Made by a program: the position numbers and the translations under genes
Notes under the pieces: model-generated
Database searches by the model: none
The model's input: the letters and a program-made list of their open reading frames with translations, nothing else
Told to the model about the DNA's origin: nothing
Assembly (NCBI GenBank): GCA_030065125.1
Contig: JASJDM010000001.1
Span: forward strand, 1-64,000
Length of the DNA: 64,000 bases
Reading direction: 5' to 3'
Source: Lysobacterales bacterium
Lineage (GTDB): Bacteria; Pseudomonadota; Gammaproteobacteria; Xanthomonadales; SZUA-38
Shown here: positions 1 to 64,000 of the stretch, in pieces
Layout of the letters: the number at the start of each line of letters is the position of its first letter
How positions within the stretch are numbered: the first letter of the stretch is position 1

Positions 1-1941
1 GGCGACCAGCGGCTGGACCAGCTCGGCGTCCATGTTGGGCTCAACCCCGTCACTCGCGGCCTCGATCAGGCCGATCTTTGGAGGCGACTTGGTGGCTGCC
101 GTTGGCAGCAGCTGGCGCACAAAGTCGCCCAGCATGGCCTTGACGTCGTCCAGTACCGGCTCGTCCGGCGGCAGCAGCATGGTGCTGGAGGTATTGACCG
201 CGATCAGCACGTTGGGTGCAGTGTCGGCGCGGGCTATGGCATCGGCAACCGTGGTGCTCTGACCACCGAGGGTGACGGTCAGATCCTGGAGCGTGTTCTG
301 CGACGGCGGCACCTCCACCGTCAGGCAGTGGCCGTCGTCGCGGGGTGTGCCGGCCACGATGGGCACTGGAGCGCCGTCCACGGCCACCTGGTAGTCGGTT
401 GGATCCAGCGCTGGTGTCGGGTTGGCCGGAGCCACGCAGATCTCGGCAAGGCCCGTCTGATCCGGGTGACCCGGAGTGATGGGATTCAGTGTGGTGGCCA
501 GTGGAATATCCGGCCCAATGGTCTCAGCCGGGCCACAGCTTACCTCGATGATGCCGGCCACGGGCAGCCAGGGGCCGCTGACGGTGACGAAGGCCCGGTC
601 GTAGGGATTGGCCGGCTGGAAAAACGCCGTCGCGTAGTCTTCCGCGAAGACCCGCTTGAACTTCCCAAGGCTCAGGGTCCCGATGTCCCCGGATCCGTCG
701 CTGCTTTGACCGACCACTACGCCCCACAGGCCCTTGGGGCTGACCAACTCCGGGATTGGGAAATCTGAGTCAATGGCCACCGTCACACGCCTGCCAGGCT
801 CACACTGGGAGATATCGATGTCGTAGTACTTGGTGGCGAGACCCATGACCGAAAAGACCACCGAATCCACCGGCTGGGCATTACTGACCGACAGATTATC
901 CTTGAATACCACCTCAGCGTACTGGTCCTGGGGCAGAGTTCCGTTGGGCTGTTCATCGAGGTAGCTGTAGACCCGCCTGAAGCCTTCGGAATTGGCCGAC
1001 AGGTCCATGTCCTTGAGCAGATTGGCCAGGGAAAAGCGCTGAAACGTCTGGTAGATATCCGTGCCGGGATCGAAGGACTGGATGGTATCGTTGGTGGTGT
1101 CCAGCGAGTTGCCCGTTTCGCCGTTGGCCACGGCTGTTTCGTACCATACCCGGATAAAATCCGACCCAACAACCGGCTCCAGGGTGTAGATCGGATTGGC
1201 ATCGGTCACGCCACCGTACTGCTCCATCAGGTAGGTCCACCATAACGCCGCGTCGTAGCCTGCGTTCCAGATCGAAGTCTCCTGAATCGGCGCCCCGCCG
1301 TTGCTCCCGCGCAGGTAGTCCTCTACCGCCTCCAGGTAGCCGGCAACGCAGGACAGGTCGGGTTCCGTATCGATGTCATGGTAGATCTTGTCCTGCATGG
1401 CCCTGGCCATGCCCTCAAAGACCCAGTTGTAGTAGCTGTGGGCGCCCTGCCGCTTGTAGGTATTTTGAACGTGATGGAACAGCTCGTGACCCAGCACCAT
1501 GCGGGTGCAGCCGTTTGAGGCCCCGCCATAGAACGGCGCCGGCATGATGATTCGTTCGTTGGTGGCAAAGCCGCTGTCGCAGCCGTCATCCTGGCAGTCC
1601 CAATAATAGATACCACGCACTTCGCCGTTGAAATCGGGCTCGATGAATTCCAGCAGTTCGTAGCCGTGATCGTACCCCTGGGGGTAGCCAATTCCCCAGT
1701 TGCCGATCCGGTCGATGGCGAGCAGATCCAGAAACGCTTTGTAGGGCTGGTAATAATCGTCTGACGCCGGATTATTGTCCACGAAGGAGCGGTAATCCTC
1801 GGTTGCGCTGATCTGCTCAAAATCCACGTCGTCCGGGGGCGTCAGCTGCGCGACCGCCGATCCGGATTTCATCAAAAACGCAATTGACAGAAGGACAACC
1901 GTCCTGGTCCACGGGGATGCTTGCGAGTCGGGATAAGGCAT
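1..1941 (-). CDS. Secreted zinc metallopeptidase (HExxH) with vWA-like C-terminal region, partial
   Basis: The reading frame is open from ATG at 1941 to the left edge, so the C-terminus is missing (at least 647 residues are present). An N-terminal hydrophobic stretch (about residues 14-31, ending in AVAQ) looks like a signal peptide. Residues 152-156 read HELFH, the HExxH zinc-binding and catalytic motif of zincin peptidases. Around residue 578 a VLIAVNTSSTM stretch resembles the start of a von Willebrand factor A domain, but the first MIDAS aspartate is Asn, so metal binding there is doubtful. Infer an exported protease; the peptidase family and substrate cannot be named. No strong Shine-Dalgarno precedes the ATG. 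Confidence 0.8.
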   Translation of the reverse strand, partial: MPYPDSQASPWTRTVVLLSIAFLMKSGSAVAQLTPPDDVDFEQISATEDYRSFVDNNPASDDYYQPYKAFLDLLAIDRIGNWGIGYPQGYDHGYELLEFIEPDFNGEVRGIYYWDCQDDGCDSGFATNERIIMPAPFYGGASNGCTRMVLGHELFHHVQNTYKRQGAHSYYNWVFEGMARAMQDKIYHDIDTEPDLSCVAGYLEAVEDYLRGSNGGAPIQETSIWNAGYDAALWWTYLMEQYGGVTDANPIYTLEPVVGSDFIRVWYETAVANGETGNSLDTTNDTIQSFDPGTDIYQTFQRFSLANLLKDMDLSANSEGFRRVYSYLDEQPNGTLPQDQYAEVVFKDNLSVSNAQPVDSVVFSVMGLATKYYDIDISQCEPGRRVTVAIDSDFPIPELVSPKGLWGVVVGQSSDGSGDIGTLSLGKFKRVFAEDYATAFFQPANPYDRAFVTVSGPWLPVAGIIEVSCGPAETIGPDIPLATTLNPITPGHPDQTGLAEICVAPANPTPALDPTDYQVAVDGAPVPIVAGTPRDDGHCLTVEVPPSQNTLQDLTVTLGGQSTTVADAIARADTAPNVLIAVNTSSTMLLPPDEPVLDDVKAMLGDFVRQLLPTAATKSPPKIGLIEAASDGVEPNMDAELVQPLVA

Positions 1942-2259
1942 GTTGTCTCCACGGGCGGCTGCAAGGAACGGCGCTTCAATGTGGCGCGCCTATTCCCAAC
2001 AAACGCAGGCTGGAGAAAACCGGATCATCTGCCACAGTGCGGGAATCCCTGCGCCAGGCAGCCGCACGGTAAGCCGCGGCCAGGCCTGTGGCATGCAAGA
2101 CGGCAGGATCTACCCGGAGCGAATGAAGCCGGAAGGCGTTTCGGTGGCAATGGGCAGTGGTCCGGGTTTTGAGTGGGGACTTCGCAGCGGCTGCGTGGCC
2201 CCAGTACCGGCTATCCGCGCCCGACCCCCAGGGCCGCGCGCGATATTCGGAACCAGCCC
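1942..2259. other. Intergenic region, 318 bp
   Basis: This lies between the start of the metallopeptidase and the end of the upstream three-repeat protein, both on the minus strand. It must hold the metallopeptidase promoter. Short open frames occur on the plus strand but none has family resemblance or a convincing ribosome site. I see no terminator hairpin, tRNA or repeat in it. Confidence 0.4.
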
Positions 2260-3828
2260 CTATTCAAACTCCAGCCGCGATAAGACTTCCTGGAAAACCT
2301 GGGCCCGGAGAATCCAGTCGCCTGGGACCCCCGGAACAGTGGCATCAACCCAGCTGCCATCATCCAGCTGAATGAAGTTTCGGCCCGGCACAACGCCGTC
2401 GTGATCCCGGGCTATGGACGGAAGGCCCGCCTGCTGAAACTCGAGGCCGAGTCGGAAGGGTCCGTTCACCCAGATGCCCTGTCCAGACAGATCCACGTCG
2501 TTCAGCAACAGGTTGTTGCCCGTCAGGTTGACCGTGCCCGAGTAAACCTCCGTCCCAGGCACTGCTGTGCCCGCAGCGTCCTCCCAGATTCTCAGGGTGA
2601 CGTCCGCCATGTCCGTGGTCCCACCGAACAGGAAACGTACGCCGTCAACGCGACACGGACAGGGAAAGTCAGCCTCCAGACGGCTGGCGGCAATTTCTCC
2701 GGCCACGAACCCTTCCTGAAATGCGGCAATCTCCACCGGCGCCCAGTCGTCGATACCCAGTTCGGAGACCTGGTCGAGCTGGTCGGACAGCACGGCCCGC
2801 ATGATCCAGTCGCCCTGGAGCCCGAAAAAGTCGGATTCCCGCCAACCCAGGGTGATGTCGTTGATGAAATTGCTGTCCTGGGTGTAACCGTCGGTGTCGC
2901 GCGCGATGGCGGGCAGGCCCGTGTGGGTAAATTCAAAGCCAAAGCGGAACGCCCCGTTGACGACGATGTTTTCAGCGCTGAGATCAATCACGTTGATCAC
3001 TGCATTGGCACCCACCAGGGGAAAGGTACCGCTGAACAGTTCGGTGCCCGGCGCAACGCTGCTGCCGTCATCCTCCCATACCCGCAGGATCACGTCTTCG
3101 CTGCCGGAACCGCCGCCGAACAGCACCGATACGCCGCTCAAGGTGCACGGACAGGGACCTTCCGGTACCACCCTGACGGCCGCCATGTCGCCCACGGCAA
3201 AGCCCTGCTGAAACCCCACTTCCACGCTGGGTGGCCAGGCGTCGTTGCGGAATTCCTGGACCAGGAGGGATTGCTGCTCAACCTCCGCCCGGATAATCCA
3301 GTCCCCGGTGACTCCCAGCAGGTTTGAGTTCAGCCAGCCGAAAATATCGGCGAGGATGAAATTGTCCGATGCCGCTATGCTCCCGTCGTCGTCCCGGGCC
3401 GGCCCTGGAAATCCACCGGCGGTCATCTCGATGCCCACCCGAAAGGGGCCGGAGACAAACACACCTTCGTTGGACAGGTCAATCTCCTGGATCGCGACGT
3501 TGGACCCGGTGACCTGGTATTCACGGGCAAATATCTCCAGCCCCGGCGTTAGCTCACCAGCCCCATCATCCCAGATGCGAAGGAAGATATTGCGGGTGCT
3601 GGTGTCGCCGCCAAACAGAAAGGAAATCCTGGTTACCGCGTGGAGCCCCGGCTCCGGGGGCGCCAGACGCACCGCGGCGATCTCGCCGGCCGCGAATCCC
3701 CCTTGAAATCCGGCGTTCTGGCCGCTTTCCCAGCCGTCCAGGCGAAGCTCGACCGACCCGGCAGCGTTCACCCACCCTGACATGGCCACAGTCAAAAGAA
3801 CTGCCAGTAATCGCGCGGTCGTGTTCAT
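2260..3828 (-). CDS. Secreted protein with three tandem beta-rich repeats, function unknown
   Basis: 522 residues with a signal peptide (residues 1-23, ending VNAAG). The mature protein is three copies of a module of about 140 residues at roughly 41-181, 206-344 and 370-509. Each has the same order of motifs: FQxGFxxGExAAxR, then ISFLFGG-like, LRIWxD, PGxExFxG, IDLS, NGPFRxGxE, LPxIARDxDG, and GDWIxRA at the end. Repeats 2 and 3 carry a Cys-Pro-Cys (226-228 and 390-392) that repeat 1 lacks. The pattern suggests jelly-roll or choice-of-anchor type folds. The downstream gene on the same strand is the HExxH peptidase. I do not recognise a named family. Confidence 0.8.
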   Translation of the reverse strand: MNTTARLLAVLLTVAMSGWVNAAGSVELRLDGWESGQNAGFQGGFAAGEIAAVRLAPPEPGLHAVTRISFLFGGDTSTRNIFLRIWDDGAGELTPGLEIFAREYQVTGSNVAIQEIDLSNEGVFVSGPFRVGIEMTAGGFPGPARDDDGSIAASDNFILADIFGWLNSNLLGVTGDWIIRAEVEQQSLLVQEFRNDAWPPSVEVGFQQGFAVGDMAAVRVVPEGPCPCTLSGVSVLFGGGSGSEDVILRVWEDDGSSVAPGTELFSGTFPLVGANAVINVIDLSAENIVVNGAFRFGFEFTHTGLPAIARDTDGYTQDSNFINDITLGWRESDFFGLQGDWIMRAVLSDQLDQVSELGIDDWAPVEIAAFQEGFVAGEIAASRLEADFPCPCRVDGVRFLFGGTTDMADVTLRIWEDAAGTAVPGTEVYSGTVNLTGNNLLLNDVDLSGQGIWVNGPFRLGLEFQQAGLPSIARDHDGVVPGRNFIQLDDGSWVDATVPGVPGDWILRAQVFQEVLSRLEFE

Positions 3829-3942
3829 AGAACCCCCAACCCTGTTCCAGCCTGACCATCCTAATGGCCGCGTGATCCAGGAAGTGAGACTTCTGTCACA
3901 GTATCCCCGCCAGCCGAGCTGGCAGAGCAGGCCCAGCGGCGA

Positions 3943-4368
3943 TCAGTCCGGCGTCAGCTCAACGACAAAAACCCGCTCGACAACAAGCTGATCACCGTCG
4001 AACAAGTGGAGGGTCCATTGCCCGGGCACGGTTTCCCAATCGTGGTTGAACCTGGCGAAGAATGGGGTCGCACCGCCCACCGCCAGGGATTGGGTTCCGG
4101 ACATTTCCGTCCACACCCGGCCGGTTTCGGGCTGGGTCATCTGCGGAAATGTCCAGCGGTAGGACAGTTCCCTGGCCACGCCGCCGTTTACCCGAAGCCC
4201 GAATACCGTTCCCACCTCTGCAGGAATTCTGTCGGTCTGCAACAGCAGTTGCGGACCCTCTGAACCTGAACGATAGACGCCATGGTCCAGCACGGTGAGC
4301 ACGCCATCGTCTGCGTACACCGCTTCGGCGGCCAGCAGCACTGCTGCCAGGACAAATATCATGCGCAT
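3943..4368 (-). CDS. Small exported protein, DUF3859-like (tentative)
   Basis: 141 residues from ATG at 4368, chosen because GAGGGGAG lies about 7 nt upstream and a signal peptide (MRMIFVLAAVLLAAEAVYA) follows directly; the frame is open further upstream to 4527 but that extension is not protein-like. The mature part has alternating beta-like segments ending in WTLHLFDGDQLVVERVFVVEL. The layout recalls DUF3859 proteins, from memory only. Stands alone between two unrelated exported proteins on the same strand. Confidence 0.7.
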   Translation of the reverse strand: MRMIFVLAAVLLAAEAVYADDGVLTVLDHGVYRSGSEGPQLLLQTDRIPAEVGTVFGLRVNGGVARELSYRWTFPQMTQPETGRVWTEMSGTQSLAVGGATPFFARFNHDWETVPGQWTLHLFDGDQLVVERVFVVELTPD

Positions 4369-4498
4369 TATTCTCCCCTCAATCAGATTGATATGGCCGT
4401 TGGATATCGGCGATGCTAATTGGTTCGCGGCACGGAGAGTCAAACCCGAACTGCGCCGCCCGTTACCGGCGCAAAAGAAGAGGCGGGTGGGACCCGCC

Positions 4499-4846
4499 TC
4501 AGATGTCTCCACGCGAGCGTTTCTCAATATTTATCGCCTGCTGAAGGCAGCCATTCAATTCGATGCTGAAGGAAAAGTCGCTGAAATCGACGTAGCCATA
4601 GTCGTCACCACCGCCGGAGGCGAAGGTGAAGCGTCCGGTGCCTCCGTTCTCAAACGTAACGCGGTCATAGAACTCGATTCACCGGCGGTTCGGAGAGCGA
4701 AACGCCGTCAGTGTGCTTACGCAGGCGGGTGATGCGTCGGTAACTGCTTTCCGGGACTTGGCGCTTTTTGTGCCTGTGCCCGTGGTCCTGAAGGCGTCTC
4801 CCACCCGCGACAGGTTGGACCAGGGGCCAACGGGGTTACGGGTCAC
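4499..4846 (-). pseudogene. Possible remnant of an exported protein, interrupted by an in-frame stop
   Basis: Reading the minus strand from GTG at 4846 gives 55 codons, then TGA (4681-4679), then 59 further codons in the same frame to TGA at 4499. The second part reads like real protein: IEFYDRVTFENGGTGRF, then FASGGGDDYGYVDFSDF. It has no start of its own and overlaps the unlikely upstream extension of the next gene. Either a decayed gene or a chance protein-like reading. It lies just past the end of the 4855-6189 gene. Confidence 0.3.
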
Positions 4847-4854
4847 TCAGCCTG

Positions 4855-6189
4855 TCAAGGCTCCAGGACCTCCCGCCACACGCGGACCGGATTACTCATG
4901 CCGTAATTTGACAGCACCTGCTCTCCAGACAGCAGGGGTACGCTGCCGTTCTTGATCGAGCTCAGGCTGACGGCGATCAGAGGGAGCCCTACCACGACAT
5001 GGCCTTCCAGGGAGGTCAGACTGAATTCGGAAAGGTCCGCCCTGACCAGCCCCGCCTTGAACAGATCAAACACCGATTCCAGTTCCGGTCCGCACCCGAA
5101 TCCCGGTGCCCGGACGGCCGCGGGCTCACTGTCCGTCAGCGTAAACATAGGCGTAGGGCCGAAGTACACACCGAGCTGAGACTGTGACACCACGGGCCCG
5201 CGCTTGATCAAATCCCGTCTTGCCGGCGTGCACTTCACAGCCTGGAATGGCGCGCGGCCTTCGCGATCCACCGCCCCGAGCGCGAATTCCTGACCCACCT
5301 CTTCGTTTTCCGGATGGCTGTTCACCTCAAAGGGGGCGCGCGGTTCTTCAACATAACGGGCCCGCGTGGGAAAGGTGAGAATCAGATCAGTTCGAGCGTC
5401 CAGGGCCGAATCCGCCAGAAAGCTGGACTCCAGGCCGGCCATGGCCAGCACCGCGCTGACTGCATCAGCTCCACTGGACCATGTGGTCTGGCGTCCTTCC
5501 AGGATGGCCACGGGAGCAGCGTCCGCCAGGTCGGGACGATCCTCATCCAGCGGAAACACCTGGTTGGGCAGGCTCAGGTCGGACAGGATGGTGGGCCCGA
5601 CGGAAAGACCCAGTCCGGAAAACACGTTGATCAACTGGACGTCTCCGCTCAGGCGATTGGCCTGGGGCAGCAACGGTTTTCCGGCAAGGTCCTCGGTGGT
5701 GCCGCAGGTTTCGGGCTCGGCCAGATGAGTCATTTCCCCGGACAGGGCTCCCAGCTCAAAGGCCTCCAGCCAGGCCGACCCGGCTGCGCTGGCCACTACG
5801 TATCGGCTCAGTCCTGTGGCGGTGGTTTCGGACACCTCGCCCGCGTCCAGACAGGACCGGTCGTTGGACAACACCACGTCATCGACCGAATCCTCGGTGT
5901 ATGCACCCACCCAGGTGTCCCTGGCGCGCAGCAGCAGGGTTGCGGTCATCAACGACGTTCCGTCGGCACCGTTGCGCAGCACCAGCCGCACCGCAATGCT
6001 GCTGTCTCCGGTGTTGGTCACAGTCAAGAGAGAACTGTACCCATCACGAGCGGTCACCAGCGGAAAAATCAACGCCTCTCCTGAACCGCTACCGGACAGT
6101 TCTACAGACCGGGATGAACTGGCCACGGTGAGTAGCACCAGACAGATACCGATGGCGGCGGGCGTGAGCATTTTGATGGGTGATGTCAT
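4855..6189 (-). CDS. Exported protein of unknown function
   Basis: 444 residues if started at ATG 6189; the frame is open to 6276, but the later start places a signal sequence (AIGICLVLLTVASSSRSVELSG) near the N-terminus. No strong Shine-Dalgarno supports either. The N-terminal part (EALIFPLVTARDGYSSLLTVTNTGDSSIAVRL, positions about 31-62) resembles an extracellular Ig-like or surface beta-sandwich segment. Several Cys residues (for example around NDRSCLDAG, EPETCGTT and VKCTPAR) could form disulfides in the periplasm. I do not recognise the family. Divergent from the 6539 gene. Confidence 0.75.
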   Translation of the reverse strand: MTSPIKMLTPAAIGICLVLLTVASSSRSVELSGSGSGEALIFPLVTARDGYSSLLTVTNTGDSSIAVRLVLRNGADGTSLMTATLLLRARDTWVGAYTEDSVDDVVLSNDRSCLDAGEVSETTATGLSRYVVASAAGSAWLEAFELGALSGEMTHLAEPETCGTTEDLAGKPLLPQANRLSGDVQLINVFSGLGLSVGPTILSDLSLPNQVFPLDEDRPDLADAAPVAILEGRQTTWSSGADAVSAVLAMAGLESSFLADSALDARTDLILTFPTRARYVEEPRAPFEVNSHPENEEVGQEFALGAVDREGRAPFQAVKCTPARRDLIKRGPVVSQSQLGVYFGPTPMFTLTDSEPAAVRAPGFGCGPELESVFDLFKAGLVRADLSEFSLTSLEGHVVVGLPLIAVSLSSIKNGSVPLLSGEQVLSNYGMSNPVRVWREVLEP

Positions 6190-6538
6190 GGAGGACTCAT
6201 CAGGTTCGCTTAATGACAAGACGGGCCGGGAGAGCAATTCCACCAAAACAGGCTGGGCTGGCAGTGACGGCATCAACCCAGGCTGCTTGCCCGGCTGCTC
6301 GGCGATGGCCGGGAACGATTCCGGATGCGGACCGCAGCTTGAGCTGCCGTCGGCACTGAATTACCTCCGTCTCCGGGCGTGGGACTCTGCTGAATCCAGA
6401 GGGCCAGGCATTCCGTCGCAACTTCCAAGACGCCATGCAATCCGATCATGGCGGTAATTGATTTCACCTGGTTTGGCACAGATTCCCCGGTCGCTACGTA
6501 ATTGCCCATAGATAGCCGGGAATTTGAGGAGAGCCTCC
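6190..6538. promoter_or_regulatory. Divergent intergenic region, 349 bp
   Basis: This separates two divergent genes for exported proteins and should hold promoters for both. The plus-strand side ends with GAGGAG at 6525-6530, a good ribosome site 8 nt before the ATG at 6539. I see no inverted repeat, terminator or RNA gene here. Confidence 0.45.
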
Positions 6539-7459
6539 ATGAAGCCAACTTACAGAATCTGTGTGTCCCTGATTGCGCAGTTGTGGGTCGGGGCCAGCCA
6601 GGCGGTAATCGTGCTGGACCAGACGCAGTGGTACTACGGCGGGGCGGCAGGGGTTTATCTTCCGACGGACGAGGCCGACCTGGCCTGGGCCCAGGTATTC
6701 GAAGCCGGCGTCACCGGCACCCTGTCCCACATTTCGATACAGGTTGCCTGCAAAGCCGGTGCTGGCCCGTTAGAGATGTCAATTCATACGGTTGGCAGCG
6801 ACGGTAAGCCCGCAGGCATGCCCCTGGCCACGGTCTCTCGGGCCGCCGACAGCATGCCCGGCTACGGGACTCGGCCGCTGGCCTATCACGCTTTTCCTTT
6901 CTCCGGCTCCCGCGTTGCCATGACCGCCGGGAGCCGGTACGCGTTCACCGTAAGGGCGCCCGAAGCGGATTGTGAAATCGGCTACACGGTGGGCGACAAT
7001 TACCCGCCGGGTCAGCCGCTGAAGGACACAACGTCGGCACCGGACTGGGACCCGTTCACACTGGTTGAAGGCGACCTGGAGTTCCGAACCTATGTGGACG
7101 ACGGGACCTTTTCTTCCAGCGCACTGTGTCGGGTGGGCTCATTCGGCGAGGTTGTGGACTGGCTGCCGTCCTGGACCCCGGCCTGCGCCTGCCTGCGTGA
7201 CCCCACGTCCGCACTCCATCGCTGCCGCTTCGACCTGCCGGAACTGGTGATCTTTCGGGAGATACCCCTGTTTGACACGGCGGGCAAAACAAATTTCAGC
7301 GTAATGCCGTTCGTCGAGTTTCCGGGGCCGGTTCATGTCCAGCAATTCGACCTTGCGGGCAATGGCTTTTTCGAATCCGTCACTTTCGAAGACGCCATGC
7401 CGCCGATGGAATCGACCCAGGCGGCAGGCTGGTTCGAAGCAGAGGCACTGGAGCACTAA
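6539..7459 (+). CDS. Exported protein with choice-of-anchor-like domain, probably truncated by a nonsense codon
   Basis: 306 residues. ATG 6539 is chosen over 6524 because GAGGAG sits at the right distance and a signal peptide (MKPTYRICVSLIAQLWVGASQA) follows. The N-terminal half (VYLPTDEADLAWAQVFEAG, then a beta-rich stretch ending DLEFRTYVDDG) resembles secreted jelly-roll domains. The C-terminal half has three Cys and no recognised motif. The stop is TAA (7457-7459); the same frame continues for 18 more codons (RIKITVEERSYEFDVYSD) to TGA at 7514-7516, which suggests the natural C-terminus lies there and a CAA or similar codon became TAA. Confidence 0.75.
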   Translation: MKPTYRICVSLIAQLWVGASQAVIVLDQTQWYYGGAAGVYLPTDEADLAWAQVFEAGVTGTLSHISIQVACKAGAGPLEMSIHTVGSDGKPAGMPLATVSRAADSMPGYGTRPLAYHAFPFSGSRVAMTAGSRYAFTVRAPEADCEIGYTVGDNYPPGQPLKDTTSAPDWDPFTLVEGDLEFRTYVDDGTFSSSALCRVGSFGEVVDWLPSWTPACACLRDPTSALHRCRFDLPELVIFREIPLFDTAGKTNFSVMPFVEFPGPVHVQQFDLAGNGFFESVTFEDAMPPMESTQAAGWFEAEALEH

Positions 7460-7521
7460 CGCATCAAAATTACCGTGGAAGAACGCAGCTACGAATTTGA
7501 CGTGTACTCAGACTGATCCCA

Positions 7522-7550
7522 GGGCGGTCGCCGTTCCCGGCGGCCGTCCC
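7522..7550 (+). terminator. Possible hairpin after the 6539 gene
   Basis: GGGCGGTCGCCG pairs imperfectly (one bulge, one G-U) with CGGCGGCCGTCCC across a TTCC-type loop, followed by only a short TTT. It starts just after the downstream TGA at 7516, which fits the idea that the transcript extends past the TAA at 7459. Weak as an intrinsic terminator. Confidence 0.35.
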
Positions 7551-7638
7551 TTTCGGGCCTGCTCCATCAGAAGACCACAGCGGCGCATTTCGCGCCCCGG
7601 TTACGTTTTGATTAGTGATGCGAAAGACTAGGGAAATC

Positions 7639-8241
7639 TCATCGATTGCTGAAGCGCCTTCCCAACGCTGCGCCCGTGGCGATCAGGGGAAACGCCAGCA
7701 GGGCAAAAGCAATGCGCAACTCAATCGGGACCGCGTCGGGATAACGGAACGTGTTGATCATGGTCGGAACCACAAACGTGGCGGTTAAAGCCACCGTGGC
7801 AAGGGCCTGAACATGCCTGGCGGATTTTGCCAGACCGACCACCAGGCCAATCGCAATCCCCGCGGCCGCCAATGCAAGCACCTCTATGCCGAGCACCAGC
7901 AGCAGATTCCGGGCCACAAAGGTGCTGTCGATGCCTGATTGGGACACGGCGGCCAGGGCTCGCATGGCCATCAGTTCGCAGCAGTAAAAAGCCCAGTAAC
8001 CCAGGAAGGCGCCCAGGGTGACCAGTTCGGGGCGGCACGCCCGGAGCCGCTGGCCGAGCAGGGGGCCCGCGGACCGGACCAGTTGCCGACGGTACCACCG
8101 CGACGCCGCGGCAGGGGACACGCGGGACGCGATGCCGTGGAACTCTTCTTCCATGTCACCGAGTAGCTCGTTGCGCAGGTGCCGGGGTGAAATCAGCCAC
8201 ATCAGTCGCCGCTGTATGCGGGATGGACAAACCGGGTTCAT
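7639..8241 (-). CDS. Permease-prefix-domain membrane protein
   Basis: 200 residues from ATG 8241. The N-terminus (RRLMWLISPRHLRNELLGDMEEEFH) matches the 'permease prefix' segment normally found ahead of MacB/FtsX-like ABC permeases of the ADOP group, but here no FtsX permease follows. Instead there are about four transmembrane helices (roughly 70-90, 100-130, 140-160, 170-190). The start codon overlaps the stop of the PadR gene (ATGA), so the two are translationally coupled. PadR plus ADOP permease is a known pairing; here the membrane partner is a short stand-alone form. Function inferred only as a membrane stress or signalling accessory. Confidence 0.75.
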   Translation of the reverse strand: MNPVCPSRIQRRLMWLISPRHLRNELLGDMEEEFHGIASRVSPAAASRWYRRQLVRSAGPLLGQRLRACRPELVTLGAFLGYWAFYCCELMAMRALAAVSQSGIDSTFVARNLLLVLGIEVLALAAAGIAIGLVVGLAKSARHVQALATVALTATFVVPTMINTFRYPDAVPIELRIAFALLAFPLIATGAALGRRFSNR

Positions 8242-8570
8242 GGCAGATTCCACGCCGTGTCAATACCGTCCACCATGCTTTGAACCGACTCCAGGGTGCG
8301 CTTCATGGCGTCGACGCCCCGGGCCGTTACTTCGAAGTGTTTCTTGGGTCGTCCTCCTCGGCTTGGTGTTGCCTCGCCGGACCGTGACCTCACCAGGGAC
8401 TTGGACTCAAGCCTGTCCAGCGTCGTGTAAACGGCACCGAAAGACACTTGGCGACCCGTGCGCTTCTTGATTTCGGATCGCACCGAAACGCCGTACGCGT
8501 TCTTTCCGAGGCGCAGAAGCGCTGCAATCACGAGAAACTCAAACTCGCCAAGGTATTTCTCCCTGCCCAT
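8238..8570 (-). CDS. PadR family transcriptional regulator
   Basis: 110 residues from ATG 8570; the longer open frame to 8966 is not protein-like. Typical PadR winged-helix order: LGEFEFLVIAALLRLGKNAYGVSV, then SFGAVYTTLDRLESKSLVRSR, a beta wing (GRPKKHFEVTARG), then a short C-terminal dimerisation helix. PadR proteins repress by binding short palindromes with TACA/TGTA arms. A perfect palindrome of that kind sits 21 nt upstream (8591-8607), so autoregulation is likely. The stop overlaps the start of the membrane protein that follows. Confidence 0.9.
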   Translation of the reverse strand: MGREKYLGEFEFLVIAALLRLGKNAYGVSVRSEIKKRTGRQVSFGAVYTTLDRLESKSLVRSRSGEATPSRGGRPKKHFEVTARGVDAMKRTLESVQSMVDGIDTAWNLP

Positions 8571-8590
8571 TTGAATCCGTTCCAGTATTA

Positions 8591-8607
8591 ATTCTACAAT
8601 GTAGAAT
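8591..8607. promoter_or_regulatory. Palindromic operator candidate for PadR
   Basis: ATTCTACA-A-TGTAGAAT is a perfect 8+1+8 inverted repeat in an AT-rich pocket just upstream of the PadR start. The TACA/TGTA core is the usual type for PadR operators. Likely autorepression site. Confidence 0.65.
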
Positions 8608-8709
8608 ATATCCAAATGACGGTGGCGTCGCAATGTCAAACCTGACCGGGCCAGGCCCAAAGCTGACAGGACATGGTGATGCGGGTCAATCTGGCCGCGT
8701 GGCTGGCAA

Positions 8710-9144
8710 ATGAGCGCTGACCAGGGCAGTCCGGCGCGGGCAGCAATGGCCCTGACAGTCATCCGCCTGATGCTCAGCCTGCTCATCGCGATCCACGGCT
8801 GGGCCCGCCTGCTGGCCGATGGTGTCGAGCCTTTTGGTGCCTGGCTGACGTCTACGGGGATCCCGCTGGGCCCGATGGTGGCAACGCTGGTGACCGGGAT
8901 CGAGATCCTGGGTACGCCAGTCCTGGCCTGGGGGCGTGCGGTGCTGCCGCTTTGCGGCCTGTACATGGTGATCTATCTGTTTGGCATCGTGCTGGTGCAT
9001 GCGCCCGCTGGCTGGTTCGTCGTGGGGCTGGGCAGAAACGGTATGGAATACAGCGTGCTGCTCATTGCGTGTCTGGCATGTGTTGCGTACCCGTACCTGC
9101 CAGAACGCAGCCAGCGATCCGGCGCCGACGGGGCAACGCCATGA
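8710..9144 (+). CDS. DoxX family membrane protein
   Basis: 144 residues with four predicted transmembrane helices (about 15-33, 52-72, 75-97, 110-128), the DoxX layout, starting with the conserved first helix (ALTVIRLMLSLLIAIHGWAR). DoxX proteins are small inner-membrane proteins of uncertain redox or transport function. ATG 8746 is an alternative start. The stop overlaps the ATG of the next gene (ATGA at 9141-9144), making it the first of three coupled genes. Divergent from PadR. Confidence 0.8.
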   Translation: MSADQGSPARAAMALTVIRLMLSLLIAIHGWARLLADGVEPFGAWLTSTGIPLGPMVATLVTGIEILGTPVLAWGRAVLPLCGLYMVIYLFGIVLVHAPAGWFVVGLGRNGMEYSVLLIACLACVAYPYLPERSQRSGADGATP

Positions 9145-10268
9145 TCATTGTTGACGTCCATCGGGTAATTGGCCTGGCGCTGCTGGCCACCCAGGTCCTG
9201 GCCCAGCCCGAGAGGCTGGAGTTCAGCCATCGCATTGCGTCCGAACACCTGAACGAGCAACGCCTGATTACGGTCAGTGTGCCCAACGCGCCTGGCATGG
9301 CGGCGAAAAAAACCTACCCCACCCTGTTTGTCCTGGATGGGGAATGGGCTTTCGGGTTTGCGGTGGGAGCCGTCAGCTTCCTGTCCAACGACAGTTTCGG
9401 ACATGTCCCCGACATGATCGTTGTGGGTCTCCCCAACACCGACCGCCAGCGCGACATGAGCGCAGCAGGGTTCCAGGACTATCTCAGCTTCCTGGAACTG
9501 GAGGTCATCCCGCTGGTGAATGCGCAATACCCTGCCAGCGGCTTCAGCCTGATTTACGGCTGGTCGTCTGCGTCGGGGATCTGCACCCAGCTGCTGGCCC
9601 GCAGACCGGGGCTTTTTGATGCGTACCTCGCCAGCGGATCCGGCATCGGTCCCCGCACGCGATCGTATCTGGCGTCGCGGCTGCCCGGAAACCAGTACCG
9701 CAACCAGTTTCTCTATGTAAACGCAGAAGGCGGCGGTGTCCGCGCCGACGCGATGCGCACCTATGCTGAGCTGATCGACGCGCTCAGGCCGGAAGGCCTG
9801 ACCTGGAAATTTGAGATCCTGGAAGACACCACCCACGTCGACGCCCTGGCAGAAGGGCTGCAGGCCGGCCTGAGCCTTGTGTTTTCACGGTTCCGGGTGC
9901 CAGCGTCCACAACGGCTTCCGGGCCGGACGCGGTGGTGTCCTTCCTGCAGGAAGTCCAGGCCAGCTACCGCACCAGGGTTTCGATTCCGCCGGGTGCCTT
10001 TATCGAATCGGCTTCGATCATGCTGCACAACCAGCAGCTGAGCAACGCGGTGGCGCTGCTCGAACGCGCTTCAGAGCTGCAGCCTGATACTGCATCGCTG
10101 TCCGGCGCGCTGGGTGACGTTCACGCCCAGGCAGTGAACTATCGCCAGGCCGCCCAGGCCTATGCCCAGGCGGCCCGGAAGTCCGGCAATGATCAGCAAT
10201 CCCTGATGCGGTATCAGGCGCTGCACCAGAAAATGAACCGGCTTGCCCGGGAGGATGAACGCCAATGA
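9141..10268 (+). CDS. Exported esterase-family alpha/beta hydrolase with C-terminal TPR-like region
   Basis: 375 residues from ATG 9141. Signal peptide about 1-21 (GLALLATQVLAQ). The body matches esterase D-type hydrolases: RLITVSVP, YPTLFVLDG, then SLIYGWSSASG with the probable nucleophile Ser142. The usual nucleophile elbow is G-x-S-x-G; here it is G-W-S-S-A. His235 of DTTHVD is a candidate catalytic His. The last ~75 residues (AVALLERASELQPDTASLSGALGD and repeats of Ala-rich helices) look like a TPR. Coupled to both neighbours by 4-nt overlaps. Confidence 0.8.
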   Translation: MIIVDVHRVIGLALLATQVLAQPERLEFSHRIASEHLNEQRLITVSVPNAPGMAAKKTYPTLFVLDGEWAFGFAVGAVSFLSNDSFGHVPDMIVVGLPNTDRQRDMSAAGFQDYLSFLELEVIPLVNAQYPASGFSLIYGWSSASGICTQLLARRPGLFDAYLASGSGIGPRTRSYLASRLPGNQYRNQFLYVNAEGGGVRADAMRTYAELIDALRPEGLTWKFEILEDTTHVDALAEGLQAGLSLVFSRFRVPASTTASGPDAVVSFLQEVQASYRTRVSIPPGAFIESASIMLHNQQLSNAVALLERASELQPDTASLSGALGDVHAQAVNYRQAAQAYAQAARKSGNDQQSLMRYQALHQKMNRLAREDERQ

Positions 10269-11731
10269 ACCACCCAATCCCTGGATATTTCGCCGCCGCC
10301 ACGCTGCTGCTGACCGCCTGGGTCAGCACCGGGGTCGCCAGTGAGAGTCTGACGGGAGCGTGGATCGGGAATCTGCGGATTCCCGAAGGACCGGAACTGC
10401 GGGTTGGCCTGGAATTTTTTGAGCGTGCCGATGGCAGTCAGTGGGCCAACGTGTCCAGCCCGGACCAGGGTGCACGCTACATGCCGGTAGAACAGCTGGA
10501 TTTCGACAATGATGGATTCGCCGCGCGAATCCTTGGCGTTCCGGTGGTCATCAGCGGCCGGCTGACCGACACTGACCAGCTGGAGGGGCAGTTCCGCCAG
10601 GGGGACAGCAGCTTCTCCCTGACATTCAGGCGCGTGGCCGCCGTTCCCGAAATCGTCAGACCACAGATCGCCGGCCTGGCCCAGGTCACGGAGGAAGAGG
10701 TCCGTATTCACAACCCCGAGGATAACGTCTGGCTGTCGGCAACCCTGACGCTGCCCGGGGCTGCCGGCGAGGACAGCCCGGCACCCGCTGTCCTGCTGCT
10801 GGCCGGTTCCGGCCCTGCCGATCGGGATGCCTACCATTCCGGGCACCGCCCCCTCAAAGTCCTCGCCCATGCACTGACGGAAAGTGGATTCGCCACACTC
10901 AGAGCCGATAAGCGCGGCGTATTGAAATCGTCCGGTGAATTCGACGCCCTGGCGCTCCAGGATTTTGCCGATGACGCCGCGGCGGCCCTCCGCTTTCTAC
11001 AAGGGCGGGCCGACGTCGATGCCGAGCGACTGGGCATCATTGGACACAGTGAGGGCAGCCTGGTTGCGGCCATGGTGGTTTCCCAAATCCCGGACCTGAA
11101 GTTCATCGTTTCACTGTCCGGGCCGGGCCAGCCGGCGATGGAGGTACTGATCGACCAGGACGGGCGGGAACTGTTGGCCGCCGGAGCCAGCCCCCGGGAG
11201 GCGGAGATATTACGTGCGTTCGCCCGCCGCTATTATCGCGCCGCACAGGACGCGGGAAGCGAATCCGAAAGGCGGCTGGCGCTGCAGTCCATGTATGACG
11301 CGCTGGAGGGTGAGGACGCCCGCGTCGTCAGCCAGGGGAGTCGGGGGACCCTGGGCGTTGAATTCGCCAGTCGCGACAGCTTCGCCCGGTTCCTCCGGTC
11401 CGATCCACGCGAGGCATGGCGGCAGGTGACAGAACCCGCTGTACTGCTGATCGCCGGGGGTAAGGACGTGCAGGTCCAGGCGGAAAAAAACCTCGGGGCC
11501 ATGGAGGACGCCCTGGGGAAAGGTGGTAACCCAGGAGTGACCGTTCGAACATTCCCCCAGGTCAACCACATGATGCAGACCGCTGCTACCGGCGGCCTTG
11601 AGGAGTACGGCCAGATCGAGGAATCCTTCGCGCCAGGGGTTGCTGCCTGTATTGCCGAATGGCTGCAGCGGCAATCCGGCATTCAGCCCTCGGGTACGAT
11701 GCGTTCTGACTGCACCCGGCCCGAGGGTTAG
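10265..11731 (+). CDS. Exported alpha/beta hydrolase (serine peptidase/esterase type)
   Basis: 488 residues, signal peptide about 1-26 (ending GVASES). An N-terminal beta domain of about 125 residues precedes an alpha/beta hydrolase core with VLLLAGSGPADRDA (oxyanion region), GFATLRADKRG, and GIIGHSEGS, whose Ser262 is the likely nucleophile. VLLIAGGKDVQV holds the probable acid and VNHMMQT the catalytic His. This organisation is common for exported alpha/beta hydrolases near the S9/S15 groups. ATG overlaps the stop of the upstream esterase, so the two hydrolases are probably made together and act in the periplasm. Confidence 0.85.
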   Translation: MNHPIPGYFAAATLLLTAWVSTGVASESLTGAWIGNLRIPEGPELRVGLEFFERADGSQWANVSSPDQGARYMPVEQLDFDNDGFAARILGVPVVISGRLTDTDQLEGQFRQGDSSFSLTFRRVAAVPEIVRPQIAGLAQVTEEEVRIHNPEDNVWLSATLTLPGAAGEDSPAPAVLLLAGSGPADRDAYHSGHRPLKVLAHALTESGFATLRADKRGVLKSSGEFDALALQDFADDAAAALRFLQGRADVDAERLGIIGHSEGSLVAAMVVSQIPDLKFIVSLSGPGQPAMEVLIDQDGRELLAAGASPREAEILRAFARRYYRAAQDAGSESERRLALQSMYDALEGEDARVVSQGSRGTLGVEFASRDSFARFLRSDPREAWRQVTEPAVLLIAGGKDVQVQAEKNLGAMEDALGKGGNPGVTVRTFPQVNHMMQTAATGGLEEYGQIEESFAPGVAACIAEWLQRQSGIQPSGTMRSDCTRPEG

Positions 11732-11816
11732 GGAGAGTTTCCAGCGCCGCTTGCGGCTTACAATTGCCCAGCGAGCCGGTTAGGCTGTCCCGGTTTTGAC
11801 ACGGCCGGCTCCCCCG

Positions 11817-12776
11817 ATGGTCAGTCCACCCATTGTGCAAGGCGATGAATCGATCGAACTGGCGCTTGCCGCGCTGGCCGACGGGCTGCTTGTGGGGTTG
11901 CCCACGGAAACGGTTTACGGGCTTGCGGCCGACGCATCCAATCCCGCAGCCGTGGCAAGGATTTTTGCCGCCAAGGGCCGGCCCTCGTTCAATCCCCTGA
12001 TTGCCCACGTTGCCGGGGTGTCAGAAGGTGCAGCGGAAGGTCAGATGGACCATCGTGCCCTGGCCCTGGCCGAGGCCTTCTGGCCAGGTCCGCTCACGCT
12101 GGTGGTGCCGGTCAACCCGGCAGGGGTTACCTGCGAACTTGCCCGAGCGGGTCTTTCCACCATCGGGCTGCGTGTCCCGGCCCACCCCCTGGCCCGAGAG
12201 TTGATTTCCGCCCACGGCGGGCCTCTGGCGGCACCCTCGGCCAACCCCTCCGGAAAGCTGAGTCCCACCTCGGCCCATGACGTGGCCGAAGCGTTTGGCC
12301 AGGAGGTGGCGCTGGTGATCAATGGCGGGCCATCCAGCGCCGGTATCGAGTCGGCCATTGTCGCCGTGGTGGGTGATGATCAACCAAGATTGCTCCGACC
12401 CGGCGCAATTGCGCGCGCGGAACTGGAGGCGTTGGTTGGACCGCTTGGCGCAAGGCAGTCCGGATCGATTGACGCGCCGGGACAGCTGAGCTCCCACTAC
12501 GCGCCCCGGGCCGCCCTGCGCCTCAACGCCTCGTCGCGGCGGCCGGGGGAAGTTCTGCTGGGGTTTGGGCCCGGCAAAGAAGCGGACCTGAACCTGTCGG
12601 TCAACAGTGATACGGTTGAAGCGGCGGCCAACCTCTACCGGATGCTGCGCGAACTGGACTCAATGGGTGCGGACACTATCGCCGTGATGCCGATCCCGGA
12701 ATACGGCCTGGGCGAGGCGATCAACGACCGACTGCGCCGGGCGGCTGCGCCGCGAAACCCTGAGCCGACTGAATAG
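11817..12776 (+). CDS. L-threonylcarbamoyladenylate synthase (TsaC/Sua5 family)
   Basis: Makes threonylcarbamoyl-AMP from threonine, bicarbonate and ATP, the first step of t6A37 tRNA modification in the cytoplasm. The YrdC domain is clear: LPTETVYGLAADA, KGRPSFNPLI with the lysine/arginine pair, WPGPLTLVV, GLRVPAHPLA and PSANPSGKLSPT. A C-terminal Sua5 domain (about 210-319) makes it the long Sua5 form rather than short TsaC. Start placed at ATG 11817; an earlier TTG (11796) is also in frame. No obvious Shine-Dalgarno. It follows the hydrolase by about 85 nt. Confidence 0.92.
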   Translation: MVSPPIVQGDESIELALAALADGLLVGLPTETVYGLAADASNPAAVARIFAAKGRPSFNPLIAHVAGVSEGAAEGQMDHRALALAEAFWPGPLTLVVPVNPAGVTCELARAGLSTIGLRVPAHPLARELISAHGGPLAAPSANPSGKLSPTSAHDVAEAFGQEVALVINGGPSSAGIESAIVAVVGDDQPRLLRPGAIARAELEALVGPLGARQSGSIDAPGQLSSHYAPRAALRLNASSRRPGEVLLGFGPGKEADLNLSVNSDTVEAAANLYRMLRELDSMGADTIAVMPIPEYGLGEAINDRLRRAAAPRNPEPTE

Positions 12777-12921
12777 CGGCGGCCGTTCAGTCCGCCGGCG
12801 GTTGGTCAAATCCATACACCTTCAACGCGTTGGATTCGACGGTCTGCTTTTGCTCGTGATGTAATCGGTAATTCCTTCTGCATCCGGCGGAAACGGGAAC
12901 AGGGGCACGCTGACAGCGAGT

Positions 12922-13281
12922 TCAGTCGCCCAGCAGTTCGGCCACGGAATCGAGAAGCATTGATGCCCGGTAGGGCTTGCGCAAGATCGGTTCTTTCAGA
13001 TCACTGCCCGAGCCGGCCGGCACAAAGCCCGAAACAAACAGGATTTTCGTATCCGAGTCAGACCTGCGTATGGTCTCCGCCACCTCCTGGCCGCCCATTA
13101 CCGGCATCACCAGGTCCAACAGCACCAGCCGGATTTCCTGCCGATGCTGGTTGTAGAGTTCCAGGGCCTCGCGACCATTGGCCGCTTCCAGGGTCTGGTA
13201 TCCCTCGGAACTCAGATTCAGCGAGGTTAACGCCAGGATTTCCGGGTCGTCTTCAGCAATCAGGATGGTCACTTTCGCCAC
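12922..13281 (-). CDS. Single-domain response regulator (CheY-like receiver)
   Basis: 119 residues, GTG start at 13281. Only a receiver domain: acidic pair D11-D12, phosphoacceptor D56 (LVLLDLVMP), switch S84 region (FVSGF) and K102 (RKPYR). No output domain. It begins 12 nt after the CHASE histidine kinase gene on the same strand, so it is the likely phosphorylation target or phosphate sink of that kinase. Confidence 0.9.
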   Translation of the reverse strand: MAKVTILIAEDDPEILALTSLNLSSEGYQTLEAANGREALELYNQHRQEIRLVLLDLVMPVMGGQEVAETIRRSDSDTKILFVSGFVPAGSGSDLKEPILRKPYRASMLLDSVAELLGD

Positions 13282-13293
13282 GGGATTTCCGGC

Positions 13294-15264
13294 TTACTGC
13301 CCTGGATCGGCGGGCTGCGGCGGCTCCTGCAAAGACCCGAAAAGAGGCAGGTAAATTGAAAAGCAGGTGCCCTCCCCCGGCGTGGACTCCACCAGGATGA
13401 GTCCCTTGTGCTGCTTGATAATGCTGTAGCAGTTTGCCAGCCCCAGCCCGGAGCCGGTTCCCTTCTCCTTGGTGGTGAAAAATGGGTCAAAGATCCGGGG
13501 CAGCACGTCCGGGTCGATTCCTCGACCGGAATCGCGTACCTCTATGAGGGCATAGGCCCCGGGGTCCATATCCGACTCCCATCCGATGAATCGTTCGTCT
13601 AACTGCCGTTCGTCCAGGGAAATTTCAATGCGACCGATGGAATCCAGCGCGTCCCTTGCGTTAAAGGAGAGATTCAACAGAACCTGTTCCAGCAGCATCT
13701 TGTCGGCTTCAATGCGTAACGGTTCCCTGTGCGGAACACAACTCAGGTCAATCGAAGATGGCAGCGTATGTCTCAGCAGTTCCAGCAGTTCATTGGAGAA
13801 CTCATTGAGGTCAAACAATTCTTTCTGTGTGACTTCCTGACGACTCAACGTGGAGAGCTTCTGTGTCAGGGTCATCGCCCGCTCCACGACCTGGCAGATG
13901 CGTTCCAGACGCTCGCGGACCTCTTCATCCTGACCGGCCTTTTTCAGTATGAAATCCACGTTACCGAAGATGACCTGGAGCAGGTTATTGAAGTCGTGGG
14001 TGATCCCTCCCGCCATCTCTCCAAACGCCTTCATCTTCTGGGAGTGGGCAAACCGGGATTCCAGTTTCTTGATGTCCGTAATGTCACGGCCAACCGCAGT
14101 AATAGCGGCGATGTGGCCGTGGTCGTCCAGCACGGCAGTATTGGACCATCCCAGCCAGCGCCATCCGTCCCTGGTCATGGCCCGCTGCTCGTGGTAAGAA
14201 GAGTGCGGCGGTGTTTTCAGGCTTTCCAGCGACCGCGCCGTGTGCTCCTGGTCCGCTTCGTGCACCAACGGCATAAAGTGCCTGCCGAGCAATTCGGCCT
14301 CGGTCTTGCCGAAGGCCTCGCAGTAGCTTGGACTGATGTACAGGAATTCGCCCTGGGGATTCACCTTCACCAGCATGTCGGTCTGGTTTTCCACCAGCAG
14401 ACGGTACTTGTCTTCGCTGTCACGCAGGTCTCGCTGCTTGAGCAAAGAACTCCTGACCGCCAGCGCCAGCAGGATACTGAACAGCATTCCCAGTGCCACC
14501 CACCCCCGATCCAGCTTGCCAGAGGAGGCTTCGACATAGTCCTGCAAGGGGGAGATTTCCAGGCGCCAGGGCATACCCACGACGTCGATGGTCCTGTTGA
14601 CCAGGTGGTGCCGGCCACTCGCTGCGGCAGGCTGCTGGTAGAACAACTGCTCGCCATCGAACAGGCTGACCACGAAGCGGTCGCGCAGTCTCTGTTCGGA
14701 CAAACAGGAAGCCAGCAGATCCGTGGTCCGGAACACACCGTTGACGAAGCCAAGCAGTTGACCACTCCCCGAGCTGATGGGCTGATAAAGGGCAAATCCC
14801 TTGCCCGACTGCAGCAGCTCGATGATGCTGCTCCGGGTCATCTGGTTCGCGGTTTCCGCCGTTCCAATTGCGGCGGTAACCGAGACCTCGGGATGCCCCC
14901 GCAGGTTCGCATTCAATGCGGCCTGGTTGGATTCGGCGGGAAAGACCGAGCGGATGACCCAATTGCGGTCAATGTAATTGAGCGCCTGGATGCCACCTGC
15001 CAGGGGATAATAATTGCCCGCCTGGGATGCCCACCTGTCCAGAAGATCCTGCCGGCTGGTCCAGGGCGTGTTGGCGAGGGCATCGACCAGCTTTTTCCGC
15101 GTATCAACGCAGGACTCCAGCCTGATCTGTACTTGCGCGGCCGTGACGTCGGTTTCCAGGGCGATGCGCTCGCTGTCGATTCTGCCGCTGCTGACCCCCA
15201 AAAGCCCAACCAGCACGCTGCCCAGCAGAAGGAATACGATCGGAATGACGACGTGTTTATGCAT
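13294..15264 (-). CDS. CHASE-PAS sensor histidine kinase
   Basis: 656 residues. TM1 at about 5-25, an extracytoplasmic CHASE-type sensor domain about 70-235 (AGGIQALNYIDRNWVIRSVF; GFVNGVFRTTDLL), TM2 at 254-275, a PAS domain about 285-400 (DSEDKYRLLVENQTDMLVKV), then HisKA with phosphorylatable H423 (GGITHDFNNLL) and HATPase_c with N box (LSFNARDAL), G1 (DSGRGID) and FDPFFTTKEKGTGSGLGL. The H box with DFNN is the type found in kinases that pass phosphate to separate or fused CheY-like receivers. The receiver gene follows at once. Ligand unknown. Confidence 0.9.
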   Translation of the reverse strand: MHKHVVIPIVFLLLGSVLVGLLGVSSGRIDSERIALETDVTAAQVQIRLESCVDTRKKLVDALANTPWTSRQDLLDRWASQAGNYYPLAGGIQALNYIDRNWVIRSVFPAESNQAALNANLRGHPEVSVTAAIGTAETANQMTRSSIIELLQSGKGFALYQPISSGSGQLLGFVNGVFRTTDLLASCLSEQRLRDRFVVSLFDGEQLFYQQPAAASGRHHLVNRTIDVVGMPWRLEISPLQDYVEASSGKLDRGWVALGMLFSILLALAVRSSLLKQRDLRDSEDKYRLLVENQTDMLVKVNPQGEFLYISPSYCEAFGKTEAELLGRHFMPLVHEADQEHTARSLESLKTPPHSSYHEQRAMTRDGWRWLGWSNTAVLDDHGHIAAITAVGRDITDIKKLESRFAHSQKMKAFGEMAGGITHDFNNLLQVIFGNVDFILKKAGQDEEVRERLERICQVVERAMTLTQKLSTLSRQEVTQKELFDLNEFSNELLELLRHTLPSSIDLSCVPHREPLRIEADKMLLEQVLLNLSFNARDALDSIGRIEISLDERQLDERFIGWESDMDPGAYALIEVRDSGRGIDPDVLPRIFDPFFTTKEKGTGSGLGLANCYSIIKQHKGLILVESTPGEGTCFSIYLPLFGSLQEPPQPADPGQ

Positions 15265-15365
15265 CAGGAATAGTATCGACTTTCACCATTCAACATTTAG
15301 TGCGGGGATCACCACTGTGGAAAAGACCTTCCTCAATTCAAACCGGGTCCTGCTCCGGGCTTTGA

Positions 15366-16367
15366 CTAATGAGGCTTCTGATCTGCGCTCCCCCGGCGCG
15401 GGCGAAAACGCTGCCACAGCGGCGATATGATTTTACCGACCACGGGAATCAGCAAAAACCCGACCACCAGGCCGATGACACCCGACGCGGCGGCGCCGAC
15501 CAACCAGGTGAGGAAGCCCGAAATCGCGCCCGCATCCCCGGCCAGTGCCTCGGCTGCGTGGTGAATGGCCGCCTCCGGGCCGGCGACTCCGAATCCCGTG
15601 AGCCCGTGCACCAGGATGCCGCCGCCCACCCAGATCATGGCCGCGGTTCCAACCGTGGACAGAATACGCAGGAACTGGGGCATCGCGACAACGATAAATC
15701 GCCCCAGTGACCGGGTGGCGCCGCGCAGGGCACCCTGGCCTTCCCGTTGGGCCAGGGCCACGCCCATATCGTCGGCGCGAACGATCAGGGCAACAGCGCC
15801 GTACACACCGAAGGTAATGAACAGCGCGACCAGGGCAAGCACTACCGCCTGCACCAGCAGACTGGAATCGGTCACCGTCGACAGTGCAATGGCCATGATT
15901 TCCGCCGACAGGATGAAATCCGTCTTTATGGCCCCGTTGACCCGGCGCTCCTCCAGCTCTTCCGCACTGTCTGCCTGCAGCACCTCGTCCTCGTGGGCAT
16001 GGGCAGCGTGAGGGAACAGGGCTTCGAATACCTTCTCCGCACCTTCGTAGCACAGGAACAGGCCACCCAGCATCAGCAGCGGATTGACCGCCCAGGGTGC
16101 CAGCAGGCTGAGCAACAGCGCTCCGGGAAGCAGGATGACCAGCTTGTTGAACAGGGAGCCCCGGGCAATCCGCAGGACGATGGGCAACTCCCGATCCGAG
16201 GCAAATCCCACAACGTAGCGTGGAGTCACCGCCGCGTCGTCGATGACAACCCCGGCCGACTTGGCGCCAGCCTTGGCCGCCTGTCCTGCAATGTCATCCA
16301 GTGTTGCAGCAGCCGTCTTGGCCAGGGCAGCCACATCGTCCAGCAGTGCCAGCAGTCCCGTACTCAT
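15366..16367 (-). CDS. DUF808 (YedI-like) inner membrane protein
   Basis: 333 residues starting MSTGLLALLDDVAALAKTAA, the characteristic opening of the DUF808/YedI family, followed by DDAAVTPRYVVGF and about six to eight transmembrane segments. Length fits the family (about 300-330). Function of the family is not established. Divergent from the DUF819 gene at 16510, with the CHASE kinase downstream on the same strand 100 nt away. Confidence 0.9.
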   Translation of the reverse strand: MSTGLLALLDDVAALAKTAAATLDDIAGQAAKAGAKSAGVVIDDAAVTPRYVVGFASDRELPIVLRIARGSLFNKLVILLPGALLLSLLAPWAVNPLLMLGGLFLCYEGAEKVFEALFPHAAHAHEDEVLQADSAEELEERRVNGAIKTDFILSAEIMAIALSTVTDSSLLVQAVVLALVALFITFGVYGAVALIVRADDMGVALAQREGQGALRGATRSLGRFIVVAMPQFLRILSTVGTAAMIWVGGGILVHGLTGFGVAGPEAAIHHAAEALAGDAGAISGFLTWLVGAAASGVIGLVVGFLLIPVVGKIISPLWQRFRPRRGSADQKPH

Positions 16368-16509
16368 ATGGTTATAGTCCCTCGGAGGAGGTGCATGTTA
16401 CCTCGGGACATACAACGTGGGCAGGCTGGACTTTCACGGCCTCCCGGTTCTGGCCCGATTGGACTATCCTCTCGCGGGAACCCAAACCAAGTAAACTGCC
16501 ACCCAGCCC

Positions 16510-17628
16510 ATGATCGACCCGACCAACAACAGCGGCCTGCTGGCCGTATTGATATCCGTAGTGGCCCTGGGAATCTGGATGGAATCGCGACCGAAACTGG
16601 CCCAGTTCGGCGTGATAGTCATTATTCTCGGCTGCGCCCTGCTCAGTGGTATCGGCCTGCTGCCACGCGGAGCGGATCTGTATGGCGTCATTGTGGCCTA
16701 TTGCGTGCCCCTGGCAATTCCCTTGCTGCTGCTCAATGCCAACCTGCTGAAGATCTGGCGGGAGAGCGGGCGGGTGTTCTTCGCCTTCCTGCTGGCGGTG
16801 GCCGGGGTGCTGGGCGGGGCGTTCCTGGCAGCTCCGCTGACGACCTTCGGGCCCGACGATGGGGTCTGGACCGGAATCCTCACTGCCGGATACATCGGCG
16901 GCAGCGCTAATACAGCCGCCGTGGCCGCCGCCATGGGAAAGGCAGATGAGCCCTTCATGGCGCTGGCGGTGGCCTCAGCCTATGCGGTGGCCGTGCCCTT
17001 CATGGCCCTGCTGCTGGCCATGCCGGGTATTGCGTGGATGTGGCGCCTGTTCAGCCCGCGAACGGATTACATCCCGCCTGCCGACGGCGAGGAATCGCAT
17101 TCGGATACGCCGCAGATATCAGGCTTTTCTCTGGTTGCCGGTTTGGCCCTCAGCGCGGTGATCTTCTGGATCAGCGACTGGGTCGCAGACCTCACCCAAA
17201 GCGGACCCATGCGTTACATTGCCCTGTCCGTGCTCAGCGTGGCGCTGGCCACGCTGTTTCCAGGGCGAATGCAGCGCCTGCATGGGCACTACGAACTTGG
17301 GCGCATCCTGATCTATATCTTTTTTGCCGTGATCGGCGTGCAGATCAATTTTGCGCTGGCCATTGAATCCGGCGGCCAGGTCATGCTCTACACCGTGATC
17401 GTGATCGCCACCCATCTCCTGGTGATGGCCGTCGGTGGACGCCTGTTCGGCTTCACCGGGCCCGAGCTGGCCATTGCATCCAACGCCTGCGTTCTCGGCG
17501 CCCCAACGGCAGCGGCCATGGCTGCATCCAAAGGCTGGTACACCCTGGTGACGCCGGGGCTGCTGGTGGGAGTGCTCGGTTATGCCACGGCCAACCTGGT
17601 CGGCATCGCGCTGACCACGATTCTGTAA
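16510..17628 (+). CDS. DUF819 family membrane protein (YjcL-like)
   Basis: 372 residues, roughly ten transmembrane helices. Family marks: YCVPLAIPLLLLNANL early, YIGGSANTAAVA in the middle, and VLGAPTAAAMAASKGW late. DUF819 proteins resemble two-fold inverted-repeat transporters, substrate unknown. A second DUF819 protein lies at 21943-23109 on the other strand. Here the central motif is GGSANTAAV; in the other it is GGSLNFFAM, so the two are not recent duplicates. Confidence 0.88.
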   Translation: MIDPTNNSGLLAVLISVVALGIWMESRPKLAQFGVIVIILGCALLSGIGLLPRGADLYGVIVAYCVPLAIPLLLLNANLLKIWRESGRVFFAFLLAVAGVLGGAFLAAPLTTFGPDDGVWTGILTAGYIGGSANTAAVAAAMGKADEPFMALAVASAYAVAVPFMALLLAMPGIAWMWRLFSPRTDYIPPADGEESHSDTPQISGFSLVAGLALSAVIFWISDWVADLTQSGPMRYIALSVLSVALATLFPGRMQRLHGHYELGRILIYIFFAVIGVQINFALAIESGGQVMLYTVIVIATHLLVMAVGGRLFGFTGPELAIASNACVLGAPTAAAMAASKGWYTLVTPGLLVGVLGYATANLVGIALTTIL

Positions 17629-17870
17629 TGGCGGTGGAGACAGGACACCAGGCCTGCTAACCAGCGCCAGCACGGCCTGACAAAGCTCGCTGCCGGACCT
17701 GGCTCCAGCTGCTATGCGCTCCGCCTGCCGATACAGAAATCCAATAGGTGATTCTCCCCATTGAAGGTCGGGGGGCTGACCATCACATCAACGGTTGACA
17801 GGGAAAGTGGCGGCCTTGGGGCCGCAGCTGCGCAATGGATATGCGGCGGCAGAAAACCAGAGGTGACATC

Positions 17871-18392
17871 ATGACATTCAAAGGCTTGGCCCCCTGGAGA
17901 TGGGGCGGACTCAAGCGATGGGATGACGAGGATAATGGAATGTCGCCGTTCCATCGTGATCTGGCGACGATCCACCGAAACATGGATCGCCTGTTTCAGG
18001 AAATGTGGTCGGGCAAACCCATGCGGGCCTTTTTCGAGGACACATGGGACATGGATGAACTGGTCCCGAGCATTGACCAGTCCGAAGACGAAAAGGCATT
18101 GCACATCACGGTCGAACTCCCCGGCATGGACGAAGACGATGTGAATGTCACGCTGACGGACAACCTCCTGATCATTCGCGGGGAGAAAAAGGAGGACAAG
18201 GAAGAAGAAGGCAAGGACTTCGTGCGCAGGGAGCGGTGCTTCGGATCCTTCAGACGCGCGGTTTCGATCCCCGAAAACGTGGACGAATCCGAGATTAAGG
18301 CATCCTTCAAAAAAGGCGTTCTGAAGATTGTCCTGCCAAAAACCGAAGAAGCCCGGAAGAAGGTCAAGCAGATCCCCATCAAAGCTGCCTGA
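17871..18392 (+). CDS. Hsp20 family small heat shock protein
   Basis: 173 residues; ATG 17871 is preceded by GAGGTGA at a proper distance, so it is preferred over 17835. The alpha-crystallin domain runs about 60-160 (PSIDQSEDEKALHITVELPG, then a charged KEDKEEEGKDFVRRER loop, GSFRRAVSIP, and KASFKKGVLKIVLPK with the conserved GVL). An N-terminal extension and a short C-terminal IPIK (IXI-type) motif complete it. ATP-independent holdase in the cytoplasm. A strong intrinsic terminator follows directly. CCCCAT at 17757-17762 resembles a sigma-32 -10 element, without a convincing -35. Confidence 0.93.
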   Translation: MTFKGLAPWRWGGLKRWDDEDNGMSPFHRDLATIHRNMDRLFQEMWSGKPMRAFFEDTWDMDELVPSIDQSEDEKALHITVELPGMDEDDVNVTLTDNLLIIRGEKKEDKEEEGKDFVRRERCFGSFRRAVSIPENVDESEIKASFKKGVLKIVLPKTEEARKKVKQIPIKAA

Positions 18393-18412
18393 AACCCCTT
18401 CTCTGGGTATGA

Positions 18413-18437
18413 GGCCGGCACCCGCCGGCCTTTTTTT
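18413..18437 (+). terminator. Intrinsic terminator after hsp20
   Basis: Perfect 7-bp stem GGCCGGC / GCCGGCC with loop ACCC, followed by seven T. It begins 21 nt after the hsp20 stop and separates it from the lipoprotein/kinase pair. Confidence 0.9.
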
Positions 18438-18665
18438 GCCAGACGTTTGCACAGTCAATCCAAGTGCAGTTCAGCACCATCAATATCAACATGTACTGAT
18501 GCAACCGATGAGGCATCTTGCGCTGCCCGCATTGTGACAGCGGATGGGTCTTCACTTGGCGCAACAGGACCCGAAAGCGTCGGTCAGGTCCAGCACCGAG
18601 TGGCAAGTTTCGGGAGTGATGATAATCTGAGGCAGGGAACTCTGTTGGGCACCGCGGGCGCCAGC

Positions 18666-19670
18666 ATGATGGACAGCTCTAACAGACGGCGAAGAGCCAT
18701 TGGATGGCCGGTATTGACATCGGCCGCAACAGGTTTACTCGCCTCATTCCTGGCCGCAATGTCACTCTTTCTAACGGCCTGCGATTCCGGCGACACCCGG
18801 CAGGTGGACTTCAGCGACCGCCTGAGTGATGACGAACTGGAGCAGGCTGCGCCTGTCCGTGACAGCGAGCGTTTGTTGTTTGGATTTGACCTGCGCAGCA
18901 GCCCCGACGAGGATGCTGCCCAGTACGTCCCGTTTCTGCGCTACCTCGAGCAATCTACCGGACTGGCTTTCGAATTGCGCTTCACCCCCAGAAGTGACTC
19001 CATCATCGATGAGCTTGGGACTGGCAAGGTCCATTTTGCGGCCATTGGCGCCGGCAGTTATGTCCAGGCTCGCGAGCGATACGGTGTCGTACCAGTGGCG
19101 CGGGGCTTGAATTCTGATGGCCTGGGTGAATATCAGTCGGTGATCGTCGTGGCACCGGACAGCCCGGTGGGCGATATCCAGCAATTGCGCGGCAAGCGAT
19201 TCGCCTTTGGCAGTATCACATCAACCCAGGGCCATCTTATTCCTCGCTCGATCCTGTTCGAGCACGGCATAACCCTGGAAGACCTGGCGGCATATGATTA
19301 CACCGGGTCACACCAGAATTGCGCCAGCGCTGTCGCCGCCGGCCGGTTCCATGCCTGCGGCATGCAAGACATTCTTGGTCGAAGCCTGGCCAGGGACGGC
19401 CTGGTCAGGATCATCTACACCTCGGATTACTTCCCCTCCAGCGGCATAGCTGCCTACAGAAACGTGCCGGCGGCCACCCTGGAAAAAGTCAGGCTGGCAT
19501 TGCTGAATTTCGATCCAGCAGGTCAGCATGCGGATGGACTCTACCATTGGGATCGAACAGAGATGGCCGGCGGTTTCGCCTCGGCGCAAACCGAGGATTA
19601 CGAGGACATTCGTCGCTGGAGCATCCAGTTCTCTTTGCTGGACGCCGCGTCCAATGAGATCACGCCGTGA
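18666..19670 (+). CDS. PhnD-like periplasmic binding lipoprotein, likely sensor partner of the downstream kinase
   Basis: 334 residues from ATG 18666 (the frame is open from 18447). A hydrophobic segment ends in the lipobox LTAC, so Cys39 should be lipidated. The body is a PhnD/PtxB-type solute-binding domain: LLFGFDLRSSPDEDAAQYVPF, LRFTPRSDSIIDELGTGKVHFAAIG, and RGKRFAFGSITSTQGHLIPR. The family binds phosphonate, phosphite or other oxyanions for ABC import, but there is no ABC ATPase or permease here. Instead its stop overlaps the GTG start of a histidine kinase (GTGA), so I infer a role in presenting ligand to the kinase. Confidence 0.85.
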   Translation: MMDSSNRRRRAIGWPVLTSAATGLLASFLAAMSLFLTACDSGDTRQVDFSDRLSDDELEQAAPVRDSERLLFGFDLRSSPDEDAAQYVPFLRYLEQSTGLAFELRFTPRSDSIIDELGTGKVHFAAIGAGSYVQARERYGVVPVARGLNSDGLGEYQSVIVVAPDSPVGDIQQLRGKRFAFGSITSTQGHLIPRSILFEHGITLEDLAAYDYTGSHQNCASAVAAGRFHACGMQDILGRSLARDGLVRIIYTSDYFPSSGIAAYRNVPAATLEKVRLALLNFDPAGQHADGLYHWDRTEMAGGFASAQTEDYEDIRRWSIQFSLLDAASNEITP

Positions 19671-21922
19671 GACTGAGCACCAAGGTACTGTTTCTGGTCG
19701 TTGCCGTGATATTCGGCATTGGGGCAGGATCTCTGTTCCTGGCAAGCCAGACCATGCGCCAAGCGCTGGAGGATGAACTGCTCAACCAGGCGCGAGCGGC
19801 GGCGCAGTTGCTGGCTGATCGTATCGCCAATGAGGTGATCGACGGAGACGTCGTTGAGTCCCGTCGGGCGGTTATGCGGCTCGTGGAGCGATCGCCCAGC
19901 ATCGCGTACGCGTACATCACCGATTTCGACGGGCGGATATTCACACACTCATTCAATAAAGGATTTCCACGGGAGTTGCTGCCCGACAATAATCAAGCCC
20001 GGACTCGCGCTGATGGTTTGCGCAAGGCCAGCCACCTGGACACCGGAGACGGATTTGTGCTTGAGGTGGACTATCCGTTGATCGAGGGGATGACCGCACA
20101 TGCCCACATCGGCATGGACCAGTCGCCCACTCGCGAACTGATCGGTTCCCTGCGCAATCGAATTGTCGTCTGGACCCTCGGTCTGGCCGCCCTGTTCATC
20201 GTGGCCGGAATAGTCACCAGTCGGCGTATCACCCGTCCGCTGACAGAATTAACCAGTGCGATGCAGGCATTCGGCGCCGGCCGGGTCGGTCAGGAATTGC
20301 AGGTCGGCGGCGGCAGCCGCGAAGTCAGCAACCTGACCCAGGCCTTCAATCGCATGATTGCCGATCGCCGGCATGCCATGGACGAACTGCAGCAGAGCCA
20401 GCACTTGCTGCTGACCATGGCCGACAACTTTCCAAACTCATTTGCGTCAGTCATTGAACCCGACCGGACGATCAGCTTTACCTCCGGACAGGAGTACAGG
20501 AACCAGGGCCTGGATCCCGCTCGCTTCCAGGGTGCCTCGCTGGATCGCGTGTTTGGCGACAAGGCCCCAATGCTCCGGAAGTATTGCGAAAGAACCTTTG
20601 CTGGCGACGAGTGCTCATTCGAACTGGAATTCAATAACCAGCTTCATCTCTACCAGATGGTGCCGCTGCGTGCAGAAGATGGTTCCATCCCACAAATCTT
20701 GCTTGTGGCCGAAAACATTACCGAGCGCGTCAAGACCGAGCTGGCCCTGCGTCGTTCACAAAAGATGGAAGCGATCGGCCAGATGGCCGGCGGCATCGCC
20801 CACGACTTCAACAATATCCTGCACGTCATTATTGGCAACATACACCTGCTCAGGTCTCAGGTGGGTGATGATGAGAAAGCCCAAAAGCGCATACAGGCGA
20901 TAGACAAGTCTTCGCAGCGAGCGGCGGATCTGACCGGGCAGTTGCTGGGCTTCTCCCGTCGTCGAGCTGTGCAGACCGTCGTGACCAACGTCAACGACCT
21001 GATCGTCGATATGGATGCACTAATCCTGCGCTCCTCTACGCCGGAGGTCGAAATCAATCACAACATTGCCGACGCACTTTGGAGGACTGAAATAGACCCT
21101 GGCGATTTCCAGGATGCCATTCTGAATCTGGTCATCAATGCCCGCGACGCCATGCCCGACGGCGGCAGGCTGCTGATCAGCACCCGAAATTGTGAGCTGG
21201 ATGACGCGTTTTGTGCCATCAATCCTGGTGCCAGGCCGGTCCAATACATTCAGCTGTCGGTCAGCGATACAGGCACAGGAATTTCAGAAGAGCACCTTGA
21301 TCACATTTTTGAGCCGTTTTTCAGCACCAAGCCGGCAGGCGACGGCACTGGGCTCGGCCTGGCCATGGTGTATGGATTTATCCAGCGTTCGCACGGCTTC
21401 ATCAAGGTTGAGTCGGAACCCGGCACTGGAACGGTTTTCCACCTGTTTCTGCCCCGAGCATCGACCGGGGCCGCGCAACGGGGAGATGTTGCGGAAGCGT
21501 CCTCGAGCCTGCCTGGGGGCAATGAGTCAATCCTGGTGGTCGACGATGAACCAGCGCTGCTTGACCTGGCCAATGACACCCTGACGGCCCTGGGTTACCG
21601 GGTAATGTCTGCCGGGAACGGCCAGTCGGCGCTGGAGAGTCTGCGACAGTATCCGACCATTGATGTGCTGTTCACCGACGTGGTCATGCCCGGCGGTATC
21701 AGTGGATTCGAGCTGGCTGAACAGGCTCTGTCGGCCCGCCCGGATCTCAAGATCCTGCTGACCTCCGGCTACGCCGAGAAGTCAATTGCAAAAGACAGCC
21801 ACCGGCGATTCTCGGACAGCGTGCTTTACAAGCCATACACACAGTCCGAGTTGGCATACCGCCTGAGAGATCTGCTGGATGGCACCGAAGTCGCCGCCCC
21901 GACGACATCAAAACTGGGGTAG
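19667..21922 (+). CDS. Hybrid sensor histidine kinase (dCache/HAMP-PAS-HisKA-HATPase-REC)
   Basis: 751 residues, GTG start. TM1 about 7-26, a periplasmic sensor region about 30-160, TM2 about 165-185, HAMP about 186-238, PAS-like domain about 245-352, HisKA with H379 (GGIAHDFNNIL), HATPase_c (VINARDAMPDGG; VSDTGTGIS; FFSTKPAGDGTGLGL), and a fused C-terminal receiver about 623-740 with D671 (LFTDVVMPG). Phosphate probably passes from H379 to D671. Translationally coupled to the PhnD-like lipoprotein, which probably docks on its periplasmic domain. No DNA-binding partner is encoded nearby. Confidence 0.9.
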   Translation: MRLSTKVLFLVVAVIFGIGAGSLFLASQTMRQALEDELLNQARAAAQLLADRIANEVIDGDVVESRRAVMRLVERSPSIAYAYITDFDGRIFTHSFNKGFPRELLPDNNQARTRADGLRKASHLDTGDGFVLEVDYPLIEGMTAHAHIGMDQSPTRELIGSLRNRIVVWTLGLAALFIVAGIVTSRRITRPLTELTSAMQAFGAGRVGQELQVGGGSREVSNLTQAFNRMIADRRHAMDELQQSQHLLLTMADNFPNSFASVIEPDRTISFTSGQEYRNQGLDPARFQGASLDRVFGDKAPMLRKYCERTFAGDECSFELEFNNQLHLYQMVPLRAEDGSIPQILLVAENITERVKTELALRRSQKMEAIGQMAGGIAHDFNNILHVIIGNIHLLRSQVGDDEKAQKRIQAIDKSSQRAADLTGQLLGFSRRRAVQTVVTNVNDLIVDMDALILRSSTPEVEINHNIADALWRTEIDPGDFQDAILNLVINARDAMPDGGRLLISTRNCELDDAFCAINPGARPVQYIQLSVSDTGTGISEEHLDHIFEPFFSTKPAGDGTGLGLAMVYGFIQRSHGFIKVESEPGTGTVFHLFLPRASTGAAQRGDVAEASSSLPGGNESILVVDDEPALLDLANDTLTALGYRVMSAGNGQSALESLRQYPTIDVLFTDVVMPGGISGFELAEQALSARPDLKILLTSGYAEKSIAKDSHRRFSDSVLYKPYTQSELAYRLRDLLDGTEVAAPTTSKLG

Positions 21923-21942
21923 GTCGCAGTGACCACGACTCA

Positions 21943-23109
21943 TCAGCCCCCGATCAACATTCTCGCGGCATGGGCCACGGCCAGACCGGCGTAGTTACCA
22001 ACGGCGTAGCCCAGCATACCCAGCACGATGCCCGGCAGCAGCAGGTGGTGCCAGTCTTTGGATTCGGCAATGGGCGGCACCAGCGCCGGTCCCGCCTTGG
22101 TGGCCACCGAGGCGATGGTCAGCACGCCGATGTCCATCTTCAGCAGCCAGCCCATGGTGTAGAGAAAGGCGAAGTGCACGGCCATCACGATGATGACATA
22201 GGCAAACAGCACGGGTGACAGCACCACCGCCTGGTAGAAATTGATGAGTGCGCCTACCGCAGCGAAGAAGAGGTAAAAGGCCATATCGCCCATCTGGCGG
22301 GCGCCCTGCAGCTGCCGCACCCACCGGGACTGCGCCACGATCAGCGCCAGGGTGGTCACGATGACGATGCTCGGCAGCCCGGGCATTAATGAGTCAATCA
22401 GGCTGGTCTTGAGCCACTGGCTGACCGCCATGATGGCAACCGCCAGGGCGGCAATGGTGGCGACGTGGGTGGGGATCAGGGAAGGCCTGTCATCGGATGC
22501 GGCGTGAGCATGATCACCCTCTGAAGCCACCGCCCAGCGCCGGGCAACAATCCAGCGGCCGGCCAGGACCGTCGGCAGGAACATCCACAGGGCGTACAGA
22601 GGGAACAGGGTCAGGTTGTCGACGGCGTTGGCGGCGGCCAGCAGGTCCGGATTGTCGATCTCCAGTCCGGTCCACATGGCGAAAAAATTCAGGCTGCCGC
22701 CGATGTATGTGCCGGTGTAGGGCCCCGCAATTTTCCAGGCGCTCTCGCCGAGAACGTCGCCCAGGAAAGGCGCCAGCAGGACGGTGGCCAGCAGAACGCC
22801 GGCGGCTGAACCGATGGCGGCCAGCAGAAACGCCATCAGCATGGGGCGCCCCGCCTTCACGACATCGCCCAGGTCCACGGTGAACAGGATGACGCAGACC
22901 GCGAATGGAACGGCAAAACCGATCAGCGCGCCGTAGATGGGCGCCTCCGTGGGAATGATCCCGACGTTGGACAAAAGGGCCGCCAGGAAAATGATCAGCA
23001 TCACAGGGGATGCGCGCCGGGCCCAGGCGTAGCGCTCAACCAGCTGCAAAGACAGGAAGATGACCGCCAGCAATGCGGCCACGATGGCCAGCGTTTCGGT
23101 GATCACCAG
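21943..23109 (-). CDS. DUF819 family membrane protein, second copy
   Basis: 388 residues if the GTG at 23109 is used; AAGGGG lies about 9 nt upstream, and the following MITETLAIVAALLAVIFLSL starts with a membrane helix. The frame opens from TTG at 23166 but that extension is polar. About ten transmembrane segments with IGFAVPFAVCVILFTVDL, TYIGGSLNFFAMW, and late SVATKAGPALVPPIAESKDW. Family as for the 16510 gene but clearly diverged. It converges with the hybrid kinase with only 20 nt between stops. Confidence 0.85.
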   Translation of the reverse strand: MVITETLAIVAALLAVIFLSLQLVERYAWARRASPVMLIIFLAALLSNVGIIPTEAPIYGALIGFAVPFAVCVILFTVDLGDVVKAGRPMLMAFLLAAIGSAAGVLLATVLLAPFLGDVLGESAWKIAGPYTGTYIGGSLNFFAMWTGLEIDNPDLLAAANAVDNLTLFPLYALWMFLPTVLAGRWIVARRWAVASEGDHAHAASDDRPSLIPTHVATIAALAVAIMAVSQWLKTSLIDSLMPGLPSIVIVTTLALIVAQSRWVRQLQGARQMGDMAFYLFFAAVGALINFYQAVVLSPVLFAYVIIVMAVHFAFLYTMGWLLKMDIGVLTIASVATKAGPALVPPIAESKDWHHLLLPGIVLGMLGYAVGNYAGLAVAHAARMLIGG

Positions 23110-23176
23110 TTGTAACCCCTTTACCCTCGAGTCGCCAGAGTAATTCGTCCCCCCGGTGTCGGGCAAACGCGATTTG

Positions 23177-23410
23177 TCAGGATTCGAATCCGTCAGCGAA
23201 TATGACCTCCCCCAGCGGTGTGTCGTTGTCCAGGTTCACCGCGCTGACAGTCTGACCCCGGCCCTGGTAGGCAGTGTCCAGATTACTTGGTGGACACCGT
23301 GACATCGTAGGCCCGATCCCCGTCAGCAGCGCTGCCGTCCACACCAGTGACCGTAATCGCCCGGGGAATGCTCCAGTTGCCGACGTGGAACCTGGCCCCA
23401 CAGCACGGAA
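23177..23410 (-). pseudogene. Decayed C-terminal end of a Calx-beta-type secreted protein with FADGFES tail
   Basis: Two minus-strand frames together give a known pattern. One frame reads GNWSIPRAITVTG, then SAADGDRAYDVTVSTK and stops at TAA (23285-23283). A second frame continues with LDTAYQGRGQTVSAVNLDND and then TPLGEVIFADGFES, ending at TGA 23177. The sequence 'VTGVDD...DGDxAYxV...DxAYxG...VxNxDND' is the usual ending of Calx-beta-like extracellular repeats. A single frameshift near 23280-23290 would join them. No upstream part of such a protein is present, so this is a gene fragment. Confidence 0.6.
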
Positions 23411-23425
23411 GCCGTGAAGGGAGAA

Positions 23426-24265
23426 TCAGCGCAGCCGATCGAGTTCCTGCTGAATCGCCGCATCAAGTGCCTGCGCGGTGGCGATCACCCCGTCCAGGAG
23501 CTGAGAGTAAAGCTGCGCCAGATACATGCTCTCTCGCAGGTAGCCCAGAAAATTCGGCCTGGCACGCGCCCGGTCCAGCATATCGCGCAGGTCTTCAGCG
23601 CTGGCCCCTATGGCCGGCGCCGTGGCCTGGAGGTCTCCCAGGCTGGTGGGCGCCGAATGGTCATCGGTGCGCAGGAATCGCTGCAGCTGCTGCGGATCGA
23701 AGGTCCCGATGCGTACGCGGTGGTCGGGATCGAGCACGAACGCCAGTTCGCGGAAATAGGTGTCGTTGATGCCGGTGTGTCCCCAGGCGATCCATTGCTC
23801 GACCTGCAAACCGATCTGCTTGTAGTAGTTGGCGATCTGGCCTTTCAGCTGGAGATTGGTGATGAGCCGCAGGTCACCGGTGGATTTCAGCTCCTCGATG
23901 GTAAACCTGGAGATGGTGGGGGAGAAGGTCACGCCTGCGTAGTGGGCATTGATCATGACCACGTCCGGCTCAGGCAGGGGTTCCATGCCGGTCACCCACC
24001 CGTCAACGCGACGGGTGATTTCCAACCGGGCCCGCTCCTGCTGACCGCTGAACCGGAGCGCGCTGATGTCGGCACGGATATCAGCCTGCAGACGTTCAAG
24101 GTAGCTGATCGCCAGGGCCGCGTCCTGCTGTGATTGCACGGCCTGATCGGCCCAGAGGGCCAGCAGCACACCCAGGGTGACAATCAGCAGTTCGCCCAGG
24201 GCCAGGCGCCAACTCCCAAAGAACCGGCCCACAAAACCGGGTCTGCCGGCCGTATCAGATGTCAA
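23426..24265 (-). CDS. DUF6090-like single-pass membrane protein
   Basis: 279 residues, TTG start at 24265. One N-terminal transmembrane helix with the GELLIVTLGVLLALWADQ signature that resembles DUF6090/'GExLIVxxGxLLA' proteins, then a long helical periplasmic part (coiled-coil-like about 45-75 and 235-275). Function of this group is unknown. Bordered downstream by a decayed gene end and upstream by the STAS gene, about 110 nt away. Confidence 0.7.
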   Translation of the reverse strand: MTSDTAGRPGFVGRFFGSWRLALGELLIVTLGVLLALWADQAVQSQQDAALAISYLERLQADIRADISALRFSGQQERARLEITRRVDGWVTGMEPLPEPDVVMINAHYAGVTFSPTISRFTIEELKSTGDLRLITNLQLKGQIANYYKQIGLQVEQWIAWGHTGINDTYFRELAFVLDPDHRVRIGTFDPQQLQRFLRTDDHSAPTSLGDLQATAPAIGASAEDLRDMLDRARARPNFLGYLRESMYLAQLYSQLLDGVIATAQALDAAIQQELDRLR

Positions 24266-24375
24266 ACCGGCGCTTCCCGATTTCTGGTGTGCTCGTCAAC
24301 TGCCAGGCCCCTGCTGCTGTTCCCGACCTGAAAGTATAGGTAGAACGGTGCGCCGGCGCACGGGAGGTGCCGGTG

Positions 24376-24771
24376 CTATTCCGGCGGCTTCAGAGTCTTT
24401 TCCTTCAGCCAGGCCCTGGCCTCGTCCGGGTTATCGAACGCACGGAAATTGACGCCTCTGTTCCGCGCCATGATTTCAAAATCGCGCACTGCGCGGAACC
24501 GCACGGGACTGGCCACACAGGCAACCCGGTGGACCTTGTTGTCTACGCCCCGGCTGACCAGCAGGTCGAGCATTTTGTAGTCCTCGAAGAAGTTCCGCCC
24601 CCACGTTCCCTGGCGTTCATCCAGCAGCACCCGGCTGCACTCGTTGTTGTGGCAGAAGTCCATAATGGTCTGTGAGTATTCATAGTTGTCAGGTCGTTCG
24701 GCTCCGTCTTTGACACGAGCGACCACGAGGTCTCCCTCCAGGTGGAGTTCCACCAAGGTCTCTGGCTGCAC
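24376..24771 (-). CDS. SpoIIAA-like STAS domain protein
   Basis: 131 residues from GTG 24771; the frame is open further upstream to 25014 but that part is arginine/proline-rich noise. The body (VELHLEGDLVVARVKDG, then SRVLLDERQGTWGRNFFEDYKMLDLL, VHRVACVASP, and a C-terminal NRGVNFRAFDNPDEARAWL) follows the SpoIIAA-like fold, in which the 'F.n.eeA..WL' ending is typical. Such proteins are cytoplasmic with an unclear role in signalling or lipid binding. Divergent from the sigma-54 regulator. Confidence 0.75.
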   Translation of the reverse strand: MQPETLVELHLEGDLVVARVKDGAERPDNYEYSQTIMDFCHNNECSRVLLDERQGTWGRNFFEDYKMLDLLVSRGVDNKVHRVACVASPVRFRAVRDFEIMARNRGVNFRAFDNPDEARAWLKEKTLKPPE

Positions 24772-24924
24772 AGCAATGTTCCCGAATTGTATTTTTTCCT
24801 GGCCGACACCCGGCAGCGCACCAGCGCGGTGGCCGCGCTGGCCAGAGGTGGGTGGAGCCCGCCGAGGCAGGCCGGGATATTGGCTGGCGCGAACACCGGG
24901 GTGTCGGATTGTTATGGACGCCCG

Positions 24925-25039
24925 CCTGCTCCCTTTATTGCTCTCGTTATGGCGGGAGCAGGGTTGGGCATCTCTGACAGCTAAGCAGAATCCATGCCAA
25001 AACGGCACAACCACAAAAAAGCGGCCAGGCTGCTTTTTA
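24925..25039 (+). ncRNA. Candidate small RNA or leader with two stem-loops
   Basis: CCTGCTCCC (24925-24933) pairs perfectly with GGGAGCAGG (24954-24962) around a 20-nt loop. About 55 nt later a terminator-like palindrome ends in five T. Order and spacing fit a short independent transcript or an attenuated leader of the sigma-54 activator on the plus strand. No conserved RNA family recognised; direction not certain because the palindrome could act on both strands. Confidence 0.3.
25017..25039. terminator. Bidirectional terminator-like palindrome
   Basis: AAAAAGC-G-GCC-A-GGC-T-GCTTTTT: 7 outer pairs, one mismatch, 3 inner pairs, flanked by A and T runs. It has the shape of an intrinsic terminator readable from either side. 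It is odd because both flanking protein genes point away from it. Confidence 0.55.
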
Positions 25040-25082
25040 TCCGACCCATTTCGGGCGGTTTATTAGTGTCTTAGGGTGCTCC

Positions 25083-25104
25083 ATGAGACATTTTTGTGTC
25101 TCAT
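25083..25104. promoter_or_regulatory. Inverted repeat at the sigma-54 activator start
   Basis: ATGAGACA-TTTTTG-TGTCTCAT is a perfect 8-bp inverted repeat with a 6-nt spacer, and another TGAGACA follows at about 25132. The first ATG of the activator lies inside it. If translation starts at the in-frame TTG at 25143 all three half-sites would be upstream, a natural place for autoregulation. Confidence 0.5.
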
Positions 25105-27077
25105 TTGATACACTCTGCCCAAAAAAAGTTGAGACACCCCCTTTGGAACAGGACTGGTACAAGCATTTGCTGGGCGCCATCACATCGGCCCAGTCCAAAC
25201 TTGTAGGTTCGGTGAGACCTCAGCCGCTTTTCGACGGCCTGCTGTCGTCGTTGCTGGATCTCGCTCAGAGCGAGTACGGGTTTATCGGTGAGATCCACCG
25301 CAATGCCGATGGCTCGCCCTACCTGAAAACCCACGCCATCACCAACATTGCATGGAACAGGGAGACCCAGCGTTTTTTCGAGGAAAACATCGCCAACGGC
25401 CTGGAGTTCCACAACCTGGAGACCCTGTTTGGCGCGGTGATGACAGAGCAGAAGCCGGTCATCGCCAACTCACCGGCCACCGACCCACGGCGCGGTGGTC
25501 TGCCCAAGGGTCATCCGCCGCTGAATGCTTTCCTCGGATTACCCCTGCGAAGTGGCGGCGAGATGGTCGGCATGCTGGCCGTCGCCAACCACCCCGACGG
25601 CTACAACCAGGATCTGGTGGACCGACTGGAACCGTTCCTGCAGACCTGCGCCAACGCCATTTTTGCGCTGCGGGCGGACCGCGCCAGGAAGCAGGCCGAG
25701 GCCAGCCTCAATGGTGAAAGGGAAAGGCTGCGGGCCATACTGGACGGCGCCTTTGAAGCCATCATCACGGTGGACGATGCCGGCATGATCGAAACATTCA
25801 ACGCCCGGGCCGAAGCCATGTTTGGTTATTCGGCCCGGGACGTTTGTGGCCGGCACCTGGAAATGCTGGTGCCAAAATCCCAGGCCCTGTATTACCAGAA
25901 AGCCCTGGACCGGCGCAGGGACCCGGACGTGGAAGCCATCGCAAAGTACACCCAGCAGGTGGGAGCGCGCAGGCGTGACGGCGTTTCCATTCCCATCGAA
26001 ATCACCATCACCGAAATCAACGTCGGCAATAAGCGCCTCTACACCGGCATGATGCGCGACCTGTCGGATCTGCAGCACGCCCAGAAGCGGCTGCAGACCC
26101 TGGAGACCGAACTGGAGCGCAGCCGCCACGGGCACATGGTCGGGGCCAGCCGGGCCATGCGCAGGCTCTACAGCGATATCGAAAAGATCTCCCCCGGGGA
26201 CTGGACCGTGCTGATTGAAGGCGAAACCGGCAGCGGCAAGGAGCTCGTGGCCCGGGCGATCCATGCCGCCAGCGACCGACGGCACGGGCCCTTCGTTGCG
26301 GTCAATTGCGCCGGCCTCACCGACACCCTGCTGGGCAGCCAGCTGTTCGGCCATCGCCGCGGGTCATTTTCCGGGGCGCTCAGAGATCAGAAGGGTTTCT
26401 TTGAAGCCGCCGAGGGCGGGACTCTGTTTCTCGACGAAATCGGCGACGTTTCACAGGAGGTCCAGAAATCACTGCTGCGCGTGCTGCAGGACAAACAGAT
26501 CATTGCCGTCGGCGACACGGAGCCGAAGAAGGTCGACGTCCGGGTGATCGCCGCGACTCACCAGGACCTCGACGCCATGGTCAGCGATGGCCGCTTCCGG
26601 CAGGATTTGTTCTACCGGCTGCGGGTAGCCCGGGTACCCGTGCCGCCGCTACGCAAACGCCTGGATGACGTTGGCCTGCTGGTGGAGGCGTTCCTGGCGG
26701 AGATGCGAATCGCGTCCGGCAAAACCATCGGCGGCGTATCCAACGACGCCCTGCGCCGCCTGGAAGCCCATGACTGGCCGGGCAATGTCCGGGAACTGCG
26801 CAGTGCCATTCAGCACGCCACCATCCACTGTCACGGTGAAACCATTCATTGCAGGCACCTCCCGCCGGAACTGCTGGAGAACTGCCCGGTGGTAAAACAG
26901 CGCGAGGGCGACCATCTGGACGCCATCAGCCGGGCGCTGGAAGAAACCGGTGGCAACCGGCGCAAGGCCGCTGAACTGCTGGGCATCAGCCGGGCGACGC
27001 TGTATCGACGCTTGAATGAGCTGAACATTCCCGCCAAGGCTGATACTTCAGCAGCACAGGACAAGTCTCAGGCCTGA
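25083..27077 (+). CDS. Sigma-54-dependent transcriptional activator (GAF-PAS-AAA-Fis)
   Basis: 664 residues from the ATG at 25083 (TTG 25143 possible, see the inverted repeat). GAF domain about 45-205, PAS about 220-335, coiled linker, AAA+ domain about 350-590 with Walker A GETGSGKE (380-387), Walker [11 protein letters not shown] and the arginine-finger region, and a C-terminal Fis-type helix-turn-helix ([21 protein letters not shown]). The sigma-54 contact loop is GSFSGA (427-432) rather than GAFTGA; the Thr-to-Ser change is known to be tolerated in some activators, the Ala-to-Ser change is unusual. Target genes unknown; the permease at 27176 is the nearest candidate. Confidence 0.92.
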
Positions 27078-27175
27078 CCCGCTACTTCGGTAATCACTGG
27101 TTCGTGTGTGACCTGATTGCTTTACCATGACCTCGCCGTCCAGTCCCCCGGAATCGGGACGAGGCGGATAGCGAT

Positions 27176-28282
27176 ATGGACATCTACGCATGGTTCGAAG
27201 AGCTGCCCGCAGGCCAGGTTTCCATTGGAATCGGCCTGGTGGTTGGCCTCATCTTTGGTGCTTTCGCCCAGCAGAGCCGCTTCTGCCTGCGCGCGGCCTG
27301 CGTCGAGTTCTGGCGCGGCCACACCGGCCAGAAATTTGCCATCTGGCTGCTGACCTTCGGTGCGGCCATGCTGGCCACCCAGGGGTTCATCGAGGCCGGC
27401 CTGATCGACACCGGCGAAATCCGCCAGTTGAACAACGTGGGCTCCATGTCAGGCGCCATTGTCGGCGGATTGCTGTTTGGCGCCGGCATGATCCTGGCCC
27501 GGGGCTGCGCCAGCCGGCTACTGGTACTGTCGGCCACCGGCAACATCCGCTCGCTGGTGGCCGGCCTGGTGGTCACCATTGTGGCCCAGGCTTCGCTTCG
27601 CGGCGGCCTGTCCCCGCTGCGCGAAGAGATTTCCTCATGGTGGCTGGTGGAGGCCCATACCCGCGGGTTTTCCCACTGGCTGCCGCCCTATGGCGGGGTC
27701 ATTCTCGGCGCCCTGTTCCTGCTGCTGGCCACCTGGTTCGTCCGCCGCCACGGGGTCAGGGCCTGGTGGAGCATCGCCGCCGTGGTTACCGGGCTCAGCG
27801 TCGGACTGGGCTGGCTGCTGACCAGCCTGCATGCGGCCCACTCCTTCGATATCGTCCAGGTCAAGAGCATAACCTTTACCGGCCCCTCGGCCGACACCCT
27901 GATGGGTCTGATCAACCAGACCAACCTGCCGCTGAGTTTCGACAGCGGCCTGGTGCCCGGCGTATTCCTGGGCTCCCTGCTGGCCGCCCTGTTGACCCGG
28001 GAGTTCAAGTGGCAGCAGTTCACCGCCGAAAGCGGCACGGCGCGATTCCTCATCGGCGCCAGCCTGATGGGGTTCGGCAGCATGCTGGCCGGAGGATGTG
28101 CCGTCGGCGCCGGCGTAAGCGGCGGTGCGGTGCTGGTTATCTCCGCCTGGGTTGCCCTTTTATGCATGTGGCTGGGAGCTGGCTTCACGGACTGGCTGGT
28201 GGACAGGAGAGTGCCGGCAGGCCCGTCGACGGGCGGGACCCGTCAATCCGACCCAGCCCTGGCGGCGGAACACACCCCCTAG
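27176..28282 (+). CDS. YeeE/YedE family permease (thiosulfate/sulfur transport type)
   Basis: 368 residues, about nine to ten transmembrane segments. The three conserved Cys motifs of YeeE/YedE (TsuA) importers are present: QQSRFCLRAAC (C37, C42), ILARGCASR (C111) and MLAGGCAVGAG (C308). In the characterised TsuA, three such cysteines line the thiosulfate path. No TusA-like gene lies beside it. ATG 27176 follows GAGGCGGATAGCG. It begins 98 nt after the sigma-54 activator on the same strand. Confidence 0.88.
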   Translation: MDIYAWFEELPAGQVSIGIGLVVGLIFGAFAQQSRFCLRAACVEFWRGHTGQKFAIWLLTFGAAMLATQGFIEAGLIDTGEIRQLNNVGSMSGAIVGGLLFGAGMILARGCASRLLVLSATGNIRSLVAGLVVTIVAQASLRGGLSPLREEISSWWLVEAHTRGFSHWLPPYGGVILGALFLLLATWFVRRHGVRAWWSIAAVVTGLSVGLGWLLTSLHAAHSFDIVQVKSITFTGPSADTLMGLINQTNLPLSFDSGLVPGVFLGSLLAALLTREFKWQQFTAESGTARFLIGASLMGFGSMLAGGCAVGAGVSGGAVLVISAWVALLCMWLGAGFTDWLVDRRVPAGPSTGGTRQSDPALAAEHTP

Positions 28283-28395
28283 CCTTCAGGCAAGTACAGA
28301 AACCGGCACTGCGGCCCGGGTCGTACGGGCGCCACCTTTCTGAACTCCCGAAGGCTGCTATTCTGGTCAGGTCTATCCCGGGGGCGAACACCAAG

Positions 28396-29430
28396 TTGGA
28401 ACAACGAACCCATCGCCGACTGAATCCACTCACCGGAGAGTGGGTGCTGGTTTCTGCCGGGCGAACGCGGCGACCCTGGAGAGGCCTGGTCGAATCACCG
28501 GCCACCGAGACCCGTCCCAGCCACGACCCGGAGTGTTACCTCTGCCCCGGCAATCAACGCGCCGGAGGAGCAAAAAATCCGGATTACGCCGGCACCTTTG
28601 GGTTCGACAATGACTTTGCCGCCCTGGATGCCCAACCGGGCTGCGACGATCACGAGTCGACAACAGGACTGCTGGTCTCCCGGCCGGAGCCCGGCATCTG
28701 CCGGGTGCTCTGCTTCTCCCCGAGGCACGACCTGACTCTGGCCGAAATGGACCACGCAGGCGTTCTCGCCGTGATCGATCTGTGGACCGAGGAATACAGG
28801 AACCTCGGCAACAACCCGGCCATCAACCACGTCCAGATCTTCGAGAACAAAGGCGAACTGATGGGCTGCAGCAATCCGCACCCTCACGGCCAGGTGTGGG
28901 CCCAGCGGTCCATCCCTGATCTCCCGGCGCGGGAACTGCAAAAGACCGCAGAATACTTCGAGCGCAATCGGCGGCCGCTGCTGGGGGATTACCTGCAGCA
29001 CGAGCTCCAGGCCGAATCACGACTGGTGTGTCACAACGACGAGTTCGTGGCGCTGGTGCCTTTCTGGGCCGTGTGGCCGTTTGAGATCCTGGTGCTGCCA
29101 CGAAAGCAGGTCGGCAGCCTGCAGGAGTTCTCCGAGTCTCAGCGCGACGGCCTGGCCGACATCGTCCGCCAGGTTACTGTTCGGTACGACAACCTGTTCC
29201 AGACCTCGTTCCCGTACTCCTCGGGAATTCACCAGAATCCTACCGATGGGGCCGAGCACCACGGGTTCACCTTCCACATGCACTTTTTTCCTCCGCTGCT
29301 GCGATCCGCCACCGTGCGCAAGTTCATGGTGGGATACGAAATGCTGGCGGGTCCCCAGCGGGACATCAGCCCCGAGTCGGCGGCGCAACTGCTGAGGAGT
29401 CAGCACAACACGCATTTCCGGCAGGTCTGA
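28396..29430 (+). CDS. galT: Galactose-1-phosphate uridylyltransferase
   Basis: Leloir pathway enzyme: UDP-glucose plus galactose-1-phosphate to UDP-galactose plus glucose-1-phosphate. 344 residues from TTG 28396 (E. coli GalT is 348). Motifs: RLNPLTGEWVLVSAGRTRRPW at the start, zinc ligand region CYLCPGN, GxxNPHPHGQVWA with the His-Pro-His active site, and PFWAVWPFEILVLP. The same frame is open far upstream across the permease gene but that part is noise. The stop is 2 nt before galK. Confidence 0.92.
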   Translation: MEQRTHRRLNPLTGEWVLVSAGRTRRPWRGLVESPATETRPSHDPECYLCPGNQRAGGAKNPDYAGTFGFDNDFAALDAQPGCDDHESTTGLLVSRPEPGICRVLCFSPRHDLTLAEMDHAGVLAVIDLWTEEYRNLGNNPAINHVQIFENKGELMGCSNPHPHGQVWAQRSIPDLPARELQKTAEYFERNRRPLLGDYLQHELQAESRLVCHNDEFVALVPFWAVWPFEILVLPRKQVGSLQEFSESQRDGLADIVRQVTVRYDNLFQTSFPYSSGIHQNPTDGAEHHGFTFHMHFFPPLLRSATVRKFMVGYEMLAGPQRDISPESAAQLLRSQHNTHFRQV

Positions 29431-29432
29431 CG

Positions 29433-30524
29433 ATGCCGGTGTGGTTTTCGCCAGGGCGGGTCAACCTGATTGGGGAGCACACGGATTACAACGGAGGGCG
29501 GGTGCTGCCCATTGCCATGGATCTGGGTACGACGTTCCAGGTGGATCTTATCCGCGACGCCAGCCTGCGAATCTGCTCCCAGCGCTACGACGAACAGGTG
29601 GTCCTGCCCCTGGAAGGACCGTACCGTGCCAGGGGACACTGGCAGGATTACTTTGCCGGGGTCCTGCACGCCCTGGCCGCCGCGCCCTCCACCGGGCTGT
29701 CCATTACGGTCTCGTCCAACCTGCCCCAGGGCGGCGGGCTGTCGTCATCGGCGTCCCTGACCATGGGATTTGCCATGCTGCTCAACGAAGCCTGGGAACT
29801 CGGCAAGTCGCGACTCGAGCTTGCGCATGTTGCCCAGCGCGCAGAAAACGAATTGGTCGGGGTGGACTGCGGCATCCTGGACCCGTTCGCCGTCGCCATG
29901 GGACGCTCAGGACAGGCCATCGCCCTGGACTGCCGCTCATTTCGGTGGCACTACGTCGAATTTCCCGAAGGGCACGAGGTCGTTGTCATCAACTCCCTGG
30001 TAAAGAGAGAGCTGACCGACTCTGAATACAACACCAGACGCCAGGAATGCGCGCGGGCCGTGGAGTTAATCAACCACGAAAGGTCCATCCAGTGCCTGGG
30101 CGATCTGGCAGCCATGGATTTGGACACGATCTCATCACTGAACGGCAACCCGGTTGCGCTTCGTCGTGCCCGGCACGTGGTCGAGGAAAACGCCCGGGTA
30201 GACCGGGCCGTCTCGGCGCTTCAAAGCGGCGACATGGGAGCGTTCGGCGAAGAACTGCTCGCCTCCCACGCCTCTCTCGCCCGTGACTATCAGGTGTCCT
30301 GCGCCGAACTGGATTTCCTGGTGGAGACCGCATCCGGTCAGCCTGGTGTCTGCGGCGCCAAGATGACGGGCGGCGGATTCGGCGGCTGCGTCGTGGCGGT
30401 CGCCCGGACGGACGCAGTAGCGCCACTGGTGGAAGAACTGGGGGCTCGATACGACAGTCGGTTTGGAATCCAGGCCCACTTTCACAGCTGCCGCCCCGGT
30501 GACGGCGTGAAGCGACTGCAGTGA
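29433..30524 (+). CDS. galK: Galactokinase
   Basis: Phosphorylates galactose to galactose-1-phosphate in the cytoplasm. 363 residues with the GHMP kinase marks in order: SPGRVNLIGEHTDYNGG (substrate signature), LPQGGGLSSSASL (ATP-binding motif), GVDCGILDPFAVAMG, and TGGGFGGCVVA near the end. Slightly shorter than E. coli GalK (382). Starts 2 nt after galT, so one operon. No galE or galactose importer in the window. Confidence 0.94.
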   Translation: MPVWFSPGRVNLIGEHTDYNGGRVLPIAMDLGTTFQVDLIRDASLRICSQRYDEQVVLPLEGPYRARGHWQDYFAGVLHALAAAPSTGLSITVSSNLPQGGGLSSSASLTMGFAMLLNEAWELGKSRLELAHVAQRAENELVGVDCGILDPFAVAMGRSGQAIALDCRSFRWHYVEFPEGHEVVVINSLVKRELTDSEYNTRRQECARAVELINHERSIQCLGDLAAMDLDTISSLNGNPVALRRARHVVEENARVDRAVSALQSGDMGAFGEELLASHASLARDYQVSCAELDFLVETASGQPGVCGAKMTGGGFGGCVVAVARTDAVAPLVEELGARYDSRFGIQAHFHSCRPGDGVKRLQ

Positions 30525-30624
30525 TTCAATCGCGGCCAGGAACTCCTCCGTCAGGCCGACCTACACCTGCCAGAAACACTGAAGGGGTTAGACTGTTCTT
30601 CCAGAGTTTCTGCAGGAGGTGACG

Positions 30625-31533
30625 GTGTCTCGACCCGCACAGATCGTTAATGCTTCAAAACTGGGTGATTTCGGCCTGCGTTTGATCGGTACGACGGATA
30701 TCGACGGCAATGGGACCCACCACGACGTTGAACAGGTTGATCCCATGGTGTTGTTCGATTTTGTCAACGTGAAGGCAACCGGGGAGTCGACTTTTCGTCC
30801 TCATCCACACTTTGGGCTCACGGCCATGAGCTTTCTGCCTGACAAGGGGGAGTGGATGGCCTGGGACAGCTTGAAGGGAGACACCGAAGATCATCTTCAT
30901 CCCGGCGGACTCTACTACGTGCATGCCGGCGCGCCGGCGTTCCACCATGAGTTCGCTTCACCGGCTACGGTGGAGGCTGGAGAGGTCGTGGAGTTTGTTC
31001 AGCTGGTTTGGAACGCGACGGATGAGGAAGAGGTAAAAACGGTCATCGTCCAGCCAGAAGACATTCCGGTTGTGACCACCGAAGATTACGTGGTTCGGGT
31101 CATGGCCGGTGAGTGCTTTGGCGTCAAGTCTGTGCAGCCGTTTACCCACCGCAAAATCCTCTACGCCTATATTCAATTGCTCGGCGACGGGCCCGTCGAC
31201 CTGGACCTGCCTGGAGGAATGAACGGGATCCTGTTTCCCATCGAAGGCAACGTCAGTGTCAACGACCAGACGGTGGAAGAGCACCAGATGATGATCCTCG
31301 ACCGGGAAAGCGGCGCGCTCTCGATATCAAGATCAATCGGGAGTCAGGCAGCCCGGTTCATCGTCGCTGCCGGAGAGCCGGTCAATAAGCCATTCCACAA
31401 GCTGCTGGGCCTCGGGGGTTTCATCATTGGCGACACAGAACAGGGAGTCCGGGCGTTGATGAAAGAACTGAGCAAGCAGGCAGAGGAGATCAAGCAGGAG
31501 GTCCCTCACTACTTCCCCGCTCAATACCTCTGA
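30625..31533 (+). CDS. Pirin family protein
   Basis: 302 residues. GTG 30625 is preferred over GTG 30619 because the latter is part of the strong AGGAGG ribosome site (30614-30619). Bicupin with pirin marks: RPHPHFGLTAMSFL, GDTEDHLHPGGLYYVHAGAPAFHHEF carrying the His metal ligands, and a second cupin half (LLGDGPVDLDLPGGMNGILF). The family includes quercetin dioxygenase-like and regulatory members; the role here is not known. About 100 nt after galK; independent ribosome site. Confidence 0.85.
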   Translation: MSRPAQIVNASKLGDFGLRLIGTTDIDGNGTHHDVEQVDPMVLFDFVNVKATGESTFRPHPHFGLTAMSFLPDKGEWMAWDSLKGDTEDHLHPGGLYYVHAGAPAFHHEFASPATVEAGEVVEFVQLVWNATDEEEVKTVIVQPEDIPVVTTEDYVVRVMAGECFGVKSVQPFTHRKILYAYIQLLGDGPVDLDLPGGMNGILFPIEGNVSVNDQTVEEHQMMILDRESGALSISRSIGSQAARFIVAAGEPVNKPFHKLLGLGGFIIGDTEQGVRALMKELSKQAEEIKQEVPHYFPAQYL

Positions 31534-31540
31534 TCGCGAT

Positions 31541-32269
31541 TCAAGTCCCAGGCGACTCCGTTGTCGAGTGCTCCCGTTTCGCCAGAGCCCGGAACGGCAG
31601 GTATAGCAGCAGACAAATAACGATTCCCAGGCCGATCATGGACGGGATGTACCATGGCCAGGGGCCGAGCAGGTCAATCACCGTAGGCTGCAGGGGTTTG
31701 TGTCGCAAATAGAGAAAATTGGTGTCCAGTAACACGTTCAACACCCCGGCGAAGGCCATGTAAGGCAGTGTGATCCATATCGTTTTCAGGACGGATCGAA
31801 ATGTGGGCCGAAAGCCATAGATGACAATGGCGTAGGCCACACCCACCAGCACCAACCCGTGACCCAGAAAAAAGGAAAAGAAATTGAAGCTGGGAAAGGC
31901 GTCCCTCAGGTTGGGCGTGATGACGGCCTGCAGGGTACCGCCCATGGCCCAGAAATAGGCCACCTCAAACGCGCCATAGTTCTTTCGGATCAATAAAAAA
32001 GCGGTCAGCAGCATACCCATACTGCACAGGTGTAACGGCAGCTGTTCAACCAGTCTCTGGTCCAGCACCCACACCCGCACCGCAATTTTGACCAGCTCGT
32101 GGGAAATCATCGCCGTGGCCAGACTGAGGGCTACCCAGCGCTCGACCCGGGGTGACTCCAGACGCCTGATTGCCCAGGGCAATCCCACCATGATGGCGGC
32201 CGTGATGCACATCGCAACCAGGTGGGCTACGCCATAGCTGACAAACGGTTCCGAGACATCGGCTTGCAT
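31541..32269 (-). CDS. TIGR02206 family (YwaF-like) membrane protein
   Basis: 242 residues from ATG 32269, with about six to seven transmembrane helices. Characteristic run: LPLHLCSMGMLLTAFLL, AYFWAMGGTLQAVITPN and FFSFFLGHGLVL, matching the YwaF/TIGR02206 group, which is of unknown function. The frame is open to 32377 but the extra residues are not protein-like. Converges with pirin (7 nt between stops). Confidence 0.88.
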   Translation of the reverse strand: MQADVSEPFVSYGVAHLVAMCITAAIMVGLPWAIRRLESPRVERWVALSLATAMISHELVKIAVRVWVLDQRLVEQLPLHLCSMGMLLTAFLLIRKNYGAFEVAYFWAMGGTLQAVITPNLRDAFPSFNFFSFFLGHGLVLVGVAYAIVIYGFRPTFRSVLKTIWITLPYMAFAGVLNVLLDTNFLYLRHKPLQPTVIDLLGPWPWYIPSMIGLGIVICLLLYLPFRALAKREHSTTESPGT

Positions 32270-32420
32270 GGGACGGGCGATCTTTGCGAAACAACCGCAG
32301 TTTAGCGGATTACAGACGACATCCCGCCCACCGGGTATAGACCCTCGCGGGACCGCCGCCGGCCAGGGGCGTGCCACGTATCTGTAGCGTAGGCATACCT
32401 ACTTATTCACATTGCTGTAT

Positions 32421-32440
32421 GTCACACAGTATTATGTGAC
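32421..32440. promoter_or_regulatory. Inverted repeat at the second PadR start
   Basis: GTCACA-CAGTATTA-TGTGAC is a 6+8+6 inverted repeat ending 1 nt before the PadR ATG at 32442. A second, GTAGG-CATA-CCTAC, lies at 32389-32402. Either could be an autoregulatory site. Confidence 0.5.
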
Positions 32441-32441
32441 C

Positions 32442-32804
32442 ATGAGCAAGATCCAGTCGTCGATCGACAAGCTCGATCTCGAGCTGCGTCGGGGCACCCT
32501 GGCGTTGGCAGCATTAAGCCAGTTGCGCACCACCCGGCACGGTTACTCACTGATCCGAAAGCTCACCGAGCTTGGCCTGGAGGTGGAACAGGGAACCCTG
32601 TATCCCCTGTTACGCCGGCTCGACGAGCAGGGATTGCTGGACAGCGAGTGGAATGTGGAAGGCTCGCGTCCGCGCAAGTACTACACCATCAGCGCGGAAG
32701 GCGCTGATGCTCTCGAATGCCTGTCAGCTGCATGGCGGCAGCTTGCGCAATCCATGTCGGCGCTGCTGGACGAAAGCCCGGGAGGCTACGATGAACCTGA
32801 TTGA
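32442..32804 (+). CDS. PadR family transcriptional regulator
   Basis: 120 residues from ATG 32442 (a TTG at 32412 is in frame but lies across the inverted repeat). Winged helix: LRRGTLALAALSQLRTTRHGYSLIRKL, EVEQGTLYPLLRRLDEQGLLDSEW, SRPRKYYTISAEG. It overlaps the next gene by 14 nt, giving a second PadR-plus-membrane-protein pair in the window, comparable with 7639-8570 but with a different partner. Confidence 0.92.
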   Translation: MSKIQSSIDKLDLELRRGTLALAALSQLRTTRHGYSLIRKLTELGLEVEQGTLYPLLRRLDEQGLLDSEWNVEGSRPRKYYTISAEGADALECLSAAWRQLAQSMSALLDESPGGYDEPD

Positions 32805-33744
32805 CCGCTATGTGAATGAAATCGTGCGGCGTCTGCCCCGAAAACAGCAGGACGACGTACGGCAGGAACTGCTCTCTGCCCTCGCTGACGCTCTTGAAAG
32901 CCGCGTTGACGGAGACGCGACGGACGCCGAAACCGTAGCACTGCTGCGGGAGTTCGGCCGGCCAGAAGCGGTGGCGGCGTCTTATCGGCCGGAAGATCAG
33001 TACCTGATCGGACCGCCGCTTTATCCGTCCTTCAAGCAGGTAACCGCGGTGGTCGTTGTGGTGCTTACGGGCCTCGTTGCACTGGGATTTGCCGTTGATC
33101 TTCTACGAGGCCCTGATGATGCATTGTGGGTGTGGTTCCTGCGCCTGTTCAGCGAGCTGTGGGAGGCTGCGATAACCGGCTTCGGAATCGTGGTCCTGAT
33201 CTTTGGGTTGCTGCAGCGATTCGAAAACAACCCAACGCTGGAGCAGGAACCGTGGGACCCCCGGGAGCTGCCGGCAATCCGGGACCAGGATGTTGTCGGA
33301 CACGGAGAGGCCATTGCAGGGATTGTCCTCCCGATCGTATTCCTGGTTCTGTTCAACGTATTCCGGGGCTATTTCGGCGTGCGAGTCAACCCCGGCAGCG
33401 AACTGTTGCTCAACGAGGTATTTCTCGAAAGCCTGCCGTGGATCAACCTGGGCCTGGTGCTCGGAATTGCGTTGAATACTTGGCTGCTGAAGACCGGTCG
33501 GTGGCACGGCGCGACGCGGTTACTGGATTTTGCGATCGACGCCTACTGGGTTTTTGTGCTGTTCGGGATCGCGGCAGGCGTGGCCACACGGGAGTCGGAA
33601 CTGATCGACGCCGGTGTACCCGAGTCGGTTTCGGGCTTGATGGTGAAATCCATGGCGTTCCTGCCGTGGCTCGTGGCGCTGCTGGTCCTGATCGGCGCCT
33701 GCAAGGCCTTGTACCGGGCGCTGATAGCGGCTCGCGCCGCCTGA
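32791..33744 (+). CDS. HAAS-domain-like membrane protein partner of PadR
   Basis: 317 residues from ATG 32791, with GGGAGG 5 nt upstream. The N-terminal 75 residues (DRYVNEIVRRLPRKQQDDVRQELLSALADALES) match the HAAS-type helical domain common downstream of PadR genes. Then about six transmembrane segments follow (roughly 87-107, 120-145, 175-195, 210-232, 245-265, 290-312). The HAAS domain is thought to act as a signalling module; no ABC partner is near. Confidence 0.82.
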   Translation: MNLIDRYVNEIVRRLPRKQQDDVRQELLSALADALESRVDGDATDAETVALLREFGRPEAVAASYRPEDQYLIGPPLYPSFKQVTAVVVVVLTGLVALGFAVDLLRGPDDALWVWFLRLFSELWEAAITGFGIVVLIFGLLQRFENNPTLEQEPWDPRELPAIRDQDVVGHGEAIAGIVLPIVFLVLFNVFRGYFGVRVNPGSELLLNEVFLESLPWINLGLVLGIALNTWLLKTGRWHGATRLLDFAIDAYWVFVLFGIAAGVATRESELIDAGVPESVSGLMVKSMAFLPWLVALLVLIGACKALYRALIAARAA

Positions 33745-33963
33745 CATTTGGCAGGCAGCGCGCAGACTTCACTGCCGGCCAGTCCCGGCGTGTTGCAGGA
33801 TCACGACTGTGCACGAACCCGTTGTATTCGGCAGCTGGATTGGTCCCAGGCTGGCGCCCGCTGAGGCCTGGTTTCCCGGCATCAGGAATATCCACTAGGA
33901 AGGGTTCAAAACCCACTCGCCGCGCTGTACGCTGGGATCCCCCCAACGGTGGATCACTGAGCA

Positions 33964-35811
33964 ATGAGCGCCCCTGATTACGTCACACACGCTGGACTCA
34001 AGAAATGGGTCAACAAGATGGCTGAACTCTGCACGCCCGACCAGGTGGTCTGGTGTGATGGTTCCGATGAGGAGTACGACCGGCTCTGCCAGGAACTGGT
34101 CGATGCCGGCACTTTTATCAAGTTGAACGAAGAAAAGCGGCCGGGGAGTTTTCTGGCTCGTTCCGACCCCAGTGACGTGGCCCGGGTGGAGGACCGCACC
34201 TTCATCTGTTCGCGCGCCGAAGACGAAGCTGGCCCCACCAACAACTGGGCCGATCCGGACGAAATGATGGAGACCCTGCAGGGCCTGTTCACCGGATCCA
34301 TGCGCGGCCGAACCATGTACGTGATCCCGTTCAGCATGGGGCCCATCGGGTCGAATATCTCCCAGACCGGCGTCGAGATCACCGACTCGGCCTACGTTGT
34401 GGTCAACATGAAGATCATGACCCGCATGGGCCGGGCCGCCGTCGAGGCCCTGGGCAGCGACGGCTACTTCGTGCCCTGCATGCACACCGTGGGCGCCCCG
34501 CTGGAACCCGGCGACACCGATGTGGCCTGGCCCTGCAACCCGGACGTCAAGTACATCGTCCACTTCCCCGAGACCCGGGAGATCTGGTCTTACGGGTCCG
34601 GATACGGCGGCAATGCGCTGCTGGGCAAGAAATGTCTGGCCCTGCGCATCGCCTCCAACATGGCCCGGGACGAGGGCTGGCTGGCCGAGCATATGCTGAT
34701 CATGGGAGTGACAGACCCGAAGGGCGAGAAAACCTTCGTAGCCGGGGCATTCCCCAGTGCCTGCGGCAAGACCAACTTCGCCATGATGGTGCCGCCCAAA
34801 GCCTTCAGGGATGAGGGCTGGAAAGTTACCACGGTGGGGGACGATATCGCCTGGATCAAGCCGGGGGACGACGGCAAGCTGTACGCCATCAACCCGGAGT
34901 CGGGTTACTTCGGCGTGGCACCGGGCACCTCCTTCAAGACCAACCCGTCGGCGATGGAGTCCATCCGGAAAAATTCGATCTTCACCAACGTGGCACTCAC
35001 CGATGACGGCGACGTCTGGTGGGAGGGCATGGACGGCGACCCGCCCGCTCACGCCATCGACTGGCAGGGCAAGGACTGGACCCCGGACTCGGAGACCAAC
35101 GCCTCGCATCCGAACGCCCGCTTCACCGCGCCCGCCAGCCAGAATCCGGCGCTGGATCCGGCCTGGGATGATCCCAAGGGCGTACCCATCAGCGCGTTTA
35201 TCTTTGGTGGGCGCCGGTCCGGCACCATCCCGCTGGTGGTGCAGAGTTTCAACTGGGCCTACGGCGTCTTCATGGCCGCCACCGTGGGATCGGAAACCAC
35301 CGCGGCAGCCTTCGGCCAGCAGGGTGTGGTGCGCCGGGACCCGTTCGCCATGCTGCCCTTTGCCGGTTACCACATGGGCAGCTATATCAACCACTGGTTG
35401 TCATTTGGCCGCAACATCCACAACCCGCCGCGCATCTTCGAGGTGAACTGGTTCCGCCGGGACGAAGACGGTGGTTTCGTGTGGCCGGGTTTTGGCGAAA
35501 ACATGCGCATCCTGGAATGGATCGTCGGGCGGGCCAAGGGCCGGGCCGTGGGCGTGGAGAGCCCACTGGGCTGGATGCCCCGTTACGAGGACATCAACTG
35601 GAAAGGCCTTGAGGACTTCACGGAAGAGGACTTCTACGCCTGCATGGCAGTGGACCGACCCGAATGGGATTCCGAACTGCTGCAGGTGGAAGAGTTATTC
35701 ATGAAGCTGCACAACGAGCTTCCCTCGGAAATGATTGCCATCCGCGCGCTGACCAAGGGAGCCCTGTGGCGTTCGCCCAAGCATTGGGAAATGAACCCTG
35801 ATCCCACCTGA
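33964..35811 (+). CDS. pckG: Phosphoenolpyruvate carboxykinase (GTP)
   Basis: Converts oxaloacetate plus GTP to PEP, CO2 and GDP in gluconeogenesis. 615 residues, the usual size. Marks: [24 protein letters not shown], the P-loop [14 protein letters not shown] (261-274) with K269 and reactive C267, WVVDDI-like GDDIAWIK, and [18 protein letters not shown] with the GTP-binding region near [11 protein letters not shown]. Uses GTP, unlike the ATP enzyme of E. coli. Stands alone; no operon partner evident, though a possible methyltransferase follows on the same strand. Confidence 0.96.
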
Positions 35812-35874
35812 TTTCGGTTGGCTCGGAGCCGCCGGCAGCCACGCCGGCGGCGTCCCCAGCCAGCCACCACCACC

Positions 35875-36582
35875 ATGAGACGGCGATCCGGGTACCGGGA
35901 CCGCGCGGCGTTTGCCGCCCTGGGACTGCTGGATCTGGCCCTGACCGGCCTGTTTGGCTGGATCAGCTGGACCGTGGTCCAGGAATTTTTTCTCGAGCAA
36001 TGGCGGTCCGGCCAATTCCAGCTCAGCGGTACGTTTCGGGCGCTGAATATCCCCTTCGAGGGAAACACCGCTTACCTGCTGCCCCTGGCTTACCTGGCCA
36101 TCGCCATAATCTGGCTGTGGCTGAGCCAGAAATTGCTTCGAGCGACGCTTCAACCGTGGTCTGTGGTCAGCGCCCAGCGCGGCTGGTGGGCCGCCAAGCT
36201 GTCACTGGAGTTGATCCTGATCGGCTGGGTAGCGGCTTACCACGTCTTAGACATCGATACCGGGCCTGCGCTCAGCATCCCGAGTGGCCTGATCCAGGTC
36301 ATTGCGATCATCGGGGGGACGGTCACCATCTGGCACTACCTGTTGATCAAGTCAGCGGGCAAAGGCGTGGTGGTGCGGGACCGGGGATTTTACCGGTTTG
36401 TCGCCCACCCCATGTACCTGGGAGAACTGATGATCTCCGCCGCCGTCGCGCTGCTGGCGGGTGAAGTGGTGGCGTTGATCCTGTTTGCCCTGGTGATCAC
36501 CTCTCTGCTGATCCTGATCCCGGCGGAAGAGGCCGAGCTGCGCGGCCATGGCGCCCATCTGTCCCCCGCATCGGACCGCTGA
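35875..36582 (+). CDS. Isoprenylcysteine methyltransferase-like membrane protein
   Basis: 235 residues from ATG 35875 (TTG 35818 is an in-frame alternative). About five to six transmembrane helices and, near the C-terminus, DRGFYRFVAHPMYLGELM, the [RH]HPxYxG motif of ICMT/PEMT-type S-adenosylmethionine-dependent methyltransferases, followed by the EExxLR-like IPAEEAELRGHG. Substrate unknown. 60 nt after pckG. Confidence 0.75.
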   Translation: MRRRSGYRDRAAFAALGLLDLALTGLFGWISWTVVQEFFLEQWRSGQFQLSGTFRALNIPFEGNTAYLLPLAYLAIAIIWLWLSQKLLRATLQPWSVVSAQRGWWAAKLSLELILIGWVAAYHVLDIDTGPALSIPSGLIQVIAIIGGTVTIWHYLLIKSAGKGVVVRDRGFYRFVAHPMYLGELMISAAVALLAGEVVALILFALVITSLLILIPAEEAELRGHGAHLSPASDR

Positions 36583-36688
36583 TCGGCAAGCGTGACTCCC
36601 GTCACACCGCGCCGCCCGTGAGTTCCTATACTCCATGGACTGACGTCCGGGTGGGGACCCTGGCGGCACTGGGCAGAGGAGGACCGAT

Positions 36689-39628
36689 ATGGTGGGACGC
36701 GGAATTGCAGTTCTGCTGCTGGGGCTGGCATGTGAGATCGCCCCGCTTACGGCTATGGCCGGCGCCGTGGATTATGACATCGTGTACGTGCGGCAGGCGC
36801 GCTACGGGGACACAACCAATACCATCTGGCCGGAGGTATTCCACCCCGGGCGCCTGGATCCCGGTGCCGACCTGGTATTGCTCCATCCTAACGGATCGGA
36901 AGAAATCCTGGTGGACTGCACCGACTGCGGCGTCACCGACCCGATCATTTCTTTTGACGGACAGTACGTCTACTACAGCCTGTTTCCTGACCTCACCTCG
37001 CTGAATTCTCAGCGCGGCAATCTGCCGCTCCAGGGTGCGGACATTTTCAGAATGCACCTGGGAACCCGGCAGGTCGAGCAGCTGACCTTCGGCGAATTCA
37101 CCCCCAACACCGGGGCCGGCAACTGGGATGAGAGTAATCCGGTCAATCCAGCGGGAACCTACAACCGACTGGGTTACGGCATACTGAACCTGGGACCCAT
37201 GCCGCTGCCCGGGGAAAGGCTGGCCTTCACCAGCAACCGCAACGGCTACATTCCAACCCAAAGTTTCACCAACCCCACCATGCAGCTGTTTGTCATGGAT
37301 ATCGACGGCGGCAACGTGGAGCAGATTGCCCCGATGAATATCGGCAGTGCGCTGCACCCCACGATCCTGCGGGACGGTCGACTGATGTTTTCCAGCTACG
37401 AATCCCAGGGTCTGCGCGATCGCCGGGTCTGGGCGATCTGGTCCATCTACCCCGACGGCCGCAACTGGGCACCCGTGGTCAGCAGCCTGACGGCGCCGGA
37501 AGCCTTCCACTTCATGACCCAGACCAGCAACCAGGACATCATTGTTGACGCCTACTACAACCTCAACAACAACGGTTTCGGTGCGCTGTTCGGGCTGCCG
37601 GTCAGCCCGCCGCCAGGGACGCCGCCCTTCTATGGTGCGTTCCCATCGCAGAATCCACCCATCGATGAGACCCGCAGCTTCGGGCCCACCACGTTCCGAT
37701 TTCCGTTCACGCCCTGGGGCTATTACGCCGTCACCCCCATGACCCACAAAGAGGACAACGCGGCGCCCATTGGCAATGACGGCGTCACCCGGGTCGGCAA
37801 GTTCACCCACCCGTCCGCCGCACCCAACAACGACCTCCTGGTGGTGTGGACCCCGGGCCCGGCCAACGATCTCAACCGACCCACCACCGACCCGCGCTAC
37901 GACGCCGGGCTGTACGTGATCCCAAATACCACGCCGGTCTGGGATCCCAGCGAACTGGTGCTGATCAAGAACGATCCTGCCTACAACGAGGCCTGGCCCC
38001 GAGCCGTGGTGCCGTACAGCGCAGTCCACGGCGTCGATGAGCCCGATGATCTGCCGTGGCTGCCCAACGACGGCTCGGTTCATTCCCTGCTGCCTGCGGG
38101 AACGCCCTACGGGCTGGTTGGAACCAGCAGCTTCTACAAACGTGAGAGCTTCCCGGGCCGGGGCGACGGATCTTTTGATGGGCTGGATCCGTTCAACACC
38201 TCCCAGAACGGCGCCAGCAGCAACTGGTCCTACCAGGGCTCCGACGCAGGGCTGTACGACGATTCCGATATCTGGGCCGTACGGATCGTGGCCATGGAAG
38301 GGAATACATCACGGCTGTACGGACCCAACGCAACCGAACTGGACGGCGGTGATTTTCACAGCCACGCCAACGAGCGATTGCGCATCCTGGGCGAGATACC
38401 TCTGCGCAAGTCTGACGGGCGGGGGGGTGCCATCCTGGACGCGGAGGGTAATCCGGACACCAGTTTCCTGGCAAAGATACCCGCTGATACCCCCTTCACC
38501 TTCCAGACCATCGATCGAAACGGCATGGTGCTGAACATCGCCCAGACCTGGCACCAGGTCAGGCCCGGGGAGATGAGGGCCGACTGCGGCGGCTGTCACG
38601 CCCACAGCCAGATGCCACTGGCCTTTGCCGGAACCGAAGCCAGCAAAGGTGGATACAACGTGTACGATCTGTCCAAGGTAACACCTCTGGTGACCCAGGA
38701 TGGTGCTGGACAGCCGCAGCTGGTCGAACTGCCGGCTTCCATGCTCGACGTGGAGTTTTACGCTGATATCCGCCCGGTTCTTCAGGCCCACTGCGTCAGC
38801 TGCCACAACGGCAACCAGAACGCCGGCAACCTGAACCTGAATGACCTGAATCTGTACGGCAACCTGCCCGGTGACTACAAGCGACTGGCTGACGACTCCG
38901 AGGCCAACTGGGGATACCCCCCGGTGATCAACAACGGCATCTGGCGCCAGACCAACGCCAGCCGCTATGTCCGGATGTTCCAGAGCCGAAGAAGCCTGCT
39001 GATCTGGAAGATATTCGGCGCCCGGCTGGATGGATGGACCAACAGTGATCACCCCACGGAATCGGTGCCGGGCGACCAGGGCACCCTGCCCGGCGGTGCC
39101 AACCCCAACGATGCCGACCTGGACTTTGTGCCGAGTACAGACCACCCGGCCGGTGGCATGCCGGCGCTCACCATCGAGCAGAAGATGGCCTTTGCCCGGT
39201 GGATCGACCTGGGTGCCCCCATTGACGTGGCGGCCACCCGGGGCAACCCCGGCATGGGCTGGTTCGAGGACAATCTCCGGCCGACTCTGACGATCAGCGT
39301 ACCGCGACCCGACTACAATCCGGTGCCGCCCGCCAGAATCCGATTTGGCATGGTGGACGCCTACACCGGCCTGGACCTTTCCACCCTGTCGGTCCAGGCA
39401 TCGTTTACCGTCCAGGGGCGAGTGCCTCGATCTGAGCTGGCTGACCTGGCTTCACCGGTAGGAGACGGCATCTGGGAAATCAATTTTGGTGGCCCGCTGC
39501 CGCCAAACCTGTTCAACGCCCACGTGCTGGCCCAGGTCGCGGACAACCAGGGCAACATCAAGCGGGTGGACGTTCAGTTCTCAACCGCTGCAACAGGACT
39601 GGTTTTCGCCGACAGCTTCGAAGATTGA
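36689..39628 (+). CDS. Exported two-heme protein with TolB-like propeller (hydrazine synthase alpha-like)
   Basis: 979 residues with AGAGGAGG before the ATG and a signal peptide (1-26, ending MAGA). An N-terminal propeller-type region (VLLHPNGSEEIL, LAFTSNRNGYIP, QLFVMDIDGGNVEQI, ALHPTILRDGRLMFSSY) is followed by a long middle region and two c-type heme motifs: CGGCH (633-637) and CVSCH (702-706). The layout resembles the HzsA/'HZS alpha' group found outside anammox bacteria. The protein ends in GLVFADSFED. Heme attachment would occur in the periplasm. Function here is unknown; a hydrazine role is not implied. Confidence 0.82.
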   Translation: MVGRGIAVLLLGLACEIAPLTAMAGAVDYDIVYVRQARYGDTTNTIWPEVFHPGRLDPGADLVLLHPNGSEEILVDCTDCGVTDPIISFDGQYVYYSLFPDLTSLNSQRGNLPLQGADIFRMHLGTRQVEQLTFGEFTPNTGAGNWDESNPVNPAGTYNRLGYGILNLGPMPLPGERLAFTSNRNGYIPTQSFTNPTMQLFVMDIDGGNVEQIAPMNIGSALHPTILRDGRLMFSSYESQGLRDRRVWAIWSIYPDGRNWAPVVSSLTAPEAFHFMTQTSNQDIIVDAYYNLNNNGFGALFGLPVSPPPGTPPFYGAFPSQNPPIDETRSFGPTTFRFPFTPWGYYAVTPMTHKEDNAAPIGNDGVTRVGKFTHPSAAPNNDLLVVWTPGPANDLNRPTTDPRYDAGLYVIPNTTPVWDPSELVLIKNDPAYNEAWPRAVVPYSAVHGVDEPDDLPWLPNDGSVHSLLPAGTPYGLVGTSSFYKRESFPGRGDGSFDGLDPFNTSQNGASSNWSYQGSDAGLYDDSDIWAVRIVAMEGNTSRLYGPNATELDGGDFHSHANERLRILGEIPLRKSDGRGGAILDAEGNPDTSFLAKIPADTPFTFQTIDRNGMVLNIAQTWHQVRPGEMRADCGGCHAHSQMPLAFAGTEASKGGYNVYDLSKVTPLVTQDGAGQPQLVELPASMLDVEFYADIRPVLQAHCVSCHNGNQNAGNLNLNDLNLYGNLPGDYKRLADDSEANWGYPPVINNGIWRQTNASRYVRMFQSRRSLLIWKIFGARLDGWTNSDHPTESVPGDQGTLPGGANPNDADLDFVPSTDHPAGGMPALTIEQKMAFARWIDLGAPIDVAATRGNPGMGWFEDNLRPTLTISVPRPDYNPVPPARIRFGMVDAYTGLDLSTLSVQASFTVQGRVPRSELADLASPVGDGIWEINFGGPLPPNLFNAHVLAQVADNQGNIKRVDVQFSTAATGLVFADSFED

Positions 39629-39641
39629 TTCATGCAGGCCA

Positions 39642-39671
39642 GGGTCCCGCGGATGGTCACCCGCGGGACCC
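39642..39671. terminator. Hairpin between convergent genes
   Basis: GGGTCCCGCGG / CCGCGGGACCC, an 11-bp perfect stem with an 8-nt loop, lies between the stops of the heme protein and the carbonic anhydrase. There is no T run, so it may act as an mRNA end-protecting hairpin or a weak bidirectional terminator rather than a classic one. Confidence 0.55.
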
Positions 39672-39690
39672 CGGTGGAAAGGGGCAACCG

Positions 39691-40560
39691 TCACTCGATG
39701 GGCGACAGCAGACGCGGATCGGTCACCAGCTGGCGCACGCCGTGGGACTTGGTTTCCTTGAACGGGTTGTCCTGGGCCCAGCGGTGCAGGGAGCTGATAT
39801 CAACACGCTTGCACTGGGGCCGGACGCTCCAGGTCACGTTCAACGGTGAGCAGGTCTGCTGGTCGTAACTCGGACCGGTGGTAGAACCGCGGAAAACCAC
39901 GGGTTCGCCCGAATCGCCGGGCAGGTCCTTGGGCTGGTGGAAGCCGTTGGCATCCGCGCCACCGGAATAGGCGAAGTCCATGAAGTCGATTGCGGTGGGG
40001 TCGTTGACCACCAGGAAAGCCTGGGCTTCCACCCGCAGCAGCGGGTTGTCGCAGCCTTCGCTCAGGCAGGCGCCCAGCCCCTCGCCGGGGGAGACGTCAC
40101 AGGACGAATGCACCCAGTGCACCTCGATGGTGTCACCGGGCTTGACGCCTTGGTAGCGCACCTCACCCTCCCAGGGATCGGTCAGTTCCTGCCTGGACAG
40201 GTCGGAGCCGCCGTTGCACGCGTAGCCACCGTCGTCAGCGTCACTGACAAACACCGAAAAGCCAGGGCCCTTATGCTCGGCATTGGTATGGGTGTGGATA
40301 TTGCACAGGTTCAGCGAGGTGGACTCGGGTGCCATGGCAAAGGCAATGGGGTTTGTACCCTCTTTGCTGCTGATGTCCCGCGGGGTTTGTGGGCCGAAGT
40401 CCAGGCACACCTCCGGAGCAGCGGCAGCCATGGTCGCTTCGGACTCTGCCGGCGCTGCGGTCTCAGCTGGTGTTTTGTTGGCCGTCGTATTCTCCGGCTC
40501 ACTTGAACAAGCCGCCAGGAGCGTGGAAGACAGGATACAAAGCGCAACAGGCTTTCTCAT
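39691..40560 (-). CDS. Delta-class carbonic anhydrase-like lipoprotein
   Basis: 289 residues. Lipobox LLAAC (C18) puts it at a membrane facing the periplasm. The motif LCNIHTHTNAEHKG (H89, H91, E95, H96) matches the conserved His/Glu zinc site of delta-class enzymes, and further Cys pairs (for example CDVSPGEGLGAC, CSPL, QCKR) could form disulfides. Reversible CO2 hydration at the cell envelope is inferred. Convergent with the heme protein. Recognition is from the motif, not from a search. Confidence 0.75.
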   Translation of the reverse strand: MRKPVALCILSSTLLAACSSEPENTTANKTPAETAAPAESEATMAAAAPEVCLDFGPQTPRDISSKEGTNPIAFAMAPESTSLNLCNIHTHTNAEHKGPGFSVFVSDADDGGYACNGGSDLSRQELTDPWEGEVRYQGVKPGDTIEVHWVHSSCDVSPGEGLGACLSEGCDNPLLRVEAQAFLVVNDPTAIDFMDFAYSGGADANGFHQPKDLPGDSGEPVVFRGSTTGPSYDQQTCSPLNVTWSVRPQCKRVDISSLHRWAQDNPFKETKSHGVRQLVTDPRLLSPIE

Positions 40561-40699
40561 TTCGGGGCCCTCGGTTCAGTCAAACGACGCGGGATAGTAC
40601 ACCAGCAGCGTCATGTCCCAGTGAAGAATAGTTCGAGTTTTTCGAAGTATTATGCGGCAGACACGTAGTACCGGCGCCGGGCCCACGCCCGCCATCGGC

Positions 40700-43600
40700 C
40701 TACATTTCCGGTGGATCTATGCGTTCAAAACCGTCGGAGAAGATGGTCAGACTGAATTCTACGGCGCCGAGGTCGCAGGCGCCGTCATTGCGGGGAATGC
40801 CCCGCTGGTCCCGCGCCGGGCATTCCCTGTTGTCGCCGGCATCGCGGACCATGCTGTCCCCGGGCAGGTTGTGGGTCGGCGTGGGTCCGCCATTGTCCTG
40901 CAGTGGGCCCAGATTGGGGAAGCCGAAGAACAGCGCGACACAGCTGCCGTCCTCCACCAGGCTGCTGTTGTTTGGGGTGATTGAGTTGGGGCTATTGCAA
41001 TCGCCACCGCTGTTACCGGCGACAATAGTGTTCACCAACCCAAGGTATGACCCGAAGGTACCAAGGTTTTCCAGGCCACCGCCATAGGCCGCAGTGTTGC
41101 CAAACACTGTACTGTTGAGTGCCAGAACATCACCGCCACCGGAATTGTAGACGCCGCCACCTCGACCCGATGCCGTATTTCCGCTCACCGTGCTGTTCAT
41201 CAGCGTGAGGGTTTCACTGTAAACCACATGATCAATCCCGCCGCCCTGAAGGGTCGCTGTGTTGCCGGCGATGGTGCTGTCGAAGATCGATAGTGTCGCG
41301 GTGCCGCCTTGATGGATGCCGCCGCCCCGGTCTGCCCGGCTGTTCGAAATGACGCTGGATTGGACCACCAGATTCTCGGCACTCCGCACGGCCCCGCCCT
41401 GGTCCGCGTTGCCATTGGTCAGGGTAAGCCCTTGCAGCATGACATCCAGCAGATCACCTGAACCCCCACGGTCGATGTCGAATATTCGACTGGCATCTGC
41501 ACCATCAATAGTGAGCTGCCTGGCGCCGGGTCCCTCAACGGTCACGGAGGAACTGATCAGCAGGTGGCTACCCTGCAGGGTAATGGTGTTTGGCAGCATA
41601 CCCGGGTCGAAGACGATTCGGTCGGGGCCAAATCCTGCCAGGCACTCACCCTGCCCGTCGAACACCCGGGAATCAGCGTTGACGTTGGCCAGCGCCTCGG
41701 GAAGGGAACAAAGGCCATCTTCTGTCTGCTCGATTGATGCGGTGGTAACCCGGACTGGCGTTATCAACTCCACGGCGCCGATATCGCAGCCGGCCAGTCC
41801 GTCTTCGTCGCCGTCACCCGGACGCACGGCGCCTCGCTGGTCGGTGGCAGTACAGATCGAATCGTCGCCGGTATCGATCACGGGGCTGCCCGGCAGTGGT
41901 GCGTGGGTCAAAGTTGGCCCGCCGTTGTGCTGCAGCGGTCCGAGCAACGGATCACCCGCGAGGGTGGAGTTGCAACTGCCGTCCTCCACCAGATTACCCG
42001 TGTTGACAAACACACTGGAGCCGGTGCCACTGGAGTAGAGGCACTCCAGGCCTTCTCCGGTGTTTCCCGCAATGACCACATTGATGAGACCGAATTCACC
42101 AGCATCCACGTACAAACTGCCACCACCGTAGATCGTGGAGTTGCCGATGATGGTTGAATTCCGGATCTGAACCGAACTGGAGCGAGCAAATATTCCCCCT
42201 GTTGAATAAACCCGATTGCCGGAGATCGTGCTGTCGCGCATCTCCAGGCTGCCTCCAATGAGACGTATTGCAGCGGAACCGTAAGAACTGGTGTTCCCGG
42301 AGACCGTGGAATCAATGACCGTCACCGCAGAATCACTGGCCAGAATGCCGCTTCCGGAGGATTCGGTTCGGTTCTGAGAGATCGTCGCGCGGACCAGCGT
42401 CAGGTCACCCGGCCCATCGCTGAATACTGCGCCCCCGCGGGAGGCCTCATTCGAGGTCAACGTTACGTCGCTCAACGTCAGGTTTTCTCGGTTAAGCACG
42501 GCGCCGCCGTCACCCGACACAAGACCGCTTTGAAGGGTCAGTCCCTGGATGGCCACGTCCACGCTCTCGCCGTTTCTGCCGTCGTCGACGAAAAACACCC
42601 GGGAACTGCCGTCACCAGAAAGCGCCAGCAAGTCGGCCCCCGGACCTTGAATCGTCACCGGGCTGGTGACGTCAATGTCGGCGTTGGCTCCCGTCAGGGT
42701 AATTGTCGACCCTTCAAGCACCGGGCTGAAAGTAATGACATCTTCGCCGAATCCCCGAGGACAATCTGGATGAACCGGGGAATCTGCGTTGGCATTCGCC
42801 ACCGCCTCGGGAAGACCACAATCACCGTCTGCAGCGATCAATGTGGTGGTGTCGACGACCAGGGGCGGCAGATACTCATAAGCGCCGGTGTCGCAGCGGG
42901 CCTCCCCGTCGCCGTCCCCGTCGACGGTACGCGGAAATCCACGCTGGTCGGTACCGCTGCACGGGGCAAAGACATCTGGATCCACAGCTCGACTGAAACC
43001 GTTGAAGAACGCGTGGGTTGGCGTGGGCCCGCCGTTGTCGGCCAGGTCCCGCAGACCTGGATCCCCTGTGATCTCCGCGCCACAGGATCCATCTTCCACC
43101 AGGTTGGCCACGTTGGTGGGCATGCTGCCCGAGTTGGAGCAGTCCGCCCCCTCGCTGTTGGCGACGATGGACGCCGTCATGCGCAGCGTTCCCGTGCTGC
43201 CCACACGGATGCCACCGGCCTGGACAAAGGCGGTGTTGTCAGACAGCGTCGAATTGCTCAGCCTCAGCGTGTCGTCGTCGGCGTGAATCGCGCCGCCGAA
43301 GCGAGCCTGGTTACCTGAGAAAGTGCTGGTAATGGCATTGGTATAACCCCTGGTGTAGACACCGCCTCCATAGTCGAAGGCCCTGTTGCCATAGAGGGTG
43401 CTTCGAGCGACAACCAGGCTGAGCCCGATGCTGTTGATCGCGCCGCCATTGCCGACGGTCGCGGTGTTGCCCGTGACGATGCTCTCGCTCAGCCGCAATC
43501 TGCCCTGGTTGAAAACGGCACCGCCAAAGTTTGCGCGCCCGGATTGCAGGGTCAGGTTATTGAGCGTGGCATCACCCGCTGCGCTGACCTCGAACAGTCT

Positions 43601-43981
43601 CGAGTTGCTGTTGCCCGAAATCGTGAGATCCCGGGCACCAGGACCCTGAATGGTCAGGCGGCTGGTGATGTCGATCTGCCCCGCCGCATCCGCCGCAGTC
43701 AGGGTAATGGTCTGACCCACCAGGGACGGGTCGAACTGGATAAGGTCAGATTCGCTGCCGGCCGAACACTCGCCCGGGACTGCCCCGCTGACGGTATCGC
43801 TGTTGGCTGAAACAATGGCCTCTCGCAGCGTACACAGCCCGTCGTCGGCGCTGATGTCAGAGGCCGAATTGACGGTAATGGAAGCCGCATGAGCGGAAGC
43901 CGCCAGGCCCTGGGCTATGGCCAGTGCCAGCATCCTTGGTCGGACGCGAAGCTTTCTTTTTCGCCTCACTTTGGGGTTCAT
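40700..43981 (-). CDS. Large secreted CSLREA/choice-of-anchor Q beta-helix protein with DGFE tail
   Basis: 1093 residues from ATG 43981 (the frame is open to 44071). Signal peptide about 1-33 after a basic start (KVRRKRKLRVRPR; cleavage near SAHA). Three successive modules start with a CTLREA/CGLPEA/CSLPEA header (CSLREA type), then ITLTG headers, pectin-lyase-like repeats full of 'N-S-T-I/V-S-G-N', a GNLVEDGSC-like segment, NGGPTxTH, a TDQRGxxR stretch and a CD(I/L)GAVE end. The tail is SLTIFSDGFERIDPPEM. Function probably surface or exported adhesion; uncertain. Confidence 0.85.
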   Translation of the reverse strand: MNPKVRRKRKLRVRPRMLALAIAQGLAASAHAASITVNSASDISADDGLCTLREAIVSANSDTVSGAVPGECSAGSESDLIQFDPSLVGQTITLTAADAAGQIDITSRLTIQGPGARDLTISGNSNSRLFEVSAAGDATLNNLTLQSGRANFGGAVFNQGRLRLSESIVTGNTATVGNGGAINSIGLSLVVARSTLYGNRAFDYGGGVYTRGYTNAITSTFSGNQARFGGAIHADDDTLRLSNSTLSDNTAFVQAGGIRVGSTGTLRMTASIVANSEGADCSNSGSMPTNVANLVEDGSCGAEITGDPGLRDLADNGGPTPTHAFFNGFSRAVDPDVFAPCSGTDQRGFPRTVDGDGDGEARCDTGAYEYLPPLVVDTTTLIAADGDCGLPEAVANANADSPVHPDCPRGFGEDVITFSPVLEGSTITLTGANADIDVTSPVTIQGPGADLLALSGDGSSRVFFVDDGRNGESVDVAIQGLTLQSGLVSGDGGAVLNRENLTLSDVTLTSNEASRGGAVFSDGPGDLTLVRATISQNRTESSGSGILASDSAVTVIDSTVSGNTSSYGSAAIRLIGGSLEMRDSTISGNRVYSTGGIFARSSSVQIRNSTIIGNSTIYGGGSLYVDAGEFGLINVVIAGNTGEGLECLYSSGTGSSVFVNTGNLVEDGSCNSTLAGDPLLGPLQHNGGPTLTHAPLPGSPVIDTGDDSICTATDQRGAVRPGDGDEDGLAGCDIGAVELITPVRVTTASIEQTEDGLCSLPEALANVNADSRVFDGQGECLAGFGPDRIVFDPGMLPNTITLQGSHLLISSSVTVEGPGARQLTIDGADASRIFDIDRGGSGDLLDVMLQGLTLTNGNADQGGAVRSAENLVVQSSVISNSRADRGGGIHQGGTATLSIFDSTIAGNTATLQGGGIDHVVYSETLTLMNSTVSGNTASGRGGGVYNSGGGDVLALNSTVFGNTAAYGGGLENLGTFGSYLGLVNTIVAGNSGGDCNSPNSITPNNSSLVEDGSCVALFFGFPNLGPLQDNGGPTPTHNLPGDSMVRDAGDNRECPARDQRGIPRNDGACDLGAVEFSLTIFSDGFERIDPPEM

Positions 43982-44050
43982 GGGCTGCCCGGTGTCCTTC
44001 GGCTTCCAGGCTACACAATGCGGTACACCGGGCCTGATGTCTTGACGGAG

Positions 44051-44069
44051 ATCTAACCGAAATCTAACC
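44051..44069 (-). promoter_or_regulatory. Direct repeat GGTTAGAT, 11-bp spacing
   Basis: On the minus strand GGTTAGAT-TTC-GGTTAGAT, two identical 8-mers one helical turn apart, 70-90 nt before the start of the CSLREA gene. Tandem half-sites at this period are typical of OmpR/PhoB-family regulators. No such regulator gene lies in the window. Confidence 0.4.
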
Positions 44070-44153
44070 AATCAAAAAACAACACCAAAGCCCAGCCAAA
44101 GTCGTCAAGCCGCTGCGGGACGTGAAATTGCCACCATGACGCTGCTGGATGCA

Positions 44154-44180
44154 CAAAAAAAGACCGCCCGAAGGCGGCCT
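44154..44180 (-). terminator. Intrinsic terminator of the TPR gene
   Basis: On the minus strand CCGCC-TTCG-GGCGG (a very stable UUCG tetraloop in RNA) is followed by TCTTTTTTT. It sits about 24 nt after the stop of the 44204 gene. The plus strand has TTTT after the same hairpin, so it may also work in the other direction. Confidence 0.85.
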
Positions 44181-44203
44181 TTTCCTGGTACCCAGGGTTC
44201 GCC

Positions 44204-44674
44204 CTAGTTCGACGAAGACACCAGTTCGTTATCGATCATGGCACGGGTCCGGATGATGTTGTTCCTGACCGGCTCAGACTGGGGGTTCAGTGACCCGGCC
44301 TGCTCGAAGGAAGCCAGCGCTTCGGCCAATTTGCCCAGGTGCAGCTCGAGCACACCGCGGTTGTTGAAGTCGCTCCAGGTGGCCAGGTCCATCTTCGTGG
44401 CCCTGATACAGGCACCTGAGGCCCGCTCGACATTCTCTTCCTGCAGGTAGGCGCTGCACAGAACCGCATAGCCTCGAATACGATCTTCCGGTGCACGAAG
44501 GCGCTTGTAGCGCTGCTCCAGCAGGTCGATGGCGCGGCTGGCATCACCGGCTGCAAGGGCGTGCTCGGCCTGGATCAGGAACATGGGCGGGTGGGCTCCC
44601 AGCACCTCGGCCCGGGGGGCTGTAAGTGCGGTCAACAACAAAAAAGCAATGGTGGCGATTAATTTGGATTGCAT
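44204..44674 (-). CDS. Exported TPR protein
   Basis: 156 residues. Signal peptide (1-22, ALTAPRA) then about three TPR units: AEHALAAGDASRAIDLLEQ, GYAVLCSAYLQEENVERASGACIRA, and SDFNNRGVLELHLGKLAEALASFEQAGSLNP. Periplasmic scaffold; partner unknown. Divergent from the LysR gene across an AT-rich promoter region, and terminated by a strong hairpin. Confidence 0.85.
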   Translation of the reverse strand: MQSKLIATIAFLLLTALTAPRAEVLGAHPPMFLIQAEHALAAGDASRAIDLLEQRYKRLRAPEDRIRGYAVLCSAYLQEENVERASGACIRATKMDLATWSDFNNRGVLELHLGKLAEALASFEQAGSLNPQSEPVRNNIIRTRAMIDNELVSSSN

Positions 44675-44753
44675 CTCTCAGCTCCTCAGTGAATCTCTGT
44701 ATTCAGTCTAGTTATTCACAAAAGCATAGCAATACCATAAATTTATACTTATC

Positions 44754-44767
44754 ATTCATTAATGAAT
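44754..44767. promoter_or_regulatory. Palindrome at the LysR start
   Basis: ATTCATTAATGAAT is a perfect 14-bp palindrome across the LysR start codon, within an AT-rich stretch that contrasts with the GC-rich surroundings. It fits a T-N11-A LysR box in an autoregulatory position, but overlap with the ATG is unusual. Confidence 0.45.
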
Positions 44768-45682
44768 ACTAAAGACGCCATCAACAACTGGAGCGACATC
44801 GCCCTGTTCCTGGCCATCGCTCGTAGCGGCAACCTCTCGGCGGCCGCCGAACAGGTCGGCATGTCCCAGCCCACTCTGGGTCGCCGCCTGCAGGCCCTGG
44901 AGCAGCGCCTGGACGCCACCCTGTTCGTTCGCGGCGGCCGCCGCCTGCAGCTGACGGACGCTGGCAACGCCATCCTGGAAAGCGCCGAGCGCATGTCCCG
45001 CGAAATGAGTGCTATCGAGCGGGCCGTTGACGTGCACGCGCGAGGCCTGTCCGGTGACGTCACCATCACCGCCACCGAGGGGATCGGCACCGACTGGCTG
45101 GCGCCGGAGCTGGTGGAGTTTCACCGGCAATACCCGGACATCGTGCTCAACATCAAGGTGGAAAACCGGCCCCTGGACCTGGTCCACCGGGAAGCCGATA
45201 TCGCCCTGCGGCTGGGCCGACCGACCCAGCCGGATCTCATCGCCCGGAGGCTGGTAGATGTCACCTTTGGTCTCTACGGTTCCCGGCAGTACCTGGAGTC
45301 CAGGGGTTCAGTGGAATGTATCGAGGACCTGGACAACCACGACTTCATCAGCCTGATACTCCCGGACGATACCGGCCACGTGGCATTTTCCGAAACTTCC
45401 GTCATACCGGTCCCGTTCGGGCGCACCGTGCTGTCATCCAACAGCCCAGCCGCCCAGATGTCGGCGGCCCGGGCCGGCTACGGCCTGACGGTGGTGTCCT
45501 GCCGTTGGGCCAGCATGCACAAGGAAATGGTTCGGGTGTTGCCCGAGGTGGACGTGCACCGGGCGGAGCTGTGGCTGGTGACCCACGAGGAACTCAAGCA
45601 CAGCGCCCGAATCCGCGCCGTGTCCGATGCCATTGCCGAGCGGGTGCTGGCCCGGAAGCTGATGTTCGATACCGGCACCTGA
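44762..45682 (+). CDS. LysR family transcriptional regulator
   Basis: 306 residues. Winged helix at residues 10-67 (DIALFLAIARSGNLSAAAEQVGMSQPTLGRRLQALEQRLDATLFVR, split here as the usual LysR pattern), then an effector domain from about 90 (GDVTITATEGIGTDWLAPELVEFH). The type with 'SGNLSAAAEQVGMSQPTLGRRL' is common among regulators of aromatic or hydroxamate genes; no target can be assigned. Divergent from the TPR gene. Confidence 0.92.
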   Translation: MNTKDAINNWSDIALFLAIARSGNLSAAAEQVGMSQPTLGRRLQALEQRLDATLFVRGGRRLQLTDAGNAILESAERMSREMSAIERAVDVHARGLSGDVTITATEGIGTDWLAPELVEFHRQYPDIVLNIKVENRPLDLVHREADIALRLGRPTQPDLIARRLVDVTFGLYGSRQYLESRGSVECIEDLDNHDFISLILPDDTGHVAFSETSVIPVPFGRTVLSSNSPAAQMSAARAGYGLTVVSCRWASMHKEMVRVLPEVDVHRAELWLVTHEELKHSARIRAVSDAIAERVLARKLMFDTGT

Positions 45683-45729
45683 ACTGATACCATCGGCGCA
45701 GTCCAAATTCATCCGCGTCCCGCCCCACA

Positions 45730-46782
45730 TTGAACGCCACCGGTCCAAGACTCGAAATCACCGCCTCCCGGCAATTCACCAGCTGGCTGGCGGATTGCGG
45801 CGGCAGCCTGTGCTTTTCGACCTACCAGGCCGGAAAGCTGTTCTTCATCGGCCTGAAACCCGATGGCGCGCTGTCCCTGTTTGAACGGACCTTTGCGCGA
45901 ATCATGGGAGTCAGCGCCACCGCCGACACTCTCTGGGCGGGAACGCTTTACCAGCTATGGAAGTTCGAAAATCTTTTGCAGCCGGGCGAGAACCACCAGG
46001 GCTATGACCGGCTCTACGTTCCCCGGCTCGCCTACACCACCGGCGATCTGGACATCCACGACGTGGCGATGGATGGCGACGATCAGCCCGTATTCGTCAA
46101 TACCCTGTTCAGCTGCCTGTCGCGGCCCAGCGACCAATACAGCTTTGTCCCGGAATGGAAGCCGCCGTTCATCAGCAAACTGGCAGCGGAAGACCGATGT
46201 CATCTTAACGGCCTGGCCATGCGAGATGGCCAACCAGCCTTCGTAACCTGCGTGTCGAAATCGGACGTCAACGAAGGCTGGAGGGAACACCGGACCAATG
46301 GGGGCCTGGTGCTGTCCGTGCCGGATGGAGAGGTGGTTTGCGATGGACTGTCCATGCCCCATTCACCGCGCTGGTACCAGGGCCGCCTTTGGGTGCTGAA
46401 TTCCGGCAAAGGCGAATTTGGCTACGTGGATTCCGGAGAATTCCACCCCGTGTCTTTCAGCCCGGGTTACCTGCGCGGCCTTTGCTTTATCGGAGATTAC
46501 GCCGTACTCGGCCTGTCCAAGCCACGAGAGAAAAGCACCTTTGACGGGCTGGACTTGCAGGACAAGCTGGCCGCGTCCAACGCCAGCGCGCGCTGTGCCA
46601 TCCAGGTGGTGGACCTGAAGCGGGGCGATATCGTGCATGAGCTCCGGATCGAAGGCGTGGTGGAAGAACTGTACGATGTGGCCTTCATCCCGGGATGCCG
46701 TCAACCCATGGCGCTGGGGTTCAAGACCGACGAGATCCGGAGGGTGCTGTCGCTTCCACCGGACACTGCGCACCCAATGTAA
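45730..46782 (+). CDS. TIGR03032 family protein
   Basis: 350 residues, TTG start at 45730. Recognised from the N-terminal FTSWLADCGGSLCFSTYQAGKLFFIG, then FARIMGVSATADTLWAGTLYQLWKFEN and HLNGLAMRDGQPAFVTCVS, SPRWYQGRLWVLNSGKGEFG, typical of this six-bladed-propeller-like family of unknown function. No signal peptide, so cytoplasmic. 47 nt after the LysR gene on the same strand. Confidence 0.88.
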   Translation: MNATGPRLEITASRQFTSWLADCGGSLCFSTYQAGKLFFIGLKPDGALSLFERTFARIMGVSATADTLWAGTLYQLWKFENLLQPGENHQGYDRLYVPRLAYTTGDLDIHDVAMDGDDQPVFVNTLFSCLSRPSDQYSFVPEWKPPFISKLAAEDRCHLNGLAMRDGQPAFVTCVSKSDVNEGWREHRTNGGLVLSVPDGEVVCDGLSMPHSPRWYQGRLWVLNSGKGEFGYVDSGEFHPVSFSPGYLRGLCFIGDYAVLGLSKPREKSTFDGLDLQDKLAASNASARCAIQVVDLKRGDIVHELRIEGVVEELYDVAFIPGCRQPMALGFKTDEIRRVLSLPPDTAHPM

Positions 46783-46916
46783 AAGCCACCCCCGTCCACG
46801 GCCCGGCCGTCTGAGGTCAACGGGCCAGCCGCAAACCAATGAACCCAGAGAATTGAGGTCCATACTTACCTCTCACGGGAATTTGAATCTGAACTGTGAC
46901 CACAAACGCCTGAAGC

Positions 46917-47360
46917 TCAGGAAAGAGCGATCTCCAGCAGGCCTGTGGGTTGCTGGTCGACGAAAAAGCGCCAGACATGTTCGTACAGCAGGACCTGGTT
47001 CGGAAACGGGACCCGCTCTATTGCTTCTTCCAGCGTGCACCAGCGGACTTGCGAATCATCGGCAACCGGTGCGTGGCAGTTCGTTTCGACCACAAATACC
47101 GGAATCACCATGACCTGGCCGGTGGCCGTATCGAAATATTGCTCGAGGTAATCAGCGGCATACAGGCGCTGGACCGCCAGGCCGGTGGCCCGGGTAAACG
47201 CCTGCACTACGCCTTCCCAGCGGTGACCGGGACCGCTACCCTCGAAGTGGGTCCAGAACCCCTGTTCCGGATCTTTTCGCAACAGCACCCGGGCCTGGTC
47301 CGGGAACCGCCCGATGACCACCGCCGCGGCGGGCCCAGATCTGGATGGCAAAACATCCAT
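46917..47360 (-). CDS. Nudix-fold protein lacking the catalytic Nudix box
   Basis: 147 residues from ATG 47360, which overlaps the stop of the beta-lactamase-like gene. The overall order matches NudB-type Nudix proteins (AAAVVIGRFPDQARVLLRK; FWTHFEGSGPGHRWEGVVQAFTRATGL; EQYF; FVVE; WCTLEEAIERVPFPNQ), but the box that should read G-x5-E-x7-RE-x-x-EE is FEGSGPGHRWEGVVQAFTRATGL, with the metal-binding glutamates missing. Probably inactive as a pyrophosphohydrolase or repurposed. Translationally coupled to its neighbour. Confidence 0.75.
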   Translation of the reverse strand: MDVLPSRSGPAAAVVIGRFPDQARVLLRKDPEQGFWTHFEGSGPGHRWEGVVQAFTRATGLAVQRLYAADYLEQYFDTATGQVMVIPVFVVETNCHAPVADDSQVRWCTLEEAIERVPFPNQVLLYEHVWRFFVDQQPTGLLEIALS

Positions 47361-49333
47361 CAAGCCAGGTACGGCACCAGCCCCCAGTTAACGAAGGACA
47401 GCCCCAGGGCAGCGTAGGCCAGGGCAAACAGGGTGAAATGGAGCTTGCGCCAGCCGTTCCAGCCCGACAGCGGCCATACCAGCAGCACGCACAGCACCAT
47501 GAACGCCGCCGTTCCGGTGATGATGGTGGCCGCCAGGATCATTTCTGAAAAGATCGGCAGTGGCCAATCGGTGAATGCCTCGGCAAAGGCCATTTCACCG
47601 GGTTTGGGCATGCGGGCTGCCAGCCCAGCCAGCCAGATGAGCGGAACAATTCCCAGCAGGGCGATCCACGAAAACACGTGGCCCATGGCGCGGTTTTCCC
47701 GCTGCTGCCCAAACCGCCGCCATAGGCCCAGCAGAGTCGTCAGGGCAAACAGCACCGTCGCGCCCAGCGCGTAAAGCAGGATCCGTGGATCGGTCAGCAG
47801 CGTCACGGGCTCCATGTCCACCGCACCACCCGGCGTGATGACCCGGGCCACTTCGCCGTCGGCATCGCGGACAAATGCCAGCCGCTCGCCGAAGCGATTT
47901 TCCCACAGGTCATCGCCGATCCTGACAAAGGGTGCATTGTCGCGGTTGATCACCAGGTAGCCGTCGCTGGCTTTGAGCTCCATCGGCCCCATACTCGCGG
48001 AGATAACCTTCTGCGGACCGTGAAATATACGTCGGCTGCTCATGTATCTTCCTGCCAGCGACTCGGCTTCGTCGAAATCCGCGGCAGTGGGTTCGGGTCG
48101 CGAAGCGGCCGGGTCGAATTCGCCTCGCAACGCAAGCTCCCGGTCCATGACCAGTCGTGGGACGAAACTCAAGGGATCAAAATCGTCACTGGTGTTCTGG
48201 GCTATAAAGACGCCGAGACCCAGCTCCGGCGCCACGGCAAACTTGGAATAGAAGGCGTTGATGGATCCGGTATGCCCGTAGTAGCTGGTGGATCGATACG
48301 GCAGGTCGAAGAAGCCGTGGGCGCGGCCAGGCGCATCGGGCACCGGGTCAAACTGTCGGCGGCGCATCTCGCCATAGCTGCCCCGGGTCAACAGGCGGAG
48401 GCCGTCCAGCTCGCCCTGGTTGAGGTGAAACCGCAACCACCGGGCCATGTCGGCCGCCGTGGTGGTCATACCGCCAATGGGCGCGAACGAGCCCAGGTCC
48501 AGCTGGCCTACTTCCTCGGGGCCGCCGCCGGCAACCCTGTAATTTCTTGAGACCGGCGTTGCTGGATTGGCTGCGGCCGGGCTCTGGTCCGTCAGGGTCG
48601 TGGTGGTCATCCCCAGCGGCTGGAGAATTTCTGCAAACAGGAAATCAGCGTAGGACTGACCCGTGGAATCCTCGATCACCAGGGCTGCCAGGTTGGAGCC
48701 CCAGTTGGAATAGGCCGCCCGTTCTCCGCGGGGAAACACCTGTCGAGGCTCCGACGCGGCAATGGCCTCAGGCAGATCCATGGCGGCAATGCGGCTGGAA
48801 AACAGGTCCAGATTCTCCTCAACGCCGGCACGATGGTCCATCAGGTCGCCCAGGGTCAGTGGTCGCTCACCTTCGGGTACGGTGTATCGTTTCAAATAGG
48901 CATTGACGTCCTCGCTCAGGTCCAGAATGCCCCGCTCCACCAGGATCATCAGCGAGGTCCAGATAAAGGTCTTGGAGATGGAAGCGATATAAAAACGGGT
49001 GGTCTCGGGATCCACCGGCATTCCCTCGGCCACGTCCGCCAGGCCATAACCCTTGCTCAGCACTACCCGGTCGGGCCGAACCACGGCCACCGTGTAACCC
49101 GGCGCACCGTGCACCGCCTGCCAGGTAGCAATCAGGCCATCCACGTAGGCCTCGAGCGCGAGATCGTCGGCTGAAGCAGCCTGGACAGTCCCGGTGGGAG
49201 ATTCCTCGGTGAGGGCCTCCTGGACGAAGGCTTCCTCGCTTGCCGGAGGCTCCTCCACGACATCTTCAACCTGTGCGAAAGCGGCGGTCGCCGCCATCAA
49301 GAAAAAGCACACCAGGCCGGGCCATCGGCGCAT
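47360..49333 (-). CDS. Serine beta-lactamase-like (class C) hydrolase with C-terminal membrane domain
   Basis: 657 residues, signal peptide 1-20. Catalytic motifs of the penicillin-binding/beta-lactamase class C fold: S118-x-x-K121 (ASISKTF), Y208-S-N210 (AAYSN), and H354-T-G356 in place of KTG. After about residue 500 come four transmembrane helices (VTLLTDPRILLYALGATVLFALTTLL and three more), an unusual topology with the catalytic domain outside and a membrane anchor at the end. Likely an envelope esterase, peptidase or transpeptidase-like hydrolase, not a resistance enzyme. Confidence 0.85.
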   Translation of the reverse strand: MRRWPGLVCFFLMAATAAFAQVEDVVEEPPASEEAFVQEALTEESPTGTVQAASADDLALEAYVDGLIATWQAVHGAPGYTVAVVRPDRVVLSKGYGLADVAEGMPVDPETTRFYIASISKTFIWTSLMILVERGILDLSEDVNAYLKRYTVPEGERPLTLGDLMDHRAGVEENLDLFSSRIAAMDLPEAIAASEPRQVFPRGERAAYSNWGSNLAALVIEDSTGQSYADFLFAEILQPLGMTTTTLTDQSPAAANPATPVSRNYRVAGGGPEEVGQLDLGSFAPIGGMTTTAADMARWLRFHLNQGELDGLRLLTRGSYGEMRRRQFDPVPDAPGRAHGFFDLPYRSTSYYGHTGSINAFYSKFAVAPELGLGVFIAQNTSDDFDPLSFVPRLVMDRELALRGEFDPAASRPEPTAADFDEAESLAGRYMSSRRIFHGPQKVISASMGPMELKASDGYLVINRDNAPFVRIGDDLWENRFGERLAFVRDADGEVARVITPGGAVDMEPVTLLTDPRILLYALGATVLFALTTLLGLWRRFGQQRENRAMGHVFSWIALLGIVPLIWLAGLAARMPKPGEMAFAEAFTDWPLPIFSEMILAATIITGTAAFMVLCVLLVWPLSGWNGWRKLHFTLFALAYAALGLSFVNWGLVPYLA

Positions 49334-49401
49334 GACTGTCTCCCCATCAGTGGTTTCGGAAGGATTATAGCCCCGGGCGGCCGGATCACGCCTGGGCGCC
49401 G

Positions 49402-51507
49402 CTATTCCTGGCCCAATTGCGCCAATATCGCCTGGCGCTGCCGCGTCCGGTATTGCTCCAACCGCTCGACCGCCGCGCGGAACCTTGGCTCGTCCTGCAG
49501 TTCGCGGAACACCGGATCCTGCATAAAAGGGACGTCAATGGCGCGACGGTCGGCCAGCTTTTCAACAAGATCCAGTGCCACCGGGACGTCACCGGTAAGA
49601 ACCGCAAGCCTCGCTTCCGCATAATCCTGCTGAACATTGCCAAGGCCCGCCTCGCGCCGCTCCCTGACCACGGCTTCGACGAACACCAGCCTGGATCGGG
49701 CTTCCTCCTGTTCGCCACGTTCACGCAGATTCCAGACAATCTCCACGCCCAGGTCCAGGCGCGGGATTCCGAGCCGAGCCGGCTGAGCCAGGGCCCATGT
49801 CGCTGCTGCGTCCATGTTCTCCGCCGCCGCGGCAGCAGAGCCACACCACTGCTGCACCTTGGCTTTCCAGGCCTGGAGCAAGCGTTCTTTCGACAGATCA
49901 GCTCCATCGAAGGTGCTGACGGCATCGGCGCAGCGGCCTTCTGCCAGCGCAAGCAACGAACGTTGTATCGATGAATCGGCGTAATCCCGTGCCAGGCCGA
50001 ACAGGCCCAGGTCCAGGTAGGCATAAAACAGGCTGGCACGATCAGAAGTGTTTTCCGGGTCCAGGGCCTCTGCCTTCTTCAGGGTCGCGTGGGCCAGGTC
50101 GAATTGCGCTGTAAACCGGTAATAGGTGGTCAGCGCTCCCAGGGCACGGCTGTCGTTGGGCCGCAATCGGACGATCCGCTCCGCGACCTCGCGCCCTTCC
50201 TCGGCGCGCCCAAGAAATCCCAGCTGGACGATCCAGTTCTGCACCGTTACCGGCGACATCGGGTCCAGTTCCAGGGCGCGGCGCTTGGCCGCCGAACCCT
50301 CGCTGACGCGGCCAAGACGATTCAGCCCAACGCCCAGCCGCCTGTGCGCCAGGGCCAGGTTCGGGTTGAGCTCGATAGCACGGGTGAATGCGTCCACGGC
50401 AGCCTGCTGCTCAAACGCGAGTTCCAACAGAAGCCCATTGACCACATGGGCCTCCGCCAGGCCGGGATCCAACGCCATTGCCCGCTCCACCAGCGGCCGC
50501 CCCAGCTGAATCACCTCCCGGCGAGAGAGCTGCCCGTAAGAAGTTGGTGACTGCTCCATCAGGGTGTAGGTATTGGCCAGACCCGCGTAGGCCGGCGCGT
50601 AATCCGGCGCCAGGGCAATGGCCTGCTCAAAGGCCTTCACCGACATGGGCAGAGAAGTGGACGTGCGTTGCTCGGCCAGGAAACGCCCCTCCAGGAAAGC
50701 CTGGTAGGCTTCCAGGTCAACCTCATTGGATCCAGCAGCAGTCTCCGGCGATGAGTTTCCAACCAGGGCTGCGGTCATCGCCTCGACGATGGCGCCCGCA
50801 ATCTCGTCCTGGACAGTAAAAATATCCCGCAGCTCGCGGTCGTATACGTCGGACCAGAGCTGAAAGCCGGACTCCACCTCCACCAGCTGGGCCGAGACCC
50901 GCAGCTGGTTTCCGGCCCTGCGCACAGATCCTTCGAGAATTGCGGCCACATCCAGGGCCTCGCCAATATCGGTGACCGGCAGGTTCTGACCTTTAAACGC
51001 AAACGATGATGTGCGCGCGGCCACGCGCAGGCCAGGCTGGCGCGCCAGCACGTTCAGCAGTTCCTCGGCAATGCCGTCGGAGAAATATTCCTGGTCACCC
51101 TCGGGACTGAGGTCGACAAACGGGAGCACCGCCACGGACTCGTAGCTTCGATCGGGCTCTGCCTGGCGCGTGAAACGGTCAAACCCGTAGATCCCCAGGG
51201 CGAAGGCCATCATCACGATGATCACCCAGTTCAGTCGGCGCCCCGTCTGCGGTGTTATGGACGTCTCGCGGTCGATCTCGGATTCGCGTTTGATGCCCTC
51301 CGGGGTCAGCTCATACACCCAGGCAAACACCACCGCAGGAATGAAGCCGATGGCCAGCAGGCCGATCAGCAGGCGGCCGGCCCAGTACGGCACGTCGAGC
51401 ATACCGAACAGCACGTCACCGATCTGGAGCAGCAGCCAGGACAGCACCAGGTAGGCCGCGCCAACCCGGAACACATTGCGTCGCTTCAATTCAGTCAGCA
51501 GCGACAT
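49402..51507 (-). CDS. FlgO/CadC-like membrane protein with TPR repeats
   Basis: 701 residues. N-terminal two helices (about 17-60, RRNVFRVGAAYLVLSWLLLQ with LTPEGIKRESEID), a third TM about 90-105, a FlgO-like domain (SVAVLPFVDLSPEGDQEYFSDGIAEELLN; VAAILEGSVRRAGNQLRVSAQLV; LWSDVYDRELRDIFTVQDEI), then TPR units from about 250 to 600. This frequent gammaproteobacterial architecture often has an N-terminal DNA-binding or cyclase domain; here it has none, so its effector role is unclear. 68 nt before the beta-lactamase-like gene. Confidence 0.85.
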   Translation of the reverse strand: MSLLTELKRRNVFRVGAAYLVLSWLLLQIGDVLFGMLDVPYWAGRLLIGLLAIGFIPAVVFAWVYELTPEGIKRESEIDRETSITPQTGRRLNWVIIVMMAFALGIYGFDRFTRQAEPDRSYESVAVLPFVDLSPEGDQEYFSDGIAEELLNVLARQPGLRVAARTSSFAFKGQNLPVTDIGEALDVAAILEGSVRRAGNQLRVSAQLVEVESGFQLWSDVYDRELRDIFTVQDEIAGAIVEAMTAALVGNSSPETAAGSNEVDLEAYQAFLEGRFLAEQRTSTSLPMSVKAFEQAIALAPDYAPAYAGLANTYTLMEQSPTSYGQLSRREVIQLGRPLVERAMALDPGLAEAHVVNGLLLELAFEQQAAVDAFTRAIELNPNLALAHRRLGVGLNRLGRVSEGSAAKRRALELDPMSPVTVQNWIVQLGFLGRAEEGREVAERIVRLRPNDSRALGALTTYYRFTAQFDLAHATLKKAEALDPENTSDRASLFYAYLDLGLFGLARDYADSSIQRSLLALAEGRCADAVSTFDGADLSKERLLQAWKAKVQQWCGSAAAAAENMDAAATWALAQPARLGIPRLDLGVEIVWNLRERGEQEEARSRLVFVEAVVRERREAGLGNVQQDYAEARLAVLTGDVPVALDLVEKLADRRAIDVPFMQDPVFRELQDEPRFRAAVERLEQYRTRQRQAILAQLGQE

Positions 51508-51618
51508 CAGTGGTCGTTCCGTCTCCAGCCCATGGCAATCATTCGCGCCGCTCCCCCCTGCCGATGCAGGACGAATGGTAGCAGCCGGTCAGCGCTTGTT
51601 CACCACAGTGCTGGTGCG

Positions 51619-53442
51619 TCAGGCGATGAAGCCTCCGGTCTGCCTGTTCCAGAGATCCGCGTAAAGCCCTCCCGTTGTGACCAGTTCCTCATGGCTGCCC
51701 TGCTCGACAATCCTGCCCCCGTCGATCACCACCAGCCGGTCCATGGCGGCGATGGTGGACAGGCGGTGGGCAATGGCAATCACGGTTTTGCCGGTCATCA
51801 GCTGCAGCAGGTTCTCCTGGATGGCGGCTTCGACTTCCGAGTCCAGAGCTGATGTTGCTTCGTCCAGCACCAGGATGGGCGCGTCCTTGAGGAACATGCG
51901 GGCGATGGCAATGCGCTGGCGCTGGCCGCCGGAGAGCTTCACGCCCCGCTCGCCCACGTGGGCGTCGTAGCCTGTCCGCCCCTTGGCGTCGGCCAGTCCG
52001 GGGATGAATTCGTGGGCATTGGCCCGACGGGCCGCCTGGATGACGTCGCCTTCGCTGGCGCCCTGGCGGCCGTAGGCAATGTTGTCGAACACGGACCGAT
52101 GCAGCAGTGCCGTGTCCTGGGTGACCACACCAATTTTGTGGCGCAGGGACTCCTGGGCCACCTGGGAAATGTCCTGGCCGTCGATCAGGATCCGGCCGCC
52201 CTCCAGGTCGAACAGCCGCAGCAGCACGTTCATCAGGGTGGTCTTGCCGGCGCCGGAGCGGCCCACCAGGCCCACCTTCTCCCCGGCCTCGATCTTCAGG
52301 GAAAAGTCATCGATCACGCCGCCCTTTTTGCCGTAATGAAAACTAATGTTGTCGAACTCGATAACGCCCTGATCAACGACCAGCTCCGTAGCGTCGGGCA
52401 CATCAGTGACCGATTGCACCTTGGCAATAGTACTCATGCCGTCGTGGGCCATGCCGATGTTTTCGAACAGGGCCGACAGCTCCCACATGATCCAGTGGGA
52501 CATGCCGTTCAGGCGCAGAGCCAGCCCCACCGCAATGGCCAGGGCACCCACGGTGGCCGATTCGTTGAGCCAGGACCAGATCGACACGAACCCCACGGCA
52601 AACAGCAGAACCGCATTGAGGGTTTCCACCGAGACCTCGAGCTTGGTGTTCAAGCGCATCATCCGATAGACCGTGTCCATGAACCCGTCCATGCTCTCCC
52701 GGGCGTAGTTCTCTTCGTGCCCGGCGTGGGCGAACAGTTTGACCGTCATGATGTTGGTATAGCTGTCGACGATGCGGCCGGTCATGGTGGAGCGGGCGTC
52801 GGCCTGCTCCTCGGCCACCACGTGCAGCCTGGGCAGCAGCCGGGTCATCAGGGCGATGTAGACCAGCAGCCAGACCACGAAGGGTACGGCAATCCAGAAA
52901 TCAAAGCCGGCCACGAGGATCAGGCCGCCCAGGAAGTAGACCGTGACATACACCATGACATCGGTGAGCTTGAGCACCGCCTGGCGAACACCCAGGGCCG
53001 TCTGCATGACCTTGGTGGCCACGCGTCCCGCCATCTCGTCCTGGTAGAAGCCAAAGCTCTGGCGCAGCAGGTAGCGGTGGGCCTGCCAGCGAATCCGCAT
53101 GGGGTAATTGCCCAGGATGGTCTGGTGGTTCACCAGGCCGGCCAGCAGGTTGATCAGCGGCAGGGCGATCAGAACCACCGCGCCAATAAGGATCAGGGTG
53201 TCGCGTTCCTGCTCCAGGAAGGTCTCCCGGTCGGCCTCGGCCAGCCAGTCCACCAGGCTGCCCATGAAGCCGAACAGCATCACCTCCACCGCGGCGAAAA
53301 GGGTCACCAGGGCAGACATCAGGAAAATCCACGGCCACACGCCCCGGGTGTAGTGCTTGCAGAAGGCAATCAGCGTCGGCGGCGGCCGATCCGGCATCTC
53401 CGGCGGGAACGGCTTCAGCAGGTTTTCGAAGAAGGCAAACAT
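51619..53442 (-). CDS. ABC exporter (type IV, half-transporter)
   Basis: 607 residues from ATG 53442. N-terminal six-helix exporter domain (about 40-330) then an ATPase domain with Walker A LVGRSGAGKTT, ABC signature LSGGQRQRIAIAR, Walker B ILVLDEATSALD and H-loop AIAHRLS. The membrane and ATPase domains are fused, so it works as a dimer, as in MsbA-like lipid or drug exporters. Substrate not predictable. Lies 61 nt after the isomerase gene on the same strand, possibly in its transcript. Confidence 0.9.
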   Translation of the reverse strand: MFAFFENLLKPFPPEMPDRPPPTLIAFCKHYTRGVWPWIFLMSALVTLFAAVEVMLFGFMGSLVDWLAEADRETFLEQERDTLILIGAVVLIALPLINLLAGLVNHQTILGNYPMRIRWQAHRYLLRQSFGFYQDEMAGRVATKVMQTALGVRQAVLKLTDVMVYVTVYFLGGLILVAGFDFWIAVPFVVWLLVYIALMTRLLPRLHVVAEEQADARSTMTGRIVDSYTNIMTVKLFAHAGHEENYARESMDGFMDTVYRMMRLNTKLEVSVETLNAVLLFAVGFVSIWSWLNESATVGALAIAVGLALRLNGMSHWIMWELSALFENIGMAHDGMSTIAKVQSVTDVPDATELVVDQGVIEFDNISFHYGKKGGVIDDFSLKIEAGEKVGLVGRSGAGKTTLMNVLLRLFDLEGGRILIDGQDISQVAQESLRHKIGVVTQDTALLHRSVFDNIAYGRQGASEGDVIQAARRANAHEFIPGLADAKGRTGYDAHVGERGVKLSGGQRQRIAIARMFLKDAPILVLDEATSALDSEVEAAIQENLLQLMTGKTVIAIAHRLSTIAAMDRLVVIDGGRIVEQGSHEELVTTGGLYADLWNRQTGGFIA

Positions 53443-53503
53443 CGGCTTAGTATAGCCACCAGGCTGGACCCGGGCGTGGCCCATTGGGACGAGAGATTTC
53501 CGC

Positions 53504-54682
53504 TCAGTCGGGGAGGATTCTGAGCACATCCCAACAGGCACCTATGGTGTGATAATCACACTTGGCGCCGGCTGCGGATTTTTCGTCAGAGTAAGGCTGG
53601 TTGTCCGCTGTCAGTACGCGGAACCAGGCACCATGACGGTGATCGATCATGTGGTCCCAGGCGTACTGCCAGATCTTTTCGTACCAATCCAGGTACGCTG
53701 CGTCGCCGGTCTGGTGGTAAAGCCTGGCGCTGGCGGCAATGGTCTCTGCCTGCACCCAGAAATACTTGTCCGAATCGCAGATCTGGCCATCCGGGGCGAA
53801 CCCGTAATAGATGCCGCCATGTTCCCCGTCCCAGCAGGACTCCATCACTGGATCGAACAGGTTTCTGGCGCGGTCAACGAGCCAGGAATCCCTGCAATGA
53901 GCGTGCAGGGTCAGCAGCAGCTTGGCCCACTCGGTCTGGTGCCCCGGTTGAAAGCCCCAGGGCCGGTACAGGTTCTTTGGATCGTCCCGGTTGTAGTCCC
54001 AGTCAAGATCCAGTTCGGGAGTGTAGTGCTCCCAGACCAGGCCGCCGGCTTTGTCGGCCAGTTCGCCGGCTACCTTCTCAGCCAGCGCCGATGCCCGGTC
54101 GAGATACATCGAATTGCCCGTTGCCTCAAACGCCGCCAACAGGGCCTCGCAGCTGTGCATGTTGGCATTCTGGCCGCGATAGAGATCCACCGATGACCAG
54201 TCTGGCGTCGCCTCGTCCGCGTAGACGCCGATGTCTGGCTGCCAGAACCTTTCCTGCATGATGCGGTAGACCCGCTCGATGTCGTCCTGGCCCGCCAGCC
54301 CCAGTTCATGGGCAGCCGACAGGCACAGCATGACAAACGCCAGGCCGTAGCATTGATTGGTCTGATCATCAGGTTCCCGGCCTGCCGTCAGGGTCCAGTG
54401 GTAGCCGCCTCGCGACGCATCCCAGTGATAACGTCGAATGAATTCCAGCCCATGCCTGGCGTGGTCCAGGTATTGCTGGCGATCCAGCATCTGGTAGGCC
54501 TTGCAGTAGTTGAACACCATGCGACAGCTGCTGACCAGGTGCCGGCGCCCGGGATCAAACACCGTGCCGTCGTCCCGGAAGTTCTGGAAAAAACCCCCGG
54601 CCGGGTCGATGACGTTGGGCTCATAGAAATCGAGAATCGACTGGACGTGGCCAAGGAGAAAGGAGCGGCTCAGATAATTCAT
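53504..54682 (-). CDS. AGE family isomerase/epimerase, probably mannose isomerase
   Basis: 392 residues of the (alpha/alpha)6-barrel N-acylglucosamine 2-epimerase family. Motifs: HLVSSCRMVFNYCKAYQM, NQCYGLAFVMLCLSAAHELG, NANMHSCEALLAAFEATG, GFQPGHQTEWAKLLL, KYFWVQAETIAA and CDYHTIGACWD, carrying the conserved His residues of the catalytic centre. Length and the GHQTEW signature fit D-mannose isomerase or YihS rather than cellobiose 2-epimerase. ATG overlaps the stop of the sugar kinase gene. Converts mannose to fructose for the kinase. Confidence 0.85.
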   Translation of the reverse strand: MNYLSRSFLLGHVQSILDFYEPNVIDPAGGFFQNFRDDGTVFDPGRRHLVSSCRMVFNYCKAYQMLDRQQYLDHARHGLEFIRRYHWDASRGGYHWTLTAGREPDDQTNQCYGLAFVMLCLSAAHELGLAGQDDIERVYRIMQERFWQPDIGVYADEATPDWSSVDLYRGQNANMHSCEALLAAFEATGNSMYLDRASALAEKVAGELADKAGGLVWEHYTPELDLDWDYNRDDPKNLYRPWGFQPGHQTEWAKLLLTLHAHCRDSWLVDRARNLFDPVMESCWDGEHGGIYYGFAPDGQICDSDKYFWVQAETIAASARLYHQTGDAAYLDWYEKIWQYAWDHMIDHRHGAWFRVLTADNQPYSDEKSAAGAKCDYHTIGACWDVLRILPD

Positions 54683-55644
54683 GCCCTGGGCGCCGGGCAG
54701 TTGACGTCGTCAAGACGGGGAAATGAGGGAAACGCCCCGGGCCGGGTGACGGCAACGGCGCCGCAGTGCGCGGCAAACCGCACCAGTTCCTCAATGTATT
54801 CAGGGTCCCTCATCCGGGCAACCGGGTCTTCTGAACGGCTCAGCCCGAAAAGGACTCCAGCAATGAACGCATCGCCGGCCCCGGTGGTATCCACCGCCTT
54901 CACCTGTGGCGGCGTGACGCCGATGTCCCCTCGTTCGGTGACCACGCGCAGGTCTTTGCCACCATCGGTGATCAGAAGCACCGATGGGCGTGCGGCAAAA
55001 CACTGGTCCCGGTATGCCCCGGGATCTCCCTGGCTCAGAAAATCGAATTCTTCACGGGCAAATTTCACCAGGTCAGCGTTCATTACCTGTTCGTTGACGG
55101 TATCCGGATCCGCCTGCCCCGTTGGCCAGAGGTTGTGGCGCAGATTGACGTCGAAGCTGACCAGCGCGGCGCGATCCCGGGCGCGGGTCACTACCTCTCT
55201 GGTCACCCGGGTGATGGAAGGATCTGTCAGTGTGTTGCTGCACAGGTGCACAATGGGCTGCCGCTCAAACCACTCGTCGACCACCTGATCAGGTTGCATG
55301 ACCACGTCGGCCGTGCCGTCGCGTCGGAAGGAAAAGCTGCGTTCGCCGTCATCATCCAGGAACACAAATGCCAGGGCGGTTTTGGCCTCGCCATGGATTG
55401 CGGTGAAAGTGGTATCCACCCCGAACAGCTCCAGGGCGTTGAGCAGGAATTCGCCGAAAGGGTCCGCCCCGACCTGGCCGGCAAACCTGGATTCGCCGCC
55501 GAGCCTGGCTACCGCCACCGCGACGTTGGCGGGCGCCCCGCCCGGGTATTGGGTGAAGCTGTTGAGCGCCAGGTCCCCGTCCTGTTTTCGCGACGTGTTG
55601 AGAAAGTCGATCAACACCTCGCCAAAGCAGAGCACCGGTCTCAT
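54679..55644 (-). CDS. PfkB family sugar kinase, probably fructokinase
   Basis: 321 residues from ATG 55644, which overlaps the stop of the glycoside hydrolase (ATGA). PfkB signatures: GGAPANVAVAVARLGG near the start and DTTGAGDAFIAGVLFGL with the catalytic Asp near the end; FLDDDGERSFSFRRDG and NLRHNLWP are typical of fructokinases. Makes fructose-6-phosphate from fructose produced by the isomerase that follows. Confidence 0.9.
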   Translation of the reverse strand: MRPVLCFGEVLIDFLNTSRKQDGDLALNSFTQYPGGAPANVAVAVARLGGESRFAGQVGADPFGEFLLNALELFGVDTTFTAIHGEAKTALAFVFLDDDGERSFSFRRDGTADVVMQPDQVVDEWFERQPIVHLCSNTLTDPSITRVTREVVTRARDRAALVSFDVNLRHNLWPTGQADPDTVNEQVMNADLVKFAREEFDFLSQGDPGAYRDQCFAARPSVLLITDGGKDLRVVTERGDIGVTPPQVKAVDTTGAGDAFIAGVLFGLSRSEDPVARMRDPEYIEELVRFAAHCGAVAVTRPGAFPSFPRLDDVNCPAPRA

Positions 55645-56933
55645 GACGCCAGTTCGCGGGCCTTTTCTGCTGCAGGCCTCAACCAGGCCAGCCACATGGC
55701 CGCGGTCCAGGAAAACTCTTCCCCGCCGGTGCCGGTCCCTGCCTGGGGATTGAATGCCTCGTAGAAGCCATGTTCGCGGATCAGCTCCCTGGAGTCCTCG
55801 GTGATTCGCCGGGCCCAGTCATCGAGGCCGCTCTCTGAGAACCCTCTGGCCAGCATGTAGTTCACCACCAGCCACACGGGACCGCGCCAGTATCGATCAG
55901 CGTCAAACAGCACGTCATCCGGATCGTGGCTGGGACACATGTAGCGGCAGCTGGCGCTGATGCGGTCCCAGTGCCGGCTCATGGCAGCCCGCTGGGTCGC
56001 GCTGCCCACACCGGCATAGGCAAAGAGGAAAGAGCCGCTGGTGATATAGCCTGAGTGACGGCCGGTGATCACGTCCCGGGAGCAATAGGCCTGGATGCTG
56101 TCATCCCACAGGTAATCAGCACCCTGCTCCAGCTGATTGACGTACCCCTGGAGTTCGGCCATGGCCTCGGTATCGCCAAGCTCCTCAGCCAGCCTCATCA
56201 GGTCGCGGGATGCGCGCAGCAAGATCATGGTCATGCCCACGTCAGCTACCCGGAACGGTCCCCGGGTGGCGATGGCCTCATGGTCCCAGCCGGTATTGCG
56301 CCCGAATTCCACCATGGCGATGTAACGGTCATAGTCCAGCTTGGTTGGGCGCATGGCCGCATCAGCGTGCTGGAGGTCGCGACGCTCGTAAGGCGTGACT
56401 CCGGATACGTCAACTGCTGATGCGGGGTGGTCCCATTCCGGAGAATTGTCACGGCCGCTCTCCCAGGGATGGGTGATCACCGCGGCGCCCACGCCGTCAG
56501 GCACCCGGTAGCGATGAAACCAACGGTGCCAGGCCAGGAGCTTTGGAAACAGCGCCAGCATACGTACCTTGATAGCGGAGTCATCAGACCGTGACCACAG
56601 CTCATGCACCACCGTTGCCGCCACCGGCGGCTGGGTAATGCCCGAAGTCGGCATCGATTCACCGGCCTGCCAAACGTCAGGCCCCGGAAAGTAATCCGGG
56701 TCGTTGCGCCGAAATACGATATGCGGGACCAGGCCGTCCTCCCACTGGGCTTCGAACAGAGTTTCTATCTCAGCGCAGGCCCGCGCCTCGTCGAAGGTGG
56801 CAAACCCCAGCGCGACCAGCACCGAGTCCCAATTCCACTGGTACGGATACAGGCCGGCCGTGGGGATGGTGAATCCACCCTTGTCATTGGCGCGCAGAAT
56901 CTCCCTTGCTTTCTGGTCAAGATTGTCAGGCAT
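55641..56933 (-). CDS. MGH1-type (GH63-like) glycoside hydrolase
   Basis: 430 residues, close to characterised mannosylglycerate/glucosylglycerate hydrolases. No signal peptide, so cytoplasmic. (alpha/alpha)6 barrel marks: AGLYPYQWNWDSVLVALG, EAQWEDGLVPHIVF, HPWESGRDNSPEWD with likely general acid D162, and GTGGEEFSWTAAMWL with the Glu pair 405-406 near the end. Hydrolyses an alpha-glycoside of mannose or glucose. Starts the isomerase/kinase overlap chain; the sodium symporter gene ends 27 nt upstream. Confidence 0.82.
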   Translation of the reverse strand: MPDNLDQKAREILRANDKGGFTIPTAGLYPYQWNWDSVLVALGFATFDEARACAEIETLFEAQWEDGLVPHIVFRRNDPDYFPGPDVWQAGESMPTSGITQPPVAATVVHELWSRSDDSAIKVRMLALFPKLLAWHRWFHRYRVPDGVGAAVITHPWESGRDNSPEWDHPASAVDVSGVTPYERRDLQHADAAMRPTKLDYDRYIAMVEFGRNTGWDHEAIATRGPFRVADVGMTMILLRASRDLMRLAEELGDTEAMAELQGYVNQLEQGADYLWDDSIQAYCSRDVITGRHSGYITSGSFLFAYAGVGSATQRAAMSRHWDRISASCRYMCPSHDPDDVLFDADRYWRGPVWLVVNYMLARGFSESGLDDWARRITEDSRELIREHGFYEAFNPQAGTGTGGEEFSWTAAMWLAWLRPAAEKARELAS

Positions 56934-56959
56934 GATGTTTCATCCCCGGTGGGTCCTGG

Positions 56960-58549
56960 CTACCCGGTAATCCACGGCTGCAGGTCTTTCAGGAAGGTGC
57001 TGATGATCACGATTACGAAAAACACCGATACCAGCACAATGCTTAAAGGCGACCTGACAATGGCCGACAACGAGATGCCCTCTCCGTCCGCGACGGGTTC
57101 GGCCGCGGGCAGCTTGGACAGCGCACTGACCGCGTAGGCCACGACGGTAGTCAGGGCCAGGCCGATAAAATTCCACCACATCCAGAACACCTGGGGCTGG
57201 GCCTTCCACAGGTACAGGTTGAACACCACGCCCACGACCAGGCCGATACTGGCGCCTGCTCCGGTTACCCGCCGGCCCAGCATGCCCATCAGGAACACAC
57301 CCAGGATCGGGCCATAAAGGGCCGATCCCACCTTGTTGATGGCTTCGATGACGGTGGGTGCAATGGATCCGGCGAACAGCGACATGATCAGGATGGCGAT
57401 GCCCCAGAACAGAGAAACCCCGCGGGCCCACAGCACCTGCTGGCCTTCGCTTCTGGGATTGGCGCCGATTGCTTCCAGATCCTCCAGGGTTACCGCCGCC
57501 AGGGAGTTAACCGCTGAACTCAGGGACGACATGGCGGCAGCGAGAATGGCAACCAGCAGCAGACCGATAATACCGTGGGGCAGATGCTCGATGATGAAGA
57601 TCGGCATCATGTAGTCCGGCTTGTCCGCCGGAATTCGAGCGGCCAGGCCCGGGTCGTTGACCACGGCCACACCCACGATCAATCCTACGAAGCAGTACAG
57701 CAGCACCAGTGGAAACCGCAGCAGGCCATTGGCGAACAGCAGTTTGCGGGCGTCCTTTTGGTCCCGCGCCGACAGGATCCGCTGGGCCTGGGTCTGGTCA
57801 CATCCATAGTAGGAGGCATACAAAACAAAGCCGCCGAACAGCATGGGCAGGAATCCGAACTCGTCCCCATCCAGCCCCAGCGAGAAATAGTCCACCGCCA
57901 CCAGGCGCTCCGGATCCACCTGCTGCCAGAAATTACCCAGGCCACCGATTTCGGCAATGGCGTAGATGGCGACCGTCAGCAGGCCGCCGAAGATCAGGAT
58001 CATCTGAAGGGCGTCGCCGTAGACCACCGCCTTCATGCCGCCGGAGGTGGAATACAGCAGGGTAATGACGCCTACTGCCAGAACGGATTGCCAGAGCTCA
58101 ATGCCGAGGACGGCTTCGAGGATCAGCGACATCGCATAAACCATGATGCCGGTAGAGAACGAACGCACGACCTGGAACGAGACGCTGATCAAAATGCGGG
58201 TCGGGCGCCCGTAACGCTGATCCAGAAACTCATAGATGCTGACAATGCCGGCGCGGTACAGTGCTGGGGTGATGACAAACATCACCAGGATCATGGCCAG
58301 GGGCAAGGCGAACTCGTAGGTGAGCCACATCAGGCCACCGCCCTCCCGCATGCCGACAAAGGCCGGCGCCGAGACAAAACTGATGGCGGACAGCTGGGTC
58401 GCCATGGTGGACAGCGCAAGGGGGAACCAGCCCATGGTGCGTCCGCCCAGGAAATATTCCTCCTCGGTGGACTGGTGTCTCAGCCAGTAGCCGAACATGA
58501 GCAAGCCCACCAGGTAGGCCAGTACCACGGCATAATCTAAGGCGTTCAT
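56960..58549 (-). CDS. Sodium:solute symporter (SSS/SLC5 family)
   Basis: 529 residues, about 14 transmembrane helices. SSS marks: EEEYFLGGRTMGWFPLALSTMATQLSAISFVSAPAF early, IVSIYEFLDQRYG, and YGCDQTQAQRILSA in the middle. GGGAGGG lies before the ATG. Moves a sugar-like solute across the inner membrane with sodium. In context it should take the solute that the TonB receptor brings into the periplasm to the cytoplasmic hydrolase. A long hairpin (58605-58639) separates it from the receptor gene. Confidence 0.9.
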   Translation of the reverse strand: MNALDYAVVLAYLVGLLMFGYWLRHQSTEEEYFLGGRTMGWFPLALSTMATQLSAISFVSAPAFVGMREGGGLMWLTYEFALPLAMILVMFVITPALYRAGIVSIYEFLDQRYGRPTRILISVSFQVVRSFSTGIMVYAMSLILEAVLGIELWQSVLAVGVITLLYSTSGGMKAVVYGDALQMILIFGGLLTVAIYAIAEIGGLGNFWQQVDPERLVAVDYFSLGLDGDEFGFLPMLFGGFVLYASYYGCDQTQAQRILSARDQKDARKLLFANGLLRFPLVLLYCFVGLIVGVAVVNDPGLAARIPADKPDYMMPIFIIEHLPHGIIGLLLVAILAAAMSSLSSAVNSLAAVTLEDLEAIGANPRSEGQQVLWARGVSLFWGIAILIMSLFAGSIAPTVIEAINKVGSALYGPILGVFLMGMLGRRVTGAGASIGLVVGVVFNLYLWKAQPQVFWMWWNFIGLALTTVVAYAVSALSKLPAAEPVADGEGISLSAIVRSPLSIVLVSVFFVIVIISTFLKDLQPWITG

Positions 58550-58604
58550 TCAAACCCTCCCGGAGATGTGCCCCCGGCTGGATGGTAGCCCGGAAAGTCC
58601 GGCG

Positions 58605-58639
58605 CCGGCAGCGATCCCCTGGAGGTGGATCGCTGCCGG
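58605..58639. repeat. Long hairpin between receptor and symporter genes
   Basis: CCGGCAGCGATCC (58605-58617) and GGATCGCTGCCGG (58627-58639) form a perfect 13-bp stem around a 9-nt loop. There is no T run. At the 3' end of the receptor message, such a stem may protect the upstream part from decay and lower downstream expression. Confidence 0.7.
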
Positions 58640-58654
58640 ACCGGGCCAATCGGC

Positions 58655-61156
58655 TTAGAAGTCGTAGGTGAGCCGCACCATTGCCCGTCGAGGCAGAATG
58701 GGCCGTCCTACGAAGAACTGGGCCGGGGCACCGGACTGGGCGTTGCCCTGACGCGGCGATCCCTCGGTGATGCCCTGTTCATCCAGGAGGTTGAAGATGT
58801 TGGCGCTGATGCGCATGGTCTGGCCGCTGCCGAATTCAAACGTGTACCCGGCTTCCAGTCTCACCAGGTTGTAGGAATCCAGCTCTACCGAGTTGCTGTC
58901 GTTGGCGAAATTGTCGCCGTGGAAGTTGTGGTAAAGGCCAGCATCGAAGGCATCGTAGTTGTACCGGATAGCCGTGTTCAGCATCTCGGTGGGCTGGCGA
59001 CGCAGCTCGTTGCCGATGTTCCCGGGATTGGAGTCATCGTCGGTGAACTCGTGGTCACGCAGCGTGACATTGCCATGCAGCGACCAGTAATCATTCAGGT
59101 AGTAAGTGATACTGGCTTCAATGCCAATCGCCTCGGTGGACTGCAGGGACACGACCTCGATGACGCCACCGGGATTGTTCGGATCGTTTTCGAAGTCCAC
59201 GTTCCGGCGATCGTCCAGGGTGGTGTAGAAGAGACCTGCGTAGCCGTCAAAGTTGTCGTAGCTGAACTTCAGGCCCGCCTCGACGGTGGTGATGATCTCT
59301 CCCTCGTAGGATGCCAGGCGTCCATCATTGAACGGCACACTGCGAATCTGCGGGAAGAAGAAGCCCCGGGACGCGTTGGCGAACAGGTTGATCTCGTCAC
59401 TCCAGCGGTACAGCGCGCCGGCTGAAAATGCCCACTCGGTGGTTCCCAGGTCGTCGGCCGTGAGGGACCCGTCGGTAAAGCTCACGTTCTCCACCAGGTC
59501 ATTGACCAGGGGGTCGTTGGCCATCTGGAACGAGGCCGTGTTGAACTGCCGCACGTCACCTTCCAGGCGCTCCACGCGCATGCCAAGGTCAAAGGACCAT
59601 TCGTCCATTTCGATCTGGTCGGTCACATACAAGGCGGTCCGTCGGGCGCTGCGGTCGCGGTAACCGACGAGCCCGTTGGCATTGGCCAGTCCGTTGACGG
59701 TCCACAGGTAATCCGAACCCGGCGAAGCCACCAGGTTGCCCGATGCGTCTTCGGATACACCCTGCAGGGTGACATTCACCAGGCGCGGCGCATTGCGGAA
59801 GTCGCCGAGATAGGTGGTGATGTAGTTCAGGTCGTCGGCCTGAGAATCGGAGAAGAAGGTTCCGATGGTGATGCCGTGTTCCGCATCGCCAATTTCCAGT
59901 GTTCGGCCGATGCTGAACTCACCGGAGAAATCCGTCGCATCGCGCCAGCGATCCAGGGTTCGATTGCCGAACAGCAGGAAATCGCCGGGCAGTCTTTCGC
60001 CGGACTCAGAGAAAGTGAACACCGCGTTACCGGCGAAGTCTGCCAGGCCGCGATTGGCCAGGTATTCCCCCTGGGTTTCCGGGGTGTTGGGCCCGATGGC
60101 GTCTCCGTCCAGGAACAGGTTGAACTGGTGATCGTAGTTGGCGTAACGCACCTTGGCGTTGAAGGTCCAATCATCATCCAGGTCCTTGTCCAGCACCACG
60201 GCCAGGGATTGACCCTTGGTGACCACCCCATCGCCAATGGGGGTGGTGAACCGGCCATCCGGGGTGTCGTAGGAGAGCCCAATGGCCTCCACCGTGTTCA
60301 TGGTGAACACCTCGCGGCCGTCGTTACCCGACACCCGCTCCCGGGACCGACCGTCAACCGGCAGGGGCAGGAAGAACTGGACCTTGTCATCGATGGCCTG
60401 TCCGTAAACGGTAATGGAACCGCTGCCGTCAGAGAATTCATGCTTGACGTTGCCGCGCACCTGGAAACCCTCCGTGTCCAGCCCGGACTCCAGCGGTCCC
60501 TCGTCGGCACGATAGTAACCTGACAGCGCGTAGTAGGTATTGGTGTCGTCGCCGCCCACGGGTCCGCTGAAGAAGTAGTCGCCACGGAAGCGGCCTTCTT
60601 CGGCAATTTCGACCTGGAGCGTGCCGCGGGGATCGACATCACCGGTCTTGCTGATGTAGTTGACGATGCCGGCAACCGAGCCCGGGCCAAACAGGTTGGA
60701 CACACCGCCGCTGACAAATTCCGAACGCTGGATGCCCAGATCGTTGCGGTAGAACACGTCGAATGCGGAGGAATTCAGGCCAAAGGTTGAAAACGCCGGC
60801 ATGCCGTCATACAGCAGCGGCGTGAAGGAGAACTGCCCACCTGACGGCAGCGCGCGGTGGAACACGTTGGTGGCAACCTCACCACCCCCGCCCTCGGCGC
60901 TGACGCCCGGTAACTGGGTCAGAATGTCAGCCTGGCTGGAGGACGTAAAGGCTCTGAGGTCTTCCTCGTTGTACTGGGTCACCGACGACGGCGTTTCGAA
61001 CTTGGTCCGGGCGATGACGGCGCCGGTACCGGTTACCACAATTTCTTCAATGACCTGGTCATCGGACGCTTGATCGTCCTGTGCCATTGAAATCGCGGGA
61101 AATGAAAAGGCCAACGCGGCACTGATCGCCTGGGCCATAACGGACTTGGATAACAT
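58655..61156 (-). CDS. TonB-dependent outer membrane receptor
   Basis: 833 residues from ATG 61156 with AAGGGGAT upstream. Signal peptide (1-25, ISMAQ), TonB-box-like EEIVVTG, plug domain (TPSSVTQYNEEDLRAFTSSSQADILTQLPG; GVSNLFGPGSVAGIVNYISK) and a 22-strand-type barrel ending in a terminal aromatic (RAMVRLTYDF). Transports a small substrate across the outer membrane using TonB energy. First gene of the sugar locus on this strand, divergent from the ROK regulator. Confidence 0.92.
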   Translation of the reverse strand: MLSKSVMAQAISAALAFSFPAISMAQDDQASDDQVIEEIVVTGTGAVIARTKFETPSSVTQYNEEDLRAFTSSSQADILTQLPGVSAEGGGGEVATNVFHRALPSGGQFSFTPLLYDGMPAFSTFGLNSSAFDVFYRNDLGIQRSEFVSGGVSNLFGPGSVAGIVNYISKTGDVDPRGTLQVEIAEEGRFRGDYFFSGPVGGDDTNTYYALSGYYRADEGPLESGLDTEGFQVRGNVKHEFSDGSGSITVYGQAIDDKVQFFLPLPVDGRSRERVSGNDGREVFTMNTVEAIGLSYDTPDGRFTTPIGDGVVTKGQSLAVVLDKDLDDDWTFNAKVRYANYDHQFNLFLDGDAIGPNTPETQGEYLANRGLADFAGNAVFTFSESGERLPGDFLLFGNRTLDRWRDATDFSGEFSIGRTLEIGDAEHGITIGTFFSDSQADDLNYITTYLGDFRNAPRLVNVTLQGVSEDASGNLVASPGSDYLWTVNGLANANGLVGYRDRSARRTALYVTDQIEMDEWSFDLGMRVERLEGDVRQFNTASFQMANDPLVNDLVENVSFTDGSLTADDLGTTEWAFSAGALYRWSDEINLFANASRGFFFPQIRSVPFNDGRLASYEGEIITTVEAGLKFSYDNFDGYAGLFYTTLDDRRNVDFENDPNNPGGVIEVVSLQSTEAIGIEASITYYLNDYWSLHGNVTLRDHEFTDDDSNPGNIGNELRRQPTEMLNTAIRYNYDAFDAGLYHNFHGDNFANDSNSVELDSYNLVRLEAGYTFEFGSGQTMRISANIFNLLDEQGITEGSPRQGNAQSGAPAQFFVGRPILPRRAMVRLTYDF

Positions 61157-61250
61157 GATTGGATCCCCTTCTGTTTTACGTGCCCGCAATTCCTGATCCG
61201 GGTCCCTACCTGGATTGAATTGCATCGGGGCCTACATATGACACAAAATG

Positions 61251-61285
61251 ACTCACAATACAACCCATAATGAGTAGTATTGAGT
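61251..61285. promoter_or_regulatory. Cluster of TGAGT half-sites between receptor and ROK genes
   Basis: ACTCA (61251-61255, reverse form of TGAGT), TGAGT (61271-61275) and TGAGT (61281-61285) lie in an AT-rich region between divergent genes. ACTCACAATAC and GTATTGAGT are near-inverted copies of one another with a two-base insert. Candidate ROK operator. Confidence 0.4.
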
Positions 61286-61341
61286 GTACTGTTCAGTCAG
61301 TCCCCCGTATCATCTTCCTGGAATCAGGAGCAGGAGGTCCC

Positions 61342-62508
61342 GTGGCGGTCTACCTTGAGGGGCACGGGGAACCCAGGTTTTTCTACGCCAACGGGACCCG
61401 GCCGCCCAACAGTTCCGAACGGCGCATTCTGGGCACTGTCGTGCGCAGCGGCGTCATCAGCCAGTCGGCGCTGGCCAGAACAACCGGGCTGGCGCAACAG
61501 AGTATTTCGCGCCTGGTCAAAGGCCTGGTGACCATGGGCGCCGTGGCCGAAGGCGATCGCGTGCTCAGCGGGAAGCGCGGCCAGCCCGGCGTGTCCATTC
61601 GCCTGGTCCCCGAATTTGCCTACACCATCGGTGTGTCCATCATGACCGAGGCCATATCGGTCATCCTGATGGATTTCTCCGGATCGGTGCTGGATGAACA
61701 GCACTGCCACCTGCCGGCCATGACGCGAAATGCCGTGCTGGACAGGACTGAAGCCATCGTGGACGAGTTTGTCTTCAATCACAGCATCGACCTGCAGCGG
61801 GTCCTCGGCATGGGCGTCGGCATTTCCGGTCGCTACATCGGTCCCGGCGCCATGTACAACACCCCCCATGCCCTGGACGACTGGGCCCTGGTGGCCATTG
61901 ACCGGCTGTTCGAAGAACGCTTCGACATGCCGGTGTGGGTGGAAAATGACGGCAACGCGGCGGCCGTGGGCGAGAGCCTGGTCGGCGTGGGCCGCCAGTA
62001 CGATAATTTTGCCTACCTGTTCATCGATGCGCTGCTGGGCGGCGGCATCATCATTGACCATGAGCTCATGCGGGGCTGCAACGGCAATGGTGGGGAAATT
62101 GGCCTGCTGCTGCCAAAAAACATCTACCAGCACCCTTGCCTCGAGTCCCTGCGGCAGACCCTCGGGGAGTACGGCACCCACTTCTCAGACGTTTCCACCA
62201 TGATCGAAAACTTCGATATCGAGTGGCGCGGCATCGATGAGTGGATCACCAAGACCCAGAGCTCTTTTTCACTGCTGGCATCTGCGCTGGCCGCGATCCT
62301 GGATCCCGAGGCCATCGTCCTGGGTGGACGCCTGCCCGCGGTGCTCGCCCGCAAGGTGATACCCCACATCGATATCTACAACGACTCACGCCGCGGAAAA
62401 CCCCGGGCGCTGCCGCGCCTGCTGATCTCGAAAGCCGGTGGTGACGCGACCGCCATCGGTGCGGCGTCCCTTCCCTTCAAGGAGCATTTTTTCGCCGCGG
62501 CAGCTTGA
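61342..62508 (+). CDS. ROK family transcriptional regulator (NagC/XylR type)
   Basis: 388 residues from GTG 61342, chosen because AGGAGG lies 4 nt upstream; an ATG at 61270 gives 412 residues but has no ribosome site. Winged helix about 20-85 (NSSERRILGTVVRSG; ALARTTGLAQQSISRLVKGLV), then the ROK fold (GVGISGRYIG; VWVENDGNAAAVGES; NGNGGEIG). The zinc motif GHx(9-11)CxCGxxGC is absent (LLLPKNIYQHPC in its place). Senses a sugar or sugar phosphate; divergent from the TonB receptor, so it likely controls the locus. Confidence 0.9.
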   Translation: MAVYLEGHGEPRFFYANGTRPPNSSERRILGTVVRSGVISQSALARTTGLAQQSISRLVKGLVTMGAVAEGDRVLSGKRGQPGVSIRLVPEFAYTIGVSIMTEAISVILMDFSGSVLDEQHCHLPAMTRNAVLDRTEAIVDEFVFNHSIDLQRVLGMGVGISGRYIGPGAMYNTPHALDDWALVAIDRLFEERFDMPVWVENDGNAAAVGESLVGVGRQYDNFAYLFIDALLGGGIIIDHELMRGCNGNGGEIGLLLPKNIYQHPCLESLRQTLGEYGTHFSDVSTMIENFDIEWRGIDEWITKTQSSFSLLASALAAILDPEAIVLGGRLPAVLARKVIPHIDIYNDSRRGKPRALPRLLISKAGGDATAIGAASLPFKEHFFAAAA

Positions 62509-62562
62509 CGGCATCGGCTCAGTTCTCGAACCCGTCTTCGAACGGACAGTCCCAGGGCGGGA

Positions 62563-64000
62563 TCAGCACAGAGATACGATGCCTTTCAGCTCAAAGAGCA
62601 CCGAGTCCAGTTTGTCCAGCTCTTGCTTCAGCCCCTCGAGCCGACGCTCCGCGTCATCGAATTGCTGTTGAAGCCGGAACGGCATGACCGCCTTTTGCTC
62701 AAAAACGGGAATACCCACCGCTTTTGCAGCTTCATTCACCAATTGATCAATCAGCTCGATTTCCGGCCCGCCCAAAATTCGTGCCCGGTCGGGGTCGACC
62801 GAAAGACTTTGCCCAGTCCTGCGGGCCTGTTCCTTTAGACCCTCGATGCGGCCTTCCAGGCCCTTGATTTCCGCCTGCAGCTCCTGGCGCCTCTTCTCTC
62901 TTTTCCTGGCTTCCTCAATTTCTTTCTCGCGCTTGGTGTCAAGCGGACCCAACTTGGTTCGGGCTTCCGCAAACGGGTTATCGCAGATCCGACGCCGCTG
63001 CTCCTCAAAGAACAGGTAGCTGGACAGACTCCCCCCGCTGATCCGGTTCAAATAGGGCACGTCCCTGGTGTCCCGGAACGCCGCGCGGCCCGCGGCCTGA
63101 ACCGCATCAGCGGCGTTTTCGCGGAACGTATCGAGCCCGTCCAGCAACGAATTCAGCGAACCGGAAATGCCGTTGGCAGCGGCCGTGGTCTCTGCACCCG
63201 TGCGAACGTCCAGCGGATTTCCAAACGGTGAGTCCGTGTAGGGATTGGTGGAAAAGTCCGGGTTGTCCAGAGCCGGCGCCAACCGGGTGCCGGCTCCGGT
63301 ATGGAAATAGTGGCCCGGCTGCCTGGACACGATATCGCCAGCCAGGTTTACCGCGCCTTTTCCGCCACGGGCGCCAAAGGGCATATCGCGGCTGCCAAGC
63401 TGTGCCAGCAGTCCACCCCAAGGATCGTAAGCGGCTCGATAGGTCAACGCTCCCCAGGCGTCCGTTACCGCAACCACGTTATCGACTTCGTCGGTCAACG
63501 GAAAGCGGACGGATTCCTGATCCATCACTGTGTAGGCCGGCAAGCCGGCCGGCGTAGGCACGTGCCGCCGGGTTACCTCCAGGAATTGCATCTCCAGGGC
63601 CAGCGAAGATTGCGCCGTGCCATGGTTCCAGCCATACAGCGTGGAAATCCCTGAGTCGAGTTGGGACACCGGATATCCACCGAAATCGTAGGAAAACTGC
63701 ACGGCCTCGCCACTGGTGGTGATGGATTCCAGCTCACTGCGGGCATTCCATGCAAAAGTCTCATCACCGGCGGAAACCGCTCGCCCCAGCGCATCCCAGG
63801 TCTTGAGGCCGACCTGGTCAGCGGCATTGTAGGTCTTGCTGGTGGTTGTAATGCTGGAGGGATCGGGAGTGATTACCGGCTCGCCGCTCTTGTTGAGCAG
63901 ACGGTTGTCCGCGTCAAATTCCAGCTCAGCGGCAATCTCCAGGCTGACGATTTTGTTCGGCGATCCAGAGCCATGCCGCCAGAACGTCAACCGACCGGCG
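62563..64000 (-). CDS. RHS/YD-repeat protein, C-terminal part, partial
   Basis: At least 478 residues, open at the right edge. YD-like and RHS core features: YNAADQVGLKTWDALGR, FAWNARSELESI, VVAVTDAWGALTYRAAYDPWG and a core ending near GHYFHTGAGTRLAP. Downstream lies a distinct C-terminal region, where toxins sit in polymorphic systems: a helical coiled-coil segment (KREKEIEEARKREKRRQELQAEI) and a Glu/Lys-rich end. No known toxin motif. The frame ends at VSLC, but a +/-1 shift at 62570-62590 would give SVLIPPWDCPFEDGFEN, matching the tail seen elsewhere. No immunity-like gene follows; the next gene is the ROK regulator on the other strand. Confidence 0.75.
   Translation of the reverse strand, partial: AGRLTFWRHGSGSPNKIVSLEIAAELEFDADNRLLNKSGEPVITPDPSSITTTSKTYNAADQVGLKTWDALGRAVSAGDETFAWNARSELESITTSGEAVQFSYDFGGYPVSQLDSGISTLYGWNHGTAQSSLALEMQFLEVTRRHVPTPAGLPAYTVMDQESVRFPLTDEVDNVVAVTDAWGALTYRAAYDPWGGLLAQLGSRDMPFGARGGKGAVNLAGDIVSRQPGHYFHTGAGTRLAPALDNPDFSTNPYTDSPFGNPLDVRTGAETTAAANGISGSLNSLLDGLDTFRENAADAVQAAGRAAFRDTRDVPYLNRISGGSLSSYLFFEEQRRRICDNPFAEARTKLGPLDTKREKEIEEARKREKRRQELQAEIKGLEGRIEGLKEQARRTGQSLSVDPDRARILGGPEIELIDQLVNEAAKAVGIPVFEQKAVMPFRLQQQFDDAERRLEGLKQELDKLDSVLFELKGIVSLC

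Follow-up and report, generated by a model that had tools for sequence, protein, structure and literature searches.

The gene at 36689–39628 on the forward strand of the window (the whole 64,000-nucleotide stretch of DNA that was analysed) encodes a di-heme relative of the hydrazine synthase α subunit (HzsA) of anammox bacteria. It is not HzsA itself: it scores 53.4 bits against a cut-off of 800 on the hydrazine synthase α equivalog profile (NCBIfam NF052339), belongs to a separate clade, and is without Tyr591 and Cys303 of the HzsA heme I site. We regard the chances as about even that it works as a stand-alone, exported di-heme c-type oxidoreductase with the HZS-α fold, no β or γ partners, and a modified heme I/metal site. 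The computed basis of this reading consists of the fold, the two heme motifs, the missing Tyr591 and Cys303, and a set of invariant histidines (His223, His274, His622, His637, and His639). The two CxxCH motifs begin at Cys633 and Cys702 with a spacing of 69 residues, which confirms the open reading frame and motif pair described in an earlier account made from the letters of the DNA (hereafter the sequence-only reading). The features of the gene and its product are as follows, all on the forward strand.

36689–39628, forward: HzsA-like di-heme protein gene, open frame from ATG, 979 residues, with a Pfam PF18582 match
36689–36763, forward: apparent Sec signal peptide, MVGRGIAVLLLGLACEIAPLTAMAG, cleavage at about residue 23–25, judged by eye from the sequence
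36770–38020, forward: TolB-like six-bladed propeller, about residues 28–444 (approximate limits), from AlphaFold2 strands, Foldseek matches over ∼420 columns and blade motifs in the alignment
37355–37357, forward: His223, invariant in 72/72, in the propeller blade motif ALHPT, where HzsA has Asp (alignment)
37508–37510, forward: His274, invariant, seven residues downstream of HzsA Cys303 (Zn ligand) in the same propeller segment (alignments)
38447–38599, forward: core of the HZS_alpha middle domain, residues 587–637 (PF18582, E = 3.6e-13)
38552–38554, forward: His622 (TWHQ), invariant in the family, Ala in Kuenenia HzsA (alignment)
38585–38605, forward: heme I site CGGCHAH, residues 633–639, a CxxCH with the extra His639 (alignment, 72/72)
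38792–38806, forward: heme II site CVSCH, residues 702–706, in a class-I-like cytochrome c domain (weak PF13442; aligned to HzsA heme αII)
39143–39145, forward: His819, candidate distal ligand of heme II (alignment)
39263–39595, forward: C-terminal β-sandwich, about residues 859–969, Ig-like by pattern (AlphaFold2 strands 843–942 of the mature chain)
39599–39625, forward: C-terminal tail LVFADSFED, residues 971–979, corresponding to the IFxDGFE tails seen in relatives

The relation to HzsA is evident at the level of domain, profile, and fold. The HZS_alpha domain (PF18582) matches with 50.3 bits against a gathering cut-off of 26.6, the PD40 propeller repeats stay below threshold, and the cytochrome c match (PF13442) is weak. 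The cut-off of the equivalog profile NF052339 is exceeded by 20 Planctomycetota genomes, with top matches of 1518–1629 bits. By sequence, the sole clear relative in the PDB is Kuenenia HzsA (5c2v_A; family profile E = 1.7e-14). An AlphaFold2 model, calculated from an alignment of 72 rows comprising the window protein and its relatives in the genome_contigs collection, has a mean pLDDT of 89.6 and a pTM of 0.91, and its best Foldseek match in the PDB is again 5c2v_A (E = 1.1e-25, TM-score of 0.64 normalised to HzsA, 945 alignment columns), with TolB propellers ranking after HzsA. A profile comparison with 12 HzsA sequences from anammox genomes (hhalign) gives a probability of 99.4% and an E of 5.8e-21 over 631 columns, from the propeller to the cytochrome domain. 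The propeller, middle domain, and cytochrome c architecture of HzsA is thus present in the window protein according to the model, Foldseek, and hhalign. The TolB-like propeller named in the sequence-only reading is contained in the predicted fold, with matches to both HzsA and TolB, so that the absence of a propeller, one of the refuting outcomes named there, does not apply. The kinship with HzsA proposed there is borne out by sequence, profile, predicted fold, and the positions of both hemes. The heme-motif pattern is far above chance: across 72/72 relatives, drawn from about eight phyla, the two motifs line up and are retained.

In HzsA, the histidine of the heme I CxxCH motif (His587) binds zinc together with Cys303, Tyr591 binds the heme iron, and reduction of this Tyr-ligated heme αI was not achieved (PMC12758564, PMC12607021). 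The motif reads CxGCHxGSY in the 12 HzsA sequences, with an invariant Tyr, and CGGCH[A/S]H in the window family, where Cys633, Cys636, His637, and His639 are invariant in 72/72. At the position of Tyr591, 62 of the 72 sequences carry Gln (Gln641 in the window protein) and the others Lys, Leu, Glu, Ser, or Met. No Cys is aligned with HzsA position 303 in the window family, a position that is also variable among some HzsA (the 12-sequence set; PMC12758564). Tyr591 and Cys303 of HzsA are missing from the window protein, and His223, His274, His622, and His639 are found instead, the first three also invariant in 72/72. The deep relatives L021, L022, L024, and L170 retain His274 together with His639; neither residue occurs in HzsA, in the other planctomycete homologues L166, L168, L169, and L171, or in a short family of HZS_alpha proteins in the alignment. 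The surroundings of heme I form the best-conserved region of the chain, with CGGCHAH and TWHQVRPGE nearly invariant at an overall identity of 52–80%. From the alignments, His274 may be the equivalent of Cys303, the two falling in one segment seven residues apart, and together with His637 and/or His639 it could form a metal site in place of the Cys-Zn-His site of HzsA. These histidines might also be invariant for structural reasons.

At heme II, a heme-binding motif is found in 72/72 sequences, with a CxxxCH variant in three (CVDACH or CIASCH; L063, L068, and L127). The candidate distal ligand lies in the loop that precedes the WIDLG helix, where 51 of the 72 sequences have Met, 12, including the window protein, have His-Pro, and seven have Cys, such that Met818, His819, or Cys818 is available from one loop in 70/72 relatives. 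His819 and the distal His772 of HzsA fall in this same loop, which aligns poorly and holds Met or Cys in most relatives. Within the window clade, Met824 was also considered for heme II ligation and is unlikely, being replaced by Leu or Ile in three of the 12 His-Pro relatives. The candidate ligation fits a class-I cytochrome c with a retuned potential. Cysteine at the Met/His position (CPPP) occurs in L108, L109, L110, L111, L114, L134, and L135; these variants recall the His/Cys hemes that occur in TsdA and SoxA. The two α hemes of HzsA are too distant from one another for efficient electron transfer (PMC12607021), an argument against electron exchange between heme II and heme I within one monomer.

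The apparent Sec signal peptide suggests that the protein is exported; its letters and length differ among the aligned relatives and the mature part is conserved. Relatives carry varied C-terminal extensions of surface type (Ig-like, OmpL47, TafC-like, and a weak GlyGly-CTERM match), which together with the signal peptide point to the cell surface as a candidate location. These extensions differ among lineages and were rejected as common extra enzyme domains. The DGFE-type tail ascribed to the window protein holds in the form IFxDGFE for its relatives, and the protein itself ends in LVFADSFED. A long β-helix protein encoded nearby on the reverse strand (40700–44071; CSLREA/choice-of-anchor Q/Pmp-repeat) ends in IFSDGFERIDPPEM, a tail of the same type as those of the relatives and a possible common C-terminal sorting or anchoring signal. 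A scan for promoter and terminator gave nothing above chance.

The gene is an orphan, without partner or synteny. Co-occurring genes in relatives, a point raised in the sequence-only reading, were examined at 80 loci, and no conserved neighbour gene or synteny was found across them, nor any adjoining β-γ-like or paired cytochrome gene. CxxCH-bearing open reading frames within 10 kb of the gene are few at these loci and none is recurrent. Even a homologue from the same family (genome G001, 77% identical) shares none of its neighbours, an RND-type transporter among them, with the window. Genes for c-type heme maturation are present in the window's genome. The absence of an anammox setting, as earlier claimed, agrees with a protein that is not the equivalog, has no neighbouring hzsBC-like gene, and is without the Tyr and Zn ligands, this support reaching as far as the gene neighbourhood. 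A delta-class carbonic anhydrase lipoprotein (39691–40560, reverse strand; PF10563, E = 6.9e-63) lies convergent with the HzsA-like gene. A functional link between the two was rejected, as only eight of the 101 genomes of the order encode such an enzyme; in the carriers G037, G082, and G092 it is either on a different contig or over 200 kb from the HzsA-like gene.

Relatives are encoded on 287 stretches in genome_contigs, the best 80 of which are 52–80% identical to the window protein. Among these 80, the gammaproteobacterial sources are Marinicella, Dokdonella, Wenzhouxiangella, Lysobacter, Hahella, and Paraglaciecola, and the others Acidobacteriota, Deltaproteobacteria/Binatia, Planctomycetota, Verrucomicrobiota, Hydrogenedentota, Nitrospinota, and Chloroflexota; many are metagenome bins, for which single taxonomic assignments may be wrong. 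A protein search of the window's order returned matches at any strength in 21 of 101 genomes, two of the 21 via divergent forms. At a strict cut-off, with the query genomes included, 3 of 398 Pseudomonadota and 4 of 247 Acidobacteriota carried the family. Among 53 sequences placed in a tree, HzsA, the short family, and the long family to which the window protein belongs form separate groups, and phyla are interleaved within the long family, although long branches leave the deep order unsure. The patchy spread over about eight phyla and this interleaving suggest horizontal transfer of the long family. Identity of 52–80% across phyla over ∼950 residues, with more than 100 invariant columns in 72 sequences, implies strong purifying selection. 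Further, shorter PF18582 proteins occur in the window's order, several per genome in some cases; they make up a second HZS_alpha family that is common there (L026, L036, L047, and L055–L059).

For a protein of this kind, a redox function other than anammox chemistry is a reasonable inference, in keeping with the sequence-only reading. As it works without the partner subunits of hydrazine synthase and its heme site is remodelled, its chemistry very probably differs from that of the anammox enzyme. If it is an oxidoreductase, heme I, at the junction of the propeller and middle domain, would be the catalytic centre reached by the substrate. A second metal ion on His274, with His637 and/or His639, would substitute for the Zn site of HzsA, and the heme I iron, His-bound or open rather than Tyr-ligated, would be reducible and differ in reactivity. 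Heme II would relay electrons to or from an external partner, the direction being a matter of inference, and the substrate would be a small molecule or a surface-accessible one, other than the anammox pair NH2OH/NH3. By a more tentative extension, possible but doubtful, the CGGCHxH proteins would constitute a separate class of stand-alone heme enzymes, in which a c-type heme is coupled to a His274/His637/His639 metal site replacing Cys-Zn-His, passing between phyla as lone genes and carrying out an extracytoplasmic reaction that has yet to be described.

The resemblance of heme II to an ordinary class-I cytochrome c and the surface-type extensions of the relatives would also be expected of a pure electron-transfer or docking protein, with two low-spin relay hemes, a propeller and C-terminal domain binding a partner or surface polymer, and no catalysis. 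The conservation around heme I exceeds the usual need of an electron relay, and we consider this explanation rather unlikely. A decaying or non-functional cousin of HzsA, as the patchy distribution might suggest, is scarcely credible, being contradicted by the conservation described above.

Two further alternatives assign the protein a definite chemistry. Retention of HZS-type nitrogen chemistry on hydroxylamine, NO, or hydrazine would agree with the whole fold held in common with HzsA and with a pair of genes on another contig of the same genome (L144, G000:C37), where a NapC/NirT-like tetraheme protein (272–913) is followed by an octaheme HAO-like protein (832–2217); this pair looks like the reductive, nitrite-handling kind. 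Against this, Tyr591 and Cys303 are absent, no HzsBC-like or other multiheme partner adjoins the gene, and the carriers include Marinicella and Hahella, which are aerobic heterotrophs. An HAO-type protein is found in only one of the 21 carriers among the 101 genomes of the order, that of the window itself, and in none of the other 20. A link to HAO-type octaheme proteins was rejected on this ground, which also makes a hydroxylamine-linked role unlikely, and retained nitrogen chemistry is, in our estimate, very improbable. Action on exopolysaccharide as a propeller enzyme or binder, with the hemes aiding oxidation and a central metal in the propeller like that of oligogalacturonate lyase, is improbable as well. 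It would account for the invariant His223 and His274 in blade motifs, and a weak fold match to 3pe7 is found at rank 30, but weak matches of this kind are common for many propellers. Glycosyltransferase or exosortase genes surround the gene in Hahella, Paraglaciecola, and some Acidobacteria, a weak lead to function given that such neighbours occur at only ∼10 of the 80 loci. At L120, L123, and L128 (Hahella and Paraglaciecola), the gene lies within an exopolysaccharide cluster that also encodes polysaccharide deacetylase, exosortase (PF09721), and transferases.

To our knowledge, hydrazine synthase was long thought to be without relatives. HZS-α-like proteins outside anammox bacteria have been published, and the papers searched contain no description of the stand-alone CGGCHxH branch and its set of histidines. 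A large, well-conserved, single-gene relative of HzsA is carried by Marinicella, Dokdonella, Hahella, Acidobacteria, and others, cultured species included. Comparison of a purified relative with HzsA could show the role of the fold before anammox and the residues that make a heme a hydrazine-making site. The annotation label "HZS_alpha" does not imply anammox.

Compared with known systems, the window protein shares with HzsA (5c2v, NF052339) the six-bladed propeller, the HZS_alpha middle domain with the CxxCH of heme I, and the cytochrome c domain with heme II. It differs in lacking Tyr591 and Cys303, in the additional His274, His622, and His639, and in having no neighbouring HzsB or HzsC gene at the 80 loci; moreover, HzsA has no C-terminal β-sandwich and its chain stops soon after the WIDLG helix. 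TolB and other PD40 propellers have the propeller fold in common with the window protein but carry no heme. The short HZS_alpha proteins of the same order (∼735–790 residues) resemble it in PF18582 and in DxFE-type tails, whereas they have a single CxxCH (C[DG]GCHG) at the very C terminus, no heme II domain, and none of the His ligands of the long family, and they form a separate clade. HzsA homologues without the key residues have been described mostly as α plus β-γ gene pairs (PMC12758564); HZS-α-like proteins with a β-γ partner are also carried by Phycisphaerae metagenome-assembled genomes, and HZS-like proteins have been proposed to form a wider family acting on other substrates (PMC10732223). 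The HZS-α-like clades I–IV, which pair with a fused β-γ homologue (Hagglund et al. 2025, PMC12758564), resemble the window family in being HzsA relatives from outside anammox bacteria in which key residues have been lost. Clades I–III have a two-residue gap at HzsA 590–591 and a co-located β-γ gene, whereas the window family (CGGCHAHSQ) has neither and is set apart from them by the published description.
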